The position numbers were made by a program, and so were the translations under genes. From the NCBI GenBank assembly GCA_040880805.1, contig JBBDHW010000048.1, positions 24,649-86,356 on the forward strand: a stretch of 61,708 nt of DNA, read 5' to 3'. Origin of the DNA: Acidimicrobiia bacterium. Its GTDB lineage: Bacteria; Actinomycetota; Acidimicrobiia; IMCC26256; DASPTH01. Shown one piece after another: positions 1-61,708 of this stretch; position 1 is the first letter of the stretch; each line of letters opens with the position of its first letter. Below the pieces are notes generated by a model. It did no database searches and was not told the origin of the DNA. It saw nothing but the letters and a program-made list of their open reading frames with translations.

Positions 1-1416
1 CTCGACGACGAGTGAGATGTCGCGCTTCATGAAGCGGCTCCCCGACATCACGAGCGCGCCACCGATCAGAGCCGCCGGCGGCACGACGACCAAGAGCGCG
101 GTCCGTTCGCCGTAGTCGCTGGCGATCGCGGCGACCGCGAGCCCGCCGAAGAAGCCGCCGAGCAAGAAGATGTAGAAGCCGATGAGCGCAAACGCCTGCG
201 AGCGCATGCGGTACGGGACGACGGCCGAGATGGTCGGCCCTACCTGCGTGAACGCTGCGAGCTGGCATGCGTTCGCGATCGCGACGAGCAGGATGAGCGG
301 CTCGACGGCGCTGAGCTGTGATCCGATGGTGAGGAACACGCCGTACGCGATGACGAGGACGCCAAAGATTCGCACCGCGTTGCGCGGGTCGCGGCGGAAC
401 AGCCGGTCGCCCATCCGTCCCGCGAGCGGGATCACGAAGAGGGCCGGGAGATAGGTGAGGGAGAGCACCCAGCCCCGCTTGTACGCGTCGAAGTGGTACG
501 TCTCGTCGAAGAGGAAGCTGAGCCGCACCGGCACGCTGACGAGCGCGAAGCCGAGCACGCCGATCCCGAGGATGAGGTACCGGAAGCTCTTGACCTTGCG
601 CAGGCGCGCGGCCGCGGCGCTGAGGCGTACGGGCGGGTCCTGCGAGCTGTCGAGGAGACGGCCGAGGATCGCTTCCTGCTCGTTGCGACCCCGCTCGGGT
701 TCGCGCGTGAACACCAGCACGATCGCGACGAACAGAGCGGGAATCGCGACCGCGACCATCGCCCAGCGCCAGCCCTCGACACCGCCCGCCCACCCGGCGA
801 CCGCGCCGACGAAGAACGGCCCGACCACCAGCCCTGCCGGACGTCCGAGGTTCTCCATCGCGAACATGCGCGTCCGCACACCGATGGGGTACTGGTCGGC
901 GATGAGCGCCGGCGAGATCGGGATCCGCGCCGAGCCGCCGAAACCGGCGCCCGCGCGCGCGACGGCCATCTGCAAGCCGTTCGTGACCGCCCCCGTGAGC
1001 GCCATGAACGCGGCCCACACGAACGTTGCCGCAGCCAGGATGCGCGTGCGCACATAGCGGTCGGCGAGCCACGCGAACGGGAGCGTGGCGACGACGAGCA
1101 CCACGCCGCCGAGCGAGATGAGTCCTTGCAGCGTGGTCTTGTCGACGCCGAGCGTTCGCTGGATGTCGGGGGCCAGCACCTGCAGCGCGACCTGATCGAG
1201 GGTCTCGATCATGCTCACGAGCAGGAGGGCGAGGATCATCACGATCCCACCCGTCTCGAGCCCGGCACGGAGCGGCATGACTTCGCCGCCCACGCCCGGC
1301 AGGAGATCGTCGGGGAGGACTTCGCCGGCCTCGGCAGTGGCCTGCGCGTCCCGGCGCGCCTCCTCCTCCCGAAGGACGACGGCTGTGAGCGCGGCGGCGT
1401 CGTTCGGGTCGGACAT
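1..1416 (-). CDS. MFS-type transporter, partial at left edge; probable MFS-ABC ATPase fusion
   Basis: The reading frame starts at an ATG at 1416, runs leftwards and is still open at base 1, so 472 residues are visible. A charged N-terminal tail of about 45 residues is followed by roughly twelve hydrophobic segments, as in major facilitator superfamily carriers. It matches in register, end to end, the MFS half of the protein at 25012-27237: both share LAPDIQ near the first helix, EGWRW in the middle, PYRMRSQ or PYRLRSR late, ALIGGAL, and LVVE at the last visible point. In the other copy that point is followed by a LivF-type ATPase domain, so I infer one here beyond the edge, but it is not seen. 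The gene is divergent from the binding protein at 1564, which suggests they form one uptake system. Confidence 0.85.
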   Translation of the reverse strand, partial: MSDPNDAAALTAVVLREEEARRDAQATAEAGEVLPDDLLPGVGGEVMPLRAGLETGGIVMILALLLVSMIETLDQVALQVLAPDIQRTLGVDKTTLQGLISLGGVVLVVATLPFAWLADRYVRTRILAAATFVWAAFMALTGAVTNGLQMAVARAGAGFGGSARIPISPALIADQYPIGVRTRMFAMENLGRPAGLVVGPFFVGAVAGWAGGVEGWRWAMVAVAIPALFVAIVLVFTREPERGRNEQEAILGRLLDSSQDPPVRLSAAAARLRKVKSFRYLILGIGVLGFALVSVPVRLSFLFDETYHFDAYKRGWVLSLTYLPALFVIPLAGRMGDRLFRRDPRNAVRIFGVLVIAYGVFLTIGSQLSAVEPLILLVAIANACQLAAFTQVGPTISAVVPYRMRSQAFALIGFYIFLLGGFFGGLAVAAIASDYGERTALLVVVPPAALIGGALVMSGSRFMKRDISLVVE

Positions 1417-1563
1417 CGAGAAGTTCTTCCCCCAAACCGACGCTCGGCCAAATGGGACGGCCGCGCTCGCGCCGTCCCTTCGTGGGGGTTAACTTACCAA
1501 CGGATATCGGTACTGTTATTGCCGGGCGGGGTGCGAAGCCCCGCAGAGTTGGGGGGAAAACCG
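1417..1563. promoter_or_regulatory. Divergent promoter region with leader hairpins
   Basis: This 147-base gap separates the MFS gene (leftward) from the binding-protein gene (rightward). A TANNNT-type -10 candidate faces right at 1511-1516 (TACTGT) and one faces left at 1491-1496 (TAAGTT on the minus strand). Each leader holds a hairpin. In the leftward leader, 1454-1461 pairs with 1471-1478 in a perfect 8-bp stem. In the rightward leader, 1526-1531 pairs with 1539-1544 in a 6-bp GC stem just before the G-rich ribosome binding site at about 1551-1556. The boxes are inferred from position and consensus only, and no known riboswitch is recognised. Confidence 0.45.
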
Positions 1564-2988
1564 ATGCTCCGGACGCCGTATCGCTTCGTCGTGCTCGCCT
1601 GCACGGCTGCGCTGTGCATGACTCTGCTGGCAGGGCCGGGCGCCGCGTCCGTGCCCCGCGTACAACAGGGAATCAACAAGGACTCGGTCGACGTCGTCGT
1701 GCTCGTTGCCGACCTCGACGGCCTGCGAGCGCAAGGCTTCAATCTGCCGGCCAAGCTCACGACCGGGAACCTCGAAAAGCGGTGGGAGGGCTACTTCGAC
1801 TCGTACGGCAAGATCAACGGCCGTTCGATCAACGTGACCCCGGTTACCTGGAACCCGGTCGACCCGAAGAGCTTCGAGCCGGCGTGCGTCAAGGCCACCC
1901 AGGACAACCACCCGTTCGCGGTTCTCAACGCGAACGGGTACCGGGCGTCGAGTGTCGGCTGCATCACGGTCGACAACGGCACGTTCATGTTCTACGGCGA
2001 GGCCGTGTACAAGGGCCTGCAGCAGGCGTCCGGGAAGAAGCTCGTGAGCCTCGGCGTGCCTGCGGAGGAAGCAGCGAAAACCGGCATCTCCATCGCGAAC
2101 AAGCAGAAGTTCTTCCCGAAGACCGCCAAGATCGGCTTGCTGTCGGGGAACGAGCCCGCGATCAAGGCCGCCGGCGACACCGCGGAGAGCGAGCTGAAGA
2201 AGGCGGGTTACACGATCGCGCCGGGCGGGAAGGTCGAGATCAACATCGTCGGCCAGGACTCAGCGGCCCAAGCGCGTGACGCGAGCGCGGCAGTGGCCAC
2301 CATGCAGGCTGCCGGTGTCGACACCGTGATCGTCGTCGTGCCGTTCACAGTGAACTCGTCGTTCTTCGACGAGGCGAACAAGTCGGGTGCGGGCTTCAAG
2401 TACATGCTCGTCGACGCGTCGAGCTCGCTGTGCACCCAGTTCGGTGCGAGCCGGGTGCCGGGCCCCGTTGCGGCGGGCAACGTGCCGTGCGTGACCACGT
2501 GGGACACGCGAGCCGTAGCTGCGAAGAACGCGGTGAAGAAGGACAACGCCTTCGAGGCGAAGTGCCGCAAGGTCATGGACGCGACGTTCAACGAGACCAC
2601 CCAGCCGGGCGTGCCCGCGGGTGACACCACCGATGCCAACGGCCAGACGCTCACTGAAGACCTTGCGCCGAACGAATGCGTCATGGCTGACCTCTTCGTG
2701 CAGGCTCTGAAGAAGGCCGGGAAGAATCCGACCACCAACAAGCTCTACGACGCGTTCCTCACTCTCAAGAGCAACCCGGCCGCGTACATGTCGAACGGCA
2801 CGGGCGGCTTCTCGAAGACCAAGCCGTACTTCGCGAACCAGGTGCACCTGGAGATCCTCAACCTGGCGAACACCCAGACACCGAAGGACGCCAACGGGCT
2901 CTACGCAGGATGTCCGGCTCCGGTGACCTGCTGGGTGCCGCAGCTCATCGATGGGTCCGAGTGGTTCCGCGTGCAGGCCTCTACGTAA
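1564..2988 (+). CDS. ABC-type substrate-binding protein (LivK-like, periplasmic binding fold type I)
   Basis: A 474-residue protein with a Sec-type signal peptide: a basic start, a hydrophobic core at residues about 8-24 and a likely cleavage near residues 27-30 (PGAAS). No lipobox cysteine is present. The mature part has the Leu/Ile/Val-binding-protein layout: alternating beta-alpha segments, a central KIGLL strand, VDTVIVVVP, and late cysteines. Such proteins capture a small ligand outside the membrane and deliver it to a Liv-type permease. The ATG at 1564 is chosen because a strong GGGGGG ribosome site lies 8 bases upstream and the signal peptide follows directly. The frame stays open further upstream, but that part is antisense to the MFS gene. 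Divergent pairing with the MFS gene suggests a shared transport role. The ligand is unknown. Confidence 0.85.
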   Translation: MLRTPYRFVVLACTAALCMTLLAGPGAASVPRVQQGINKDSVDVVVLVADLDGLRAQGFNLPAKLTTGNLEKRWEGYFDSYGKINGRSINVTPVTWNPVDPKSFEPACVKATQDNHPFAVLNANGYRASSVGCITVDNGTFMFYGEAVYKGLQQASGKKLVSLGVPAEEAAKTGISIANKQKFFPKTAKIGLLSGNEPAIKAAGDTAESELKKAGYTIAPGGKVEINIVGQDSAAQARDASAAVATMQAAGVDTVIVVVPFTVNSSFFDEANKSGAGFKYMLVDASSSLCTQFGASRVPGPVAAGNVPCVTTWDTRAVAAKNAVKKDNAFEAKCRKVMDATFNETTQPGVPAGDTTDANGQTLTEDLAPNECVMADLFVQALKKAGKNPTTNKLYDAFLTLKSNPAAYMSNGTGGFSKTKPYFANQVHLEILNLANTQTPKDANGLYAGCPAPVTCWVPQLIDGSEWFRVQAST

Positions 2989-3000
2989 TTACCTGCGTAC

Positions 3001-3897
3001 TCACGTCTCGGACCAGAAGGCGCCGAGGCGGTCGGCGTTTTGGCGACCCTGGCGGATACCGGTCTCCGCGGCCGCGAGGGAACGCGTGCTGTCCATGAGG
3101 TTCAGCCCGAGCATCGCTGCCGCCTCGTCGTCGGGCACGAGCATCTCGACGGTGGCGCCGGCGTCCGTGAGCACGCCGAGTTCGTCCTCCATGCGCCGCC
3201 GGTAGCGCTCCATGCGCGGATCCGGCGTGGTCGCGAGCCGCGACGCGCCCATGAGAGAAACGATCAACACGCGGTCGTGTCCCTCGGCAAGATCGGCGTT
3301 GGTCCCGGAACGCATCCCGCCGTCGATGTAGCGATGGCCATCGATCGTGATCGGTGGGAACACGCCCGGGACCGCGCAGCTCGACGCGACCGCGCGCGGC
3401 AGCTCCGCCTGGTTCCCGCCGTCCCACACGATGAACGCACCGGTCTCCGCGTCGACCGCGGTGCATGCGTACCGGCGCGGCCATCCGTCGCCATCGAGGT
3501 GGCGGAAGTTGTCGACGAACCGCTGTTCGGGGACGGTCTCGGCCTCGAGCGCGAACTTGCCGATGCGGGCGCGTGTCCTCTCGGGATCGGCAGAGTCGGT
3601 CATGGCGCTGGCCATGATCGACATCAGCTGTTGCATCTGCGCACCGGGAGCCGCCGCGGCGGCGGCAGTCGCGGTTGTTGATACACGACGCGCATCGGCC
3701 TGGCGGTAGCGCTCGACCTGCTCGTTGAGGTTACGCCCGAGCGCGATCTGGGCGCCGACGACCGACCCAGCCGACGTGCCAACAATGAAGTCGGCGCCGG
3801 CGAGGTGCACATCTTCTTCCGCGAGTCCGACGGTGAGTCCTGATTGCCATGCGATGCCGACCGGTCCACCACCGCTCAACACGAGAGCGCGTGTCAT
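3001..3897 (-). CDS. Patatin-like phospholipase
   Basis: A 298-residue protein with the patatin-type serine hydrolase motifs in order: the glycine-rich oxyanion loop GGGPVGIAW near residues 9-17, the nucleophile elbow GTSAGS at about 40-45, and the catalytic-dyad DGG near residue 192. Patatin enzymes use a Ser-Asp dyad to cleave acyl esters of phospholipids or other lipids. No signal peptide or membrane segment is seen, so it is probably cytosolic or membrane-associated. It lies 29 bases downstream of the DHA2 exporter on the same strand, so the two may be co-transcribed. The substrate cannot be told from sequence. Confidence 0.85.
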   Translation of the reverse strand: MTRALVLSGGGPVGIAWQSGLTVGLAEEDVHLAGADFIVGTSAGSVVGAQIALGRNLNEQVERYRQADARRVSTTATAAAAAAPGAQMQQLMSIMASAMTDSADPERTRARIGKFALEAETVPEQRFVDNFRHLDGDGWPRRYACTAVDAETGAFIVWDGGNQAELPRAVASSCAVPGVFPPITIDGHRYIDGGMRSGTNADLAEGHDRVLIVSLMGASRLATTPDPRMERYRRRMEDELGVLTDAGATVEMLVPDDEAAAMLGLNLMDSTRSLAAAETGIRQGRQNADRLGAFWSET

Positions 3898-3926
3898 AGG
3901 GGACAGTCTTAGCGCATGTCAGATGA

Positions 3927-5552
3927 TCACGCGGACGCGGGCGCCGAGGCCGGTTCAGTGGGTAACCGTCGGCTGAAGAAGAGCGCGACGAGCGCGAAGC
4001 CCGCGAGCAGCGCCAGCGACGACCGCAACCCGGCCAACCGCGCGGTTGCGTTCTCGTCGACGATCGCGGTCGCCGTCTTGGGAGGCACGCCCGCATCGTC
4101 GAGCGCGGCCTCGAGATCGGCGTCCGAGATGAACGGGACGCCGCTGGTCAGCTCGGTCTGCGCCTTCGACGTGAGGTCGGCCGGCACCGCCGGGTTTCCC
4201 TCGATCCCGGTGAAGAACGAGCTCGTGAGGCTCGCGATGAGCACCGCACCTGCGAGTGCGGTCCCGATTGACGCGCCGAGGTTCGTCATCGTGTTCTGCA
4301 CGCCCCCGACCTGGCCCGTCTGCTCGTCGGGTACGGACGACACGGTCACACCGCCGAGTTGCGACGCCAGGGCACCGATGCCCAGCCCGGCGAGCAACAT
4401 CGGCAAGGTCACGATCTCGGGCCCTGCGCCTTCTTCGAGCGCGGCGATCAGCACTGCGAGACCGACGAAGAGCGCGAGGAATCCGAGTTGGACAACTCGA
4501 CGCGGCGACGCGTTCGGGAAGACCTTCGGGATCCCGGCGGCGGCCAGGAGCAACGTGATCGACAGGGGCATGATCCGTACCCCCGTCTCGATGGCGGAGA
4601 GGCCGAGCGCGACCGACAGGTACAGCGGCACGACGAAGAACAACCCCATCATCACGAGGTACTGGAAGAAGAAGGCGGTGAGGCCGCTCCGGAGGCGCGC
4701 GATCCGGAGCAAGGCAGGGTCGACGAGCGGCACGCCGCCGCGGTCGATCAGTCGTTGCTCCCAGCTGAGGAAGCACCACAGCACGAGCGCGCCGCCGAAG
4801 ATCAGCCAGATGGCGGGTGACAGCCCCAACCACTCGGGCGCGTCGGGCTTGGGTTGCACCAGCCCCCACACGCCGGCCCGCAGGATCCCGAACACGACGA
4901 GCCCCAGACCCGAGGCCGACAGCACCGCGCCGACGACGTCGAGACGTTCGTGACCCTCGGGTGGTACGTCGGCCATCTTGCGCGAGAGGGCCAGGATGCC
5001 GAGCACGACGAGCACCTCGCCGGCGAACACCAGTCGCCACGACAGATACGTGGTGAACAAGCCGCCGATGATCGGCCCCGCGGCGACTGCGATCGCGCCC
5101 GCCGAAGCCACCAGCCCGTACGCGCGGGGCCGGCCCTCGCGTGGGAAGTTCGCCGCGACGAGCGCGACGATCGCGGGCATGATCAGTGCGGCGCCGATCC
5201 CTTCGAGGAACGACCAGCCGAAGATCAGGACCGTGAGATTCGGCGCGAGCGCAGTGGTGAACGAGCCCGCGCCGTAGATCACGCAGCCGATCGAGAACGC
5301 GCGCCGGCGGCCGATCAGCTCACCGATCTTGCCGCCGGTAATCATGAACGACGCCATGACCAGCGTGTAGAGCGTGATGGCGGTCTGGATGCCGGTGACC
5401 GTGGTGCCGACGTCCTTGGCGACGGTCGCGATCGACACGTTCATCACCGAACTGTCGAGAGCCATGAGGAACTGGCCCGCGCAGAGCGTCAGCAGCACGA
5501 CACGGGTCGCGCTGCCCGACGGTGCCCTACCCGGTGATGATGGCGCGCTCAC
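3927..5552 (-). CDS. DHA2-family MFS drug exporter (EmrB/QacA type)
   Basis: A 541-residue protein with about fourteen hydrophobic segments, the size and pattern of the 14-helix DHA2 group of major facilitators. The N-terminal half shows the helix 1 motif LDSSVMNVSIATVAKDVG and the loop 2-3 motif GKIGELIGRRRAF, both typical of EmrB/QacA proton antiporters. These proteins expel toxic organic compounds using the proton gradient. The start is a GTG at 5552, 25 bases after the stop of the SHOCT gene upstream, and no strong ribosome site is visible there. An Ala/Pro-rich C-terminal tail of about 25 residues is cytosolic. It may protect the cell from substrates or intermediates of the neighbouring catabolic genes, but that is inference. 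Confidence 0.88.
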   Translation of the reverse strand: MSAPSSPGRAPSGSATRVVLLTLCAGQFLMALDSSVMNVSIATVAKDVGTTVTGIQTAITLYTLVMASFMITGGKIGELIGRRRAFSIGCVIYGAGSFTTALAPNLTVLIFGWSFLEGIGAALIMPAIVALVAANFPREGRPRAYGLVASAGAIAVAAGPIIGGLFTTYLSWRLVFAGEVLVVLGILALSRKMADVPPEGHERLDVVGAVLSASGLGLVVFGILRAGVWGLVQPKPDAPEWLGLSPAIWLIFGGALVLWCFLSWEQRLIDRGGVPLVDPALLRIARLRSGLTAFFFQYLVMMGLFFVVPLYLSVALGLSAIETGVRIMPLSITLLLAAAGIPKVFPNASPRRVVQLGFLALFVGLAVLIAALEEGAGPEIVTLPMLLAGLGIGALASQLGGVTVSSVPDEQTGQVGGVQNTMTNLGASIGTALAGAVLIASLTSSFFTGIEGNPAVPADLTSKAQTELTSGVPFISDADLEAALDDAGVPPKTATAIVDENATARLAGLRSSLALLAGFALVALFFSRRLPTEPASAPASA

Positions 5553-5577
5553 GTCGAGGTGACGAGACGCTCAGTTC

Positions 5578-5973
5578 TCAGGCGAGCGCCTTCGCCTTGA
5601 GCTGCTCGAACTCCGCGTCGCTGATGACGCCCTGGCTCTTGAGGTCGGCGAGGCGCGAGAGCTCGTCGGCGGTGCTGCCGCTCGACGCGGTCGACTGCAC
5701 GTACTGCTTGAACTGCTCGTCGGCCTTCTGCTGCTGCGCCGCCGCGCGCTCGGCCATCGAGCCGCCGCGGGCGATCAGGTACACGAACACTCCGAGGTAC
5801 GGAACGACGATCACGAAGATGATCCATGCCGCCTTGCCGAGGCCACCCATGGTGTGGTCGCGGAAGATGTCGGCGAACACCATGATCAGCAACCAGATCC
5901 AGATGAAGAAGAGGAAGAACCAGAGCATGGAGAGGAACACCTCTCCGACGTGCCAGCTGTTACCGAGGATCAT
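5578..5973 (-). CDS. PLDc_N-like membrane protein with C-terminal SHOCT domain
   Basis: About 131 residues. Two hydrophobic segments near the N terminus (roughly residues 10-35 and 45-68, the second ending GVFVYLIARG) match the short phospholipase-D N-terminal membrane module. They are followed by a polar helix and a C-terminal SHOCT motif of about 30 residues (LADLKSQGVISDAEFEQLKAK). SHOCT is a short oligomerisation domain found at protein ends. I prefer the ATG at 5973 because GGGAG lies 8 bases upstream; an in-frame ATG at 5988 would add five residues. A second SHOCT gene lies just upstream at 6020-6313. The function is unknown; it may sense or scaffold at the membrane. Confidence 0.8.
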   Translation of the reverse strand: MILGNSWHVGEVFLSMLWFFLFFIWIWLLIMVFADIFRDHTMGGLGKAAWIIFVIVVPYLGVFVYLIARGGSMAERAAAQQQKADEQFKQYVQSTASSGSTADELSRLADLKSQGVISDAEFEQLKAKALA

Positions 5974-6019
5974 CGAGATAACTCCCATCTAGGTTTGCGC
6001 GGCCATTCGGAGCCGTCGG

Positions 6020-6313
6020 TCAAATGCCGAGGATCTGTGCCTTCTTCGCCGAGAACTCCTCATCAGTGAGGATGCCTTGTTCGTGCAGCTGCGCGAGTTG
6101 CGTGAGCTCGGCATTCATGTCGGGCTCCGCTGCCGCGGGAGCAGGTGGCGGTGCAGCCGCCGCGGCCGCGGCCTGCTGCTGGTCGTACTGCGCTTGGTCC
6201 TGCGCGGCGTACTTCTCTTGTTGGTGATGCCGCACGCTTCCGGAAACGACGGTCGCCGTGCCCACCACCGCTGCGGTGCGCAGGAGGGGGCGTCCTCTTC
6301 TCATGAGTGGCAT
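6020..6313 (-). CDS. Small SHOCT-domain protein
   Basis: A 97-residue protein. The N terminus is basic with a short hydrophobic stretch (TAAVVGTATVVSG). A low-complexity Gln/Ala/Pro linker at residues 35-62 follows, and the C-terminal 30 residues form a SHOCT motif (LAQLHEQGILTDEEFSAKK). The ribosome site GAGGAGATTTCA precedes the ATG. It sits between the DUF6325 gene and the membrane SHOCT gene on the same strand, so the three probably form a transcription unit. The two SHOCT domains could pair, but no direct evidence is available. Confidence 0.8.
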   Translation of the reverse strand: MPLMRRGRPLLRTAAVVGTATVVSGSVRHHQQEKYAAQDQAQYDQQQAAAAAAAPPPAPAAAEPDMNAELTQLAQLHEQGILTDEEFSAKKAQILGI

Positions 6314-6336
6314 TGAAATCTCCTCTTGTCGATGGT

Positions 6337-6768
6337 TCAGTTTGCCGCGTCGCGGTCGGCCAGGATCTCGTCGAGCGCCGCCGGCGGGATCGGGATCCGC
6401 GCGAGCAGTTGCCCTCCGGAGTGCACGACCGCGTCACGGAATCTGGTGGCCCACACGTTCTCGAAGAGGAGGATGGCGGCAGAGGAATTCGGCTCGAGTC
6501 CCTCGGCCAGGTCTTCGACGTCCTCGTCGGAGATCAGCCCTGCGAGCTCTTCGACGAGCGGATCGAACGCGCCGCGAGCATCCGGGTGGAGATCCTCGAG
6601 CTCGATTCCGGCAGCGTTGCCGTCGGCGTCCTTCGCCACGAAGACGAGGTCGATCACGCGGATCGTCCCCGACTCGACGAGCTCCTGGAGCGCGGGAGCG
6701 ATCTCGCCGCTGAACTGGTTCCCGGGGAACTCCACGAGCACGACCTCTACCGGCCCGAGTTCGGCCAT
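6337..6768 (-). CDS. DUF6325 (formerly DUF1269-like) protein
   Basis: About 143 residues and acidic. It matches the small actinobacterial family that begins MAELGPVEVVLVEFPGN and carries a GxIxxALxELVExGxIRVIDLVFV segment, followed by an acidic helix and a hydrophobic AILLFENVWA strand. Members often sit beside SHOCT proteins, as here. The start at 6768 is chosen because AGGAGCGGAACG immediately precedes it; an upstream ATG at 6828 would add 20 basic residues without a ribosome site. The function is unknown; the protein is likely cytosolic. Confidence 0.75.
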   Translation of the reverse strand: MAELGPVEVVLVEFPGNQFSGEIAPALQELVESGTIRVIDLVFVAKDADGNAAGIELEDLHPDARGAFDPLVEELAGLISDEDVEDLAEGLEPNSSAAILLFENVWATRFRDAVVHSGGQLLARIPIPPAALDEILADRDAAN

Positions 6769-7037
6769 CGTTCCGCTCCTTCCGGCGCCGCGCCTGGCGG
6801 GCACTCGACGGTTGTCGGGCGACAGCATGGCGTAGATCGGAGGTACGGCGCCATCCTGACCATTTCGTTGTCGCCTCGGTCACAAATGGCCCGCATGAGC
6901 GACGCGTACGGCGCCGAGGAATCGCCCTTCCAGCACCGTGCGCCGCGTCCGGCGTGGAGGCGCTGGGGAACAGGAGATCGCAAGGACTTTCGCGCGCATC
7001 AAGACCGCGTGCGCGGGATCGTGAAAGGCTGCCGATC

Positions 7038-7973
7038 GTGCGGATCGGAGTGTTCATCGGCGACGTGAGTGGTCGTCGTACCGACGTGGACGAGTTGCTC
7101 GACGCGGCGCGGGACGCCGAGGCGCGCGGGTTCACCACGGGGTGGGTGCCCCACATCCCCTGGAGCCTCGACGGCCTCACCGCGCTCGCACTGGCCGGCC
7201 AGGTGACGAACACGATCGAGCTCGGCACCGCGGTGATGCCCACGTATCCCCGTCACCCGTTGGCGATGGCGCAACAGGCGATGTCGACGCAGGCAGCGAC
7301 CGAGGGTCGACTCGCGCTGGGCATCGGGCCGTCGCACCCGGTGGTCATCGAAGGGATGCACGGGCTCGCGTACGCGGCGCCTGCCCGTCACACGCGGGAG
7401 TACGTGGAGGTGCTGCGCGCCGCGTTCGCCTGCACGGGAAACGTGGAGCATCACGGGGAGTTCTTCGACTTCGCGTCGATGCTCGAGGTACCCGGCGCGT
7501 CGCCCGCTCCCATTCTGGTTGCTGCGCTCGCCCCGCAGATGTTGAAGCTGGCCGGCGAGGTTGCCGACGGCACCATTACCTACTGGGCGAACGAGCGAGC
7601 GCTGACGGAGCACATCGTGCCGCGCATCACTCGCGCGGCGGAGGCGGCGGGCAACCCGGCGCCCCGCGTCGTCGTCGGTCTTCCGGTCGCGGTCTGCGCG
7701 GATCCCGACGCCGGACGCGAGCGCGCGGCTCGACTCTTCGGGGCATACAACGCGATCCCTACCTACCGGCGCATCATGGCGCGGGGCGGTGACGCGGCGC
7801 CCGAGGCAGTCGCGATCATCGGCACCGAATCAGAGGTGCACGCGCGTCTGCGCGCGTACGCCGACACAGGTGCAACCGACCTGTGCGCTGCACCCTTGGG
7901 CCTCGACACCGACTCCGACGCGTCCCGCGCCCGCACCGTGGACCTGCTCGCGTCGTTGACCCCCGACTTCTGA
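7038..7973 (+). CDS. Luciferase-like (LLM) oxidoreductase, probably F420-dependent
   Basis: A 311-residue TIM-barrel protein of the bacterial luciferase superfamily. It opens with a first beta strand (VRIGVFIG), then ALALAGQVTNTIELGTAV, the usual second-to-third strand region, and GRLALGIGPSHP around residues 95-108, the cofactor phosphate region. In actinobacteria most of this subgroup uses reduced F420 rather than FMN, which is family knowledge, not seen here. The GTG at 7038 is chosen because the barrel begins there; the longer frame upstream is unlike the family. It stands before a convergent TauD-type gene. The substrate is unknown. Confidence 0.85.
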   Translation: MRIGVFIGDVSGRRTDVDELLDAARDAEARGFTTGWVPHIPWSLDGLTALALAGQVTNTIELGTAVMPTYPRHPLAMAQQAMSTQAATEGRLALGIGPSHPVVIEGMHGLAYAAPARHTREYVEVLRAAFACTGNVEHHGEFFDFASMLEVPGASPAPILVAALAPQMLKLAGEVADGTITYWANERALTEHIVPRITRAAEAAGNPAPRVVVGLPVAVCADPDAGRERAARLFGAYNAIPTYRRIMARGGDAAPEAVAIIGTESEVHARLRAYADTGATDLCAAPLGLDTDSDASRARTVDLLASLTPDF

Positions 7974-7988
7974 CCCCTCCAACGCGCG

Positions 7989-8795
7989 TCAGACGGGGAT
8001 GTCACCGGCGATCGTGACGCGGTGGAGTACCCGCTCGCCGTTCGCGACGTCGGCAACTACCGCGTGCTGGGTGCAGCGGTTGTCCCAGATGATGAGATCG
8101 CCCACCTGCCAGTGGTGTCGCCACGTGTACTCCGGCCGACACCCTTGCGCGTAGAGGTAGTCGAGGAGCGGCTTGCTCTCGGCTTCGGTCCAGCCCTCGA
8201 AGTGGCTGGTGTAGTTGCCGTTCACGAACAGCGAGCGCTTGCCGGTTTCGGGATGCGTGCGCACGACCGGATGCACCGCGGTGACCGCCTCGCGGTCGAG
8301 CCCAGCTTCCTTGGCAAGCTCGGTGCCCTTGTGTACGGCGCGCAGGCTGTGGACCGTGGCGCGCAGCCCGGGCGAGAGACCCTCGTACGCGAGGTACTGG
8401 TTGGCGAACATCGTGTCGCCGCCGTACGGCGGGATCTGGCGCCCGAGCAGCAGCGTGAGCGCAGGAGGCGCGGCGAGGTGCGTGGTGTCGGCGTGCCACG
8501 TGGTGGTGACCGGAGTGGGGTCGGACACTCGCATCACGCCGGGATACCCGTCGATCGACGGCACGTAAGGATGGATCGAGATCTCGCCCCACTGCTTCGC
8601 GAACTCGAGCTCATCCTCCGGACGAATGTGCTCCTGGCCGCGGATGCAGATGACGAGGTGCTCGCAGAACGCGTCGTGAATGACCTCGAAGATCGCGTCG
8701 TCGACGGGTTGTGCGAGATCGACGCCGGTGACGATTGCACCGAGCGCACCTGCTTCGCGACTGACGGAGATGCCGGACCTGACCGTGCTCGTCAC
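7989..8795 (-). CDS. TauD/TfdA-family Fe(II)/2-oxoglutarate dioxygenase
   Basis: A 268-residue protein with the conserved iron-binding triad of the TauD family: H and D in WHADTTH at about residues 108-114, and the distal H in RCTQHAVV near the C terminus, followed by the 2-oxoglutarate-binding arginine in GERVLHRVT. Enzymes of this family hydroxylate sulfonates, aryloxy acids or other carboxylates, releasing CO2 and succinate. The GTG at 8795 is chosen because AAGGTGA lies about 5 bases upstream and the family homology begins there; longer frames overlap the divergent gene. It shares the short promoter at 8832-8838 with that gene. Confidence 0.9.
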   Translation of the reverse strand: MTSTVRSGISVSREAGALGAIVTGVDLAQPVDDAIFEVIHDAFCEHLVICIRGQEHIRPEDELEFAKQWGEISIHPYVPSIDGYPGVMRVSDPTPVTTTWHADTTHLAAPPALTLLLGRQIPPYGGDTMFANQYLAYEGLSPGLRATVHSLRAVHKGTELAKEAGLDREAVTAVHPVVRTHPETGKRSLFVNGNYTSHFEGWTEAESKPLLDYLYAQGCRPEYTWRHHWQVGDLIIWDNRCTQHAVVADVANGERVLHRVTIAGDIPV

Positions 8796-8831
8796 CAGAT
8801 CACCTTGGCCTTTGGCCGAAACCTGCTCCGA

Positions 8832-8838
8832 TACGCTA
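8832..8838. promoter_or_regulatory. Overlapping divergent -10 boxes
   Basis: On the plus strand TACGCT (8832-8837) lies 7 bases before the GTG at 8845, which suits a leaderless transcript. On the minus strand TAGCGT (8838-8833) overlaps it and would give a leader of about 30 bases with the AAGGTGA ribosome site for the TauD-type gene. The call rests on consensus and spacing only. Confidence 0.45.
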
Positions 8839-8844
8839 CCGAAC

Positions 8845-9585
8845 GTGAACGAAAAGGTGTACATCCACGAGTTCATCGACATTCTCGGCCACAACCGTGT
8901 CAACTACATGCATCACATGACGGCGAACTGGAGCCCGATCGCACAGGAGGAGCGGCGCCAGCTCTGCTTCGGGGTCTGGGCAGTGATCGGCACCACCCGC
9001 GGGTGGCCGCAGGTCGTGAACATGTGGGAGGAAGACGGCTTCAACGGGTTGAGCCGATCGCTCGACCGCGAGTGCAACAACCCGTCGGTGCAGGACCCGA
9101 AGCTGGCGAAGTGGTGGGCGGAGGCGGCCAACTACCGCCGCCGGGGCGAGGACCGCGTGCTGGTTCCGGCCCAGTGGACCCGCACGATCGAGGAGCTCTG
9201 CGCCGACGGCGTGCGCGGCGACGTCTACGCGCACGAGCAGTTCCAGCTCCCGCAGGGAACGTCGGCGTCGTTCCTCGAGGCGGTGCGCGACGAAGCCGTC
9301 GAGGCGTTCGCGAAGTTCGGTTGGGAGCTCGCCGGAGCGTGGGAGACGGCAATGGTGAACGAGTCGGAGTGCTTTCTGCTCTGGTCGATCCCCACGTTCG
9401 GCCAGTGGGGTGCAGTCGAAGCCGCGCAACGCAGCGATGCAGGCCTGGCGCGCTGGCGCCAACGTACGTACGACCTTTCCACGCACCAACACCGATTCCT
9501 GCTCGTCGACGCGCCGCTCTCGCCGATGCGCGCCGGCCGCCAGCCCACGCGTGACGACCGGCATGCGGGCTGGGAAGACCTGTGA
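8845..9585 (+). CDS. NIPSNAP-like protein
   Basis: A 246-residue protein resembling the NIPSNAP ferredoxin-like family: a first strand (KVYIHEFIDI), a G-x-W turn (FGVWAVIGTTRGWPQVVNMWEE) with the buried Trp/Trp pattern, then a second half with similar strands (AGAWETAMVNESECFLLWS). The function of this family is not settled; bacterial members often sit in catabolic operons. The start at 8845 is supported by a TACGCT box 7 bases upstream, consistent with a leaderless mRNA. It overlaps the Ldh2-type gene by four bases (GTGA), so it leads an operon of three genes reaching 11482. Confidence 0.65.
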   Translation: MNEKVYIHEFIDILGHNRVNYMHHMTANWSPIAQEERRQLCFGVWAVIGTTRGWPQVVNMWEEDGFNGLSRSLDRECNNPSVQDPKLAKWWAEAANYRRRGEDRVLVPAQWTRTIEELCADGVRGDVYAHEQFQLPQGTSASFLEAVRDEAVEAFAKFGWELAGAWETAMVNESECFLLWSIPTFGQWGAVEAAQRSDAGLARWRQRTYDLSTHQHRFLLVDAPLSPMRAGRQPTRDDRHAGWEDL

Positions 9586-10685
9586 CCGAAAACCGTGTCA
9601 TTGGCAACCGCGTGGTCGGCGCGGGCGCGCTGCGCGCGTTCTCCGCTGACGTGCTCCGCGCACTCGGCGCCGACACGAGCACCGCGGCGCTCGTCGCCGA
9701 GTCGCTGGTCGACGCCGACCTACGCGGGATCGACTCGCACGGCATCCACCTCCTCGACCTCTACTGCACGCGCATCGGCAAGGGGCAGCTCGACCCTCGC
9801 GCCGTGATCCGCGTCGTCGACGACCGTGGTTCGGTGGTGCATCTCGACGGCGGCTTGGGCTTCGGGCAGCCGTGCGGTGTGCGTGCGATCGATCTCGGGA
9901 TCGAGCGCGCTCGTGAGTACGGAATCGCGTCGGCGCTCGCGCGCGAGACCACGCATCTCGGCGCGCTCGGCTACTACACACGCCGCGCAGCGGAAGCCGG
10001 TTGCGTCGCGCTCGCGTTCCAGAACGGGCCCACGATCGTCCCGCCGTTCGGGTCTACCACTCCGTTGTTCTCCACGAACCCGTTCTCCTACGCCTTCCCG
10101 GCCGCCGAAGAGCCGCCGATCGTGTTCGACATCGCGACCACGGCCGTTGCCGGCAACAAGCTGCTGCTCGCGAAGAAGCGCGGCGACCCCACGATCCCCG
10201 AGGGCTGGGCCAACGACGACGAGGGCAGGCCCACCACCAACACGGAGCGCGCGTCGGTCCACCATCTCCAATGGTTCGGCGGCCACAAAGGCTTCGGCAT
10301 CGGATTCCTTGTGGAGCTGATGGCGGGCGTCGCTGCGGGCAGCAGCTTCGGACGTACCGAGGACACCGCGTCGCCCGCCCGCGGGGGCGACCGCGTGGCG
10401 AAGGGCTTCCAGTTCGTCGTGATCGACGCCGAGCGATTCATGCCCGCGGCCGAGCTCCGGGCGCGCGTCGACACACTGATCCGGGACGTGCACGCGAGCG
10501 CGGCAGCTGACGGTGTCGATCACGTGTACGTTCCCGGCGAGATCGAGCACGACACACGGGAGCAACGCCTTGCGGAGGGGATCCCGCTCGCCGACGGCGT
10601 GGTCGATGTGTTGAACGCGATCGCCTCCGATGTCGGGGTGCCACGGCTCTTCGACGACACCCGAATGGCAAAGGACCGCGCATGA
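9582..10685 (+). CDS. Ldh2-type malate/L-lactate dehydrogenase family oxidoreductase
   Basis: A 367-residue NAD(P)-dependent dehydrogenase of the Ldh2/MdhC fold, which is unrelated to classic lactate dehydrogenase. Markers are DLRGIDSHGIHLL near residues 45-57, with the catalytic-region Ser-His, then GFGQPCG, a substrate-pocket stretch QNGPTIVPPFG, FDIATT, and HKGFGIGFLVELMAG. Relatives oxidise 2-hydroxy acids or reduce cyclic imines. The length is normal for the family. The GTG start overlaps the previous stop by four bases, and the gene runs into the enoyl-CoA hydratase with an ATGA overlap. This suggests a role on a hydroxy-acid intermediate of the same pathway. Confidence 0.88.
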   Translation: MTENRVIGNRVVGAGALRAFSADVLRALGADTSTAALVAESLVDADLRGIDSHGIHLLDLYCTRIGKGQLDPRAVIRVVDDRGSVVHLDGGLGFGQPCGVRAIDLGIERAREYGIASALARETTHLGALGYYTRRAAEAGCVALAFQNGPTIVPPFGSTTPLFSTNPFSYAFPAAEEPPIVFDIATTAVAGNKLLLAKKRGDPTIPEGWANDDEGRPTTNTERASVHHLQWFGGHKGFGIGFLVELMAGVAAGSSFGRTEDTASPARGGDRVAKGFQFVVIDAERFMPAAELRARVDTLIRDVHASAAADGVDHVYVPGEIEHDTREQRLAEGIPLADGVVDVLNAIASDVGVPRLFDDTRMAKDRA

Positions 10686-11482
10686 CCGACTACTACGGCT
10701 ACTCGACGATCGCGACGTCACTCGACGACGGGATCCTCCGCGTCACGCTCAACCGGCCCGACCGGCTCAACGCGCTCGACCGACCGATGCACAAGGAGCT
10801 CCGGACGCTGTTCGAGCGCATTGCGCACGACGCCGACGTGAAGGTGGTCGTCGTCACCGGTGCGGGGCGGGCGTTCTGCGTCGGTGCCGATTTCCAGCAG
10901 ATGCGGGACAACCTCGCCGCCGCCGACTACCCCGACGGCCGGCCCGACATGCTGGCCGACGGCGCCGACATCGCGCGGGGCATCCTGCGTGTCCGGCAAC
11001 CGATGGTCGCGATGGTCAACGGGCACGCGCTCGGCATCGGTGCGACGCTCGCGTTGTTCTGCGACGTCGTGTACATGTCGTCGGCGGCGAAGATCGGCGA
11101 CCCGCATGTGCAAGCCGGCATCGTCGCCGGCGACGGCGGCTGTGTGCTCTGGCCGATGCTCCTCGGCATCAACCGCGCCAAGGAATACCTGATGACCGGC
11201 GACCTGCTCTCCGCTGAGGACGCCGACCGCATGGGTCTCGTGAACCACGTGGTCGCGCCCGAGGCGTTGGAGGACGCAGGCATGGCGATGGCACGACGCC
11301 TCGCCGCCGGGCCGACGCACGCGATCCAGTTCAACAAGCGCGTCGTCAACAAGATGCTCGAGGATCAGGTCTCGCGCCTCTACGATCTCTCGCTCGCGCT
11401 CGAGTGCGTCACGTTCGAGACCGCCGACCACCACGAGGCCGTCGAGGCGTTCCTCGAGAAGCGCGAGCCCACGTTCGGTTGA
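10682..11482 (+). CDS. Enoyl-CoA hydratase/isomerase (crotonase) family protein
   Basis: A 266-residue crotonase. It has the oxyanion-hole segment GAGRAFCVGADFQQM near residues 59-73 and the second oxyanion segment NGHALGIGATLALFCDVVY at about 115-133. The family catalyses hydration, isomerisation or hydrolysis of acyl-CoA thioesters. In the usual hydratase the catalytic Glu pair lies near residues 120 and 140; here the second region reads HVQAGIVAGDGG, so the second acid is missing (Gln-Ala in place of a Glu). The enzyme may therefore be an isomerase, hydrolase or lyase variant rather than a classic hydratase. It is the last gene of the 8845-11482 operon. Confidence 0.85.
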   Translation: MTDYYGYSTIATSLDDGILRVTLNRPDRLNALDRPMHKELRTLFERIAHDADVKVVVVTGAGRAFCVGADFQQMRDNLAAADYPDGRPDMLADGADIARGILRVRQPMVAMVNGHALGIGATLALFCDVVYMSSAAKIGDPHVQAGIVAGDGGCVLWPMLLGINRAKEYLMTGDLLSAEDADRMGLVNHVVAPEALEDAGMAMARRLAAGPTHAIQFNKRVVNKMLEDQVSRLYDLSLALECVTFETADHHEAVEAFLEKREPTFG

Positions 11483-11522
11483 CTCGGCACAAGCCGTCGA
11501 GGTCGACTACGAGCATCAACGG

Positions 11523-12686
11523 TCATCGTGGAAGCCCGAGCCCTCTCTGTGCGATGAGGTTTCGCTGGATCTCGCTGGTACCGCCCGCGAGCGTCGTGCC
11601 GGGCGCGAACCGGTAGCAGTACTCGAAGAAGCCGTCGATCTGTCCGGCGCGGTCGATGCTGCGCACGAGCCCCTCGGACCCGGCGAGGTCGATGGCCCAG
11701 CCCGCGGCGCGCGTGAACGAGTCGCTCGCGAACAACCGCACCGCCGCGCCGTCGGTGCCCGGGAGACGGCCTGATGCCGCGACCCACGCGGCGCGTCCGG
11801 CAAGCAGGTCCGACACCTCGTTGTCGATCGCGAGCCGCACCAGGCGCTCGCGCACGACGGGATCGTCGATCAGGGCCGAGCTTCCGTCGTCGGGAACGCG
11901 TTGCGCGAACTCCTCGACGACGCGGAGCAGCCGTTCACCGTCGCGCACACCCCCCGCGAGCCCGCGCTCGAACGACAGCGCAACGAGCATCACTTGCCAC
12001 CCGCCGTCGATCTCGCCGACGCGCCACTCGTCGCTCACGTGCACACCGTCGAGGAACGTGATGTTGACGCGTTTGCCCGGAAGTGTGCGGACTTCCTGCA
12101 AGGTGATGCCGGGAGTGTCCATCGGCACGAGGAAGAAGGTGAGCCCGGCATGCTTCGGGCCTTCGGTGTTCGTGCGGGTGAGCAGGAAGATCCAGTCGGC
12201 CTCCTCGGCGACGCTGGTGAACATCTTCTGGCCGTCGATCTGCCAGCCGTCGGCATCTCTCACAGCACGGGTGCGCGCGGCTGCGACGTCGGAGCCGGAG
12301 TCGGGCTCCGTGTAACCGAGGCAGACCATCGTGTCGCCCGACAGCAGCCGCGGGAGCACGTCGTGGCGGATCATCTCGTTCCCGACGCGCGCGAGCACCG
12401 ACGACACCATCACCACGTTGCTCAGACCGTCGTACGGCGCGCCGGCTCGCTCGAGCTCGGCGAAGAGCGCCGCAAGCTCCTCGGGATCGCGGCCGCCACC
12501 ACCCTGGGCCTCGGGGAGCGCCTGCGCGATCCACCCGCGCTCGCCGATTGCCCGGTGCAGCGGCCAGCTGTGGATCGTGCCGGTCTCGTGGACCTGGTCG
12601 CGCACCTCATCGGTGAAGTTGGCGGCGATCAGTTGTCGCACCTCTTCCCGGAATCGTTCTGTTGCCTCCGACGCCATGAAGTCCAT
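11523..12686 (-). CDS. Acyl-CoA dehydrogenase, large-type partner of a pair
   Basis: A 387-residue FAD-dependent acyl-CoA dehydrogenase. Family markers are CLGYTEPDSGSDVAAART (the flavin-binding middle beta domain, about residues 125-142), KMFTSVAEEADW, and the C-terminal GGTSEIQRNLIAQRGLG. In MCAD the catalytic glutamate lies two residues before the T of that last motif; here that position is Gly, so the base, if any, must lie elsewhere. It starts at ATG 12686, whose A is also the last base of the upstream stop (TGATG). This tight coupling suggests the two products assemble, as in the heteromeric acyl-CoA dehydrogenases of steroid side-chain breakdown. Confidence 0.9.
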   Translation of the reverse strand: MDFMASEATERFREEVRQLIAANFTDEVRDQVHETGTIHSWPLHRAIGERGWIAQALPEAQGGGGRDPEELAALFAELERAGAPYDGLSNVVMVSSVLARVGNEMIRHDVLPRLLSGDTMVCLGYTEPDSGSDVAAARTRAVRDADGWQIDGQKMFTSVAEEADWIFLLTRTNTEGPKHAGLTFFLVPMDTPGITLQEVRTLPGKRVNITFLDGVHVSDEWRVGEIDGGWQVMLVALSFERGLAGGVRDGERLLRVVEEFAQRVPDDGSSALIDDPVVRERLVRLAIDNEVSDLLAGRAAWVAASGRLPGTDGAAVRLFASDSFTRAAGWAIDLAGSEGLVRSIDRAGQIDGFFEYCYRFAPGTTLAGGTSEIQRNLIAQRGLGLPR

Positions 12687-13714
12687 CAGCGCGCCCCAGT
12701 GGGTGATCCGTAGCGGTGCGCGGCGAGTCGTCGGTATTCGCGGACAGGCGCGTCGAGCACGAGCGGCCAGCCCTTGGCGCGCCGGTAATAGAGCTGGATG
12801 TCGTATTCCTGCATGTACCCGTAACCGCCATGGAAGTGCAGCGCGCGCTCGGACGCGCGCTGCGCTTGCTCGGAGGCGAACAGGAACGCCATCGCCGCGA
12901 GGTCCGGCGCGTCGGCGTGGTCGGAATCGAACGCCCACGCCGCCTTACGGGCGAGCAGCTGCGCACCGTCGAGCGCGACGGTGACGTCGGCGAGCGTGTG
13001 CTGGATGGCCTGGAAGGATCCGATCGGCTTGCCGAACTGCTGCCGCTCGGTGACGTACGTGCGTGCCAGCTCCAAGGCACCGCGGCCGAGACCGGCGAGC
13101 GCGGCCGCGGTGAGCGCGCGCCACTCCGCCAGCCCGGTCTCGTACAGCTCGTGCGCGACGGCACCCGACGCGACGACGGTGCCTCCCGCGATCGCCCGAT
13201 GCGCGAGCGGTGCCGACGCGAGGTTCGGCACCGCGACGCCGGGAGGATCGGTGGTGACGAGGAGGAGATCGTCACCCTCGAGCGCGAGCAGGAGGTGCGC
13301 GACCGCGCCGGCGGGCACGAGGCGCGCCATGCCGTCGACGGCGGGACGGAGTGCGATGGTCGCGATGGTCGTGCCGTCGACGACGCCGTGAGGGACAACG
13401 CCGTCGGGGAGGTCACCCGACACGCGCGCGAGCAGCCGTGCGGCAACGACGTGCTCGACGAGCGGCACCGGCGCGAGGTACTGCCCGAACACCGTCACCG
13501 CGAGCGCGAGCTCGAGCAGCCCGGCACCACCACCCCCGTTCGCTTCCGGAATGGCAATTCCCGGCCCGCCGGCGGCAACCACCTGGGACCAGAGCATGGG
13601 AGCGAACCCGAGGGTCTCGTGCAGCCGGACAGTCTCCGGTGCGCAGTTGCGTTCGGCGATCGAGGTGAAGAGGTCGACGAGCGCGGTCTGCTCGTCGCTC
13701 AGTTCGAGGTCCAC
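12686..13714 (-). CDS. Acyl-CoA dehydrogenase, small-type partner of a pair
   Basis: A 342-residue acyl-CoA dehydrogenase-like protein. It is shorter than the family norm of about 380 because the middle beta domain is reduced. It keeps the C-terminal helical domain with RQQFGKPIGSFQAIQHTLAD at about 233-252 and HFHGGYGYMQEYDIQLYYRR near 293-312. The YGYMQEYDIQLYYRR motif is where the substrate-binding arginine usually lies. The start is GTG 13714. It is translationally coupled to the next gene through TGATG. Paired subunits of this kind form alpha2beta2 enzymes acting on bulky CoA thioesters in actinobacteria, which I infer here from arrangement and length. Confidence 0.88.
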   Translation of the reverse strand: MDLELSDEQTALVDLFTSIAERNCAPETVRLHETLGFAPMLWSQVVAAGGPGIAIPEANGGGGAGLLELALAVTVFGQYLAPVPLVEHVVAARLLARVSGDLPDGVVPHGVVDGTTIATIALRPAVDGMARLVPAGAVAHLLLALEGDDLLLVTTDPPGVAVPNLASAPLAHRAIAGGTVVASGAVAHELYETGLAEWRALTAAALAGLGRGALELARTYVTERQQFGKPIGSFQAIQHTLADVTVALDGAQLLARKAAWAFDSDHADAPDLAAMAFLFASEQAQRASERALHFHGGYGYMQEYDIQLYYRRAKGWPLVLDAPVREYRRLAAHRYGSPTGAR

Positions 13715-13738
13715 GAGGCTCTATATAACATCCCTCTC
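13715..13738. promoter_or_regulatory. 24-bp divergent promoter with shared TATATA box
   Basis: Only 24 bases separate the GTG starts at 13714 (leftward) and 13739 (rightward). They contain TATATAAC at 13722-13729. On the plus strand TATAAC (13724-13729) lies 9 bases before the GTG. On the minus strand the self-complementary TATATA (13727-13722) lies 7 bases before the other GTG. No ribosome site fits on either side, so both messages are probably leaderless and cannot be initiated at once. Confidence 0.55.
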
Positions 13739-15277
13739 GTGCTTGATCGAGTCTGCCTGGCTCCGCACGCGGTCGCGCGGTGGGCCGACGAGACTCCCGA
13801 TGCGATCGCGCTCGAACACGTCGACGGCGAGCGCGTCACCTACACGGAGCTGAATACGCAGAGCCGCGCGTGGGCGTCGGCACTCGAAGCTCTCGGAGTG
13901 AGCGCCGGAGACCATGTCGCGACGATGCTCCCGAACACGTTCGATTCGCACCGCGCGGTGATCGGCCTCGGGTGGCTGCGCGCCGTCGAAGTGCCGCTCA
14001 ACACGGCGTACGTCGGTCGCATGCTCGCCTACGCCCTCGACCACGCCGATGCCACCACTCTCGTGCTGACGTCCGAGTACTCCGATCAGGTGGCGGCGAT
14101 CCGGAATGAAGTTCCGAAGTTGGAGAGGGTGGTGGTCGTCGACGACGACGAATTCCGCCACGCCGCGGGTGCCGGGCGAGACCGCGAGTGGCCGGGGCCG
14201 GAGTATCGCGACATCCATTCGCTCATGTACACGTCGGGAACCACCGGGCCGTCGAAGGCGGTGATCACTCCGTGGGCGGTGATGTACCAGTTCTGGTCGT
14301 GGGTGCCCGACGACGCGCTCGGCGCGGGCGAGGGTCTGTATTGCACGATGCCGATGTTCCACAACTCCGGTCGGTCGGCGTTCAACTACGCGATGGTGCG
14401 CGGCGCGCGTTTCGTTGTGCGCGATCGGTTCAGCGCTAACAGCTTCTGGGACGATGTGCGTGCCACTGACTGTCGCACCGCCGCGCTCATCGGCCCGATG
14501 ACCGCGTTGCTCTACTCGGCACCGCCGTCGCCCGACGACGCCGACAACCCGCTGCGCGACGTGATCCTCGGCCCGATGATCCCCGAGATCGACGACTTCG
14601 AGCGGCGGTTCGCGGTGCGCACGGCCACCTGTTACGGGCAGACCGAGGTGGGTATCCCGATCTCCACCGGCTGGGATCATGGCCCATGGGCAAACTGTGG
14701 TCGCACGCGCACCGACTACCCGTGGCCCGACGCGGTGGTCGTCAACGAGTACGACGAGCCGCTTCCGCCCGGTGAAGTGGGCGAGCTGGTCGTCCGCAGC
14801 GCCGAGCCGTGGGCGCTCAACGTCGGGTACTACAAGATGCCCGAGCAGACCGTGGAGGCATGGCGGAACGGGTGGTTCCACACCGGCGACGCGTTCCGCG
14901 TCGACGAAGACGGCTGGTACTACTTCGTCGACCGCCTGCGCGATGCGATCCGTCGGCGCGGGGAGAACATCTCGTCGTTCGAGGTAGAGACGAACGTCTG
15001 TGAGTACGACGACGTGCTCGAGTGTGCGGCCATCGGCGTGCCCGCAGTGCACGGTGAGGACGACGTGCTCGTCGCCGTGATCGTGCGCGACCCGTCGAGT
15101 TTCGATCCCGCCGCGCTCTGCGAGTTCCTGGAGCCGCGGATGCCGCGCTTCATGCTGCCGCGCTACGTGGAGGTGGTCGACGATCTCCCGCGCACCGAGG
15201 CGTCGATGCGGGTGCGCAAGCACGAGATCCGTGCCCGCGGCGTCACCGGCCGCACCTACGACCGCGAGAAGAAATAA
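13739..15277 (+). CDS. AMP-binding acyl-CoA synthetase
   Basis: A 512-residue member of the ANL (adenylate-forming) family. It carries the ATP-binding loop MYTSGTTGPSKAV at about residues 162-174, YGQTEVGIP near 298-306, GWFHTGDAFRVDEDG near 377-391, and RRRGENISSFEVE near 408-420. The C-terminal lid lysine region reads PRTEASMRVRKHEIR, where a Lys before the last helix is expected; VRK supplies it. These enzymes activate a carboxylic acid through an acyl-adenylate to its CoA thioester. The GTG at 13739 is chosen from the promoter spacing; the open frame upstream is antisense to the dehydrogenase genes. It probably feeds the adjacent acyl-CoA dehydrogenases. Confidence 0.9.
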   Translation: MLDRVCLAPHAVARWADETPDAIALEHVDGERVTYTELNTQSRAWASALEALGVSAGDHVATMLPNTFDSHRAVIGLGWLRAVEVPLNTAYVGRMLAYALDHADATTLVLTSEYSDQVAAIRNEVPKLERVVVVDDDEFRHAAGAGRDREWPGPEYRDIHSLMYTSGTTGPSKAVITPWAVMYQFWSWVPDDALGAGEGLYCTMPMFHNSGRSAFNYAMVRGARFVVRDRFSANSFWDDVRATDCRTAALIGPMTALLYSAPPSPDDADNPLRDVILGPMIPEIDDFERRFAVRTATCYGQTEVGIPISTGWDHGPWANCGRTRTDYPWPDAVVVNEYDEPLPPGEVGELVVRSAEPWALNVGYYKMPEQTVEAWRNGWFHTGDAFRVDEDGWYYFVDRLRDAIRRRGENISSFEVETNVCEYDDVLECAAIGVPAVHGEDDVLVAVIVRDPSSFDPAALCEFLEPRMPRFMLPRYVEVVDDLPRTEASMRVRKHEIRARGVTGRTYDREKK

Positions 15278-15280
15278 GAA

Positions 15281-15709
15281 CTAACGCCGCTCGAGTATGA
15301 CGACGGGGATCTCGCGTTCCGTTCTGGACTGGTAGGTGTCGTAGCTCGGCCAGACCTCGGTCATGGTGGCCCACAGGCGCGCTTTCTCCTCGGGCGTGGC
15401 CGTGCGTGCGGTCGCCGGGAACCGGTCGCCGAGCACCTGTACGTGCACCTCGGGGTTGGCCGACAGGTTGCGGTACCACTGCGGGTGCCTCGGCGCACCG
15501 CCCACCGACCCCACGATCAGGTACGTGTCACCGTCCTGGCCGTAGATCAACGCGTGCTTGCGCGTCTCACCGGACTTGCTCGCCTTCGTGGTGAGCACGA
15601 GGCACGGCGCGCCGTTCCAGATGTGACCCTCGGCGCCGTCGGTCTCTTCGTAGCGGGCCACGTGGGCGTCGCCGAACAGGCTGAGATCGAGCGGTTGTCG
15701 TTGGGTCAT
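15281..15709 (-). CDS. Ddn-type nitroreductase family (deazaflavin-dependent) protein
   Basis: A 142-residue split-barrel protein of the actinobacterial Ddn/DUF385 family, which binds F420 and reduces quinones or nitro compounds. Markers are CLVLTTKASKSGETRKHALIY at residues about 36-56, with the Arg/Lys cluster used for the F420 tail, then GGAPRHPQWYRNLSANPEVHVQ at about 70-91. The start at ATG 15709 is preceded 7 bases upstream by TACCGT, suggesting a leaderless mRNA. The gene ends 3 bases from the stop of the convergent ligase. F420 use is inferred from the family. Confidence 0.9.
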   Translation of the reverse strand: MTQRQPLDLSLFGDAHVARYEETDGAEGHIWNGAPCLVLTTKASKSGETRKHALIYGQDGDTYLIVGSVGGAPRHPQWYRNLSANPEVHVQVLGDRFPATARTATPEEKARLWATMTEVWPSYDTYQSRTEREIPVVILERR

Positions 15710-15728
15710 GCCGCATACGGTATGCGCC
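15710..15728. promoter_or_regulatory. Palindromic divergent promoter, both sides leaderless
   Basis: A perfect inverted repeat CGCATAC-G-GTATGCG occupies 15712-15726. Its halves are also -10 boxes. On the plus strand TACGGT (15716-15721) stands 7 bases before GTG 15729; on the minus strand TACCGT (15722-15717) stands 7 bases before ATG 15709. The symmetry predicts that only one gene at a time can be initiated, or that a dimeric regulator binds the palindrome. Confidence 0.5.
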
Positions 15729-17330
15729 GTGCCGGAGACGAGGACGGCCGAATCGATGACAGGTGGAGCCGCGCTCGCGCGCCAACTGCGCGCGCAGGGC
15801 GTGGAGGTGATCTTCGGCCTCCCGGGAGATCAGCTCATGGCCGCGCTCGACGCGCTCGTCGACGTGCCCGAGATCCGCTACATCGTCACGCGCCACGAGC
15901 AGGCCACCACCTATATGGCCGACGGGTACGCGCGTGCGGGAGGCAAGCCCGGCGTCGCCATGGTGGTGCCGGGTGTCGGCGTGTACAACGCGGCGGCGGG
16001 TCTCGCTACCGCGTACGCGTGCTCCTCTCCGGTGTGCCTGATCGCCGGGCAGGTCAACCGCGACGGCATCGGACGCGATCTCGGCCTGCTCCACGACGTC
16101 CACGACCAACTCGACCTCGTCCGCCCGATCACCAAGTGGGCCCGCCGGGTACTTGACCCCGCGGAGATCCCTGGCGCAATACGAGACGGGTTCCACGCGA
16201 TGACGAGCGGTCGCAAGCGGCCCGTCGAGATCGAGATCCCGCCCGAGACGCTCGCCGAGAAGACCGACGTCGAGCTGCTCGAGCCATTGCCGGCGGACGT
16301 CCCGGCGTTCGACGCCGACGCCGTCGAACGGGCGGCATCACTCCTGGCGGGCGCGTCCTTCCCGCTCATCGTGGCGGGTGGGGGAGTGGTCCTCGGTGAC
16401 GCGACCGACCAGCTCCTGGTGGTGGCAGAGCTCCTCCAGGCCCCGGTGATCACGACACGTGAAGGCAAGGGCGCGATCGACGACCGCCACGCGCTGTCCG
16501 TCGGCACGATGTGGGTGAACCCGCGCATGCGGCCGGTGATCGACGCCGCCGATGTCGTGCTCGCCGTGGGCACCCGGTTCCAGGGCTTGAACCTTGCGCC
16601 GCACCAGCAGTTGGTGCACGTCGACGTCGATCCCGACCAGATCGGGCGCAACCGGGCCGCCGACGTCGCAGTGGCGGGAGACGCGCGCACTGCGCTCGCG
16701 GCGCTGGCCGAGCTGCTGGCGCCGTGTCCGTCGCGCGTCAACGAGATCCGAGCGATGCGCGCGACCTCGGACGCGCAGTTGCGGGAGGTCGGTCCGCAGG
16801 CGGCGATGGTCGAGGCGTTGCGCGCGGGCGTGCCCGACGACGGCATCCTCGTGTGCGATACCACCACAGTCGCCTACATGTGCCACATGTACTACCCCGT
16901 GTACGAACCGCGTACCTACCTCTCCACGTCGTACATGGGCACGCTGGGCTTCGGCTATCCAGCTGCGCTCGGCGCCAAGGTCGCCCGTCCCGAGCGGGCG
17001 GTGGTCACCGTCGTCGGCGACGGCGGGTTCCTCTTCGCGTCGAACGAGCTCGCGACCGCGGTGCAGCACGGTATCCACACCGTCACCGTGGTGTTCGACG
17101 ACGGCGCGTACGGCAACTCGAACCGCGACCAGCGCGAGAAGTACGGCGGTCGTGAGCTCGGCACCCTGTTGCAGAACCCCGACTGGGTGATGCTGGCGCA
17201 CGCGTTCGGCGCCGAGGGCGTCGTCGTCGACGATGTCGAGAAGCTCCCCGCGGCGATCCGCGACGCGACCGAAGTTGATGCTTCCACCGTCATCGCGGTC
17301 CCCATGGACCGCCTCCCCTCGCCCTTCTGA
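15729..17330 (+). CDS. Thiamine-diphosphate-dependent enzyme (acetolactate synthase/decarboxylase-like)
   Basis: A protein of about 533 residues with the three-domain pattern of the POX/ALS family. The N-terminal pyrimidine-binding domain carries the catalytic glutamate in RHEQAT near residue 57. A middle domain follows, then a C-terminal pyrophosphate domain with GDGGFLFASNELATA and the following NSNRDQ, which form the usual GDG-x(25)-N metal and ThDP site. The family includes acetolactate synthase, benzoylformate decarboxylase and oxalyl-CoA decarboxylase. No regulatory subunit gene is next to it, which argues against a biosynthetic synthase. I prefer GTG 15729 from the promoter spacing; ATG 15756 is an alternative with a weak ribosome site, and ATG 15708 would overlap the divergent gene. 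Confidence 0.85.
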   Translation: MPETRTAESMTGGAALARQLRAQGVEVIFGLPGDQLMAALDALVDVPEIRYIVTRHEQATTYMADGYARAGGKPGVAMVVPGVGVYNAAAGLATAYACSSPVCLIAGQVNRDGIGRDLGLLHDVHDQLDLVRPITKWARRVLDPAEIPGAIRDGFHAMTSGRKRPVEIEIPPETLAEKTDVELLEPLPADVPAFDADAVERAASLLAGASFPLIVAGGGVVLGDATDQLLVVAELLQAPVITTREGKGAIDDRHALSVGTMWVNPRMRPVIDAADVVLAVGTRFQGLNLAPHQQLVHVDVDPDQIGRNRAADVAVAGDARTALAALAELLAPCPSRVNEIRAMRATSDAQLREVGPQAAMVEALRAGVPDDGILVCDTTTVAYMCHMYYPVYEPRTYLSTSYMGTLGFGYPAALGAKVARPERAVVTVVGDGGFLFASNELATAVQHGIHTVTVVFDDGAYGNSNRDQREKYGGRELGTLLQNPDWVMLAHAFGAEGVVVDDVEKLPAAIRDATEVDASTVIAVPMDRLPSPF

Positions 17331-17331
17331 C

Positions 17332-18492
17332 TCAGGGGTTGGGTTCTCTCGGTAATCCCAGACCCAACTGGCCGATAGTGGTCCGTTGGATCTCGTTGGC
17401 GCCGACGCTGAGCGTGGGGTGGAGGCGCTCGACGGCCTCGTAGGCGAACCAGCTCGCCAATGGTTCGTCGCCGAACCAGCCCGGCTCGAGCACGGAGCCC
17501 GGGCCGAGCAGCGCGTTGCCGACACGCGCGATGCGCTGCAGGAGCTCGGTGGCCCACACCTTGCTCATGGCGGCTTCCACCGCCGGCGCCCGACCGGCGT
17601 CCTGCAACGTGAGTACCCGCTCCGCGAACCGCAGTCCGATGAACAGCCGCGTGGCAAGGTCGGCGAGCGCATCACGAGCGAGCCGGTCGGAAGTCCCCCG
17701 GAACGCATCGACCAGCGCGTACACGTTCCGGCTCGCCCAACCGAGCCAGGCCATGCCCGACCGCTCGCTGAGGAGCGCCGCGCCCAACTGTCGCCATCCG
17801 TTGTCGCGCGCACCCAGGAGCGCGTCGCCCCCGACGCGTGCGCCGTCGAAGCGAATCGTGCCGAGCGTCCAGCCGTTCGCAGTGGGGACGCGCTCGACCG
17901 TCACGCCCGGCGTGCTCATGTCGACGAGGAACATCGACAAGCCGCGCGATCCTTCTGACGACGGGTCGGTACGCGCAATCGTGCAGCACCAATCGGCCTT
18001 GTGCGCGGCGGTCACGAGTACCTTCTCGCCGTCGAGCACGAACCCGCCCCTGTCGTCGTCGGTCGCGGTCGTGGCGATGTTCGCGAGATCGGACCCGGCA
18101 CCAGCCTCGGTGTACGCGATGCACGCGATGCACGTCCCCGCGGTTGCCGCGGGCAGGAACCGATCGCGCTGAGCCTCGGAACCGAACGCGAGCACCGTCG
18201 GAGCCACGAGCACGGCGACGGTGTCGATCAGTGGGGCGTCGTGGTAGGCGGCCTCGAAGCTCACCACCGCCTGCCAGCTGCGGGGCCGGCCGCCGCCGCC
18301 GTACTCGTGAGGCAGGCTCACACCGACGAGGCCGGCCGCGCCCGCGCGTGCGAGCAACGATCGTTCGAAGGATTCGTCCCAACCGGTGAGGTCGAACCGG
18401 TCGCGACGACCGGCGATCTGATCCGCACGCATCTCGGCGCGCAGGAACGTGCGAACCTCCTCGCGGAACGTCGCGAGGTCGTCGGGAAGCAA
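17332..18492 (-). CDS. Acyl-CoA dehydrogenase
   Basis: A 386-residue flavoprotein of the acyl-CoA dehydrogenase family. The middle domain has CIAYTEAGAGSDLANIATTA near residues 123-142 and KVLVTAAHKADW; the C-terminal part ends SVGANEIQRTTIGQLGLGLP. As in the dehydrogenase at 11523, the position of the usual catalytic glutamate is not an acid (the Val-Gly before AN). Its start is a TTG at 18492, with a possible -10 box TAACAT about 21 bases upstream. No better in-frame start is visible. It is convergent with the ThDP enzyme, with a single base between their stops, and divergent from the amidohydrolase at 18625. Confidence 0.88.
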   Translation of the reverse strand: MLPDDLATFREEVRTFLRAEMRADQIAGRRDRFDLTGWDESFERSLLARAGAAGLVGVSLPHEYGGGGRPRSWQAVVSFEAAYHDAPLIDTVAVLVAPTVLAFGSEAQRDRFLPAATAGTCIACIAYTEAGAGSDLANIATTATDDDRGGFVLDGEKVLVTAAHKADWCCTIARTDPSSEGSRGLSMFLVDMSTPGVTVERVPTANGWTLGTIRFDGARVGGDALLGARDNGWRQLGAALLSERSGMAWLGWASRNVYALVDAFRGTSDRLARDALADLATRLFIGLRFAERVLTLQDAGRAPAVEAAMSKVWATELLQRIARVGNALLGPGSVLEPGWFGDEPLASWFAYEAVERLHPTLSVGANEIQRTTIGQLGLGLPREPNP

Positions 18493-18624
18493 CAGATCGG
18501 GAAGCGTGCGCGCATGTTACGGACGCCGCGTCCTTGCTCGCGCTGATGCTCGGGCCTACGATCCAAACGCTGTTCCATCGGCGGCGCTGAAATGTCGTCG
18601 CCTCGAGAATCGAGGGAAGCTCCG

Positions 18625-19851
18625 ATGACGAAGCTCGCGGGCGATCGCTACATCGTGATCTCGTCGGACGGCCACGCCGGCGCGCAGATGGAGGAGTACC
18701 GCGACTACCTCGAGAAGGAGTGGCTCGACGAGTTCGACGACTGGGCGAAGTCGTACGTGAACCCGTTCACCGACCTGCGCGGCGTGACCGCGTACCGCAA
18801 CTGGGATTCGGCGAAGCGGCTCGAGGAGCTCGAGGACGACGGGGTGGTCGGGGAGGTGCTCTTCCCGAACACCATCCCGCCGTTCTTCCCGTCGGCCAGC
18901 CTGGTCACGCGCCAACCCAAGACGCGCGACGACTACGAACGCCGCTGGGCCGGGCTCAAGGCGCACAACCGCTGGCTCGCCGACTTCTCCGCCCGCACCC
19001 CAGGTCGCCGCGCGGGCATGGCGCAGATCTTCCTGAACGACATCGACGACGCGGTCGCGGAGATCCGCGCCGCGCGCGAGAACGGGCTCTTCGGCGGCAT
19101 CCTGTTGCCGGGCGTTCCCCCCGACTCCGGCCTCGCACCGCTCATCGCACCCGACTACGAACCGATCTGGGCCGTGTGCGAGGAGCTCGACATGCCGGTC
19201 AACAACCACACCGGCCAGGCCGGGCCCGACTTCGGCGACTACGAGGCGTCGATGGCGCTGTTCATGATCGAGCTCGGGTGGTTCTCGCACCGCGTGTTCT
19301 GGCACATGGTCTTCGGTGGTGTCTTCGCCCGGCACCCCCGCCTGAAGCTGGTGCTCACGGAGCAGTCGGCGGGATGGGTACCAAGCGTGCTCGCGATGCT
19401 CGACCACCAGTACGAGCGGTTCAAGACGCCGGGTGCGGCCGAAGCGCACTTCGGCGGCGAGCTCGCGAGGAAGATGGACCTGTCGCCCAGCGAGTACTGG
19501 GCGCGCAACTGCTATTCGGGCGCGAGCTTCTTCCGCCCGAACGAGGCGGAGCTGCGCTACGAGATCGGCGTCGACAAGATCATGTGGGGCCAGGACTACC
19601 CGCACGTCGAAGGCACCTACCCGTACACCACCGAAGCGCTGCGCAACACCTTCGCCGGCATCGACACCGACGAGGTCGCGGCGATGGTCGGCGGCAACGC
19701 GGCCGAGGTGTACGACTTCGACCTCGACGCGCTCGCGACGGTCGCGGCACGAGTGGGTCCCACCGTCGAGGAGGTCGCGGTCCCGCTCGACCACATTCCC
19801 GAGGACAGCGTGTCGATCGCGTTCGCCGGTGAGGCGGTGAAGCCGTGGTAG
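18625..19851 (+). CDS. Amidohydrolase 2 (PF04909) family metal-dependent hydrolase
   Basis: A 408-residue TIM-barrel protein of the ACMSD-like amidohydrolase family. Metal-site elements are DGHAG at residues 14-18, NNHTGQAG in the middle and WGQDYPHVEGTYP near residue 320 with the conserved Asp. Members decarboxylate or hydrolyse C-C or C-N bonds in ring cleavage and related pathways. The ATG at 18625 follows GAGGGAAGCTCCG, so it is preferred to the ATG at 18592. A candidate -10 box TACGAT lies at 18557-18562. It overlaps the next amidohydrolase by 7 bases; the two proteins are clearly paralogous. Confidence 0.88.
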   Translation: MTKLAGDRYIVISSDGHAGAQMEEYRDYLEKEWLDEFDDWAKSYVNPFTDLRGVTAYRNWDSAKRLEELEDDGVVGEVLFPNTIPPFFPSASLVTRQPKTRDDYERRWAGLKAHNRWLADFSARTPGRRAGMAQIFLNDIDDAVAEIRAARENGLFGGILLPGVPPDSGLAPLIAPDYEPIWAVCEELDMPVNNHTGQAGPDFGDYEASMALFMIELGWFSHRVFWHMVFGGVFARHPRLKLVLTEQSAGWVPSVLAMLDHQYERFKTPGAAEAHFGGELARKMDLSPSEYWARNCYSGASFFRPNEAELRYEIGVDKIMWGQDYPHVEGTYPYTTEALRNTFAGIDTDEVAAMVGGNAAEVYDFDLDALATVAARVGPTVEEVAVPLDHIPEDSVSIAFAGEAVKPW

Positions 19852-21119
19852 ATCGCTATCTCGTCATCTCGTCCGACACGCACGCCGGCCTCCCCGATGC
19901 GGAGTACGAGCACTACCTCGATCCCGAGTACCGCGACGCGTTCCGCGACGACATGAACCAACGCCATGACATGCGTGCCCGCATGAACGCGATGCGCGAG
20001 AGCGAGAACGAGTTCGTGAAGGACTGGTACGAGCAGAACGACGAAGGCCTGCAGGGCGGATGGGACGCGGCGCGCCGCGACAAGGAGCTCGACGCCGACG
20101 GTGTCGTCGGCGAGATCATCTTTCCCGACGCCGACGCGGTGCGCGGCGGCGCGTCGGCTCCGTTCGGCGCGGGCTTGGGGTCGAGCGGCGAGTTCGACGG
20201 CGACCTGCTGATGGCCGGGGCGCGGGCGCACAACCGCTGGCTCGCGGAGTTGTGCAGCGACAGTCCCGACCGGCGCTGTGGGCTGGCGATCGTGCCGATC
20301 CTGCACGACATCGACCATGCCGTCGCAGAGATCCGCCGCGCGCGTGACTCCGGTCTCCGAGGCATTCTGATCCCCGCGATGTGGCGGCCGTTCGAGCCCT
20401 ACAACCACCCGCGGTACGAGCCGATCTGGGCCGTGTGCGAGGAGCTCGACATGGTCGTGCACACGCACACCGGTCCTGCGCCACGCGACGAGATCGGCGC
20501 CGACCTCGGGATCTACACGAACGAGACGATCTTCTGGACGATGCGCCCGATGTGGTTCCTGCTCTGGTCGGGCGTGTTCGAGCGGTATCCGCGGTTGAAG
20601 TTCGCGGTGACCGAGGGCGGATGCTGGTGGGCGGCCGATCTCCTCTGGAAGTCCGACACGAGCTATCTCCGGGAGCACGCCACCAAGAAGCTCGGCAACA
20701 TCGCGCCGAAGCTCACGATGCTGCCGAGCGAGTACTTCGATCGCAACTGCTTCATCGGATCATCGAACACGCGGCGGCGCGAGATCGCGCGGCGTTTCGA
20801 GATCGGTGTGGGCAACATCATGTGGGGGAACGACTTCCCGCACCCCGAAGGCACGTGGCCGCACACTCGCACGTGGTTGCGGGAGACCTTCTGGGACTGC
20901 CCGGTCGACGACACGCGGCGGATCCTCGGGCTCAACGCGGCCGGGGTCTACAGCTTCGACGTCGAGAAACTCGCGCCGCTCGCCGATCGCGTCGGTCCCA
21001 CGCCGGACGACCTCGGCCAGACCGCCGACGTCGACCTCAGCAAGTGGGACGATCTCGAGGCCGCCGGGCGCCCGTGGCTCACGGGCAAGGAAGCGCTCCC
21101 GGCAACCGACCGCGCGTGA
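19845..21119 (+). CDS. Amidohydrolase 2 (PF04909) family metal-dependent hydrolase, paralogue
   Basis: A 424-residue homologue of the gene upstream. It shows DTHAGLP at residues 10-16, HTHTGPAP in the middle and WGNDFPHPEGTWP near residue 330. It resembles the protein at 48472-49743 more closely than its neighbour: both share an extra segment DADAVRGG-like before HNRWLAELC and the FPHPEGTWP motif. The GTG start lies inside the end of the previous gene, and the stop overlaps the P450 start (GTGA), so the three genes form one operon. The reaction is unknown; two paralogues in tandem could act on successive intermediates or form a mixed oligomer. Confidence 0.88.
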   Translation: MVDRYLVISSDTHAGLPDAEYEHYLDPEYRDAFRDDMNQRHDMRARMNAMRESENEFVKDWYEQNDEGLQGGWDAARRDKELDADGVVGEIIFPDADAVRGGASAPFGAGLGSSGEFDGDLLMAGARAHNRWLAELCSDSPDRRCGLAIVPILHDIDHAVAEIRRARDSGLRGILIPAMWRPFEPYNHPRYEPIWAVCEELDMVVHTHTGPAPRDEIGADLGIYTNETIFWTMRPMWFLLWSGVFERYPRLKFAVTEGGCWWAADLLWKSDTSYLREHATKKLGNIAPKLTMLPSEYFDRNCFIGSSNTRRREIARRFEIGVGNIMWGNDFPHPEGTWPHTRTWLRETFWDCPVDDTRRILGLNAAGVYSFDVEKLAPLADRVGPTPDDLGQTADVDLSKWDDLEAAGRPWLTGKEALPATDRA

Positions 21120-22393
21120 GCCAGGCACCGGAGGTGAAGGTGGGCGCGTCGGAGGCCGACGCGATCCGCAACCGCATGTTCGGCGCCGGGCTCGTCGACG
21201 ATCCGTATCCCACGTATCACCGCCTCATCACCGAAGGCCCCGTGCTTCCCGGTGGCATCAACGACCAGTTCGCGGAGATGGGCGAGTTCCGTATGCCGGG
21301 AGCGCAGGGTACGGCGATCTCGGTGCACAGCCACGAGGCGTGCGTGCACGCGCTGCGACGGGCGGACGTCTACTCGTCGTCCTCGTACGACCAAGGGCTG
21401 CGCTTCGTCATCGGCCACAGCATCATCGGCATGGACGAGCCCGAGCATCGGCGCATGCGCTTGCTGCTGCAGCCCGCGTTCACGAAGAGCGAGATGGAGC
21501 GCTGGAAGACGGAGATCATCCTGCCGATCGTCGACGAGCACCTCGACCGGATCGTCGGACGCGGACGCGCCGACCTCTACGAGGAGATCGCGCCCGCGGT
21601 GCCGATCCACACGATCTCGGCTGCCCTCGGTCTGCCTACCGCGGACCGGCGCCAGTTCTTCGAATGGGCGGTCGGCATGACGTCGATGGGAGCCGGCCCC
21701 GAGGCGCGGCTCGACGCGTCGAAGGCCGTCGGCGAATACGTGGCGCCGCTGATCGCGGCGCGGCGCGAGCAGCCCGGCGATGACTTGATCACGATCCTCG
21801 TCGAGGCGACGGTCCCGCCTGACGAGGACCTGGGCGACCTCGAGCCGCGCCCGCTCGACGACGACGAGATCACGACGTTCGTGCGCCTCCTCATCATCGC
21901 CGGCGCCGGCACCACCTACCGCGCCTACGGCAACCTCATGTTCTTCCTGCTCACCCACCCCGAGCAGTTCGCCGCGGTGCGCGACGACCGGGCATTGGTG
22001 CCCGCGGCGATCGAGGAGTCGTTGCGGATCGAGCAGCCGCTCGCGCAGATCCTGCGCGTCGCGACCGAGGAGTCGGATCTGCGCGGCGTGCCGATCCCCG
22101 CCGGCTGCTCGGTGCAACTCAACGTGGGCGCGGCCAACCACGACGCCGCCCAGTGGCAGAACCCCGAGGAGTTCGACATCTTCCGCGAGCGGCCCGACCG
22201 CCACCTCAGCTTCGGGTTCGGGATCCACCGCTGCCTCGGCATCCACCTCGCGCGCGCCGAGCTCGACGTGCTGCTCAACCGGACCATCGACCGCCTCCCG
22301 AACCTCCGCCTCGATCCGCAGGGCGCGGGCGACGTGCACATGACCGGCCTCGGCTTCCGCATGGTCACCGCGCTGCCGGTGCTCTTCGACTAG
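21116..22393 (+). CDS. Cytochrome P450
   Basis: A 425-residue soluble bacterial P450. It has the I-helix AGAGTTYRAYGNL motif, with the oxygen-activating Thr pair, and the ExxR motif in EESLRIEQP. The heme loop FGFGIHRCLGIHLARAEL has the cysteine ligand at about residue 373. It needs ferredoxin and reductase partners, which are not encoded in this window. The GTG at 21116 overlaps the preceding stop by four bases, and the frame upstream is antisense-like. The stop TAG shares the palindrome CTAG (22390-22393) with the convergent IclR gene. It probably hydroxylates the substrate handled by the amidohydrolases. Confidence 0.92.
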   Translation: MSQAPEVKVGASEADAIRNRMFGAGLVDDPYPTYHRLITEGPVLPGGINDQFAEMGEFRMPGAQGTAISVHSHEACVHALRRADVYSSSSYDQGLRFVIGHSIIGMDEPEHRRMRLLLQPAFTKSEMERWKTEIILPIVDEHLDRIVGRGRADLYEEIAPAVPIHTISAALGLPTADRRQFFEWAVGMTSMGAGPEARLDASKAVGEYVAPLIAARREQPGDDLITILVEATVPPDEDLGDLEPRPLDDDEITTFVRLLIIAGAGTTYRAYGNLMFFLLTHPEQFAAVRDDRALVPAAIEESLRIEQPLAQILRVATEESDLRGVPIPAGCSVQLNVGAANHDAAQWQNPEEFDIFRERPDRHLSFGFGIHRCLGIHLARAELDVLLNRTIDRLPNLRLDPQGAGDVHMTGLGFRMVTALPVLFD

Positions 22394-23319
22394 ATCCCGG
22401 GAGTGCCTCCGAGACGTGCGCTGATCCGGTGCGAGGCCGCGAGCAGCGGCGCGATGTACGTGTTCGCTTCGTCGAGCGCGAGATCGTGCGCGAAGCCCGT
22501 TAGCCCGATGACGAGCGCGACGCTGCCATCGTTGTCGAAGACCGGGACGGTGACCTGTTCGATTCGGTGCGGACCGAGCGCGTCTGCCTCGGGGAGCATG
22601 TACTCCTGTTGCAGGAGCTGATTGACGCGGTGGTGCTCCTCGAGGCTTGACCCGGTGGCACGCTCGGACCGCAACGCGGCGAAGGCCTCGCCGAACCGAA
22701 TCGGATCCTTGATCTCGAGCGTCACCGAATACCCGCGCCGCCGGACGGCGTCCAGCGCCGCGAGGTAATGCTTGCGCTGGTCGTCGGCCAGCGGACCCGC
22801 GCGGCTCAGCCATGCGTCGATGGTGGCGTCGTCGGCCCACGCGACGAACGCGGTCGCGAACGGCGGACACAACGGGTACGTGTACCCCACGCGGATCACG
22901 CCCCCGAAGCGGTCGGGTGGCCCGGCATTGGCCACGATCACCATCTCGTCGCCGGCGGCCACCGCGGCGACACATTCGACGCCCATCGTCGCGGCGAGGC
23001 GCTCCACTTCGGGACGGGCTTCGTCGACGACCTTCATGCTCGACCGCGCGGCCTCACCTACGGCGATCAGCGCCGACCCGAGTGAATATCCCTTGGTGCG
23101 ATCGTCGCGCCGCACGTAACGGCTCTCTTCCAGAGCCATCAACACGGAGTGACAGGTGGCGCGGTTGAGCGCGAGTGCCCGTGCGATCTCCGAGACCGTG
23201 AACGCATGATGCGGGCGGCGAGCGAGGAACGCGAGGATTTGCGTTGCCCGGCGCGCGGACGGCGACGGTCTGATGCCACTCTCGCGTTCAGGCATCACAC
23301 CGTCGAAGATGCCGGCCAT
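22390..23319 (-). CDS. IclR-family transcriptional regulator
   Basis: A 309-residue regulator with an N-terminal winged helix-turn-helix (residues about 20-80, with FTVSEIARALALNRATCHSVL) and a C-terminal GAF-like effector domain, including the AGPPDRFGGVIRVGYTYPL segment. IclR proteins bind aromatic acids, acyl compounds or other catabolic intermediates and usually regulate a neighbouring operon. The ATG at 23319 follows GGAG at about 11 bases. It is convergent with the amidohydrolase-P450 operon and divergent from the transporter region, so either could be its target. It is the only dedicated one-component regulator seen in the window. Confidence 0.9.
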   Translation of the reverse strand: MAGIFDGVMPERESGIRPSPSARRATQILAFLARRPHHAFTVSEIARALALNRATCHSVLMALEESRYVRRDDRTKGYSLGSALIAVGEAARSSMKVVDEARPEVERLAATMGVECVAAVAAGDEMVIVANAGPPDRFGGVIRVGYTYPLCPPFATAFVAWADDATIDAWLSRAGPLADDQRKHYLAALDAVRRRGYSVTLEIKDPIRFGEAFAALRSERATGSSLEEHHRVNQLLQQEYMLPEADALGPHRIEQVTVPVFDNDGSVALVIGLTGFAHDLALDEANTYIAPLLAASHRISARLGGTPGI

Positions 23320-23398
23320 GTTGTTGAGGTCTCCACAGATGCGGGATAGGGTGCGGCCTGTTCTAGCACCCGCGCTGGTATGTCGTCAGGGGCCCGTG

Positions 23399-23608
23399 AT
23401 GCTCGACTGGCTGATCGGTCGTCCCCGCGAGTTCCGCGACGCAGCGCCGCGCATCGTCCGCGACGAGCGCGGCGAGGCGTGGCTGTTCGAGGGCGAGTCC
23501 ACATGGCCGGATTCCATGATCCTGCGCGGCAGCGCGGAGCGTGTGTACCGATTCACACCGGCTCCGCGCCCGAACGGCGAGGGTGCGGGGGTCGACGTCG
23601 TCGCGTGA
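23399..23608 (+). pseudogene. Short amidohydrolase-like N-terminal fragment (possible gene remnant)
   Basis: A 69-residue reading frame with a plausible ribosome site (AGGGG) before the ATG at 23399. Residues 1-36 (ending AWLFEGES) resemble the segment that follows the metal-binding motif in some PF04909 amidohydrolases: an Arg-Pro-x-x-Phe-Arg-Asp-Ala-Ala-Pro-Arg-Ile-Val core. The preceding DxH metal site and the whole barrel are missing, and the last third is low complexity. It may be a remnant, or a small gene of its own. The resemblance is from memory of the family and is weak evidence. Confidence 0.3.
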
Positions 23609-23657
23609 CAGGAACATGCTAAAACCGACCGACCGAACCACAACAGGGGGAACGACC

Positions 23658-25007
23658 ATGGTCCATCGACTCCGCGGCCGGCGGGTTCTCGCCGCGCTCC
23701 TCGTACTCGCACTCTCGGCAACGCTTGCCGCGACCGTCTCCGGTGGAGCCGCGTTGGCGAGGGTCAAGCAGGCTACGGGGGTCGACACTGCCACGAACAC
23801 GGTGAAGATTGCCGTGCTCGGCCTCAACCTGCAGGCGCTCGTCGACGCCGGTCTGGTGCCCGACCTCGGGAAGCCCGCCGACCAGTTCATGCAGCTGCAG
23901 AACGAGATCAACGCCGGTAGCAAGGCGGGCAAGTACAAGCTCGAGGTCGCCACCAAGCTGCTGCCGTCGCAGCCGAAGCCCGAGGACTACCAGGCGGCGT
24001 GCTTGTGGGCCACCGAGGAGCAGAAGGCGTTCGCGGTGGTGCTCGCGTCGGTGAGTGCCGAAAGCCTCGCGCGCTGTATCGCGATCGACCACAAGACGCC
24101 CCTGATCGGCAACGTCGGATTCACTGCCCAGCTCTACAAGGACGCCAAGGGGTTCGTCCTGACCGACGGGAACACCGGCATGTCGATCGACCGCCAGATG
24201 CGCGCGTGGGCGGAGGTGAGCGCGGCGCGTGGGCTGCTCAAGAAGCAGAAGATCGGCATCGTCGCGGGCGACGGCAACGCGGAGGCGTTGAAGACGATCA
24301 ACGGCACGCTCGTGCCGACCCTGAAGAAGCTCGGCTACAAGGTCACCGACAACATCGTGCTCCCGTGCGCGACCAGCCCCACGACCTGCTCGCAGCAGGA
24401 CGTCGCCGTCCAGCGCTTGAAGAACGACGGCGTGACGTTCGTGTTCAACGGCGCCGATGTTCTGGCGGGTGCGACGCTCGTATCCGAGGCGGAGAAGATC
24501 GGGTACGCGCCGACGTGGGCGGCCAATCGCAACAACACGACGGACACGGTGGCGAAGTTCTTCAAGTCGGTTGCCGACGCGTGGGAGGGCGCGAACGGCG
24601 TGAGCGTCACGTGGCCCGACAGCGACTTCTCGCAGGAGACGAAGGACTGCAACGCCAACGCGACGAAGGGCGGGATCTTCAGCTACCAGCCGGCGCAGAA
24701 TGCGTACGCCGCGTACGGCCAGTACTGCATCATGATGAACCTGATCGCGCAGGGCATCACGGGTGTCTCCGGCGACCTCACCCAGGCACGGTTCCTCAAG
24801 TCGCTGCTCGCGATCGGCACCATCCCGAGCAACTCGGGACCGGCCGGAACCTGGTCCGCGGGCAAGTACGACGCCGGTAACCACGTCTACGCCTCGAAGT
24901 ACTCGAAGAGCGGGAACGACGGCGATGGGGGATTCCTGCCGGTCGGCGGCGCTGCCAAGTCGGTGAAGGTCGCGGTGGCGACTTCGAAGTCCAGCAGTAC
25001 AAAGTAA
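23658..25007 (+). CDS. ABC-type substrate-binding protein (LivK-like) of the fused transporter
   Basis: A 449-residue secreted binding protein. The signal peptide has the basic start VHRLRGRR, a hydrophobic core at residues 10-27 and likely cleavage after ALA near residue 34. There is no lipobox. The mature part has the type I periplasmic-binding layout, with KIAVLGLNLQALVDAG, the hinge region QKIGIVAGDGNAE and late VTWPDSDF. The start ATG 23658 follows AGGGGGAACGACC. Four bases separate it from the MFS-ATPase gene, which in turn overlaps the permease fusion, so it is the first gene of the transporter operon. Several cysteines could form disulfides outside the cell. The ligand is unknown. Confidence 0.88.
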   Translation: MVHRLRGRRVLAALLVLALSATLAATVSGGAALARVKQATGVDTATNTVKIAVLGLNLQALVDAGLVPDLGKPADQFMQLQNEINAGSKAGKYKLEVATKLLPSQPKPEDYQAACLWATEEQKAFAVVLASVSAESLARCIAIDHKTPLIGNVGFTAQLYKDAKGFVLTDGNTGMSIDRQMRAWAEVSAARGLLKKQKIGIVAGDGNAEALKTINGTLVPTLKKLGYKVTDNIVLPCATSPTTCSQQDVAVQRLKNDGVTFVFNGADVLAGATLVSEAEKIGYAPTWAANRNNTTDTVAKFFKSVADAWEGANGVSVTWPDSDFSQETKDCNANATKGGIFSYQPAQNAYAAYGQYCIMMNLIAQGITGVSGDLTQARFLKSLLAIGTIPSNSGPAGTWSAGKYDAGNHVYASKYSKSGNDGDGGFLPVGGAAKSVKVAVATSKSSSTK

Positions 25008-25011
25008 GGGG

Positions 25012-27237
25012 ATGACCGAGGACCTCTCGGACACGCAAGAGAGCGCAGCTCCTGAACCCGCGGATTCGGCGGCTGCGCTCTCGGCGCGCTTGCTCGAAGA
25101 AGAGGCGCTCCGCGAGCAGCGGACTGCGGCGATGGTCGCAGAGCTTGCCGACGAGGAGATGCCGGGGGTCGGCCTCGACGCGATGAGCCTGCGCCGGGGG
25201 CTCGAGATCGGCGGCCTCTCGATGGTCGTCGTGCTCGGTCTCGGGCAGTTCATGGAGTTCGTCGACCGGTCGGGGTTCAGCGTCCTCGCGCCCGACATCC
25301 AGAAGACGCTCGGTGTGAGCGACGCCGTGATCGCGGCGATCGGCGGCGCCTTCGGCATCCTGTTCCTCGCCGGCTCGATCCCGCTGAGCTCGATCGCCGA
25401 CCGTCGCTCGCGGACGAAGCTGGCCGCGATCTCGCTCGGCGCGTGGTCGATCGTGGTGGCGCTCACCGCGTTCGTCCAGAACGCGTTTCAACTCTTCATC
25501 GCGCGGCTCGCGAGTGGTCTCGGCCAGTCGTACCAGCTGCCGACGCACAGCCCGTTGCTCATCGACACGTACCCGATCGAGGCGCGCGGGCGGGTCTTCG
25601 CCCTGAGCAACATCATCCAGAACTGCGGGAACGGGCTCGCGCCGATGATCGCCGGTGCGATCGCCGCGATCGCCGGCGGCGACGAAGGCTGGCGGTGGGT
25701 GTTCATCGTCACCGCGATCGCCACGATCCCGATCGTCCTCGCCACGCTGCGGCTCGAGGAGCCCCGGCGCGGACGTCACGAGATGCGGGCGGTGCTGGGC
25801 GAGGAGGTCGAAGCCGACGCCGACGAGCTGCCGATCTCGCTGAGCGTCGCGTTCGAGCGGCTCAACAAGATCAAGACGTTCCACTTCTTCCTCCTGGGGA
25901 TGGCGTCGCTCGGCTTCGCGCTGTTCACCGTTCCGCTGTTCCTCAACCTGATCTTCGAGCATCGTTTCGGGCTCGGTGGCTTCGAACGCGGGCTTGCCAC
26001 GTCGGCGACGATCGTGCCGGGGCTCATCGCGGTGGCGTTCGTCGGGAAGCGCAGCGACTCGCTGTTCCGCCGTAGCCCGCCGAGGTGCTTGGTGTTCATC
26101 GGCGCGCTGATCGCGTCGTTCGGCATCTTCATCGCGGTCGGCGTCTTCATGCCGAGCCTCGTGCTACTCCTGATCCTCGTCGGGATCGGCGACGCGATGG
26201 CGCAATCGGCGTTCGCGATCGTGATCGCGCCGATCTCGGCGATCATCCCCTACCGATTGCGTTCCCGCGGCGTCGCCATGATCGGCCTCTACGTGTTCCT
26301 GTTCGGTGCGTTCTTCGGCGCGGTGATCACCGGCGTCCTGGCCGACGCGATCGGCCGACGCGGCGCCGTCGCGGTGGTCGTGGTCCCGGCGGCGTTGATC
26401 GGTGGCGCGCTGATCGCGTACGGCGCGCGCTACGTCCGCCAGGACATGGCACTCGTCGTGGAGGAGCTCGAGGAGGAACGTGACGAGCAGGCTCGTCTGC
26501 GAGAGCACGGCGCCGACTCGCCGGTCATTCAGGTGCGGAACCTCGATTTCTCGTACGGCAAGGTGCAGGTGCTGTTCGACGTGTCGCTCGACGTGTACAA
26601 GGGCGAGACGCTCGCGCTCCTCGGCACCAACGGCGCGGGAAAGTCCACGCTGCTGCGCGTCGTCAGCGGGTTGGGCGTGCCGCAACGCGGTGTCGTCCGG
26701 TTCAACGGGCGCACGGTCACCTACGCGGACGCCGAGCTCCGGGTGAAGATCGGCATCGTCCAGCTCATCGGCGGCACCGCGATCTTCCCGCCGCTCACCG
26801 TTGAGGAGAACCTCCGGATGGGCGGGTTCCTGTACTCGGGCAAGGATCTCGAGCAGCGCGTCGACCGAGTGTGCGAGCTCCTCCCGGTGGTCCGGGAGCG
26901 GATGCGCTCGACCGCGGGCGACCTGTCGGGTGGCGAGCAACAGATGGTCGCGCTCGCGATGACGCTGCTCCACGAGCCCGAGGTGTTGATCATCGACGAG
27001 CTCTCGCTCGGGCTCGCGCCACTCGTGGTGCAGCGGCTCCTCGAAGTGGTCCGCGAGCTTCAAGCTCGCGGCATGACGATGATCATCGTCGAGCAATCGC
27101 TCAACGTCGCCCTCTCGATCGCCGACCGCGCCGTCTTCATGGAGAAGGGTGAGGTGAAATTCGAGGGCGCGGCGAGCGAGCTGCTCGAACGCGACGACCT
27201 CGTGCGGGCCGTGTTCCTCTCGAAGGGCGAGGCATGA
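25012..27237 (+). CDS. Fusion of an MFS-type membrane protein and a LivF-type ABC ATPase
   Basis: A 741-residue protein with two parts. Residues about 60-490 carry around twelve hydrophobic segments in MFS style, with the loop 2-3 region SSIADRRSRTKL and EGWRWVF in the middle. Residues 504-741 are an ABC ATPase: Walker A GTNGAGKST at about 538-546, signature LSGGEQQMV near 638-646, Walker B VLIIDE at about 658-663, then IIVEQSLNVALSIADR. The VEQ in place of the usual H-loop is typical of LivF. ABC ATPases of this group power Liv-type importers. An MFS module joined to one is unexpected. The ATPase probably pairs with the LivG domain of the next protein, while the MFS part may add regulation or a second route. 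Confidence 0.92.
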   Translation: MTEDLSDTQESAAPEPADSAAALSARLLEEEALREQRTAAMVAELADEEMPGVGLDAMSLRRGLEIGGLSMVVVLGLGQFMEFVDRSGFSVLAPDIQKTLGVSDAVIAAIGGAFGILFLAGSIPLSSIADRRSRTKLAAISLGAWSIVVALTAFVQNAFQLFIARLASGLGQSYQLPTHSPLLIDTYPIEARGRVFALSNIIQNCGNGLAPMIAGAIAAIAGGDEGWRWVFIVTAIATIPIVLATLRLEEPRRGRHEMRAVLGEEVEADADELPISLSVAFERLNKIKTFHFFLLGMASLGFALFTVPLFLNLIFEHRFGLGGFERGLATSATIVPGLIAVAFVGKRSDSLFRRSPPRCLVFIGALIASFGIFIAVGVFMPSLVLLLILVGIGDAMAQSAFAIVIAPISAIIPYRLRSRGVAMIGLYVFLFGAFFGAVITGVLADAIGRRGAVAVVVVPAALIGGALIAYGARYVRQDMALVVEELEEERDEQARLREHGADSPVIQVRNLDFSYGKVQVLFDVSLDVYKGETLALLGTNGAGKSTLLRVVSGLGVPQRGVVRFNGRTVTYADAELRVKIGIVQLIGGTAIFPPLTVEENLRMGGFLYSGKDLEQRVDRVCELLPVVRERMRSTAGDLSGGEQQMVALAMTLLHEPEVLIIDELSLGLAPLVVQRLLEVVRELQARGMTMIIVEQSLNVALSIADRAVFMEKGEVKFEGAASELLERDDLVRAVFLSKGEA

Positions 27238-30065
27238 TCTCTTCCGTCGTCACGTTGGCGGTCGACTTCCCACGTCAGTCGATCTTCTCCGGGGTGATGC
27301 AGGGCCTCACCTACGGTGTGATCGCCATCGGGTTGATCCTGATCTACCGGTCCACGCGGGTCATCAACTTCGCGATCGTCGAGATGGGCGCCTTCGCCGC
27401 CGCGTTGCTCGCGCGGCTCGTCATCAACTGGGGCGTGGACTACTGGGTCGCGGTCCCTGCGTGCGTCATCGTCGGCGGACTCCTGGGTGCCGGGATCGAG
27501 CTCGTCGTCGTCCGCCGGCTCTTCCGCTCACCGCGCGTGGTGCTGTTCGTCGCCACGATCGGCGTTGCCCAGCTCCTGCTCTTCTTCCAGTTCGTGTTGC
27601 CCAAGTTCGACACCTACGCCTCGTTCCCCACCGCGTTCTCCTCTTCGTGGGAGTTCGAGGGTCTCTTCATCCGGAGCGAGCACGTGCTCGTGCTCGTGAT
27701 CGTGCCAGTCCTCGCGATCGTGTTGACCGTGTTCCTGAACCACACGAAGTACGGGACGGCGATCCGCGCGTCGGCAGCCAACCCGGACGCGGCGCGCCTC
27801 TCCTCGATCAGTCCCAAGAAGATGTCGACGCTCGTGTGGACGATAGCGGGGTTGCTCGCGGCGCTCGGCATGATCCTGACGATCCCGCTGACGAGCTCGA
27901 CGGCCACGGAGACGATCACGTTGGGTCCCGGCGTGTTGCTGCGCGCGATCGTCGCCGCGCTGATCGGCGGTATGCGGTCGATGCCGCGTGCGGTGGTCGG
28001 TGGCGTCGCCATCGGCATCACCGAGGCGCTGCTCTTCTACAACTACCCGAGCCAGGTCGGCCTGCTCGACGGGGTGCTGTTCATCGCGGTGCTTGTAATC
28101 CTGCTGGTGATGGGGGGGCGCGATCGCGATACCGACCACGTGGACACCTGGTCGTTCTCGCCTCGTGTCCGCCCGGTGCCGGCGAACCTCCAGGGCGTCT
28201 GGCTCGTGCGGAACGTTCCCCGACTCGGCACCGCGCTCGCGTTCTTCGCGGCGGTGGTCTTCCCGTTCATCGTGACGCGACCGTCGCAACAGCTGCTGTT
28301 CAGCCGGGTGTTGATCTACGCGCTCGTCACGTTGTCGCTCACGGTGCTCACGGGATGGGCGGGTCAGCTCTCGCTCGGCCAGTTCGCGCTCGCGGGTATC
28401 GGGGCGTTCGGCACCGCCGCGCTCGTTCGCGAAGGTCTGAGCTTCGGCGTCTCCGTCCTGCTCGTCACCGTCATCGGCATGGTCGTCGCGCTTGTGATCG
28501 GAGCGCCCGCGTTGCGGCTCCGAGGCTTGTTCCTCGCCGTCGCCACACTGGCGTTCGCCGTCGCGACGTCGTCATGGCTGTTCCGGCGCCCGTTCTTGTT
28601 ACCCGACGGTCTGGCGGTCCAAGTGCATCGGGGCGACATCCTGGGCCTCGACCTCACCCCGCAACGCACCTACTACTTCCTCTGCCTACTGGTCTTGGCT
28701 GTCGGCGTGTTCTTCGTCGTCCAGATCCGCCGGAGCGGGGTCGGGCGCTCGTTCATCGCAGTGCGCGACAACGAGCAGTCTTCCGCTGCAGTCGCGCTCT
28801 CGCCGGTGCGGACGAAGCTCACCGCGTTCGTGATCGCCGGCGGTCTCGCCGCGCTCGCGGGCGGCCTCCTCGCCGGCCTGCTCGTGGACTTCGCCCCGCA
28901 ACGCTTCCTTGCTGCGGAGTCGTTATCGGTCGTGGCCATGGCGGTGATCGGCGGTCTCTCCTCGATCCCGGGCGCCGTGCTCGGCGCGCTCTGGGTGGTG
29001 GGCATCCCGTCGCTCTTCCCCGACAGTCCCGAGGTCGCGCTCTTCACCAGCGGCGCCGGCCTGCTCATCCTGCTGTTGTACTTCCCGGCCGGTCTCGTGC
29101 AGATCCTCTACAGCACCCGCGACCTGCTCTTCGGATGGTTGGGGCGAAAGCTGCCGCCGGCCGAGGAAGCGCCGCGCGTGGCGGTCACGACAGGAAAGCG
29201 CCTCACTCCGCGGCGCGTCGCCTCCGCCGACACCCCCGTCGCACTCGAAGTGCGGCAGCTCAGCGTGAAGTTCGGCAAGCGAGTGGTCGTGGATCACGTC
29301 GGCCTGCAGGTGCGCGCGCAGGAGACCGTCGGCCTCATCGGCGCCAACGGCGCGGGGAAGACGACCCTGATGAACGCGGTGGGAGGGTTCCTGCCGAGCG
29401 AGGGCACCGTTGTGCTCGAGGGCCGCGACGTGTCGCGCTCGAGCCCACCGCGGCGCGCCGCGCTCGGACTCGGGCGTTCTTTCCAGCACGCCCGGCTGTT
29501 CGCCGACCTCACCGTGCGGGAGACCATCGAGGTCGCGCTCGAGTCCGGCGCGCACGCCGGACCGATCGCCGTGGGGCTCGCGCTGCCGCGGGCGCGCAGG
29601 TTCGAACGGGCGAAACGATCGCAGGCCGAGGAGATCATCGCGTTCCTCGGCCTCGGTGGATACGCCGACCGATTCATCAATGAGCTGTCGACCGGGACGC
29701 GCCGCATCGTGGAACTCGCGTGTCTGGTGGCAGTGGAGCCGCGTGTGCTCTGCCTCGACGAGCCGACCGCGGGCATCGCCCAGCGCGAGACCGAGGCATT
29801 CGCACCGCTGATCATGCGCGTGCGCGAGGAGCTCAACGCGAGCCTGTTGGTCATCGAGCACGACATGCCGCTCGTGATGGGTATCAGCGATCGCATCTAC
29901 TGCCTCGAAGCCGGTCGCGTGATCAGCGAGGGAACTCCCGAATGGGTGCGCCGGGATCAATTGGTGATCGCGTCGTACCTCGGCACCGACGAACAGGCGA
30001 TCGCGCGCAGCGGTGTGGCAGCACCGACCTCCGCTAGCGAACTTGCGTCAACAGACGGCGTATAG
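27234..30065 (+). CDS. LivH-LivM-LivG fusion: two Liv-type permease domains plus ATPase
   Basis: A 943-residue protein joining three components of a branched-chain amino acid-type importer. Residues about 15-290 are LivH-like (YGVIAIGLILIYRSTRVINF). Residues about 325-625 are LivM-like (TGWAGQLSLGQFALAGIGAF). Residues about 668-905 are a LivG ATPase: Walker A GANGAGKTT near 703-711, LSTGTRRIVELA near 818-829 in place of the canonical LSGGQ, and Walker B VLCLDEPTAG near 839-848. The protein supplies both permeases and one ATPase. The second ATPase is fused to the MFS protein just upstream, whose stop it overlaps by four bases. Liv-type fusions of permease and ATPase are known in actinobacteria; the full HMG order is less usual. 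Confidence 0.93.
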   Translation: MISSVVTLAVDFPRQSIFSGVMQGLTYGVIAIGLILIYRSTRVINFAIVEMGAFAAALLARLVINWGVDYWVAVPACVIVGGLLGAGIELVVVRRLFRSPRVVLFVATIGVAQLLLFFQFVLPKFDTYASFPTAFSSSWEFEGLFIRSEHVLVLVIVPVLAIVLTVFLNHTKYGTAIRASAANPDAARLSSISPKKMSTLVWTIAGLLAALGMILTIPLTSSTATETITLGPGVLLRAIVAALIGGMRSMPRAVVGGVAIGITEALLFYNYPSQVGLLDGVLFIAVLVILLVMGGRDRDTDHVDTWSFSPRVRPVPANLQGVWLVRNVPRLGTALAFFAAVVFPFIVTRPSQQLLFSRVLIYALVTLSLTVLTGWAGQLSLGQFALAGIGAFGTAALVREGLSFGVSVLLVTVIGMVVALVIGAPALRLRGLFLAVATLAFAVATSSWLFRRPFLLPDGLAVQVHRGDILGLDLTPQRTYYFLCLLVLAVGVFFVVQIRRSGVGRSFIAVRDNEQSSAAVALSPVRTKLTAFVIAGGLAALAGGLLAGLLVDFAPQRFLAAESLSVVAMAVIGGLSSIPGAVLGALWVVGIPSLFPDSPEVALFTSGAGLLILLLYFPAGLVQILYSTRDLLFGWLGRKLPPAEEAPRVAVTTGKRLTPRRVASADTPVALEVRQLSVKFGKRVVVDHVGLQVRAQETVGLIGANGAGKTTLMNAVGGFLPSEGTVVLEGRDVSRSSPPRRAALGLGRSFQHARLFADLTVRETIEVALESGAHAGPIAVGLALPRARRFERAKRSQAEEIIAFLGLGGYADRFINELSTGTRRIVELACLVAVEPRVLCLDEPTAGIAQRETEAFAPLIMRVREELNASLLVIEHDMPLVMGISDRIYCLEAGRVISEGTPEWVRRDQLVIASYLGTDEQAIARSGVAAPTSASELASTDGV

Positions 30066-30086
30066 CGCCCACAGCTGACGCAAGTT
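30040..30086. terminator. Inverted repeat across the end of the transporter operon
   Basis: Perfect 11-bp arms at 30040-30050 and 30076-30086 (AACTTGCGTCA and its complement) flank a 25-base loop containing the stop codon and a small inner stem (GGCG-tatag-CGCC). There is no T-tract, so it would be a non-canonical terminator, an mRNA stabiliser or an operator. The role is inferred from position. Confidence 0.4.
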
Positions 30087-30167
30087 GGGGGTCGGGGTCA
30101 GCCCTGGGCGGCGTACGGACCGAGTTTCTTACGTGTCCCTTGCACGCACTGCGTACTGTCTCGGGCT

Positions 30168-30860
30168 ATGAGCGAGGACGGCGCTCCACGCGTGCTGGTT
30201 GCCGAAGACGACCGCAGCGTCCGCGAGTCGCTGCTCCGCGCGCTCCGCCTCGAAGGGTACGACGTGACCGCGGTCACCGACGGCGAGCAGGCGCTCGCGG
30301 CCGTCGAGTCCGACCCGCCTGATCTGCTCGTGCTCGACATCATGATGCCCAACCTCGACGGTCTCACCGTCTGTCGCCGCCTGCGCGCTCGCCAGGTCGC
30401 GATGCCGATCCTGATGCTCACCGCGCGGCACGAGGTGTCGGATCGCGTGACCGGGCTCGATGCCGGCGCCGACGACTACCTGGTGAAGCCCTTCGCCCTC
30501 GACGAGCTCTCGGCGCGCATGCGCGCGCTGCTCCGTCGCACGAGCGTCTCGGGCAGCGACGACGTGGTACGGGTCGGTGACCTCGTGCTCGATCCGCTCG
30601 GCAGAACCGCCGAACGCGCCGGACGCTCGCTCGATCTCACCAAGACCGAGTTCGACGTGCTCGAGCTGCTGATGGTAAATGTCGGCATCGTCCTGACGCG
30701 CGAGACGATCTACGAGCGCATCTGGGGCTACGATTTCGAGACGAGCTCGCGCTCGCTCGACGTGTACATCGGGTATCTGCGAACCAAGACGGAGGCCGAC
30801 GGAGAGCCTCGCCTCGTGCACACGGTACGCGGGGTCGGCTATCTGATCCGGAAGCCATGA
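30168..30860 (+). CDS. OmpR-family response regulator (MprA-like)
   Basis: A 230-residue response regulator. The receiver domain has the acidic pocket VAEDD at residues about 7-11, the phosphoacceptor Asp at residue 57 within [13 protein letters not shown], and the conserved Lys in DDYLVKPFA. The C-terminal winged helix has the usual FDVLELLM and [21 protein letters not shown] stretches. It binds DNA as a phosphorylated dimer. The ATG at 30168 has TACTGT 8 bases upstream, which suits a leaderless transcript. It overlaps the kinase gene by four bases. The resemblance to MprA/PrrA-type actinobacterial regulators is general; the stimulus is unknown. Confidence 0.93.
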
Positions 30861-32281
30861 GCCTGCGTTGGCGGATCGCGGCCGCGCTCGGCGTCGTCGC
30901 CGCGCTGGTGTGCGCGTTCGGCGCGATCGCCGCGTACGTGTCCACGTTGCAACAGCTCGAGAACAGCGTCGACGAATCGCTCCTCGCCCGAGCCACCGAC
31001 CTCTCGCGCCTCCGCGTACCAGAGGACCGCGGTGGCGAGCCCACGACCACTTCGTCAGGCGACGACGGCGACGACGCGGGGTTCCATCACCCGACCGGTT
31101 GTCCGTCGCCGTCTGAGTTCGCGCCTGCCACCTCCGCGCAGTACGTCGACGTCGACGGCCAACGCAATTCGTGTATCGAGGGAAGTCCGAAGCTCCCGGT
31201 CGACGCGACCGATCGCGCCATCGCCCAGGGTACGGGCGGTGCATCCCGCCTCCACACTGTGAGTGTGAACGGCGAGCGCTACCGAGTCCTGACGGTCGCA
31301 CGAATCGACGGCGGCGCGTTCGAGATGGGGCGCAGCCTCGATGAAGTCGACAGCGTGCTGTCCTCGCTGCAGCTCCGCCTCGGCGCGATCGGTGTGGTCG
31401 GCGTCGCCGCCGCGGTGCTCGCGGGCTGGCTGATCGCCGGCCGGATCGTGAAGCCCATCGGCCGGTTGCGCGTGACGGCTGAGGACATCGCCCGTACCCA
31501 AGACCTCACGACGCCCGTTCCGATCACGGGCGCGGCCGAGATCGGCAGCCTCGGGCGCAGCTTTACCACGATGGTCGACGCGCTCGCGACCTCGCGGCGT
31601 GAACAGCAGCGCCTCGTTGGGAATGCGAGTCACGAACTGCGCACGCCGCTGACGAGCCTCCGCACGAACGCGGAGCTGCTCGCGCGAGCCGACGAGCTCG
31701 GCCCCGGGGAGTACGACGACGTGGTGGAAGGCGTGCAACTCGAGGTGCAGGAGCTCTCGGACCTCGTGTCGGAGCTCGTCGAGCTTGCGGGCGACAGTTC
31801 CGGAAGCGACGAGGCTCCCCAAACGGTGGACCTCGTCGATCTCGCACGCGACGTCGCCACGCGTGCCCGCCGCCGGAGCGGGCGCGAGATCGAGGTCTCC
31901 TCCTCCGGTACCACCACCGTGCTCGTGCGGCCCCAGATGATCGAGCGCGCCATCGGCAACATGGTGGACAACGCATTGAAGTACAGCCCGGACGGAGCTG
32001 CGGTCGACGTCGCGATCGACGGCACGCGGCTCGAGGTGCGTGACCGCGGCACCGGGTTCGCCGACGTCGATCTTCCGCACGTGTTCGACCGCTTCTACCG
32101 TTCGGTCGAGGCTCGCACCGAGTCGGGCTCAGGTCTCGGGCTCGCGATCGTGCAGCAGGCCGTCGAACGGCACGGCGGCACAGTGTGGGCGGCGAACCGT
32201 CCCGACGGTGGCGCGATCGTGGGGTTCGAGCTCCCGAAGCCCGCGCCGACACCCGCGGTCACCCCCACGCCGTCGTCCTGA
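30857..32281 (+). CDS. Sensor histidine kinase (MprB-like)
   Basis: A 474-residue membrane kinase. TM1 is at residues about 8-30 and an extracytoplasmic sensor region reaches to about 170. TM2 ([18 protein letters not shown]) at about 177-195 is followed by HAMP. The phosphoacceptor His259 lies in [15 protein letters not shown], the N box [13 protein letters not shown] is near 368, and G boxes DRGTGF and GSGLGLAIV follow. It ends in a Pro/Thr-rich tail. The sensor region contains two cysteines (TGCPSP and NSCIEG), which might form a disulfide outside the cell. It phosphorylates the regulator encoded directly upstream. The signal is unknown. Confidence 0.93.
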
Positions 32282-32313
32282 CCCGCGTTTCATACCTGCT
32301 TTAGTCTGCCGAT

Positions 32314-33099
32314 ATGGTCGAGAGGGAAAGGGCAGTGCGTCGCTACCTCGAGGCTTCCAGCACCGGGACCGATAATGCTTTTGCCGCGCTGAGTGCAGTA
32401 CTCGCCGACGCCGTCGCGCTCACGAGCCCGCTCGGGAACGGTACCGGGCGCGACGTGTTACTCGACGGGCTGCGCATGTTGCAACCGATGCTCGCGCCGG
32501 CAACCTGGTCGGATCCAGCGGTGGATGGCGACGTGGTGACGGTGTCGGCAACGCTGCCACCGGGGTCGGTGCTCGGTACCGCCGTGCTCACGTTCCGCTT
32601 CGACGGCGACGGGAAGATCGCCGAGTTGCAGCAAGCTCTCACTCCGGGTGCGCCGCCGCCGGCAACCGAGGCGGCGCTCGGCGACGAGATCTCGCAAGCG
32701 ATCAATGGCGCGCTCGACAACGGCACTCCGGTGATCGCGGCGTACGTCGACCGCGACGGGCAGCCTCAGCTGTCGTTACGCGGCACCACGCAGGTGTACA
32801 GCGCCGATCAGCTCGCGCTCTGGATCCGCAATCCCGAAGGCGGGCTGATCGCCGCGCTCCCTGACAACCCGCGACTCACGTTCTTCTACCGCGACCCGGC
32901 CACGGGCGCGAACTACCAGATCCAGGGACGCGGGCGCGTGGTAGCCGATCCGCGGGTGCGCGACGTCGTCTTCGACAACAGCCCCGAACGCGAGCAGGCA
33001 ATCGACCCCGAGCGACGGGGAGTGGCCGTGGTCCTCGACGTCGACCGCGTCACCGGCCGCGGCCCGAGCGGCTCCGTGAACATGCAACGCGGGGCTTGA
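32314..33099 (+). CDS. Two-domain protein: SnoaL/NTF2-like plus pyridoxamine-5'-phosphate oxidase-like
   Basis: A 261-residue protein. Residues 1 to about 110 look like an NTF2-fold SnoaL domain (VRRYLEASSTGTDNAFAALS, then VLTFRFDGDGKIAELQQAL). Residues about 125-255 look like a split-barrel flavin or F420-binding domain of the pyridoxamine phosphate oxidase group (PVIAAYVDRDGQPQLSLRG, then RLTFFYRDPATGANYQIQGRGRV). Either domain alone is common in actinobacteria; the join is unusual. TAGTCT lies 6 bases before the ATG, so it is probably leaderless. The function is unknown; an F420-linked reductase is a reasonable guess. Confidence 0.75.
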   Translation: MVERERAVRRYLEASSTGTDNAFAALSAVLADAVALTSPLGNGTGRDVLLDGLRMLQPMLAPATWSDPAVDGDVVTVSATLPPGSVLGTAVLTFRFDGDGKIAELQQALTPGAPPPATEAALGDEISQAINGALDNGTPVIAAYVDRDGQPQLSLRGTTQVYSADQLALWIRNPEGGLIAALPDNPRLTFFYRDPATGANYQIQGRGRVVADPRVRDVVFDNSPEREQAIDPERRGVAVVLDVDRVTGRGPSGSVNMQRGA

Positions 33100-33122
33100 C
33101 CCGATCGCGTTACTGTCCCGGG

Positions 33123-33524
33123 ATGACTGCGAAGCAGGGAGTTCAGCGTTTTGGTCCCGTGCTCGTCTATGACGACGCGGACAAGGCGATCCGATTCCTC
33201 ACACAGGCCTTCGGCTTCACCGAGCAGGCGGTGCATCGGACACCAGACGGCGCCATCGCCCATGCCGAACTTGGCTACGGCGGAAGCTATGTAGGCCTGT
33301 CGGACCGGGCCAAAGGCGAGGAGTCGATCTTCGACCTGGGTCCCTGTGCCATTTACGTCGTGGTGGACGATCCGGACGCGCACCACGCTCAGGCCGTTGC
33401 GGCGGGCGCCGACGTGGTGTATCCCCTCACCGACCAGGACTACGGATCTCGCGACTACGCGGTCCGCGATTCCGAGGGCTTCGTGTGGTGCTTCGGTACC
33501 TACGTGCTCGGCTCGAGCGAGTAA
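33123..33524 (+). CDS. VOC (glyoxalase/bleomycin resistance) family protein
   Basis: A 133-residue protein with the paired beta-alpha-beta-beta-beta modules of the vicinal oxygen chelate family: a first half with DDADKAIRFLTQAFGF and a second half with IYVVVDDPDAHHAQAVAAGADVV. Possible metal ligands are the His in AHAELGYGG and a late Glu (RDSEGFVWCF). The family includes glyoxalase I, dioxygenases and resistance proteins. The ATG at 33123 has TACTGT exactly 6 bases upstream, so translation probably starts there rather than at the upstream in-frame codon. Confidence 0.85.
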   Translation: MTAKQGVQRFGPVLVYDDADKAIRFLTQAFGFTEQAVHRTPDGAIAHAELGYGGSYVGLSDRAKGEESIFDLGPCAIYVVVDDPDAHHAQAVAAGADVVYPLTDQDYGSRDYAVRDSEGFVWCFGTYVLGSSE

Positions 33525-33549
33525 GCGGGTTCGTCGCAGCGAACGACGC

Positions 33550-34662
33550 ATGAGCGACTCGGCCGATGTCGTGGTCGTCGGTGGTGGCCTGGTTGGAGCG
33601 GCTTGCGCGTACGAACTCGCACGCGACGGCCACGACGTCACGCTGGTCGACCGCCACGACGTGGGTCGCGCCACCGATGCAGGTGCCGGGATCCTCTCCC
33701 CGGAGACACTTGGTGGGACGGCGCCGTCGTTCGTCGATCTCGCCGACCTCGCCGGCGAGCACTACCGCGAGCTCGTCGGCGTCCTTGCCGAGCTCGGAGC
33801 CCCTGATCCGCGCTACGACGTGTGCGGTGCACTCCGCGTCGCATTCCGAGAGGGCGACGACGAGTCCTTCGCCGCGAATGCGAAGGCCAGCCTCACCCGC
33901 CACCCCAACGTGCTCGAACGCGTCACCGTTGACGAAGCGCGCAGCATGTTCCCGCCATTGGGTCCAATCCGTGATGCACTGTTCAATACCCGCGGTGCAC
34001 GCGTCGACGGACGCTCCCTGGTTGTCGCGCTCGAGTTCGCCGCCCGCGCCCTCGGGGTGGACTGGCGAGCCGGCGTAGCGGGTCAGCTCGTCGTGGGCCG
34101 CGGCCACGTCCGTGCCGTCGAGACTCCAACCGCGACCATCAACTGCGGCGCAGTCGTGATTGCGGGCGGAGCTTGGACGACCGAGCTCGCGAGCTCGTTC
34201 GGAATGCGTACCGGCGTGCGTCCAGTGCGCGGTCAGATCGTCCACCTCCACCTCGACGCCGACACCGGTTCGTGGCCCGTGCTTCAGCCAATCCAGAGTC
34301 ACTACGTGGTGCCATTCCGCGACGGCCGCCTCGCGCTCGGTGCGACCGTCGAGGACGTCGGCTTCGATGCGCGGCCTACCGCGAGCGGCCTCCGCCAGTT
34401 GTTCTCGGAAGGACTCCGACTCAGTCCGGGCCTCGCCGACGCGACGTTCCTCGAGGTACGCGTGGGACTGCGTCCAGTCAGCGACGACGATCTGCCGATC
34501 ATCGGCGCACTCCCCGGGGCGGAGAACGCATACGTGGCGAGCGGCCATGGTGCGAACGGGCTGTTACTCGGGCCGGTCACTGGGCGCGTGGTGGCTGACG
34601 TGGTGAACGGACGGGCGCCGTCCATCGATCTGACTTCCTTCTCGCCCGCTCGGTTCGAGTGA
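33550..34662 (+). CDS. FAD-dependent oxidoreductase (DAO family, glycine oxidase-like)
   Basis: A 370-residue protein of the D-amino acid oxidase fold. It has an N-terminal dinucleotide loop VVVGGGLVGAACAYELA, then the ATDAGAGILSPE flavin-contact motif, and a C-terminal SGHGANGLLLGPVTGRVVADV that closes on the FAD. The family oxidises amines (glycine, sarcosine, N-methyl amino acids). A Rieske oxygenase gene follows, and FAD amine oxidases with Rieske proteins often occur in demethylation pathways, but the substrate here cannot be assigned. ATG 33550 begins the conserved fold; the longer frame overlaps the VOC gene. Confidence 0.88.
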   Translation: MSDSADVVVVGGGLVGAACAYELARDGHDVTLVDRHDVGRATDAGAGILSPETLGGTAPSFVDLADLAGEHYRELVGVLAELGAPDPRYDVCGALRVAFREGDDESFAANAKASLTRHPNVLERVTVDEARSMFPPLGPIRDALFNTRGARVDGRSLVVALEFAARALGVDWRAGVAGQLVVGRGHVRAVETPTATINCGAVVIAGGAWTTELASSFGMRTGVRPVRGQIVHLHLDADTGSWPVLQPIQSHYVVPFRDGRLALGATVEDVGFDARPTASGLRQLFSEGLRLSPGLADATFLEVRVGLRPVSDDDLPIIGALPGAENAYVASGHGANGLLLGPVTGRVVADVVNGRAPSIDLTSFSPARFE

Positions 34663-34663
34663 A

Positions 34664-34705
34664 GGGTTGAGCCTGGTATCGAACGTATGCTCGTCATGTC
34701 AACCC
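34664..34705. promoter_or_regulatory. Inverted repeat flanking a -10-like box
   Basis: GGGTTGA (34664-34670) and TCAACCC (34699-34705) are perfect 7-bp inverted arms around TATGCT at 34686-34691, a fair -10 box for the Rieske gene that starts at 34769. The layout would suit an operator over the promoter or a weak terminator after the FAD oxidase gene. No regulator is assigned. Confidence 0.35.
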
Positions 34706-34768
34706 AGTCATCGTTTGGCGGTAGTTTCGTCGGCTCATCGAAAGGTGCTGCGAGCAGGTGACGACGGC

Positions 34769-36055
34769 ATGGACGCGCTGATCCCCAAGGAGCGGTACCT
34801 GTCGCGCGAGTTCCTCGACCTCGAGTACGAGCGGATGTGGTCGCGTGTCTGGCAAGTCGCCTGCCGCGAAGAGGAGATCCCCGACGTCGGCGATTACGTC
34901 GAGTACACGATCGGCGACGAATCCGTGATCGTCGTGCGGAGCGAGCTTGACACCATCACTGCTCTCCCGAATGCGTGCCTCCACCGCGGCACTCGCCTCG
35001 CCCAGGGTGAAGGCCACGTAGCCGACGGGTCGTTCCGGTGCCCGTTCCACGGCTGGCGGTACACGCTCGACGGTCGGGTCGTTGAAGTCGTCGACGCAGA
35101 TGATTTCGACGCGATCCCGGATGAGCTCGCGCTGTGCCCGGTCCGGGCCGAGCGTTGGGGCGGTTTCGTCTTCGTCAACCTCGACCCTGACGCCGAGCCG
35201 CTGCTCGACTTCTTGGACCCCGTTCCCAAACTCCTCGGCCCGTATCACTTCGACCAGATGAAGTTTCGCTCGTACCTCACCACGGTGATACCGGCGAACT
35301 GGAAGGCGGTCGTCGACGCGTTCAACGAGGCGTACCACGTGCAGACCGGACACGAGCAGGTGCTGCCGTGGACCGACGACGTGAGCATCGTCTACGAGTC
35401 TCTCGGGAACCACGCGCACTACGGCCGGCTACCGGGCGCGCGCCGCACGCTGCAGCCGAGCCCGCGCCTCGGCCTCACCGAGGACCAGTTCGACGAGGGC
35501 GAGATTCTCGAGGGGATGGTCGCCAACCTCGGTGGCGCGTTCCTGCGCGACGAAACCGCGATCGTGGCCGAGCTCCGCGCCGCCGATCTCCCGCCCGGCG
35601 CGTTGCTCGGGGTCTTCCAGGGGCGGCGGATGGAGTTGTTGGCGTCGCGCGGCTTCGACGTCTCCGGTCTCGAGCCCGACCAGATGACGAGCGCCGACGA
35701 CATCTACTTGTTCCCCAACATCGTCGGACCCGTCTACCCGGGGAGCGCGATCCTGTTCCGGGTACGACCCGACGGGCACGACCCCGACCGGGCGATCATG
35801 GACACGTGGGTCCTCGCGTGGCCCGACCCCGAGCGTGAGTGGACGATGCCGACGCGGCACTGGTACGCCGACTGGCACGAACGCGACTGGGGCACGATCA
35901 CTACGCAGGACTACGAGAACCTCGGCCGCGTGCAGCGCGGGATGAAGTCGCGCGGGTTCGAGGGCCTCCGGCTCAACCCGCGCCAAGAGGCCAACCTGTT
36001 GCACATGCACCGTGTGCTCGATCGGTACCTCTCCACACCTCTGTTTCACGGGTGA
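34769..36055 (+). CDS. Rieske non-heme iron oxygenase, alpha-type subunit
   Basis: A 428-residue aromatic-ring-hydroxylating oxygenase. The Rieske cluster ligands are C70, H72, C91 and H94 (CLHRGTRL and CPFHGW). The mononuclear iron histidines are H190 and H195 in DAFNEAYHVQTGH, with the bridging Asp in the same motif. It catalyses oxygen insertion with electrons from a reductase, which is not encoded nearby. The ATG at 34769 is chosen since the family begins there; the frame from 34667 adds 34 unrelated residues. It overlaps the next gene by four bases. Aromatic or quaternary amine substrates are both possible. Confidence 0.9.
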   Translation: MDALIPKERYLSREFLDLEYERMWSRVWQVACREEEIPDVGDYVEYTIGDESVIVVRSELDTITALPNACLHRGTRLAQGEGHVADGSFRCPFHGWRYTLDGRVVEVVDADDFDAIPDELALCPVRAERWGGFVFVNLDPDAEPLLDFLDPVPKLLGPYHFDQMKFRSYLTTVIPANWKAVVDAFNEAYHVQTGHEQVLPWTDDVSIVYESLGNHAHYGRLPGARRTLQPSPRLGLTEDQFDEGEILEGMVANLGGAFLRDETAIVAELRAADLPPGALLGVFQGRRMELLASRGFDVSGLEPDQMTSADDIYLFPNIVGPVYPGSAILFRVRPDGHDPDRAIMDTWVLAWPDPEREWTMPTRHWYADWHERDWGTITTQDYENLGRVQRGMKSRGFEGLRLNPRQEANLLHMHRVLDRYLSTPLFHG

Positions 36056-36690
36056 CCGCCGTGGGACCCGAACCCGGGCTGCTGGTGCGGTTGGTCTCGG
36101 ACGTGTTCGGCGAGCCCGTCGCCGTTCGCCAGGTCGATCGCCTCGCGCCGTGGTTCGTCGCGCGAGTCCACTTGGCCGCGTCGGCCGCGGACGTCCTGCC
36201 CTTCTCGAACGGCGATGCCGGCGCCAACAACTTCTTCGTCGACGGGAGCGACGGTCGCATCATCGATTGGGAATGCGGCGGGTATCGGCACGCGCTCATC
36301 GATGCCGCGTCCTTCTACGTGCCGGGGCCGATGTGGATGACCGTTGCGAACCCGACAGCGAGCGGCGCCGATGACGCTTACCGCACCGCGCTCGCGAGCA
36401 GTGTCGGAGCAGCCACGGACGACAACGTCTTCGCACAGGGCATGGCCGGCGCCTGCATCGTCATGGCAATCGAGCGGCTCCAGCGCCTTCCGAAGCTCGA
36501 CGCGCGCCCCGCAGGGCACGAGAGCAGGGCGCAGATGGTGTCGACCCTCGATGCCGCCGCTCGTGCAGCCGAGCAGTTCCGCTCCTTCCCACATCTCGCC
36601 GGCTGGGCCCGCGCCACCGCCGTGACCCTGCGCCGCCGCTGGCCGGATTCCGACCACGACTTTCCCGACGCGTACACGACCCGGGAGTGA
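36052..36690 (+). CDS. Phosphotransferase-like protein, kinase C-lobe only
   Basis: A 212-residue protein that matches the C-terminal lobe of the aminoglycoside phosphotransferase/choline kinase group: NGDAGANNFFVDG at about residues 56-68 (catalytic Asp and Mg-binding Asn, with Asn for the usual His), then IIDWECGGYRHALIDAA with the metal-binding Asp. The N-lobe with the ATP-binding Lys is missing, and the 55 residues before the motif are too short for it. It may be inactive or an incomplete copy. The GTG overlaps the Rieske stop by four bases, so it is still translated with it. Confidence 0.65.
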   Translation: MTAVGPEPGLLVRLVSDVFGEPVAVRQVDRLAPWFVARVHLAASAADVLPFSNGDAGANNFFVDGSDGRIIDWECGGYRHALIDAASFYVPGPMWMTVANPTASGADDAYRTALASSVGAATDDNVFAQGMAGACIVMAIERLQRLPKLDARPAGHESRAQMVSTLDAAARAAEQFRSFPHLAGWARATAVTLRRRWPDSDHDFPDAYTTRE

Positions 36691-36739
36691 GCCGGAATTT
36701 GCGCGCTCGCGGGACGACGATTCTGCAAGTCTTGATCCG

Positions 36740-37522
36740 ATGCAGACTGCCGAAGCGCAACGCACGTTCGAGCGGACGGGAATCCTGCGACTACCGGACG
36801 CCTTCACTCGCGATCAGGCCGCGGCGATGGTCGACACCGTGTGGCGGTTCATCGAACGCAAGACGGAGTTTCGGAGGAACGATCCGGCCACATGGAGCGA
36901 ACGGCTGGGGCTCAGCTTCAAGTCCCTCAAGCGGAACCCGGTCTTTGCGCCTCTCGTCGACAACGCGGCGGTACTCCATGCGCTGGATGTGGTGTTCGGC
37001 CCAGGGGGCGCGGAGGCTCCCAAGCCGGGTGCGCAGGTGTTGTTGACGTTCCCGAGCCCACCGCCATGGCAGCTGCCGCATCGCTCGTGGCACATGGATT
37101 GCGGGTTCGACCGGCCGACGTGGCCGACCTTCGCGGTCAAGCTGTTCGCGTGCATTGGCGAGGTGAGGCCCGAGGGCGGGGCAACACTCGCGCTCGCTGG
37201 TTCGCACCGCCTGGTCGAGCGGTACGCCTCCACGCTTGCTCCGACGGAACATGGCGGTAACCAGGTTGCCTGGGGTCGCTTCATGAAGCAGGACCCTTGG
37301 CTCCACGAGATCAACAAGCCCGGACCCGAACCCGAGCGCACTCGCCGGCTCCTGGGCACAACGCACGAGGTCGACGGGGTCCCGATCCAGGTCGTCGAGA
37401 TGGCCGGTCAACCGGGCGACGTGTACATCACCCACATGCACGTGTTTCATTCCGGGGCCCCGAACGTCAACGATCAGCCTCGCCTCATGGTCGGCAAGGG
37501 GATCGGAGCCGGTGGCGAGTGA
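36740..37522 (+). CDS. Phytanoyl-CoA dioxygenase (PhyH) family protein
   Basis: A 260-residue non-heme iron, 2-oxoglutarate-type oxygenase. The HxD pair lies in SWHMDCGFDRP near residues 118-128, the distal histidine in HMHVFHSGAPN near 231-241, with a following Arg (QPRLMVGKG) for 2-oxoglutarate. Members hydroxylate fatty acyl-CoA, halogenated or amino acid substrates. It overlaps the HIT gene by four bases, forming the start of a small operon. Sequence alone does not reveal the substrate. Confidence 0.85.
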   Translation: MQTAEAQRTFERTGILRLPDAFTRDQAAAMVDTVWRFIERKTEFRRNDPATWSERLGLSFKSLKRNPVFAPLVDNAAVLHALDVVFGPGGAEAPKPGAQVLLTFPSPPPWQLPHRSWHMDCGFDRPTWPTFAVKLFACIGEVRPEGGATLALAGSHRLVERYASTLAPTEHGGNQVAWGRFMKQDPWLHEINKPGPEPERTRRLLGTTHEVDGVPIQVVEMAGQPGDVYITHMHVFHSGAPNVNDQPRLMVGKGIGAGGE

Positions 37523-37944
37523 CCGATTGTGTGTTCTGTGACTTGGTTGCGGGCGCGGCGCGCGCGAGTGTCGCCTACGAGGACGGTGCGACGTTGGCAG
37601 TGCTCGACCCGCGCCAACCACGTGTCGGGCACATGCTCGTGATCCCCAAGAAGCACGTCGAGAACGTCTTCGACCTCGACACGGAAACCGGGGCCGCGAT
37701 CATGCACACCACGACCGTTGTGGCCCGCGCAGTCCGTCGAGCGTTTGCTCCTGACGGTGTGAGCTTGTGGCAGTCCAACGGCACCGGCGCGGGTCAGGAG
37801 GTCCCGCACTTCCACATGCATGTCATGCCCCGCTGGTATGGCGACGCCCTGCTGCGGATCTACCCCGACCGACTGGCACCGGTCGATCGCGCGGAGCTCG
37901 ATCATCAAGCGGCGAAGATCCGCGAAGCCATCGAGGCGCGATGA
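37519..37944 (+). CDS. HIT-family (histidine triad) nucleotide hydrolase
   Basis: A 141-residue protein with the N-terminal CVFCDLVAG zinc-type pair and the active-site triad HFHMHV at about residues 97-102. HIT proteins cleave adenosine phosphoramidates, ApnA or AMP-lysine. Length and motif spacing are normal. The GTG start at 37519 overlaps the previous stop by four bases and its own stop overlaps the next ATG (ATGA), so three genes are translated in tight sequence. A housekeeping role is likely. Confidence 0.92.
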   Translation: MTDCVFCDLVAGAARASVAYEDGATLAVLDPRQPRVGHMLVIPKKHVENVFDLDTETGAAIMHTTTVVARAVRRAFAPDGVSLWQSNGTGAGQEVPHFHMHVMPRWYGDALLRIYPDRLAPVDRAELDHQAAKIREAIEAR

Positions 37945-38516
37945 GCCCCGGGACGCGGCTGCGCGCGACGTTCCCGAAGACGACGGATGGCCCGAACGTC
38001 GCGGAGTACGCATGGTCGGATGGGCTCACCGCGACGTCGCCGTCGAACGGACGGCCGGGACGGCTGCCCCATGACCTCGGCCACTACATCATCGAGTCGC
38101 AGGTCGATGTCCCGTACGGGTTCTGGGCACTCACGGCTCGGCAAGCGCCGTTCAAAAGCTTGACCCTGGTGCGCGGTCGATGGCCTCGCCGGAAAGTCGA
38201 GTGGTTCGAGCGGGTGAAGCGCAAACACCAGGGCGAGATGCTGCAAGCCGAAGCGATCGGGATCGTGGGCCGGCTTTCACGCGGCGAGCTCGACATCCAC
38301 CGCGACTGGAAGTCCATCAGGCGCCAACTCACGCGCGCGTATGCGTACGAGTCTGACGGTCCCTTCGCTGCGCTGACCCAACGGGACCTCGCTGCAATGG
38401 TGCCGTTCCACGACGAGCTGCATCGGACTTGGGAGGCCGTGCCCGTCGGCGGCGCGCTGCAAGTGTCATGGCCAAAGATGAACGGCCCGCTGGTCTTGGC
38501 GTCGTACCCGCGCTGA
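37941..38516 (+). CDS. Hypothetical protein in the PhyH-HIT operon
   Basis: I do not recognise this 191-residue protein. It is basic, has no signal peptide or clear membrane segment, and begins with a Pro/Thr-rich stretch. A motif RLPHDLGHYIIESQ near residues 42-55 has a D-x-x-H arrangement, and aromatic residues occur in YGFWALTA and FHDELHRTWEAVP. It is coupled to the HIT gene by ATGA. The codon use resembles its neighbours, so it is probably real. Confidence 0.7.
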   Translation: MSPGTRLRATFPKTTDGPNVAEYAWSDGLTATSPSNGRPGRLPHDLGHYIIESQVDVPYGFWALTARQAPFKSLTLVRGRWPRRKVEWFERVKRKHQGEMLQAEAIGIVGRLSRGELDIHRDWKSIRRQLTRAYAYESDGPFAALTQRDLAAMVPFHDELHRTWEAVPVGGALQVSWPKMNGPLVLASYPR

Positions 38517-38559
38517 CTGCTCGGTGAAGGCAACGGATGTAGATGCGTACGCTTGCGCG

Positions 38560-39516
38560 GTGGCGGTTGGCGTCTCGGGAAAAAGGCTCGACCGAGCCGA
38601 CGATCTTCGGAGGATGCAGCGGCTGTCCGCGAGCGTGTGGCGACGCGATCCGTCCCGACTGAACTTCGAGACCTCGTTTGGCACGTTGGCGTGGGATCGA
38701 GGCAGCGAGAGACCTACACGGTTGTTCGAGCGCGGTGACGACCTCTGCGGCTGGGCCCGACTCGTGCCCGGTTACCGACGAATCCGGCGGATGGGCGAGT
38801 TCGACGATGCACCGCCCTCACTCGTCTGGCAGGTCGATCTCGATGATCCGGGTCACGACGACGTGCTCGGTTCCATCATCTCCTGGGCTGAGTCGCGGAC
38901 CGATCAGCCGCTGATCACCTCGCACACCGAAGCCGATCGCGAAGCCGCGACGCTGCTCGCTGATCGTGGATACGTGCCAGACGCGACCGAGCCGTTCAGC
39001 CTCTACCTGCAACAGCCGCTCATTGATCACGAGGAACCGACGCTCGAGGGTTACTCGTTCGTGACGATGGCGGACCTCGACGATGTTGACGCTCGCGCTG
39101 AGGTCCACCGGCGTGCGTGGGACGGCTCGACGTTTGGCAGCGACGACATGAGGACCGTCATGTCCACCTGGCCGTATCGCCCGGCGCTCGACTTCATCGC
39201 AGTGGCTGCTGACGGAACGCTCGCGGCCTCGGCGATCGCGTGGTTCGATCCCGCCTTCGGCTACGGCGAGTTCGAGCCAGTCGGAACCCTGCCCGAACAT
39301 CGCGGACGCGGCGTCGGGAGTGCGCTCCTCAGGTTCGCGCTCGCTCGTCTCGAGACCGAAGGCGCGTCCCACGCAGTTGTCGGGGCGCGCGGCGACGACG
39401 ACTACCCGCTCGCACGGCGCCTGTACCAGTCGGTCGGGTTCGAGGTCGTTGCTCGGCAAATGATCGTCGGCCAGCCAGCCGCCATCGCTCCTTCGGTACC
39501 GTCTTCTGATGGCTGA
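38560..39516 (+). CDS. GNAT-family N-acetyltransferase, tandem-domain type
   Basis: About 318 residues and two acetyltransferase-like modules. The C-terminal one is clear: GTLPEHRGRGVGSALLRFALARL near residues 244-264, the acetyl-CoA loop, then SHAVVGARGDDDYPLARRLYQSVGF. The N-terminal one is degenerate but has a GNAT-like layout (LFERGDDLCGWARLVPG). Tandem GNAT proteins often keep one active site. A TACGCT box lies 6 bases before GTG 38560, so this start is preferred to the GTG at 38524. The substrate is unknown. Confidence 0.82.
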   Translation: MAVGVSGKRLDRADDLRRMQRLSASVWRRDPSRLNFETSFGTLAWDRGSERPTRLFERGDDLCGWARLVPGYRRIRRMGEFDDAPPSLVWQVDLDDPGHDDVLGSIISWAESRTDQPLITSHTEADREAATLLADRGYVPDATEPFSLYLQQPLIDHEEPTLEGYSFVTMADLDDVDARAEVHRRAWDGSTFGSDDMRTVMSTWPYRPALDFIAVAADGTLAASAIAWFDPAFGYGEFEPVGTLPEHRGRGVGSALLRFALARLETEGASHAVVGARGDDDYPLARRLYQSVGFEVVARQMIVGQPAAIAPSVPSSDG

Positions 39517-39599
39517 TCGGCCCGACATCACCCGCAGCACCGACCTGTTGGTTGCGCTGCTCGGGCGACGCACTGGGCGAGGAACGTGTGAATGCGTGT

Positions 39600-39638
39600 G
39601 TTTGGGTGCGGAAACCGCTACCAAACGCGCGCGTTTGG
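39600..39638. terminator. Palindromic structure between convergent genes
   Basis: GTTTGG (39600-39605) can pair with CCAAAC (39621-39626). That arm belongs in turn to a perfect 18-base palindrome, 39621-39638 (CCAAACGCGCGCGTTTGG). The region sits between a rightward GNAT gene and a leftward thiolase gene, so a two-way terminator is the likeliest role. There is no T-tract. Confidence 0.4.
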
Positions 39639-39672
39639 CCGGAGTGCTGTTCGCAGTCGACCGACGCGTGAC

Positions 39673-40839
39673 CTACCCGAAGGGGTCGAGGGAGTTCGCG
39701 ACGATCCACATGGCGAAGTACTGCATGTTCGCGCCGTAGGCCTGTCCGAGTGCGACGTTCGCCCCGTCCACCTGGTGCTCGCCGGCCATGCCACGCACCT
39801 GGAGCGCGGCCTCGGCGAAGCGCAGCAGGCCCGACGCGCCGATCGGGTTGCTCGAGAGCACGCCACCCGAACAGTTCACCGGGAACGCGCCGCCGATCTC
39901 GGTCTCGCCGCTGTCGACCATCTTCCAACCCTCGCCGACTTCGGCGATGTCGTGACCTTCCAGCCAGATCGGCTCGAACCAGCTGAACGGAACGTAGAGC
40001 TCGGCCATGTCGATCTGTTCACGCGGGTTGGTGATGCCGACCTGGCCGTAGAGGTCCCACGCGCAGTCGATCGCGCCCTGCGGTCGGACCGCGTCCCGTC
40101 CGGGGAAGCTCCCGGGCTCGCTGCGCACCGCGGTGCCGAGCACCCACGCGGGCTGACGGCCGTCGCTCGCTGCCGCGTTACCTCCGTCTTCGTCGGTGAA
40201 GATCACCGCGCACGCGCCGTCGGACGATGGACACGACTCGAGGTAGCGAATCGGCTCCCACATCATCGGGGACTCGCGCACCTTCTCGATGGAGATGTCC
40301 GCGATCTTCAGGTGCGCGTACTCGTTCTTCAGCGCGTTCTGCCGGTCCTTCACCGCGACCTGCCACCCGATGTGCTCGGGCGCGCCACTGCGGTTGATGT
40401 ACGAGCGGATGAACGGTGCGAACGCTCCACCCGCACCGAGGCTCGCGCCGCGGCCGCTACCGAGCGCGAACTGCGCGTTTCCCTCCGACTGCTTCTCGAA
40501 CGCGACGGCCATCACGCGCGTGTGCACTCCGGCCTGCACGTGGTGCGAAGCCACGATGCCGGTGGTACCGCCGACACTGCCCGCGGTGTGGACGCGGAAC
40601 ATCGGCTTGCCAGTGGCGCCGAGCGCGTCCGACATGTAGAGCTCGGGCTTCATCACGCCCTCGAACAGGTCGGGCGCCTTGCCGAGGACGACCGCGTCGA
40701 TGTCGCTCCACGTCATCTGCGCGTCGTCGAGCGCGCGGACGGCAGCTTCCCGGATCAGGCCGGGGAACGACACGTCGCGCCGGCGCGGCGTGTGGTGCGT
40801 CTGCCCGATGCCGACGATGGCGGTTGGTTGGAAGCTCAC
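39673..40839 (-). CDS. Thiolase-family protein (lipid-transfer/SCP-x thiolase type)
   Basis: A 388-residue member of the actinobacterial lipid-transfer thiolase group (Ltp-like). It begins with FQPTAIVGIGQT and shows the region AGSVGGTTGIVASHHVQAG near residues 83-101. The usual nucleophile cysteine position is not Cys here (the loop has HTAGSVGG). The C-terminal NCSGGVLSSNPIGASGLLRFAEA carries Cys and Gly residues of the oxyanion loop. Such proteins often act as aldolases or thiolases in steroid side-chain breakdown, with a DUF35 partner. The GTG at 40839 overlaps the preceding stop by four bases. It is the last gene of a three-gene set, 42883-39673. Confidence 0.85.
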   Translation of the reverse strand: MSFQPTAIVGIGQTHHTPRRRDVSFPGLIREAAVRALDDAQMTWSDIDAVVLGKAPDLFEGVMKPELYMSDALGATGKPMFRVHTAGSVGGTTGIVASHHVQAGVHTRVMAVAFEKQSEGNAQFALGSGRGASLGAGGAFAPFIRSYINRSGAPEHIGWQVAVKDRQNALKNEYAHLKIADISIEKVRESPMMWEPIRYLESCPSSDGACAVIFTDEDGGNAAASDGRQPAWVLGTAVRSEPGSFPGRDAVRPQGAIDCAWDLYGQVGITNPREQIDMAELYVPFSWFEPIWLEGHDIAEVGEGWKMVDSGETEIGGAFPVNCSGGVLSSNPIGASGLLRFAEAALQVRGMAGEHQVDGANVALGQAYGANMQYFAMWIVANSLDPFG

Positions 40840-41900
40840 GAGTCGCCCTCCAGGATGCAGACGAGATTCTGTTGCAGGCACGGACCCGATGTGGAGTGGG
40901 CGAGGGTGCGCTGCTTGTCGCCTTCGACGATGTGGCGCGCGGCCTCGGAGATGCGCACGAGGCCGGTGGCCATGATGGGGTTGGCTGCGAGCGCGCCACC
41001 CGACTGGTTCACCGGGACCGAATCGTCGAGGCCGAGGACCTCGCGCAGGAGGAGCTCCTCGTGGGTGAACGCAGCCTGCAGCTCCGCCAGGTCGATGGGG
41101 CCGTCGCCGATGCCGGCGGCCTCCGCGGCGATGCGCGTGGACGGGGAGTCGGTGAGCTCGCGCAGCGCCGGATTGTGGCACTCGGTGCGGTGTTCGAGGC
41201 CGGTGATCCACGCGGGACGCTCGCGAAGCTGCTCGGCGCGACGCGCGGTCGCGAGCACCACCGCGCACGCACCATCGGTGATGGGTGGCAGGTCGTGGCG
41301 ACGGAGTGGTGCGCGCACGTAGTCCTCTTCGAGCAGCTTGTCGACATCGAAGTTCCCGGTGACCTGTGCGTGGGGGTTCGACTTGGCGTCACGACGGCTG
41401 CGCACCGCGACCTCCGCCATGTCGCGCTCGGTGATCTTGCCGGCGTCGATCAACGCGCGCGCTTGGAGTGCCGCGAAGGTCAACGGGTCGACGCCGAGCG
41501 GCGCGAGGTAGTACGGGTCCATCTCCATCGGGTAGATCAGCGCCGGGTTCGCGGTGGACGAACGGCCCGAACCGGTGACAACTGCGATCTCGATGTCACC
41601 GTGGTGCAGGCGGAGCCAGGCCTCGTACATCGCCCACGCGCCGTCCATCTCCACGTGTGAGTCGCGCTTGGGCGGCCACGCGCCGATGGCGTCGAGGTTG
41701 CCGACGAACGAGAACGTCGCGCCCGAGATGTAGTCGCAGCTCCCCGCACACGTGAAGTCGACGTCGGCGCGGGTGAGCCCGACCGGCTCGAGCGCGTCGG
41801 TGATCGCGTGGAGCAGCAGCTGCGTCTCGGTGTTCCCGGTCTGACGGACCATGGGCGTCGTCGCCCAGGACACGATGGCGATGTCGGTGTCGTTGCGCAT
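40836..41900 (-). CDS. Thiolase-like protein, second of a pair
   Basis: A 354-residue homologue of the downstream thiolase. It starts DIAIVSWATTPM and contains TCAGSCDYISGATFSFVGN near residues 50-68, where a Cys could serve as nucleophile (AGSC), and NQSGGALAANPIMATGLVRI at about 304-323. The first partner lacks the Cys and this one has it, so the two may form a heterodimer with one catalytic subunit. It is coupled at both ends: one-base TGATG-type contact with the DUF35 gene and GTGA overlap with the thiolase. Confidence 0.85.
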   Translation of the reverse strand: MRNDTDIAIVSWATTPMVRQTGNTETQLLLHAITDALEPVGLTRADVDFTCAGSCDYISGATFSFVGNLDAIGAWPPKRDSHVEMDGAWAMYEAWLRLHHGDIEIAVVTGSGRSSTANPALIYPMEMDPYYLAPLGVDPLTFAALQARALIDAGKITERDMAEVAVRSRRDAKSNPHAQVTGNFDVDKLLEEDYVRAPLRRHDLPPITDGACAVVLATARRAEQLRERPAWITGLEHRTECHNPALRELTDSPSTRIAAEAAGIGDGPIDLAELQAAFTHEELLLREVLGLDDSVPVNQSGGALAANPIMATGLVRISEAARHIVEGDKQRTLAHSTSGPCLQQNLVCILEGDS

Positions 41901-42883
41901 CAGAGCACCTTGTTCAGGAGGTCGGGGCTGGTGTCGTCGGGCTCACCGGTGGGGATCCAGCCGACGAGGCCGCTGATCATGCTGCGCCCGCCGTCGTCCT
42001 CCCGCTCCGCTTCCGACGCCCACATCGCCGCGACGCGAATGCCGGGGTGGATCTCGGCGACCGGCACGTCGATGAGTCCCTGGTAACCGAGGACGACGTC
42101 GACGCCGTCGAGCCGGATCATCACCCGAGCGAACGCTTCGGTCTCGGTCTGGCCCGGGTACTGCACCGGCGTGACGATCGTATAGTTGCTGACGACGCCG
42201 CGCTGGGGGAGGTCGACGTCGTGCTCCGGCGTGAGCTCCACCGCGTCGATGGGGCAGTAGCCACGCCCACCGGCGTAGATACGCGCGCAGACCGGGCATT
42301 GCTGCCCGAGCAGCCGTTTCTCCTTGCCGGCCGCGCCGGCGCGCTCGGCGTTCTCCGAGACCGGGTTCCGGTAGGTGATGGAGGCGAAGTACTCCATCAT
42401 GGTCACCGGCTCCTCGGGTGCTTCCCCGGTGTCGCCCTCGGGGATCTCGGGGTCCTCGCCCGGCACGAAGCATTCGATGTCGTTGATCTTGCCGATGCGC
42501 TCGGCTCTCCAGCGCGGTGCGACGCGCATGCCGGCGGACATCGCGTCCATCGTCCCCGCGTCGACCGCGTGGATCATCGAGTTGTGGGCGCCGTCGAGCT
42601 GGATGCACGCGAACGCGAACGACCGGTCGAGGGGGTGTTGCTCGGTGGGCTCGGGCACCCACGTCCAGTTGGTGACCGTGCCTGCGGGACCCACCTCCAC
42701 GAAGTCGGGCGCGAGCTCCTCGCCCGTCTGCGGATCCCACTCGAGCGGGGGCGCGAGGACCTTGTTGCCGTTCCGGATGCCCAGGATCTTGCGTTCGACC
42801 AGCGCGGTCATGAACGCACCGAACACGGGTCCGAGCGAGCGTTTGTACGGGAACTGGATGCGGTGTTCGACGAGCCGCGGCAC
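41900..42883 (-). CDS. Double DUF35 OB-fold protein with zinc-ribbon remnant
   Basis: A 327-residue protein with two DUF35-like OB domains in tandem. The first (residues about 20-145) starts ERKILGIRNGNKVLAPP and has no cysteines for a zinc ribbon. The second (about 165-315) has CPVC, then CPID about ten residues later (GRGYCPIDA), so three of the four expected cysteines are present. DUF35 proteins bind thiolase partners and channel CoA intermediates in steroid side-chain breakdown (the Ltp2-ChsH2 case). The GTG start is preceded by GGGGGGTGGAAC. It is the first gene of the thiolase set. Confidence 0.82.
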   Translation of the reverse strand: MPRLVEHRIQFPYKRSLGPVFGAFMTALVERKILGIRNGNKVLAPPLEWDPQTGEELAPDFVEVGPAGTVTNWTWVPEPTEQHPLDRSFAFACIQLDGAHNSMIHAVDAGTMDAMSAGMRVAPRWRAERIGKINDIECFVPGEDPEIPEGDTGEAPEEPVTMMEYFASITYRNPVSENAERAGAAGKEKRLLGQQCPVCARIYAGGRGYCPIDAVELTPEHDVDLPQRGVVSNYTIVTPVQYPGQTETEAFARVMIRLDGVDVVLGYQGLIDVPVAEIHPGIRVAAMWASEAEREDDGGRSMISGLVGWIPTGEPDDTSPDLLNKVL

Positions 42884-42991
42884 GTTCCACCCCCCAATCT
42901 GTCGACCTCACCACCGGGCTACCCGGCGGCAGGCGCAAATCTAGAGGCGCGGCCCCGGCTCGGTCACTTCGGCCCAGTCAATTCTCTTGGG

Positions 42992-43360
42992 TCAGCCCCG
43001 AGCCACGCGATGCAGGATCGCGGCCATCTCTTCGGGGTGGGTGACGGCCGGGATGTGGCCGGTGTCGAGCTCCACGACCGTCACGAGCTCGGGGCTCGGC
43101 AGGCGGCCGATCATCTCGTCCTGGAGCTCGAGCGGCGTGACCGGATTATGCGCTTGTTCACTGCGGGCCGGGATACCCGGCCCGCAGTCGACGGTGAGCG
43201 TCATCGGATCGGCGGGCTTGCCGCCGCGTCCGGGAAGGTCGATCGCGAACACAGGGGAGTCGAGGTACGGAACCAGGCGATCCCAGAACGAGGACGACGA
43301 CACCCCGCCGTGGATCAGTACGAAGGTGACGTCGGCGTCCGGCTTGTCAGGCGTCGCCAT
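42992..43360 (-). pseudogene. Alpha/beta hydrolase with the middle missing
   Basis: A 122-residue frame. Residues 1-50 match the start of an alpha/beta hydrolase (VTFVLIHGGVSSSSFWDRLVPYL, then FAIDLPGRGGKPAD). Residues about 72-122 match the end (PSPELVTVVELDTGHIPAVTHPEEMAAIL), with the catalytic His in the TGHIP motif. The region between, which should hold the GxSxG nucleophile and the cap, is absent. A whole enzyme has about 230-280 residues. The likely reading is an internal in-frame deletion; a new small function is less likely. GAGG lies directly before the ATG at 43360. Confidence 0.55.
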
Positions 43361-43380
43361 CCTCGGAGTTCACCACAGTT

Positions 43381-43394
43381 CCTATAGTCCCGGT
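43381..43394. promoter_or_regulatory. Divergent promoter with overlapping -10 boxes
   Basis: CCTATAGT lies between the starts at 43360 (leftward) and 43395 (rightward). TATAGT (43383-43388) is 6 bases before ATG 43395, suiting a leaderless message. On the minus strand TATAGG (43386-43381) overlaps it and would give a leader of about 14 bases with GAGG for the hydrolase remnant. Confidence 0.5.
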
Positions 43395-44144
43395 ATGACG
43401 GGTCCGCTTGCTCGCAAGGTCGCGCTCGTGACCGGCGCGGGGCAGGGCGCGGGGCGGGGCGTGGCGGACGCCCTTGCGGAGGACGGCGCGAAGGTCGCGG
43501 TCGTCGGGCGCACGTTGTCGAAGCTCGAGGCCGTCGCGAAGGAGATCGAAGGGCGCGGGGGTTGTGCAGTCCCGCTGCGCTGCGACGTGGAATCGGCCGA
43601 CGACATCTCCGCGACCGTCGACGCGGTCGTCGAGCAGCTCGGCACCGTCGACGTGCTGGTGAACGCGGCGCATCACAACACGCGCGACGGGCGTTTGCTC
43701 GATGTCGACGAGCGCGACGTCGAACTGCTCTGGCGCACCGGACCGCTCGCGACGTTGCGGTTCATGCGCGCCTGTCATCCGCACCTGAGCGGCGGCGGCA
43801 GCATCGTGAACTTCGGCTCGGGCGCGCAGTACGCGCCCGAGGGCTATGGCGTCTACGCGGCAACGAAGGACGCGATCCAGGCGATCACGCGCGCGGCCGC
43901 GGTGGAGTGGGGACGCGACGGCATCCGCGCCAACGTCATCGTTCCGCACGTCACCTCGCCGTCGATGGAAGCGGCGCTCGAGAATCCCGAGCGCCGGGCG
44001 CGATCACTCGCGAGCATCCCGCTCGGCCGGTTTGGGCAGCCCGCCGACATCGGACGCGTGGCCGCGTTCCTCGCCGGCCCCGACGCGTCCTTCGTGACCG
44101 GCCAGGCGATCCTCGTGGACGGCGGCATGAAATATCACCGCTAG
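43395..44144 (+). CDS. Short-chain dehydrogenase/reductase (SDR)
   Basis: A 249-residue classical SDR. It has the cofactor loop TGAGQGAGRGVA at residues about 13-24, NAAHHNT near 90, and the active-site region YGVYAATKDAIQ with Tyr and Lys of YxxxK near residues 153-160. It ends AILVDGGMKYHR. The Arg at GRTLSK after the second strand suggests NADP preference. These enzymes oxidise or reduce hydroxyl and keto groups, including hydroxyacyl-CoA. ATG 43395 is fixed by the TATAGT box 6 bases upstream. Confidence 0.9.
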   Translation: MTGPLARKVALVTGAGQGAGRGVADALAEDGAKVAVVGRTLSKLEAVAKEIEGRGGCAVPLRCDVESADDISATVDAVVEQLGTVDVLVNAAHHNTRDGRLLDVDERDVELLWRTGPLATLRFMRACHPHLSGGGSIVNFGSGAQYAPEGYGVYAATKDAIQAITRAAAVEWGRDGIRANVIVPHVTSPSMEAALENPERRARSLASIPLGRFGQPADIGRVAAFLAGPDASFVTGQAILVDGGMKYHR

Positions 44145-44172
44145 GTCGACACGCGGCCACGACCGCGGCGAT

Positions 44173-45861
44173 CTAGAGATTCAGGTCTTGGCTCGCGGCG
44201 GGCACGATGTCGCTGGTACCGCTGCTGGGACAGCCGGTGCACACGTATTGCGGGAATTTCGGCTCCGACGCCGGGACCGTGTCGAAGCTCTGGACCGACT
44301 TCGACGCGTTGAACCACGCCTGCTTGCCCTTCGGGAAGTGACCGGCGACGTAGCGCTGTCCGTTGTTGAGGTACATGTAGTCGCCCTTGCCAACGCCTCC
44401 GATGTTGAAGTTGGCCTGACCGGTGATGTCGGGGTTCCACCACCCGAGCGCGGAGCCTCGTGGTGTGATCTGGCCCTCGGGCACCGTGACCGCTTCGAAC
44501 GTGGACATGCTCTTGCTGTAGTAGCCGCCGACCGCACTTCCCTGCGGCAGCGGCTTCTCGATTGCCGCCTTGTTCAGCTTCGGGCCTGCATAGTGGATGC
44601 GCGTGTAGAGCCCGCCGAGATCGGCGGCGGCGCCCTGCCAGCGCGTGCCCTGGTCGGTGCCCCAGAACCACTGGAAGGCCTGGCTCAGGACGTCGGGCTG
44701 TCCCTTCACGTAGGGGAGGAACCATACGAGTCCGAACGCGTGCGACCACACTTCCTGATCGAAGCTGCGCGCGAGGATGTCGAGGTCGTCGTACGGATAT
44801 GACGTGACGACGACCTCGGGGAACCAGTCCTGGTTGTTCATCGCCTTCGACGCCGTACCGGTCGCGGTGTTGTTCGAGAACATGACGAGCGTGGTGACGC
44901 CGGCGTCTTTCAACTTGGTGATCAGCGTGGGGAGCTGCTCGGCGACGTCACCTGCTGATCCTGCGTTCGCCACGCTCTCGTTCACCGGCACCGTGTACTC
45001 GGCCTTCGACGCGAGCTTCAGCCCGAACTTCTTGAGCTGCTGCTCGAAGAAGGCGATGTTGAAGTTGCTGGCGTAGAGCGCTCCGTACACGCGCGGCTTG
45101 CCCTTCAGATCACCGCCGGCGAACTCCGCCTTGCCGCCCTTCAGGTACCTGCCCATGATCTCGGCCGTGTTCAACCCGAACACCCGGGTGGCCTGCTTCG
45201 GGTCGGACGCGGGCTGCGGCGACACGTAGGGCACACCACCGTTGAGGACGGCCTGCTCGAACACGGGTCCGCCGCCCACTGCAGGCGTGCCGATGCGTGA
45301 GGCAGCGTCGATCACCGCGAAGGGCTTCATCGCGTTGACGGCGACCGCGTCCGCCCGCTGCGCAGTCTCGTCGGTACCGGTCGACTTCACGAACTTGAAT
45401 TCGACCTCGCGTCCCCACGTCTCGAAGACGTGCTTGTACATCTCGTTCTGGTCGATGAGCGCGTCGACCGCACCGTCGAGGTCGTTCTGACCCGTGGCCT
45501 GGTTCGTGTAAAGGCCCGAGCGGCTGCCTGCCTGTTCGGGGTTGAGCAGGTTCCACAGCACGACCAAGAGGATCTTGTCCTTGGTGACGCCCTGCGCAGT
45601 GGCCCCGCCGTTGTTGGCCCCGTCCTTCCACGCCTTGACGCAGAGCGGGGCGGAGTAAGTCTGGAATCGAACTCGCTTGACCGTCGGATCGCACTGGGGA
45701 TTCTTCAGCGCCTGGGCGCTGCCGACGCCGGGGTCGTTCTTGGCGAGCGAGCTCCCTGCTGCCGCGGTCCCCGTACCGAGGCCTGCCAGCGTCGCGCCAA
45801 CCAGCGCGCACAACACTGTCCCGATCGCGGGCCGAACCCGCGTGCCCTTCCGGCGACCCAT
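44173..45861 (-). CDS. ABC-type substrate-binding protein, long LivK-like, orphan
   Basis: A 562-residue secreted protein. The signal peptide is at residues 1 to about 36 (MGRRKGTRVRP, then a hydrophobic run to GTAAAG). The ATG at 45861 follows GGGGGGAAA. The mature chain has type I binding-protein features such as KILLVVLWNLLNPEQAG, VYGALYASNFNIAFFEQQL, VTTLVMFSNN, and several cysteines including CTGCPSS near the end. It is about 100 residues longer than the other two binding proteins here. No permease or ATPase gene is beside it, so it may deliver ligand to one of the fused transporters. The ligand is unknown. Confidence 0.85.
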   Translation of the reverse strand: MGRRKGTRVRPAIGTVLCALVGATLAGLGTGTAAAGSSLAKNDPGVGSAQALKNPQCDPTVKRVRFQTYSAPLCVKAWKDGANNGGATAQGVTKDKILLVVLWNLLNPEQAGSRSGLYTNQATGQNDLDGAVDALIDQNEMYKHVFETWGREVEFKFVKSTGTDETAQRADAVAVNAMKPFAVIDAASRIGTPAVGGGPVFEQAVLNGGVPYVSPQPASDPKQATRVFGLNTAEIMGRYLKGGKAEFAGGDLKGKPRVYGALYASNFNIAFFEQQLKKFGLKLASKAEYTVPVNESVANAGSAGDVAEQLPTLITKLKDAGVTTLVMFSNNTATGTASKAMNNQDWFPEVVVTSYPYDDLDILARSFDQEVWSHAFGLVWFLPYVKGQPDVLSQAFQWFWGTDQGTRWQGAAADLGGLYTRIHYAGPKLNKAAIEKPLPQGSAVGGYYSKSMSTFEAVTVPEGQITPRGSALGWWNPDITGQANFNIGGVGKGDYMYLNNGQRYVAGHFPKGKQAWFNASKSVQSFDTVPASEPKFPQYVCTGCPSSGTSDIVPAASQDLNL

Positions 45862-45945
45862 TTTCCCCCCTGTCACAGATTTCGATGCTCGCTCGGCATT
45901 GTGACCCATTGGGTGGGCCAAAGGCAACGCGCCCCCGGCTCGCCT

Positions 45946-46407
45946 TCAGGGCCGGTTCGCGGTGCGCGTCTCGGTCCAGTCGGTGATCAAGCGCCGCTCG
46001 TCGATCCCCCAGCTCCCGTTACGGCGGCTATACGTGTCCTGGTAACGGATCATCATCACGTGGTCGGTGCCGCCGTGCCGGCTGGGCGAGAGGTGATGGG
46101 CCAGGCAATAGACCTCGCCTGTCGCACGGTCCCCGTCGAGCTCGTACCGCGTGTTGCCGACGAGGTGGAACGTCTTCTCGTAGCGGGCGATCAGCTCGGT
46201 GACGTCGGCGAGCTCCGCATGCCCCTCCCGCGTCGCGGTGACGATGCTCGGGTCGGCGTGGTCGAGCAGCACGAGTACGCCATCGGGATGGAACACGGCG
46301 AGGAACGCATCGCGGTCGCGCCGGTCGACGGCCCACGCGTATTGCTCGCCGAGCCCGCGGAGCGCGAGCCGGTCGGCGATGTCGCGAGCGTCGGTCTCGT
46401 CGACCAT
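45946..46407 (-). CDS. NTF2-fold (SnoaL-like) protein
   Basis: A 153-residue protein of the NTF2-like superfamily. It opens with a helix region LALRGLGEQYAWAVDRRDRDAFLAVFHPDGVL, followed by strands ending TDHVMMIRYQDTYSRRNGSWGIDERRLITDW. In actinobacterial catabolic clusters such proteins act as dehydratases, isomerases or hydratases of steroid-like or polyketide-like substrates, or have no known role. ATG 46407 is preferred since the family pattern begins there. It is divergent from the SDR gene at 46448. Confidence 0.8.
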   Translation of the reverse strand: MVDETDARDIADRLALRGLGEQYAWAVDRRDRDAFLAVFHPDGVLVLLDHADPSIVTATREGHAELADVTELIARYEKTFHLVGNTRYELDGDRATGEVYCLAHHLSPSRHGGTDHVMMIRYQDTYSRRNGSWGIDERRLITDWTETRTANRP

Positions 46408-46447
46408 GGGCACCCCACTTCTCCGCGAGTGCGCGAACCTATGCGCG

Positions 46448-47221
46448 ATGACTGAAGACTTCACTGCCCGGACCGGAGCGGCCGTGGTCACAGGGGGAAG
46501 CGGCGGGCTCGGTTCGGTGGTCGCACGGATGCTCGCGGCGCGGGGGAGCGACGTTGCACTTACGTACCGCTCGAACGGCGACGCCGCGGCGGCTGTCGTC
46601 GCGGATGTGAAAGGCGAGGGCCGTCGAGCACGCGCGTGGCAGCTCGACCTCGTCGACGCCGAAGCAACTCGCGACACCCTCGCGCAGATCGCCGAACAGT
46701 TCGGTGGGATCCACGCGTTGGTGCACGCCGCAGGCCCGCACGTACCGCAGATCCACCTCAGTCGCGTCGACCCGGCCCAGTTTCGCCAACACGTGGAAGA
46801 AGAGGTCGTTGCCTTCTTCAACCTCGTGCACCCCGCCCTCACGTTCTTGCGCGACACGCAAGGCTCCATCGTCGCGGTGACCACCGCCGCGACGCGTCGC
46901 TACCCGGTGCGCGACGGTCTCTCGGCCGGTCCGAAGGGCGCGATCGAAACCCTCGTCCGCGCGTTCGCGGCGGAAGAGGGTCGCTACGGCGTGCGCGCCA
47001 ACTGTGTCGGCCCAGGAATGCTCACCGACGGCATGGCCGCGCGTCTCATCGCGTCCGGCGACCTCGACGACGCCGCGCTCGAGGTGACGATCCGCAACAT
47101 CGCATTGCGCCGGTTCGGCGAAGCGTCCGACGTCGCCGAAGCGGTGTGCTTCCTCGCGTCCGACCGTGCCCGCTTCATCACCGGCCAGCTCCTCGCCGTC
47201 GACGGTGGCTACGGCATCTAG
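46448..47221 (+). CDS. SDR-family protein without the catalytic tyrosine
   Basis: A 257-residue Rossmann-fold protein of the short-chain dehydrogenase family. It has the cofactor loop TGGSGGLGS near residues 15-23, HAAGPH near 91-96, and FITGQLLAVDGGYGI at the end. In the active-site helix the YxxxK pattern is SAGPK (GLSAGPKGAIETL), so Ser stands where Tyr is expected and Lys is kept. It may be a binding protein, or use another residue. The stop TAG shares the palindrome CTAG with the convergent P450 stop at 47218-47221. Confidence 0.82.
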   Translation: MTEDFTARTGAAVVTGGSGGLGSVVARMLAARGSDVALTYRSNGDAAAAVVADVKGEGRRARAWQLDLVDAEATRDTLAQIAEQFGGIHALVHAAGPHVPQIHLSRVDPAQFRQHVEEEVVAFFNLVHPALTFLRDTQGSIVAVTTAATRRYPVRDGLSAGPKGAIETLVRAFAAEEGRYGVRANCVGPGMLTDGMAARLIASGDLDDAALEVTIRNIALRRFGEASDVAEAVCFLASDRARFITGQLLAVDGGYGI

Positions 47222-48432
47222 GGAGCGAGCTTCTCGGTGGGTGTGAAGCGCACGGGCATGGATTCGGGGCCGACGATGAAGTTCGACGCGCGGAACTCGA
47301 GCGGCTCATCGGTTGCGAGCTCGATGTCGGGCAGACGCTTGCTCAGCTCGTCGAACATCACGTTCAGCTCGAGCCGGGCGAGCGACGCGCCGAGGCAGAA
47401 GTGCGTACCGAAGCCGAAGGCGAGGTGCGGGTTCGGGTCGCGACGCACGTCGAAGCGGTACGGATCCTCGAAAACAGCCTCGTCGCGATTGGCCGACGGG
47501 TAGAGCAGGATGAGCTGGTCGTCCTCGTGGAGGGTCTGGCCACCCACCTCCACCTCGCGCGTCACCGTGCGCGACATGTTCTTGATCGGCGTGACCCACC
47601 GCAGCAGCTCTTCGACGGCGGTGACGCGCCCCTCGGCGTTTGCGTTGGCGAGGATGGCGCGCTGGTCGGGGTTGTCGATGAGGGCAAGCATGCCGGTGCT
47701 GATCACGTGGCGAGTGGTCTCGTCACCGCCGATCAGGATCAGCAGCGTCTCCTGCACCAGCGACTCGTCGTCGAGTTGCTCGCCGTCGATCTCGGCGTGG
47801 CACAGGATGCTCACGAGGTCGTCTTGCGGAGGCTTGGCACGCCGGTCGGCGATCACTCCGAGCTGGAACTCGCGGAAGCCCATCGCGGCGTCGCCCGACT
47901 TTCGCATCGTTTCCTCGTTGGGAGTGCCGGTGGTGCCGCGGATGAGGTCGTCGGACCAGCGCAGCAGGTCGTCGTAGGCCTCTTCCGGGAAGCCGAGCAT
48001 GTCGGCGATCAGCAGCAACGGCAGCGGCGCCGCGATGTCCCACACGAAGTCGCACTCCCCACGCTCGCACACGTTGTCGATGATCTGCGTGCAGATGCGG
48101 CGGATGGTCGGTTCCTTGTCGCGCACGCGCTTCGGAGTGAAGCCGTGGTACACGAGCCGGCGGCGGCGCGTGTGCATCGGGTCGTCCATCGAGATCATCA
48201 TCGGAAGCCCGCCGCCGTGTGGGCGCGGGCTCCGTTTGCTCGAGAACGTCTTGGCGTCTTTTTCGATCGCGAGGACATCGGCGTGGCGGGTGATGCCCCA
48301 CACGTCACGTTGCTCGTCGTAGTAAACGGGAGCGTTGTGGCGCATCCACTCCCAGAGGTCGTGCGGCTCGTGCGAGTACCAGCGCCCGTCGAGCAGGTCG
48401 ATGTCGTCGCGGACGGGATGCGTCGCGGTCAC
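47218..48432 (-). CDS. Cytochrome P450
   Basis: A 404-residue soluble P450. The I-helix has LILIGGDETTRHVIS, the ExxR motif is EELLRWVTP, and the heme loop FGFGTHFCLGASLARLEL has the cysteine ligand at about residue 346. The GTG at 48432 is preceded by AAGGGGGTCGCA. It is followed on the same strand by none and preceded by the amidohydrolase at 48472 on the same strand, suggesting a P450-amidohydrolase unit like that at 18625-22393. The electron partners are not in the window. Confidence 0.92.
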   Translation of the reverse strand: MTATHPVRDDIDLLDGRWYSHEPHDLWEWMRHNAPVYYDEQRDVWGITRHADVLAIEKDAKTFSSKRSPRPHGGGLPMMISMDDPMHTRRRRLVYHGFTPKRVRDKEPTIRRICTQIIDNVCERGECDFVWDIAAPLPLLLIADMLGFPEEAYDDLLRWSDDLIRGTTGTPNEETMRKSGDAAMGFREFQLGVIADRRAKPPQDDLVSILCHAEIDGEQLDDESLVQETLLILIGGDETTRHVISTGMLALIDNPDQRAILANANAEGRVTAVEELLRWVTPIKNMSRTVTREVEVGGQTLHEDDQLILLYPSANRDEAVFEDPYRFDVRRDPNPHLAFGFGTHFCLGASLARLELNVMFDELSKRLPDIELATDEPLEFRASNFIVGPESMPVRFTPTEKLAP

Positions 48433-48471
48433 TGCGACCCCCTTGAGAATCGGCTCGGTTGCCGGCCGACT

Positions 48472-49743
48472 CTACGCCAACGAGTCGGCGACCGACGTTG
48501 GCTCGTTGGTGCCGTCGGGGTTCGGCGGTATCGGCGCCTCGTGAACGTCGTACGGAGTCGGACCGATCCGCGCCGCGATCTCGCGCATCTTCTTCTTGTC
48601 GAGCTGCGGGTAGCAGCGCAGCGCGTTCGTGCCGAGGAGCTTGCGCGTCTCGCGCTCCGGCACGTCGTGGAACCGGATCGCGACCCAATCGCGTGTGTCG
48701 GGCCACGTGCCCTCGGGGTGCGGGAAGTCGTTCCCCCACATCAGGTTGTTGATCCCGATGCGGTCGCGCCGGTTGATCTCCTCCGGCGTTGGCGTCGACG
48801 CGCCGATGAACACGTTGCGTTGGTAGTACTCGCTCGGCTTCATCTTCAGGACCTCGCGGTAGAGGTTCGCGCCGAACTTCTTCACGTTGTGATTGGCTCC
48901 GGTGTACTTGTCGTCGGCGCGCCAGATCAGGTCGGGTACCCACCACGCGCCGTCTTCGGTGACCGCGAACCGGAGTGTGGGATGGCGTTCGAAGACGCCG
49001 CCCCACAGCATCACGGTGAGACAGTGCGCCGGACCGTGCCACGCCTCGGTGGTCATGATGGCCGACGCGCCGGGTCCGGGGCCGACGTCTTGGGGCCCGC
49101 CTCCACCGGAGTGGACGTGAACGGCCATGTCGTGGTCGACACACGCAGCCCACACCCTGTCGTAGCAGGGGTCGTGGTACCCGGCGTACGGTGCCCACGA
49201 CACGGGGATGAGCACGCCGCGGAGCCCGTGCTCCGCGGCCCAGTGGATCTCGGAGATCGCGGCGTCGTGGTCGTGGAGGATGGGCACGCACGCGAGGCCG
49301 ATGCGACGGTCGGGGCTGTCGGCGCAGAGCTCGGCGAGCCAGCGGTTGTGCGCGCGGGCGCCCGCCATGACCTGTGCACCGTCGGAGCGGCCGGAGCTTC
49401 CGAGACCGGAGCCGAACGGGGAGGCGTCGACGCCGCCCAGCCCGGCGCCGTCGGCGTTCGGGAAGACCACCTCGGCGGCGACGCCGTCGTCGTCGAGCGC
49501 CCGGTCGCGCAGCTTGGCATCGCCCGCAGCGGTGAATCCGAAGTCGCCGGTCTTTTCTGCCCACTCCTCGACCCAAAGCTTTCGGTCCTCGGTGTCGCGG
49601 ACGAAACTGCTGCGCATCGCCCGCATCTGCTCGTTGAACGCGTCGTAGGCGTCGCGGAACTCCGGGTCGATGTAGTCGCGGTAACGGCCCTCGGGTGGCC
49701 CGGCGTGGGAGTCGGACGAGATCAGCAGGTAGTTCTCACTCAT
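48472..49743 (-). CDS. Amidohydrolase 2 (PF04909) family metal-dependent hydrolase
   Basis: A 423-residue TIM-barrel hydrolase. Metal-site elements are DSHAGPP at residues 11-17, HVHSGGGGP in the middle, and WGNDFPHPEGTWP near residue 335 with the conserved Asp. It is closest to the protein at 19845-21119 in this window. The start at 49743 follows GAGAGGG with a spacing of 9 bases, which an in-frame ATG at 49752 lacks. It lies upstream of the P450 at 47218 on the same strand, 39 bases apart, repeating the amidohydrolase-P450 pairing. The reaction is unknown. Confidence 0.88.
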   Translation of the reverse strand: MSENYLLISSDSHAGPPEGRYRDYIDPEFRDAYDAFNEQMRAMRSSFVRDTEDRKLWVEEWAEKTGDFGFTAAGDAKLRDRALDDDGVAAEVVFPNADGAGLGGVDASPFGSGLGSSGRSDGAQVMAGARAHNRWLAELCADSPDRRIGLACVPILHDHDAAISEIHWAAEHGLRGVLIPVSWAPYAGYHDPCYDRVWAACVDHDMAVHVHSGGGGPQDVGPGPGASAIMTTEAWHGPAHCLTVMLWGGVFERHPTLRFAVTEDGAWWVPDLIWRADDKYTGANHNVKKFGANLYREVLKMKPSEYYQRNVFIGASTPTPEEINRRDRIGINNLMWGNDFPHPEGTWPDTRDWVAIRFHDVPERETRKLLGTNALRCYPQLDKKKMREIAARIGPTPYDVHEAPIPPNPDGTNEPTSVADSLA

Positions 49744-49891
49744 GGTCACCATCCCTCTCGGTACCCTTCGCGAACGTACTACGGAAACTCCGATCCCCAC
49801 TGGCCTCTGCCGGAGCAACCGGTGAGCGGGCGGCACGCCGCTCTCATGCGTTAGGTTTATGCTCGTTCGAAATCGATGAGGGAGCAGCCAC

Positions 49892-50905
49892 ATGTCGACC
49901 ACCGAGTACGAGACCTTTGTCGGCTTGCCCATGCCGCGCAACCCTGAGTCGTTGCCCGACCGCACCCGCCGCCCCATCGTGCGGACGCAGGCTCCGGGGG
50001 AGAAGCGGTTCCCGTTCCCCGTTCCCGACGGTTGGTTCGTCGTGGCCGAGGCGCGCGACCTCGACCCCGGCCAGACGATGACGTTCCACGTGTTCGGGAA
50101 GGACGTCGTGCTGTTCCGCACCGAGAGCGGCGAGGCGCGTATGGTCGACGCGTACTGCGCGCACCTCGGCGCGCACCTCGGCGTCGGCGGCAAGGTGGAG
50201 GGCGAGTGCATCCGCTGCCCGTTCCACGGCTGGCGCTACGACGGCGAGTCGGGCAAGTGCACCGAGATCCCGTACGGGGACACCGAGCACATCCCGAGCC
50301 AGGCGAAGGTGCGTTCCTATCCGACGCTCGAACGAAACCACATGATCTGGGCGTGGCATTCGGGCGTCGAGGCGCCCCCGTTCTACGACGTGCCCGAAGT
50401 CGGAGAGTTCTACGACCCCGATTGGCTGCCCTACGAGATCAAGGAGTTCGACGTCGCCACGTGCTGTCAGGAGATGGCCGAGAACAACGTCGACTTCGCG
50501 CACTTCATGTACGTACACGGCACTCCGAACATTCCCGACGACGAGTTCGAGATCAAGGGCACCTACAAGAAGACCGTCGGTGCCGGTGGCATGTTCGTCC
50601 GTGAGGGCTTCGGACTCGGGCTCGGTGTGCTGCACATGGGCGACCGGATGGTCTTTTTCTCGTCGACCACACCGATCGACGAGGAGAACGTCAAGGTCCG
50701 CTGGGTGTTCAGCGCGCCGCGTGAGATGGGTGACGATGCCGCCAAGAATGCCGCGGAGGGTTTCTCGGCCGGTGTGAGCCAGGATCTGCCGATCTGGGAG
50801 AACAAGCGTTACGTCGACCGGCCCATCGTCACGAAGTCCGAGAAGAAGCTGCTCGAGCAGCGCGAGTGGGCGCTGCAGTTCTACTCGAACTACACGCCGG
50901 AGTAG
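49892..50905 (+). CDS. KshA-type Rieske oxygenase
   Basis: A 337-residue Rieske oxygenase of the class with NVDxxHxxxxH mononuclear iron site. Rieske ligands are C89, H91, C109 and H112 (CAHLGAHLG and CPFHGWRY). The mononuclear site is D201, H204 and H209 in NNVDFAHFMYVHG, the pattern of 3-ketosteroid 9-alpha-hydroxylase KshA. A ribosome site GAGGGAG lies at about 49878-49884 and a -10 box TATGCT at 49858-49863. The family link suggests hydroxylation of a polycyclic or terpenoid substrate, not a proven steroid. A luciferase-like enzyme follows after 10 bases. Confidence 0.9.
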   Translation: MSTTEYETFVGLPMPRNPESLPDRTRRPIVRTQAPGEKRFPFPVPDGWFVVAEARDLDPGQTMTFHVFGKDVVLFRTESGEARMVDAYCAHLGAHLGVGGKVEGECIRCPFHGWRYDGESGKCTEIPYGDTEHIPSQAKVRSYPTLERNHMIWAWHSGVEAPPFYDVPEVGEFYDPDWLPYEIKEFDVATCCQEMAENNVDFAHFMYVHGTPNIPDDEFEIKGTYKKTVGAGGMFVREGFGLGLGVLHMGDRMVFFSSTTPIDEENVKVRWVFSAPREMGDDAAKNAAEGFSAGVSQDLPIWENKRYVDRPIVTKSEKKLLEQREWALQFYSNYTPE

Positions 50906-50915
50906 CTTTCGCCGC

Positions 50916-51884
50916 ATGTTCACCATGCGGTTCGACATGCGAGCGCCGGGTGGGGTCGACACGATGCCCGCGCTCTACGACGCGGCCATCGACATGGCCG
51001 CGTGGGCGGAGGATCGCGGCGGTGTGATGTGCCTCATCTCGGAGCACCACGCGTCGCCCGACGGGTACCTTCCCTCGCCCCTGTTGCTCGCGTCGGCGAT
51101 GGTGGCGCGCACGACCCGCATGGGTTTCGTCATCGGCGCCGCGCTCATGCCGTTCTACGATCCCATCCGTCTCGCCGAGGACATGGCGGTCCTCGACATC
51201 ATCAGCAAGGGACGCGTCTCGTACGTGATGGCCTTGGGCTACCGGCCCGAGGAGTTCGAGATGTTCGGCGTCGAATGGGACGAGCGCGGTGCTGTCGCCG
51301 AGCAGAAGCTCACGGTGTTGCTCGAAGCCGTGACGGGCGAGCCGTTCGTGCACGAAGGTCGCCGCGTGCAGATCACGCCGCCGCCGTTGACGCCGATCCA
51401 GATCTCGTGGGGTGGCGGTACCAAGCCCGCGGCGCGCCGTGCCGGCCGCCACGGCCTCGACTTCTTTGCCGAGAGTGGCGGCGACGACCTGCGCGAGGCG
51501 TACGAAAACGAGGCGCGCAAGTACGGACACGAGCCCGGCCAAGCGATGCTCGCGACACCCGGGACTCCCACCACGGTCTTCGTGGCCGACGACGTCGACC
51601 GGGCGTGGGACGAGATCGGACCCTCCATGCTGCACGACATCGCGATGTACGGGGACTGGAACGTCGGCAAACAGCACATCGCAAGCCTGTCGACGGCGCG
51701 CACGGTCGGCGACCTCCGCGAAGAGCACGGCTCGTACCGCATCTACTCGGTCGACGAAGCGGTCGAGATCGTGAAGGGTGGTGGGCTGCTGATGTTGCAA
51801 CCGCTGTGCGGTGGTCTGCCACCCGACCTCGCGTGGAAGTACCTGAAGATCGTCACCGACGACGTGATGCCCGCGGCGAAGTAG
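50916..51884 (+). CDS. Luciferase-like (LLM) flavin-dependent oxidoreductase
   Basis: A 322-residue TIM-barrel protein of the luciferase-like superfamily. Markers are the first strand MRFDMRAPG, the SEHHASPDGYLPSPLL segment near residues 42-57 typical of the F420/FMN LLM group, and GRVSYVMALGYRPEEFEMFG near residues 94-113. It follows the KshA-type gene by 10 bases and could supply reduced cofactor or act on the product. No partner flavin reductase gene is adjacent. FMN or F420 use cannot be decided. Confidence 0.88.
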   Translation: MFTMRFDMRAPGGVDTMPALYDAAIDMAAWAEDRGGVMCLISEHHASPDGYLPSPLLLASAMVARTTRMGFVIGAALMPFYDPIRLAEDMAVLDIISKGRVSYVMALGYRPEEFEMFGVEWDERGAVAEQKLTVLLEAVTGEPFVHEGRRVQITPPPLTPIQISWGGGTKPAARRAGRHGLDFFAESGGDDLREAYENEARKYGHEPGQAMLATPGTPTTVFVADDVDRAWDEIGPSMLHDIAMYGDWNVGKQHIASLSTARTVGDLREEHGSYRIYSVDEAVEIVKGGGLLMLQPLCGGLPPDLAWKYLKIVTDDVMPAAK

Positions 51885-51887
51885 CGA

Positions 51888-52328
51888 TTACTCGGCGTCG
51901 ACCCGGAGACGCGTGAGCTTGCAGCTCGCGATGCGCCACTGACCGTCGACCTTCTCGTACGTCTCGTGGTAGTGGCCGTAGCCGTGCATCTCACCGATCG
52001 GCGAGCCCTCGGGCCACCGGAGCATGTCCTCCATCGACCAGACGCCGGTGGCGGTGGTCGGCGACGTGATCTCGATCTCCGGCATGTGCCCGTGGTGCAC
52101 CGTCGTGACGGGATCGACGTGACCCTTCACGTACTCCGCGATCGCCGTGTTCCCGCGCACCAGCCCCTCGCCGTCGGGCACACGCGTCTCGCCGCTCACG
52201 TCGAGGACCGCGTTGGGCGCGAAGACTCGCTCGTAGCCGTCCCAGTCCTTCGTGTCCATGCACCGGAAGTAGCGGGCCTTGAGCTGCTTGATCGCCTCGA
52301 TCGCGAGCAGTTGCTCTGCTGCATCCAT
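51888..52328 (-). CDS. NTF2-fold (SnoaL-like) protein
   Basis: A 146-residue NTF2-fold protein: helix LLAIEAIKQLKARYFRCMDTKDWDGYERVFAPNAVLD, a pocket with conserved His (TTVHHGHMPEIEI), and a terminal strand WRIASCKLTRLRV. It resembles SnoaL and bile-acid dehydratase-type enzymes of catabolic clusters. The ATG at 52328 is chosen since TAGGGT (minus strand, 52341-52336) lies 7 bases upstream, suggesting a leaderless mRNA. It is convergent with the luciferase-like gene, three bases apart. Confidence 0.82.
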   Translation of the reverse strand: MDAAEQLLAIEAIKQLKARYFRCMDTKDWDGYERVFAPNAVLDVSGETRVPDGEGLVRGNTAIAEYVKGHVDPVTTVHHGHMPEIEITSPTTATGVWSMEDMLRWPEGSPIGEMHGYGHYHETYEKVDGQWRIASCKLTRLRVDAE

Positions 52329-52396
52329 AGCCGGAACCCTATCGAGCCGCCCGCGCACGTCGCGCCGGGCTGATGCGTCACGAGCCGTCAACGAGC

Positions 52397-52843
52397 TCAC
52401 CGCTGGATCACGCGGAACGTGATCTCGTCGGCAACTGCTGCAGCCTGCAGGCCCGGGCCGACATCGTCTGCGGCCACCGCGATCTCCGCGTCGAGGAAGT
52501 GGGCGGCGGCGAGTGCCTCGACCATCGCAGTACTCATGAGGTGCCCTTGCCTGCGGTGGCGCTCTTGGAGTTCGGCCATCAGCCACACGATCTCCTGCAT
52601 CGGCACGACGGTGAGAAGCTCGAAGCTCTCGGCGAGCTCTCGACGAAAGCGGCCGAGCTCGTCGGCGCCGAGCTCCTTGATGGGACCCGAGAGCGCGCCG
52701 ACCAACCCCTCGCGTGCAAGGGCGGATATCAGGCGAAACAGCCAGAGGTTCGTCGTCGCGAGCTCGTCGCTCGCCGGATCGAGCGTGTGGGAAAGCTCTC
52801 CGGCTGCGAAATCTCGCACGAGGTGGTCGTCGAGGAGTATCAC
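52397..52843 (-). CDS. PIN-like ribonuclease toxin candidate
   Basis: A 148-residue protein beginning VILLDDHLVRDFAAGEL, with acids near the start, followed by helices and ending in EALAAAHFLDAEIAVAADDVGPGLQAAAVADEI, where an acidic pair and an A-A-DDVGP pattern resemble the last catalytic region of PIN-domain RNases. PIN toxins cleave RNA with a cluster of acidic residues and Mg. The GTG at 52843 lies 7 bases after the stop of the 160-residue gene upstream, a typical antitoxin-toxin layout. The longer frame reading from 53008 overlaps that gene and is rejected. The family assignment is a pattern judgement. Confidence 0.55.
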   Translation of the reverse strand: MILLDDHLVRDFAAGELSHTLDPASDELATTNLWLFRLISALAREGLVGALSGPIKELGADELGRFRRELAESFELLTVVPMQEIVWLMAELQERHRRQGHLMSTAMVEALAAAHFLDAEIAVAADDVGPGLQAAAVADEITFRVIQR

Positions 52844-52850
52844 GAGATCG

Positions 52851-53333
52851 TCAGGTTGTCGCGAGGTCGGTGTCCTCGAGTGAGCGCACGTATGCGAGAT
52901 GCTTCTCCCGGGGGAGCGCGCGGCGCAGGATCTCGGCTGCGGTGGTCTCGCCGGTAGCGCCATCGTCACGCTCCCAGTCCCACGTTCCCTTGACCTTGGC
53001 GAGCGCAACCCCGAGCTCCCGGTCGTGGTCGTCCGAGGGCGTGAGCACCGCGTCGATCAGATCGCCGACCGCGGAGCCGGCGCGGAAGACGCGGACTCGA
53101 TCGCCCGTCGTGGTCTCCGCGATGCTCGGGTAGCAGCGGAGGCCTTGGTCGCTCAAGGCCTGGTCGAGATCGGCCCCCATCGCCGTCTTGACCCGAGTCG
53201 TGCTCTCGCCCGAGGCCTGGCGCACCCGCTCGGTGAGTTCCATCCGCGGGATGCTCTTGAATGCCTTGCCCTCACGATCGAGCTCGCGTCGCACCGACCG
53301 GGCAACTTGTATGAGGTGATCCTGATTGGGCAC
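52851..53333 (-). CDS. Antitoxin candidate, first gene of the PIN pair
   Basis: A 160-residue acidic protein of unknown family. It starts at GTG 53333 with GGGGAAGGCACA upstream, has a helical N-terminal part (LIQVARSVRRELDREG, then ELTERVRQASGES) that might bind DNA, and a central TTGDRVRVFRAGSAVGDLID stretch. No known antitoxin domain is recognised. Position before a PIN-like gene and an AT-rich operator-like leader at 53352-53380 suggest an autoregulated antitoxin. It could equally be a partner protein of another kind. Confidence 0.5.
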   Translation of the reverse strand: MPNQDHLIQVARSVRRELDREGKAFKSIPRMELTERVRQASGESTTRVKTAMGADLDQALSDQGLRCYPSIAETTTGDRVRVFRAGSAVGDLIDAVLTPSDDHDRELGVALAKVKGTWDWERDDGATGETTAAEILRRALPREKHLAYVRSLEDTDLATT

Positions 53334-53351
53334 TGTGCCTTCCCCATCCCA

Positions 53352-53380
53352 GAGTTAGTAAACAAATAACAGAGTAACTC
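53352..53380. promoter_or_regulatory. Operator-like inverted repeat upstream of the PIN pair
   Basis: An AT-rich region stands out in this GC-rich window. GAGTTA (53352-53357) and TAACTC (53375-53380) form 6-bp inverted arms with a 17-base spacer, and AGAGTTA/AGAGTAA occur as near-repeats. On the minus strand TACTAA (53360-53355) could be the -10 box, so the arms would cover the promoter. This fits autoregulation by the pair at 52397-53333. Confidence 0.45.
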
Positions 53381-53423
53381 ACAACACCGTCTGATGCAAG
53401 CGGATTCCGACCCAGGCGCCGGC

Positions 53424-54014
53424 TCACCGGCGATTCGTGAACGTGTACTCGGCGCCGTCGGGGAGCGGGACGCGGAACACGCGCATCTGGAGCGCGAGCA
53501 GCGCGTAGTAGCCGACGAGCGTCAAGGCCTCGATCAGCATCTTGTCGCCGAGTGCGTCGCGCGAGCGCGCGTACAGGTCGTCGTCGAGGTCAGCGGTCGT
53601 TGCTGCGGCGCGGGCGACGTCGAGCGCGGCCTGCTCCACTGGATCGTCCAGCGCGAGCGGCAGAAAGGAGCGCACGGCAATGATCTCGTCGTCGGTGAGC
53701 CCCACCTCGTGGCCGATCCGCACGTGCGCCCACCACTCGAACTCGCTCTCCCACGCCGCTGCCACGGTGAGGATGACGAGCTCTCGCGCGCGGGCGGGGA
53801 GTGAGCCTCGGAAGCGCAACCCGCCTCCGAGCTCCTGCAACGGATGCCCGAGCGCGGGGTAGTGGAGCATCGCGTTGAACGGGCCCTGGAGTCGCCCCTG
53901 CTCGTCGGCGATTCGCGAGGGGAGAATGGATCCGAGCCGACGGCCGACTATCGCGTCGTAGAGCTCCCGTTGGTCCGGCGTGAGCGTGTCGAGGGTGAGC
54001 TGTTCGAGTCGCAT
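53424..54014 (-). CDS. Carboxymuconolactone decarboxylase (CMD) family protein
   Basis: A 196-residue helical protein of the CMD/AhpD group. Markers are the helix ARELVILTVAAAWESEFEWWAHVRIGHEVGL at residues about 75-105 and a late ALTLVGYYALLALQMRVF. The redox CxxC of AhpD is not present (it is WWAH), so it resembles the decarboxylase or non-redox members. It lies 9 bases after the GNAT-kinase fusion on the same strand. The substrate is unknown. Confidence 0.85.
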   Translation of the reverse strand: MRLEQLTLDTLTPDQRELYDAIVGRRLGSILPSRIADEQGRLQGPFNAMLHYPALGHPLQELGGGLRFRGSLPARARELVILTVAAAWESEFEWWAHVRIGHEVGLTDDEIIAVRSFLPLALDDPVEQAALDVARAAATTADLDDDLYARSRDALGDKMLIEALTLVGYYALLALQMRVFRVPLPDGAEYTFTNRR

Positions 54015-54023
54015 GCGAGCCTC

Positions 54024-55337
54024 CTATTGGAAGAGGTGACGATTCTCCTCGCTCCAGCGGACCCGCGCCGCGAGCTCGTCGAGGTACCCGTTCGCCACCC
54101 ACGTGGCTTGTGGTTCGAGGCCTTCTCGAGCGAGCGCGCCGACGTCGTCGATGTCCCGTCGTTGCTGGTCGATGACCCGTTCCACCAATCCGTCGATCGT
54201 CGTGAGCCCGTACGCGTCGGCGAACACTTCCATGCGGCGCCGGCGATCGGGCGGCTCCGCGTACCGCAGCCAACGGGCGCACTCCGAGTCGTCGCGGAAC
54301 GGAGCCGTGAATTCGAGGGCGTACGCCACGTCGTGCAGCGGTGACGCGGGCCGGGCGTGGTCGAAGTCGACGAGCGCCACCGGGTTCCCGTCGCGCCACA
54401 CCACGTTCCAGGGTCCGCAGTCGCCGTGGCACACCAGCTCGTCGGGCCCCGGTGCTCCGGTGAAGCTCGACCAGCTGCTGTCCGCAGGTGGCGCGTAGCC
54501 ACGTACCGCGTCGTGGTACCGGGACAGGAGGCGCGCGTACGCGCGCAGGCCCTCGTCGGGCACGACCTGCGCCCAGCTGCGCGCGCCGGATTGGCCCGGC
54601 ATGAAGGAGAGGATCTCGCGATCATCGCCGTCGATGCCGAGCACCCGCGGCGATGCGTCGAATCCCACTGCCTCGAGATGCCGGAGCAGCGCGTGGACAG
54701 CAGGCGTCCAGCGCTCGACCGGACGGTGCACGGTGTCTCCGATCCGGACGATGGTCCGCCCGAAGTTCGTTTCGAATGGGACTGTGTCGTCGGGCGTGCG
54801 CTTTCGAAGCCACACCATGTCGCGGCCGGATTCGGCCGGCGCCTCGGGCTGGGCGGCGACGACTCGGTCGAGCACGAAGCCCAGCTTGCGCGGGATCGCG
54901 GCACTCGCCGCGTTGGTCTCGTCGCAGCGGATCACGACGCGCTCCACTTCGACGAGGCCGAACGCCGCCGTGGTGAGCGCGCGCGACGCGCGTGTCGCGA
55001 GACCGCGGTTGCACCAGTCGATGTGTACCCAGTAGCCGATCTCGATCTCGGGGCCGCCCGACGTCCAGTCGAGGCTGACGTTGCCGAGCACGGCGGGACC
55101 GTCGCCACGCCGAATGACGAAGCTGAAGTGCTCGGAGCGCCGCCACACGTCCTGCAGCCGGACGAGGCGTTCGCGTTGCTTCGCCTCTGTGGCCTGTTCC
55201 GGTGACGGCCAGGGGAGGTAGGGCCGAAGGTGGTCGAGGCTCTCGCCGACGGCTTTGGCCATCTCGGGGGCGTGCTCGGGACGCGCGCGCTCGAGCGCGA
55301 ACCCGTCGCCGAGGTCGATGGTCTCGGGGAGGCTCAT
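54024..55337 (-). CDS. Fusion of a GNAT acetyltransferase and an aminoglycoside phosphotransferase-like kinase
   Basis: A 437-residue protein in two parts. Residues 1-175 are a GNAT domain of the RimJ/RimL type: FALERARPEHAPEMAKAVGES, the CoA segment HIDWCNRGLATRASRALTTAAF near residues 105-126, then NAASAAIPRKLGF. Residues about 190-437 are a kinase-like domain with HGDCGPWNVVWRDG at about 304-317, catalytic Asp306, and ALVDFDHARP near 320-329. The N-lobe is present, unlike the C-lobe-only protein at 36052. The order acetyltransferase then kinase is that of bifunctional aminoglycoside-modifying enzymes, but sequence similarity to them has not been tested. It starts at ATG 55337, overlapping the methyltransferase stop (ATGA). 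Confidence 0.85.
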   Translation of the reverse strand: MSLPETIDLGDGFALERARPEHAPEMAKAVGESLDHLRPYLPWPSPEQATEAKQRERLVRLQDVWRRSEHFSFVIRRGDGPAVLGNVSLDWTSGGPEIEIGYWVHIDWCNRGLATRASRALTTAAFGLVEVERVVIRCDETNAASAAIPRKLGFVLDRVVAAQPEAPAESGRDMVWLRKRTPDDTVPFETNFGRTIVRIGDTVHRPVERWTPAVHALLRHLEAVGFDASPRVLGIDGDDREILSFMPGQSGARSWAQVVPDEGLRAYARLLSRYHDAVRGYAPPADSSWSSFTGAPGPDELVCHGDCGPWNVVWRDGNPVALVDFDHARPASPLHDVAYALEFTAPFRDDSECARWLRYAEPPDRRRRMEVFADAYGLTTIDGLVERVIDQQRRDIDDVGALAREGLEPQATWVANGYLDELAARVRWSEENRHLFQ

Positions 55338-56122
55338 GACACCCGACGCGACACGCGCATGGTGTTCAGGTACCGCTTCACGATCAGCCCGCCGTAGCGC
55401 GAGTCGATGAGCGAACCGATGCACGTGAGGAGGCGGTCGCGCGCATCGTCGTCCATTGCGCGATGTCCCGAGTACGTCTGCAGCACGTCGAGGTAGACAG
55501 CAGTCGTGTACGTGCGATCGGTCTCGTAGCAGCGGAGTACGGCGGCGCCGAAGCGTCCCTTGGGATCCGCCTCCACGTCGATCCGAGCGGCAACGTCGTC
55601 GGCGCGCTCGAGCCGAATCCCCGCCGGGGTGTCCGGATCCCAGCGTTCGTAGCAATCCTGCACGTCGACGAAGAAGGGATCGGTGCCGCCGGCGACGTGC
55701 TCGGTCATGACGATCACGAACGCGCCGCCGGGCCGCAGCGTGGCGGCGACCTGGGCCAGGCCCACCTCGGCGTCGACCCAGTGGAACGCCGTGAACGCGA
55801 CGACGGCGTCGAACGGCTCTGCGGGGAGAGGCCAGTCCTCGAACGCGCTCACGACGATCTGCGCGTTCGGGTACGGCGCGAGGTTCCGCGCCGCGACCGC
55901 GGCGAGGCTCGCGCCGAGCTCTACCGCGACAACCGAACAGCCACGCGCGGCGAGGACCACGGTCGCCTGCCCGGTGCCGCATCCGATCTCGAGGACGCGG
56001 CTCCCGGGACCAATGCTCGCGAGGTCGAAGAGGTCGTCGAAGAGCGCGTCGGGATAGCCGGGCCGCGCGCGGTCGTAGCGCTCGGCGTCTTCGTCGAAGA
56101 TCTCCCGCAACGGATCGGGCAC
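55334..56122 (-). CDS. Class I SAM-dependent methyltransferase
   Basis: A 262-residue methyltransferase with motif I VLEIGCGTGQATVVLAARG near residues 44-62, motif II AVELGAS, and motif IV AFTAFHWVDAE near 110-120. The fold transfers a methyl group from S-adenosylmethionine to a small molecule. The GTG start at 56122 has only a weak AGG ribosome site. The gene overlaps the GNAT-kinase fusion and may methylate its substrate. The substrate is unknown. Confidence 0.88.
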   Translation of the reverse strand: MPDPLREIFDEDAERYDRARPGYPDALFDDLFDLASIGPGSRVLEIGCGTGQATVVLAARGCSVVAVELGASLAAVAARNLAPYPNAQIVVSAFEDWPLPAEPFDAVVAFTAFHWVDAEVGLAQVAATLRPGGAFVIVMTEHVAGGTDPFFVDVQDCYERWDPDTPAGIRLERADDVAARIDVEADPKGRFGAAVLRCYETDRTYTTAVYLDVLQTYSGHRAMDDDARDRLLTCIGSLIDSRYGGLIVKRYLNTMRVSRRVS

Positions 56123-56248
56123 GGTGGGTGAGCCTGACAGACCCGGTACCCTCGGCGCCCGAGGTGAGCGCCCGCGGCGCAGGTATCCTGCGTCGCAGCG
56201 AACCGTGGCCCAGCGGCCCGGCGCGAAGCGCCGAGAGCGGAGGTTCTG
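56123..56248. promoter_or_regulatory. Divergent promoter region with GC hairpin
   Basis: This region separates the methyltransferase (leftward) from the quinone oxidoreductase (rightward). Rightward -10 candidates are TACCCT and TATCCT in its first half. A perfect 6-bp hairpin (CGGCGC-GAA-GCGCCG) sits at 56219-56233 just before the ribosome site GGAGG. Such a stem in the leader could affect initiation, but I do not recognise a known element. Confidence 0.35.
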
Positions 56249-57238
56249 GTGATTGCTCTCGTGTGCCCGGAGCTCGGTGGGGAAGAGGTGCTGCGCGTGG
56301 AGGAGCTCCCGTCACCGCCGTGCGGTCCCGATGAGGTGCGGATCGACGTGCGCGCCGCGTCGGTGAACTTTCCCGACACGCTCGTGATTCGCGGCCAGTA
56401 CCAGTACAAGTACGACCCGCCGTTCGTACCCGGTCACGAGTGCTCGGGCACGCTGCTCGAGGTGGGGGTCGATGTCGACGCCCTCGAGGTCGGCAACCGG
56501 GTCCTCGCGATGACCGGGGTCGGCGCGTTCGCGAGCGAAGTGATCGCGAAGCCGCCCCGCCAGGACCAGGTGTTCCGCATTCCCGACGCGATGGGGTGGG
56601 ACGAGGCCGCGGCGTTCAATCTCACCTACGGCACCGCCATCCACGGCTTGTCGCGCCGCGGCCAGTTGCAGGCGGGGGAGAGTGTGCTCGTGCTCGGTGC
56701 CGCCGGGGGCACCGGCTCGGCCGCGATCCAGGTTGCCAAGGCGATCGGGGCCTACGTGATCGCCGCGGCCGGCGGACCGGAGAAGCTCGCGATCGCCGAG
56801 CAGTGCGGCGCCGACGCGGTGATCGACTACCACGAGGAAGGGCTGTCAGCGCGCGTGAAGGAGCTCACCGGCGGTATCGGCGTCGACGTGGTCTTCGATC
56901 CCGTCGGCGGTGGTGACTTCCGTGAGTACCTGCGCTGCCTCGCGTGGAACGGTCGCTATCTCGTGGTCGGCTTCGCGGCCGGCGATATCCCGAGCGTGGG
57001 GCTCAACCTGATCCTCCTCAAGTCGATCTCCGTCGTCGGCGTGGCGTACGGCGCGTCGGCGCGTCTCGACCCGGCAGCCAACGCGCACAACTTCGAACAG
57101 CTCTTCCGCTGGTACGACGCCGGACTGCTGCACCCGGTCATCGGACACCACTTCCCGCTCGAACAGGGTGCCGACGCGCTGCGCGTGGTCGGCAACCGCG
57201 GCGCCCTCGGCAAGGTGATCGTCGAGATCGGAAATTGA
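56249..57238 (+). CDS. Zinc-free NADPH:quinone oxidoreductase (MDR family)
   Basis: A 329-residue medium-chain dehydrogenase/reductase. The N-terminal domain has SVNFPDTLVIRGQYQYK and FVPGHECSGTLLEVG. The cofactor domain has VLVLGAAGGTGSAAIQVAKAIGAYV near residues 147-171 with the AAxGGxG loop. Catalytic zinc cysteines are missing, so it belongs to the quinone-reductase branch. It reduces quinones or enoyl compounds with NADPH. The GTG start follows GCGGAGGTTCTG. It is convergent with the SDR at 57269. Confidence 0.9.
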   Translation: MIALVCPELGGEEVLRVEELPSPPCGPDEVRIDVRAASVNFPDTLVIRGQYQYKYDPPFVPGHECSGTLLEVGVDVDALEVGNRVLAMTGVGAFASEVIAKPPRQDQVFRIPDAMGWDEAAAFNLTYGTAIHGLSRRGQLQAGESVLVLGAAGGTGSAAIQVAKAIGAYVIAAAGGPEKLAIAEQCGADAVIDYHEEGLSARVKELTGGIGVDVVFDPVGGGDFREYLRCLAWNGRYLVVGFAAGDIPSVGLNLILLKSISVVGVAYGASARLDPAANAHNFEQLFRWYDAGLLHPVIGHHFPLEQGADALRVVGNRGALGKVIVEIGN

Positions 57239-57268
57239 AGCGCGAGCGGCCGTGGGTTCAGAAGCCTG

Positions 57269-58099
57269 TCAGCGTCCGGGCAACGTACCGCCGTCGACGG
57301 TGTAGAGCTGGCCGGTGATCCACGCGCCCTGGTCCGAGCACAGGAACGCCACCATCCAGGCGATGTCCTCACCGGCGCCCGCCCGCCGCAGCGGCACTTG
57401 CCGCGCGATGAGTTCGTCCCATGCTTCGCCGCGCGGGATGTCGTCCATGCGGTACGTGTCGATGATGCCCGGACACACCGTGTTGACCCGGATGCCGTCG
57501 GGCCCGAGCTCTTGCGCCATCGCGCACGTCAACGCGTGGATCGCCGCCTTCGACGCGCTGTACGCCGCGGTGCGCGCGGCCATCATCTTCCCGGCGATCG
57601 ACGAGATGTTCACGATGTTCCCGCCGTCGCCCTGCTCGACCAGCCGGCGACCGAACGCACGGCTCATGTAGAAGGTGCCGTGCAGGTTGACGTCGATCAC
57701 GCGGTGCCACAGTTCGGGATCGAGGTCGATGACGGGCACGCGGTCGGCTCCGCGAGCGGCGCCCGCATTGTTGACGACGATGTCGACGCGCCCCATCTCG
57801 TCGGCCACCTGTTGCGCGAGCGCGTCGACTGCGGCGAGATCCGATACGTCACTCACCACGGCGAGCGCACGGCGCCCCAGCGCGCGAACCTCGTCGGCGA
57901 CGGACTCGATGTCGCGCCAGCCAGCTTCCTTCTCGTCGTCCGGGTAGCGGTCGGGTGAGCGCCCCGTGCCCGTGAGCACCACGTCGCAGCCGGCCCGCGC
58001 GAGCTCGACCGCGATCGGACGGCCGATCGAGCGCATGCGCCCGGCGCCGGTCACCACCGCGACCTTGCCAACGAGTCCCGTGAGTGCCAGATCCGCCAT
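57269..58099 (-). CDS. Short-chain dehydrogenase/reductase (SDR)
   Basis: A 276-residue classical SDR: VTGAGRMRSIGRPIAVELA near residues 13-31, NNAGAARGADRV near 103, and SSIAGKMMAARTAAYSASKAA near 159-179 with YSASK. It ends YTVDGGTLPGR. It can oxidise or reduce hydroxy or keto groups, or act as 3-hydroxyacyl-CoA dehydrogenase. ATG 58099 is preceded by TACTGT ten bases upstream on the minus strand; an alternative GTG at 58111 is less likely. It is divergent from the crotonase at 58145. Confidence 0.9.
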   Translation of the reverse strand: MADLALTGLVGKVAVVTGAGRMRSIGRPIAVELARAGCDVVLTGTGRSPDRYPDDEKEAGWRDIESVADEVRALGRRALAVVSDVSDLAAVDALAQQVADEMGRVDIVVNNAGAARGADRVPVIDLDPELWHRVIDVNLHGTFYMSRAFGRRLVEQGDGGNIVNISSIAGKMMAARTAAYSASKAAIHALTCAMAQELGPDGIRVNTVCPGIIDTYRMDDIPRGEAWDELIARQVPLRRAGAGEDIAWMVAFLCSDQGAWITGQLYTVDGGTLPGR

Positions 58100-58109
58100 C
58101 GCGTCGGCC

Positions 58110-58119
58110 ACAGTAACGT
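58110..58119. promoter_or_regulatory. Overlapping divergent -10 boxes
   Basis: Between the SDR start at 58099 and the crotonase start at 58145, ACAGTAACGT carries TACTGT on the minus strand (58115-58110) and TAACGT on the plus strand (58114-58119). The two boxes overlap by two bases. The rightward message has a leader with GGAGGG; the leftward one is nearly leaderless. Confidence 0.45.
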
Positions 58120-58144
58120 CACTCTGCGACGGAGGGATGGTGCG

Positions 58145-58930
58145 ATGGCCGACGACGAAAAGATCCGGCTCGAGTACGACGGGGCGATCGCGGTGATCAC
58201 GAACGACAACCCGGAGAAGCGCAACGCGTTCGACGACGCGATGGACGCGCGCCTCTGGGAGATCCTTGCCGAGTTGCACGACCGCCCCGACGTCCGCTCG
58301 GTGATCTGGCGGGGTGAGGGCAAGGCGTTCTCGTCGGGGCGCGACGTCGGCGCGATCGGGGGCGGGCAGGTGGAGCTGACGCACCACGAGCTGATGCGTA
58401 GGGGTCACCGTGGCGCGCAACAGATCTTCGACCTCGACGCACCGGTCATCGTTGCCATCCAGGGGTGGGCGATCGGTGCGTCGTTCCAGCGCGCGCTGCT
58501 GTGCGACATCCGCATCGCGGCCGAAGACGCGCGTTTCATGCTCCCTGAGGTCACCTACGGCGTGATTCCCGACACCGGCGGAGTGGGACGGCTCTTCCAG
58601 ATCTGCGGTCACGGTGTCGCGAGCGACATGGTGCTCACCGGACGGCCGATGGACGCCGCCGAGGCCTATGCCCACGGCGTGGTCTCGCGCGTGGTCCCCA
58701 ATGACAGGCTCGACGACACTGCTTGGGAGATCGCGCGCAAGATCGCTGCCGCGCCCGCCGTCACGGTGAAGATGGCGCGTCGCGTGATCCAGCATCTCGC
58801 CGAGCCCGAGATCCGTTCGTCGATGGCGGAGGAGCTGATCGCGCAGACCTTCATCAACAAGTCGGACGACTACGCAGAGCTCCGCGCGGCGCGAGCCGAA
58901 GAGCGCGAGCCGAGGTTCACGGGGAGCTGA
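58145..58930 (+). CDS. Enoyl-CoA hydratase/isomerase (crotonase) family protein
   Basis: A 261-residue crotonase. It has GKAFSSGRDVGAIGG near residues 59-73 for the first oxyanion loop and QGWAIGASFQRALLCDIRIA for the second, followed by FMLPEVTYGVIPDTGG with the usual Glu. The catalytic pattern is complete. It hydrates enoyl-CoA or isomerises double bonds. GGAGGGATGGTGCG precedes ATG 58145. It is 6 bases from the reductase gene at 58937, so they are probably co-transcribed. Confidence 0.9.
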   Translation: MADDEKIRLEYDGAIAVITNDNPEKRNAFDDAMDARLWEILAELHDRPDVRSVIWRGEGKAFSSGRDVGAIGGGQVELTHHELMRRGHRGAQQIFDLDAPVIVAIQGWAIGASFQRALLCDIRIAAEDARFMLPEVTYGVIPDTGGVGRLFQICGHGVASDMVLTGRPMDAAEAYAHGVVSRVVPNDRLDDTAWEIARKIAAAPAVTVKMARRVIQHLAEPEIRSSMAEELIAQTFINKSDDYAELRAARAEEREPRFTGS

Positions 58931-58936
58931 CCAACG

Positions 58937-59818
58937 ATGACCGATTATCCCGGACTGCCCGCGCCGCCTCCGGTCGGCGAGAGCGCCTTGCCCGCCGGTA
59001 CGTTCGACGGCACGTGTGTGTTGATCACCGGCGGTGGCACTGGCCTCGGCAAGGCGATCGCGAGCGAGTTCGCGCGCCTCGGCGCCAGCATCGTGATCGC
59101 GAGTCGCAAGGAAGAGCACCTCCAGGCCGGTAGAGCCGCGATGGAGGCGCTCGGCGCGCCCGTGGCGGTTGCGACGGCCGACATCCGCGACGCCGAGCAG
59201 ATCGCGGCGATGTTCGACACCGCGGAGTCGGCGTTCCACTTGCCCGACGTGCTCATCAACAACGCGGCGGCCAACTTCCCCGTGCCGTCAGAGGACATGT
59301 CGCCGAACGCATGGCGCAGCGTGATCGACATCACGTTGAACGGCACCTTCCTGGTCACCCGGGAGTTCGGCCGACGTCACCTCGCGGCGCACACGCCCGG
59401 CTCGATTGTCAACGTTGGCGCGTCGTACGCGTGGACCGGCGGCCCGGGATGGGCACACAGCGCGGCGGCCAAGGCCGGCGTGAAGAGCTTGGTCGAGTCG
59501 TTGTCGGTGGAGTGGGGTCCGTACGGCATCCAGGTCAATGGGTTGGTTCCGGGCCTGTTCCCACACGAGGACATGACCGCCGACATCCGCGGCAGCCTCG
59601 ACCGTGCCGCGGAGCAGAACCGCAGGCAACCTGCGATGCGCGTGGGTGAGCTGCAGGAGCTGGGATGGGCGGCGACGTTCCTCGCGTCCCCGTACGCGCG
59701 CTTCATCTCCGGTTGCACGCTCGTCGTCGACGGCGCCAACTGGCAGCGGCGCAGTCTCACGAATCCGCCGGTCGAGACCGTGCGCGACCAGATGGGCCGC
59801 GGTCGATTCGAGCCGTAG
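58937..59818 (+). CDS. SDR of the 2,4-dienoyl-CoA reductase type
   Basis: A 293-residue SDR with cofactor loop TGGGTGLGKAIASE near residues 31-44 and the pattern LINNAAANFPVP near 105. At the catalytic site YxxxK is replaced by HSAAAKAG, as in peroxisomal 2,4-dienoyl-CoA reductase, where another residue takes over proton transfer. It ends LVVDGANWQRR. The enzyme would reduce dienoyl-CoA formed during unsaturated acyl-CoA breakdown, which fits its place after an enoyl-CoA hydratase gene. Confidence 0.88.
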   Translation: MTDYPGLPAPPPVGESALPAGTFDGTCVLITGGGTGLGKAIASEFARLGASIVIASRKEEHLQAGRAAMEALGAPVAVATADIRDAEQIAAMFDTAESAFHLPDVLINNAAANFPVPSEDMSPNAWRSVIDITLNGTFLVTREFGRRHLAAHTPGSIVNVGASYAWTGGPGWAHSAAAKAGVKSLVESLSVEWGPYGIQVNGLVPGLFPHEDMTADIRGSLDRAAEQNRRQPAMRVGELQELGWAATFLASPYARFISGCTLVVDGANWQRRSLTNPPVETVRDQMGRGRFEP

Positions 59819-59828
59819 CTGGGGCGGG

Positions 59829-60146
59829 TTACTTGAGCTCGATGATGATCTCGCGGTAGGGCTCCTTGCCGACGTTCTTGGCGGTCTCGATCCCGCCGCG
59901 CTCGATGTAGACGAATGCGCCGGGCACGACCTCCGCCTCGAGATACTCGTTGAACGAACCTCCCGTGTCGGGCTCCGGTTCGGCGGCGATGCGATCACCC
60001 TCCAGCAGCACAAGCATGTAATCGAGCTCGTGGCGGTGGACCGCAGACGCCTCGCCCGGCGCGAGGCGGAGCTCCCACACGCGCACGCGGTCGTTCTCGA
60101 AGACCACTTCGGTGCCGATCGGGCCGAGTACACGCTCGTCGGTCAT
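59829..60146 (-). CDS. Small cupin-domain protein
   Basis: A 105-residue single-domain cupin. Its core reads WELRLAPGEASAVHRHELDYMLVLLEGD, with the metal-ligand-like H-x-H and a later E. Cupins bind metals and small ligands and may act as isomerases, dioxygenases or sensors. GGGGGGACGCACC precedes ATG 60146. The gene overlaps the luciferase-like gene upstream by four bases (ATGA). No substrate is inferred. Confidence 0.85.
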   Translation of the reverse strand: MTDERVLGPIGTEVVFENDRVRVWELRLAPGEASAVHRHELDYMLVLLEGDRIAAEPEPDTGGSFNEYLEAEVVPGAFVYIERGGIETAKNVGKEPYREIIIELK

Positions 60147-61084
60147 GGTGCGTCCCCCCGAATCTTGCCCAGGACCTCGTGTCCCAGACGTTCGATCTGT
60201 TCACGCGCGTCGCGCGGACCGACGCCCGGTACGTGCACGCGCAGGTTCAACGCGTCGGCGCCCGCGCGATGCAGGACGTCGAGGAGCTCTTCGGCGACAG
60301 CGGCACCGTCGGGCGCGCCGACGAGCTCGTCGGTTCCCCAGTGTTGCACGGCCGACGTCGACGAGTAGCCGCGGTACACGTCGAGCTGGTCGTCGAGCCG
60401 TTCGCGAGGCGGATCGCCGACCCAGGCGCGCCGGATCAGCACGCATGATCCAGTGCCACCCGCGGCGCGAAAAGCGTCGGTCAGCTGACGGCACCGTTCC
60501 GCCGTGGACAGCGAGTCGAACAACACGCCGGCGCCGAGACCTGCAGCGCGTCGCACGGCGGTGAACCCCATCGCCGCGCTCAGGATCGGGATCGGGTGTT
60601 CCGCGCACGCTGCGATCGCGGGATCACCTGCGAGCCCACGCGGTGCGCTGCCGTCGAGCATCCCCGCGAGCTCGGCGAGCGCGTCGGTGAAGCGCGCCGT
60701 GAGGCCGTCCATCGGAACGTGCATGATGTCGAAGTCGTCGGGCAGTGCGCCCGAGGCGACGCCGACCCCCACGCGTCCCGGGAAGCGCGCCGCGAGCCAC
60801 GCGACCTCCTCGGCGACGAGCGCGGCGGGCCGGAGGGGGAGCAGCAGCGGGCACGGTGCCGCCCATCCGGCAGGCATCTCCTCGAGGCACCAGCCCGCGG
60901 CCTGCAACGGGTTCGGGAGGTAGCCGGCGAAACCCCCGTGGTGCTCGCTCGTCATCACGCCGTCGAACCCGTGCTCTGCGGCGAGCGCGGCTTGCATGCG
61001 CAGCTCGTCGACGATCCCGGTCGCGGGGAGGTCGAGGTGCGGGTAGAGCCGCAGCGACACCGACCCCGGTGCGAACGCCGGCAT
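60143..61084 (-). CDS. Luciferase-like (LLM) oxidoreductase
   Basis: A 313-residue luciferase-like TIM-barrel protein. Its first strand reads GSVSLRLYPHLDLP, then AALAAEHGFDGVMTSEHHGG near residues 31-50, the shared SEHHGG motif of this superfamily, and GRVGVGVASGALPDDFD near 107-123. FMN or F420 may be the cofactor; this is not decided by sequence. It is the middle gene of a leftward set with a P450 upstream and a cupin downstream. The start at ATG 61084 follows the P450 end by 9 bases. Confidence 0.88.
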   Translation of the reverse strand: MPAFAPGSVSLRLYPHLDLPATGIVDELRMQAALAAEHGFDGVMTSEHHGGFAGYLPNPLQAAGWCLEEMPAGWAAPCPLLLPLRPAALVAEEVAWLAARFPGRVGVGVASGALPDDFDIMHVPMDGLTARFTDALAELAGMLDGSAPRGLAGDPAIAACAEHPIPILSAAMGFTAVRRAAGLGAGVLFDSLSTAERCRQLTDAFRAAGGTGSCVLIRRAWVGDPPRERLDDQLDVYRGYSSTSAVQHWGTDELVGAPDGAAVAEELLDVLHRAGADALNLRVHVPGVGPRDAREQIERLGHEVLGKIRGDAP

Positions 61085-61093
61085 TGCCGGCGG

Positions 61094-61708
61094 TCAGAGT
61101 TTGGTGCCCACGGGCAGCACGCGCTTGCCCGGCGTCCACTCGACGTCGAGGTGCTTGATGCCCCCGATGAAGTTCGAGCGGAGCCGATCGGGCTCACCGG
61201 CGAGTCGCATGTCGGGGAGGCGGTTCGCGATCTCCTCGAAGATCAACCGCAGTTCCATGCGCGCGAGGTTGGCGCCGAGACAGAAGTGGTTGCCGCCGCC
61301 CCCGAACGCGATCTGCGGGTTCGGATCGCGCGAGACGTCGAAGGCGTAGGGATCATCGAACACGTCTTCGTCACGGTTCGCCGAGATGTACCACATGACG
61401 ACCGCGTCGCCCTTCTTGATCTGTGTGCCGCGGATCTCGGTGTCGGCAGTGGCCGTGCGCTTGAAGTGGAGGACCGGTGACGCCCAACGCAGGATCTCCT
61501 CGATCGCGACTTCCGTGCGGCCGGCGGGATCTTCCTTGAGGTACGCGAACTGGTCGGGGTTCTGGAGGAGCGCGTACATGCCGTGCGCGGTGGCGTTGCG
61601 GGTGGTCTCGTTGCCCGCGACCGAGAGCAGCAGCATGAACATGTCGAACTCGAGCTCGCTGAGCTTGTCGCCGTCGATCTCGGCGTTGAGCAGTTTGGTG
61701 ACGACGTC
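61094..61708 (-). CDS. Cytochrome P450, CYP125-like, partial at right edge
   Basis: The frame is open at base 61708, so 204 C-terminal residues are visible. It shows the I-helix AGNETTRNATAHGM, ExxR in EEILRWASP, and the heme loop FGGGGNHFCLGANLARMEL. AGNETTRN plus GANLARM are typical of the CYP125/CYP124 group, which hydroxylates sterol side chains or branched lipids. The link is family-level inference. It leads a set with the luciferase-like and cupin genes. Confidence 0.9.
   Translation of the reverse strand, partial: DVVTKLLNAEIDGDKLSELEFDMFMLLLSVAGNETTRNATAHGMYALLQNPDQFAYLKEDPAGRTEVAIEEILRWASPVLHFKRTATADTEIRGTQIKKGDAVVMWYISANRDEDVFDDPYAFDVSRDPNPQIAFGGGGNHFCLGANLARMELRLIFEEIANRLPDMRLAGEPDRLRSNFIGGIKHLDVEWTPGKRVLPVGTKL

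Follow-up and report, generated by a model that had tools for sequence, protein, structure and literature searches.

An MFS domain fused to the LivF ATPase of a Liv-type ABC importer in Acidimicrobiia and other Actinomycetota

According to the TCDB 2021 update (PMC7778945), transporters of the MFS are driven by the proton motive force rather than by ATP. A gene of an Acidimicrobiia bacterium, in which an MFS domain and a LivF-type ABC ATPase share one reading frame, raises the question of whether an ABC ATPase here gates or drives the fold of a secondary carrier, or whether an MFS domain regulates an ABC importer, and makes this question testable. In the analysed stretch of DNA, which is 61,708 nucleotides long and is referred to here as the window, the gene (25012-27237, + strand) runs from ATG to TGA without an internal stop and encodes a protein of 741 residues. 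Its Spinster-like MFS domain with twelve TM helices (residues 69-473; 25216-26430, + strand) was delimited by Pfam, AlphaFold2 and a fold match. This domain is followed by a predicted stalk, i.e., a cytosolic extension of the TM12 helix (residues 474-497; 26431-26502, + strand) placed by AlphaFold2 and a near-constant spacing among relatives, and by the LivF ATPase domain (residues 506-741; 26527-27234, + strand), as delimited by Pfam, full-length matches, AlphaFold2 and the same spacing. The profile search proposed in an earlier note on this DNA found both MFS_1 (residues 76-405; 143 bits, E 1e-41) and ABC_tran (residues 522-663; 99 bits, E 4e-28) in the protein, each far over the Pfam cut-off. 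The top full-length matches of the ATPase half are of the UrtE and LivF type, and its Walker A (GTNGAGKS), LSGGEQQ and Walker B (DE) motifs are all intact. Open reading frame, Pfam matches and motifs thus confirm what the note had described, namely a single frame encoding a twelve-helix MFS region and then an intact ABC ATPase. The switch position of this LivF is occupied by Q (VEQ), which was considered as an odd catalytic residue and rejected as such, VEQ or IEQ being found in those MFS-free LivF proteins of the same genome whose switch is readable.

The first gene of the operon (23541-25007, + strand; likely start MVHRLRG near 23658) encodes a Liv-type (type I) solute-binding protein, and its stop codon (25005-25007) lies 4 bases before the ATG of the fusion. 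The stop of the fusion and the start of LivH share four nucleotides, ATGA (27234-27237), such that the short distance on one side and the overlap on the other, both reported previously, were found in the sequence. The gene that follows (27234-30065, + strand; 943 residues) is a LivH-LivM-LivG fusion comprising two permeases (two BPD_transp_2 domains) and the second ATPase, LivG, whose motifs are intact. Jointly, the three genes encode every part of a Liv importer and one extra, the MFS domain. The role proposed for the ATPase, namely to complete the Liv importer, is well supported, since the LivF and LivG motifs are intact, the binding protein is nearly always there and the two-gene order is kept. 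The system shares with Liv/HAAT-type ABC importers (LivKHMGF, TC 3.A.1.4) a type I binding protein, two BPD_transp_2 domains and intact LivG and LivF. Liv-type importers take up amino acids or similar compounds at the expense of ATP, and ATP-dependent import of a ligand supplied by the binding protein is the most likely function here. It differs from them in that LivF bears an N-terminal 12-TM MFS domain and in having its other subunits combined in one or two polypeptides; a LivF free of any TM domain, which is a usual rather than a strictly defining Liv feature, was not encountered in the complete relatives of either gene arrangement described below.

Using a profile built from the binding protein of the window, a Liv-type binding protein was found in the locus of 47 out of 49 well-flanked operons of the window type (arrangement A, see below), as compared to none of 20 random control regions from the same class. 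The window protein matches the profile of its own family with an E-value of 1e-99, Peripla_BP_6 was matched in six of seven aligned relatives, and the AlphaFold2 model yields fold matches to Leu/Ile/Val- and aromatic-acid-binding proteins. The predicted fold and the co-occurrence fit an importer, without naming its ligand. Weak matches of the same protein (23541-25007) to TAL-effector repeats, obtained with NCBIfam and with PDB sequences, concern a short stretch and were rejected as chance similarity; they could misdirect annotation. A farther member of the binding-protein family is encoded at window positions 44173-45927 (- strand; E 2e-33).

The fusion is widespread, being present in many Acidimicrobiia and in some other Actinomycetota. 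The survey suggested by the earlier note found it in ~120 distinct relatives, and the possibility that no other genome possesses it is thereby discarded. A scan of bacteria and archaea returned 75 strong matches to the MFS half, all of them from Actinomycetota, including Frankia, Pseudofrankia, Embleya, Yinghuangia and a Streptomyces; the complete matches among these are all fused to LivF, with the exception of L084, whose frame is interrupted. No match outside the Actinomycetota was returned by this two-pattern scan of one genome per species, which is not exhaustive. At a threshold of E <= 1e-20, a match to this MFS family was obtained in 126 of 395 sampled Acidimicrobiia genomes and in 26 of 396 genomes of the phylum sample, the fusion itself being confirmed on opened loci only. 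At such frequencies annotation is affected, as naming the protein by either half alone misnames it. A plasmid collection contained one full-length relative only, from Embleya, which is unannotated.

Two gene arrangements were distinguished. In arrangement A, that of the window, MFS-LivF is followed by LivH-LivM-LivG, while in arrangement B LivH-LivM is followed by an MFS-LivF-LivG chain of ~1000 residues. All complete A and B relatives examined carry the fusion, which is immediately followed by LivHMG or immediately preceded by LivHM. A split arrangement, with a separate MFS gene and LivF in tandem, was not observed among the loci checked. Five stand-alone MFS relatives (L179-L183) were also identified, and these are adjoined by neither LivF nor LivHMG.

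In a tree of the MFS halves, the A proteins, the B proteins and the five stand-alone proteins form one clade (SH-aLRT 99). The tree of the LivF halves exhibits the same A/B split and the same main sub-groups, apart from the ordinary LivF proteins of the same genome (SH-aLRT 99); both trees are the product of quick searches and contain some long branches. Between the two trees, path lengths are correlated (r 0.76), and the MFS half evolves ~1.9 times faster than LivF. Because the trees agree, the simplest history suggested by the sequences would be a single old fusion that was permuted afterwards and that occasionally lost either LivF, which gave rise to the stand-alone carriers, or its MFS domain. 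Two MFS-free LivH-M-F-G importers encoded by the same genome as the window (L013 and L014) have probably undergone the latter loss, given that the LivF tree places theirs within the B clade. That the MFS domain is missing from these two relatives and decayed in one sub-clade marks it as an accessory component, not an obligatory one.

When a profile of 17 MFS halves was compared with solved structures, the best match was HnSpns (6e8j, E 4e-21), followed by human SPNS1 (1e-20) and, among others, Spns2 and DgoT (PDB match E 3e-13; NCBIfam match 2A0114). Structure alignment (VIA) of the AlphaFold2 model gave its highest rank to human Spns1 (Z 39.6, 411 residues, 2.8 A), with Spns2 next. Other MFS folds rank close behind, and the domain, for which Spinster carriers appear to be the nearest kin in sequence and model, is therefore called Spinster-like and not a Spinster carrier. 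With Spinster carriers (HnSpns, Spns1 and Spns2; TC 2.A.1.49) it shares the 12-TM MFS fold, motif A and the best sequence and fold match. The TM1 Asp/Arg and TM4 Arg of that family are likewise present in the window protein as D85, R86 and R165, which align with D41, R42 and R122 of HnSpns and are variable among relatives. The fusions depart from the Spinster family by the lack of a TM4 glutamate (Q172 in the window), by extra acidic residues in TM1 and by being joined to an ATPase. Among the 44 members of the main A group, the motif A residues D130, R131 and R134 are 98-100% conserved, and in B they reach 95-100%; motif A is degraded in one A sub-clade (L012, L140, L142, L170 and kin).

How the two halves are joined bears on what they may do together. 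The AlphaFold2 model of the fusion (mean pLDDT 89, pTM 0.86) predicts an unbroken helix from residue 449 to 497, comprising TM12 and the stalk, and then a short loop leading to the first ATPase strand. The distance from the invariant D478 to G516 measures 38-40 residues in each of the 50 A proteins compared, and in 17 of 21 B proteins it measures 37-38. Since this spacing is near-constant in spite of different stalk sequences in A and B, sequences and model together argue for a junction of fixed geometry and not for a loose tether. With a short stalk that is modelled as a helix, the MFS domain would have to sit beside LivHM, and motion of LivF would reach TM12.

On these grounds, the reading that we favour, with moderate confidence, is that of a Liv-type importer to which an MFS domain has been added as a third unit, coupled to it through conformational changes. 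A ligand would be handed to LivHM by the binding protein and imported as LivF and LivG hydrolyse ATP. Given the location of LivF beneath LivHM, the Spinster-like domain, joined via TM12 and a helical stalk of ~24 residues to the N-terminus of LivF, would lie next to LivHM in the membrane, and motion would be transmitted from LivF to TM12 and vice versa. The MFS domain would thus be a substrate-responsive partner, i.e., a sensor, a gate or a second path for that ligand or for a related lipophilic one, with its cycle tied to the ATPase and not driven by the usual proton switch. Against such a coupled partner stand the degraded motif A of one sub-clade, the dispensability of the MFS domain in some systems, the presence of the five stand-alone relatives within the MFS clade, the extra TM1 acids at positions 82 and 83, which could assume proton coupling, and a weak enrichment of neighbouring genes.

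The main rival, which is less probable, posits that one chain contains two carriers. The MFS domain would be an independent, ion-coupled carrier with a rearranged charge network, merely co-expressed and co-localised with the importer by the fusion, and would either take up the same compound when this is abundant or export a product or lipid. The well-kept MFS core with its motif A and the existence of stand-alone relatives that lack LivF speak for it, and the residues implicated in coupling bear on it in both directions. In HnSpns, E129 acts as the proton master switch (PMC9440201). The corresponding position in the window protein is Q172, and a glutamate was found there in none of 119 fusions, among which K, Q, R and A prevail; the stand-alone proteins L179-L183 likewise lack it. 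The next-best profile match among transporters of known mechanism is to the DgoT/SLC17 proton-coupled organic anion carriers, and in DgoT the change E133Q abolishes active transport (PMC6532931). From the two published descriptions we infer that E133 of DgoT occupies the position of HnSpns E129, such that the fusions appear to lack its equivalent, the E129 column being devoid of Glu in an alignment that does not contain DgoT itself. The missing TM4 proton switch thus argues against a standard proton-driven carrier, and the second-carrier role put forward in the earlier note is disfavoured in this form.

Charged residues elsewhere in the domain leave more room for an independent carrier. An acid at position 85 and R165 tend to change together (both in 58 proteins, one only in 1 and 2, neither in 10), as would be expected for the Asp41:Arg122 pair of HnSpns. 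Most fusions furthermore possess an acid at position 83 that is absent from HnSpns and goes with K or R at position 172 (38/16/1/16), and these two residues may represent a charge-swapped form of the Glu129:Arg42 pair. After correction for kinship, every differing independent pair agrees, their number being too small for significance (median p 0.06-0.13). The extra TM1 acids 82 and 83 could, judging from the alignment, replace the lost glutamate and take over proton coupling. Nevertheless, about 12 of 71 diverse members are also without the TM1 acid, and mere co-localisation of two carriers needs no near-constant helical stalk.

A bolder form of coupling, considered rather doubtful, is an ATP-gated or ATP-driven MFS domain, in which the LivF/LivG cycle would move the MFS fold through the TM12-stalk helix, the proton-switch glutamate being correspondingly absent. 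If this were true, a fold run elsewhere by ion gradients would here be powered or gated by ATP. The KATP channel (SUR1-Kir6.2) may serve as an analogy only: there, too, an ABC protein is tied to a different transport protein, which it gates. In that case, however, the two are separate chains, a channel takes the place of the MFS domain and the partner is without common ancestry.

That the MFS domain might be only a membrane anchor or scaffold for LivF, engaged in neither transport nor sensing, is improbable. It would accommodate the persistence of the fusion where motif A is degraded, the faster evolution of the MFS half and the MFS-free relatives. Yet the main A group and B show hardly any variation in motif A or elsewhere in the core residues, and this conserved core, together with the stand-alone kin, argues against a pure anchor; LivF, moreover, normally needs nothing beyond LivHM to hold it. 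Of the roles previously offered for this domain, i.e., carrier, regulator or anchor, the pure anchor is thus disfavoured for most members.

An assembly or gene-calling artefact fusing two genes, in favour of which there is nothing beyond one copy broken by a 10-N gap, is refuted by the relatives and carries next to no weight, as is the frameshift or misassembly named earlier as a potential refutation, since the fused frame is open in ~120 distinct relatives from many genomes and, bar that gap, in five paralogues of the same genome, with near-constant MFS-ATPase spacing. This genome, 3.49 Mb in size, encodes five MFS-LivF proteins, each adjoining its own LivHMG chain. The second of these begins in the window with its MFS half (1-1416, - strand) and continues past the window edge into its LivF half, the 10-N scaffold gap being the sole interruption of this apparently split copy. 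An overlong frame on the opposite strand (493-2988, + strand) contains the Liv-type binding protein of that second operon. In the fifth MFS-LivF protein (L012, 7802-10054, - strand), a normal LivF is combined with a very divergent MFS domain, which scores 47 bits with Pfam and has lost motif A. The MFS-free importers L013 (9411-13367, - strand) and L014 (5468-9667, - strand) are encoded as single LivH-LivM-LivF-LivG chains, with frames of 1318 and 1399 residues, respectively.

No description of an MFS-LivF or MFS-ABC fusion was found in the open-access papers searched, in keeping with the earlier note, which took the architecture for a candidate undescribed one; protein databases may list MFS-LivF without comment. 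Both halves belong to known families and it is the combination that would be new, with something categorically new as a possibility. The locus is of interest in that it presents an MFS fold at a near-fixed distance from an ABC ATPase, in an old and widespread family, without the proton-coupling residue of its relatives.

The surroundings of the operon bear on the nature of the ligand. Catabolic genes on both sides of it (15708-22393 and 34667-36055) encode a TPP enzyme, an acyl-CoA dehydrogenase, two amidohydrolases (amidohydrolase_2), a cytochrome P450 and a Rieske ring-hydroxylating oxygenase, an assortment which suggests the breakdown of aromatic, terpenoid or steroid-like compounds. Genes for SDR, amidohydrolase_2, AMP-ligase, P450 and acyl-CoA dehydrogenase proteins are somewhat commoner near fusions than in control regions, the counts being small. 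Naming a substrate from the neighbours was rejected, as this enrichment is weak and the counts relative to control regions are too small. Taken together with the Spinster kinship, the neighbouring genes provide a hint, and only a hint, that the ligand may be a lipophilic acid.
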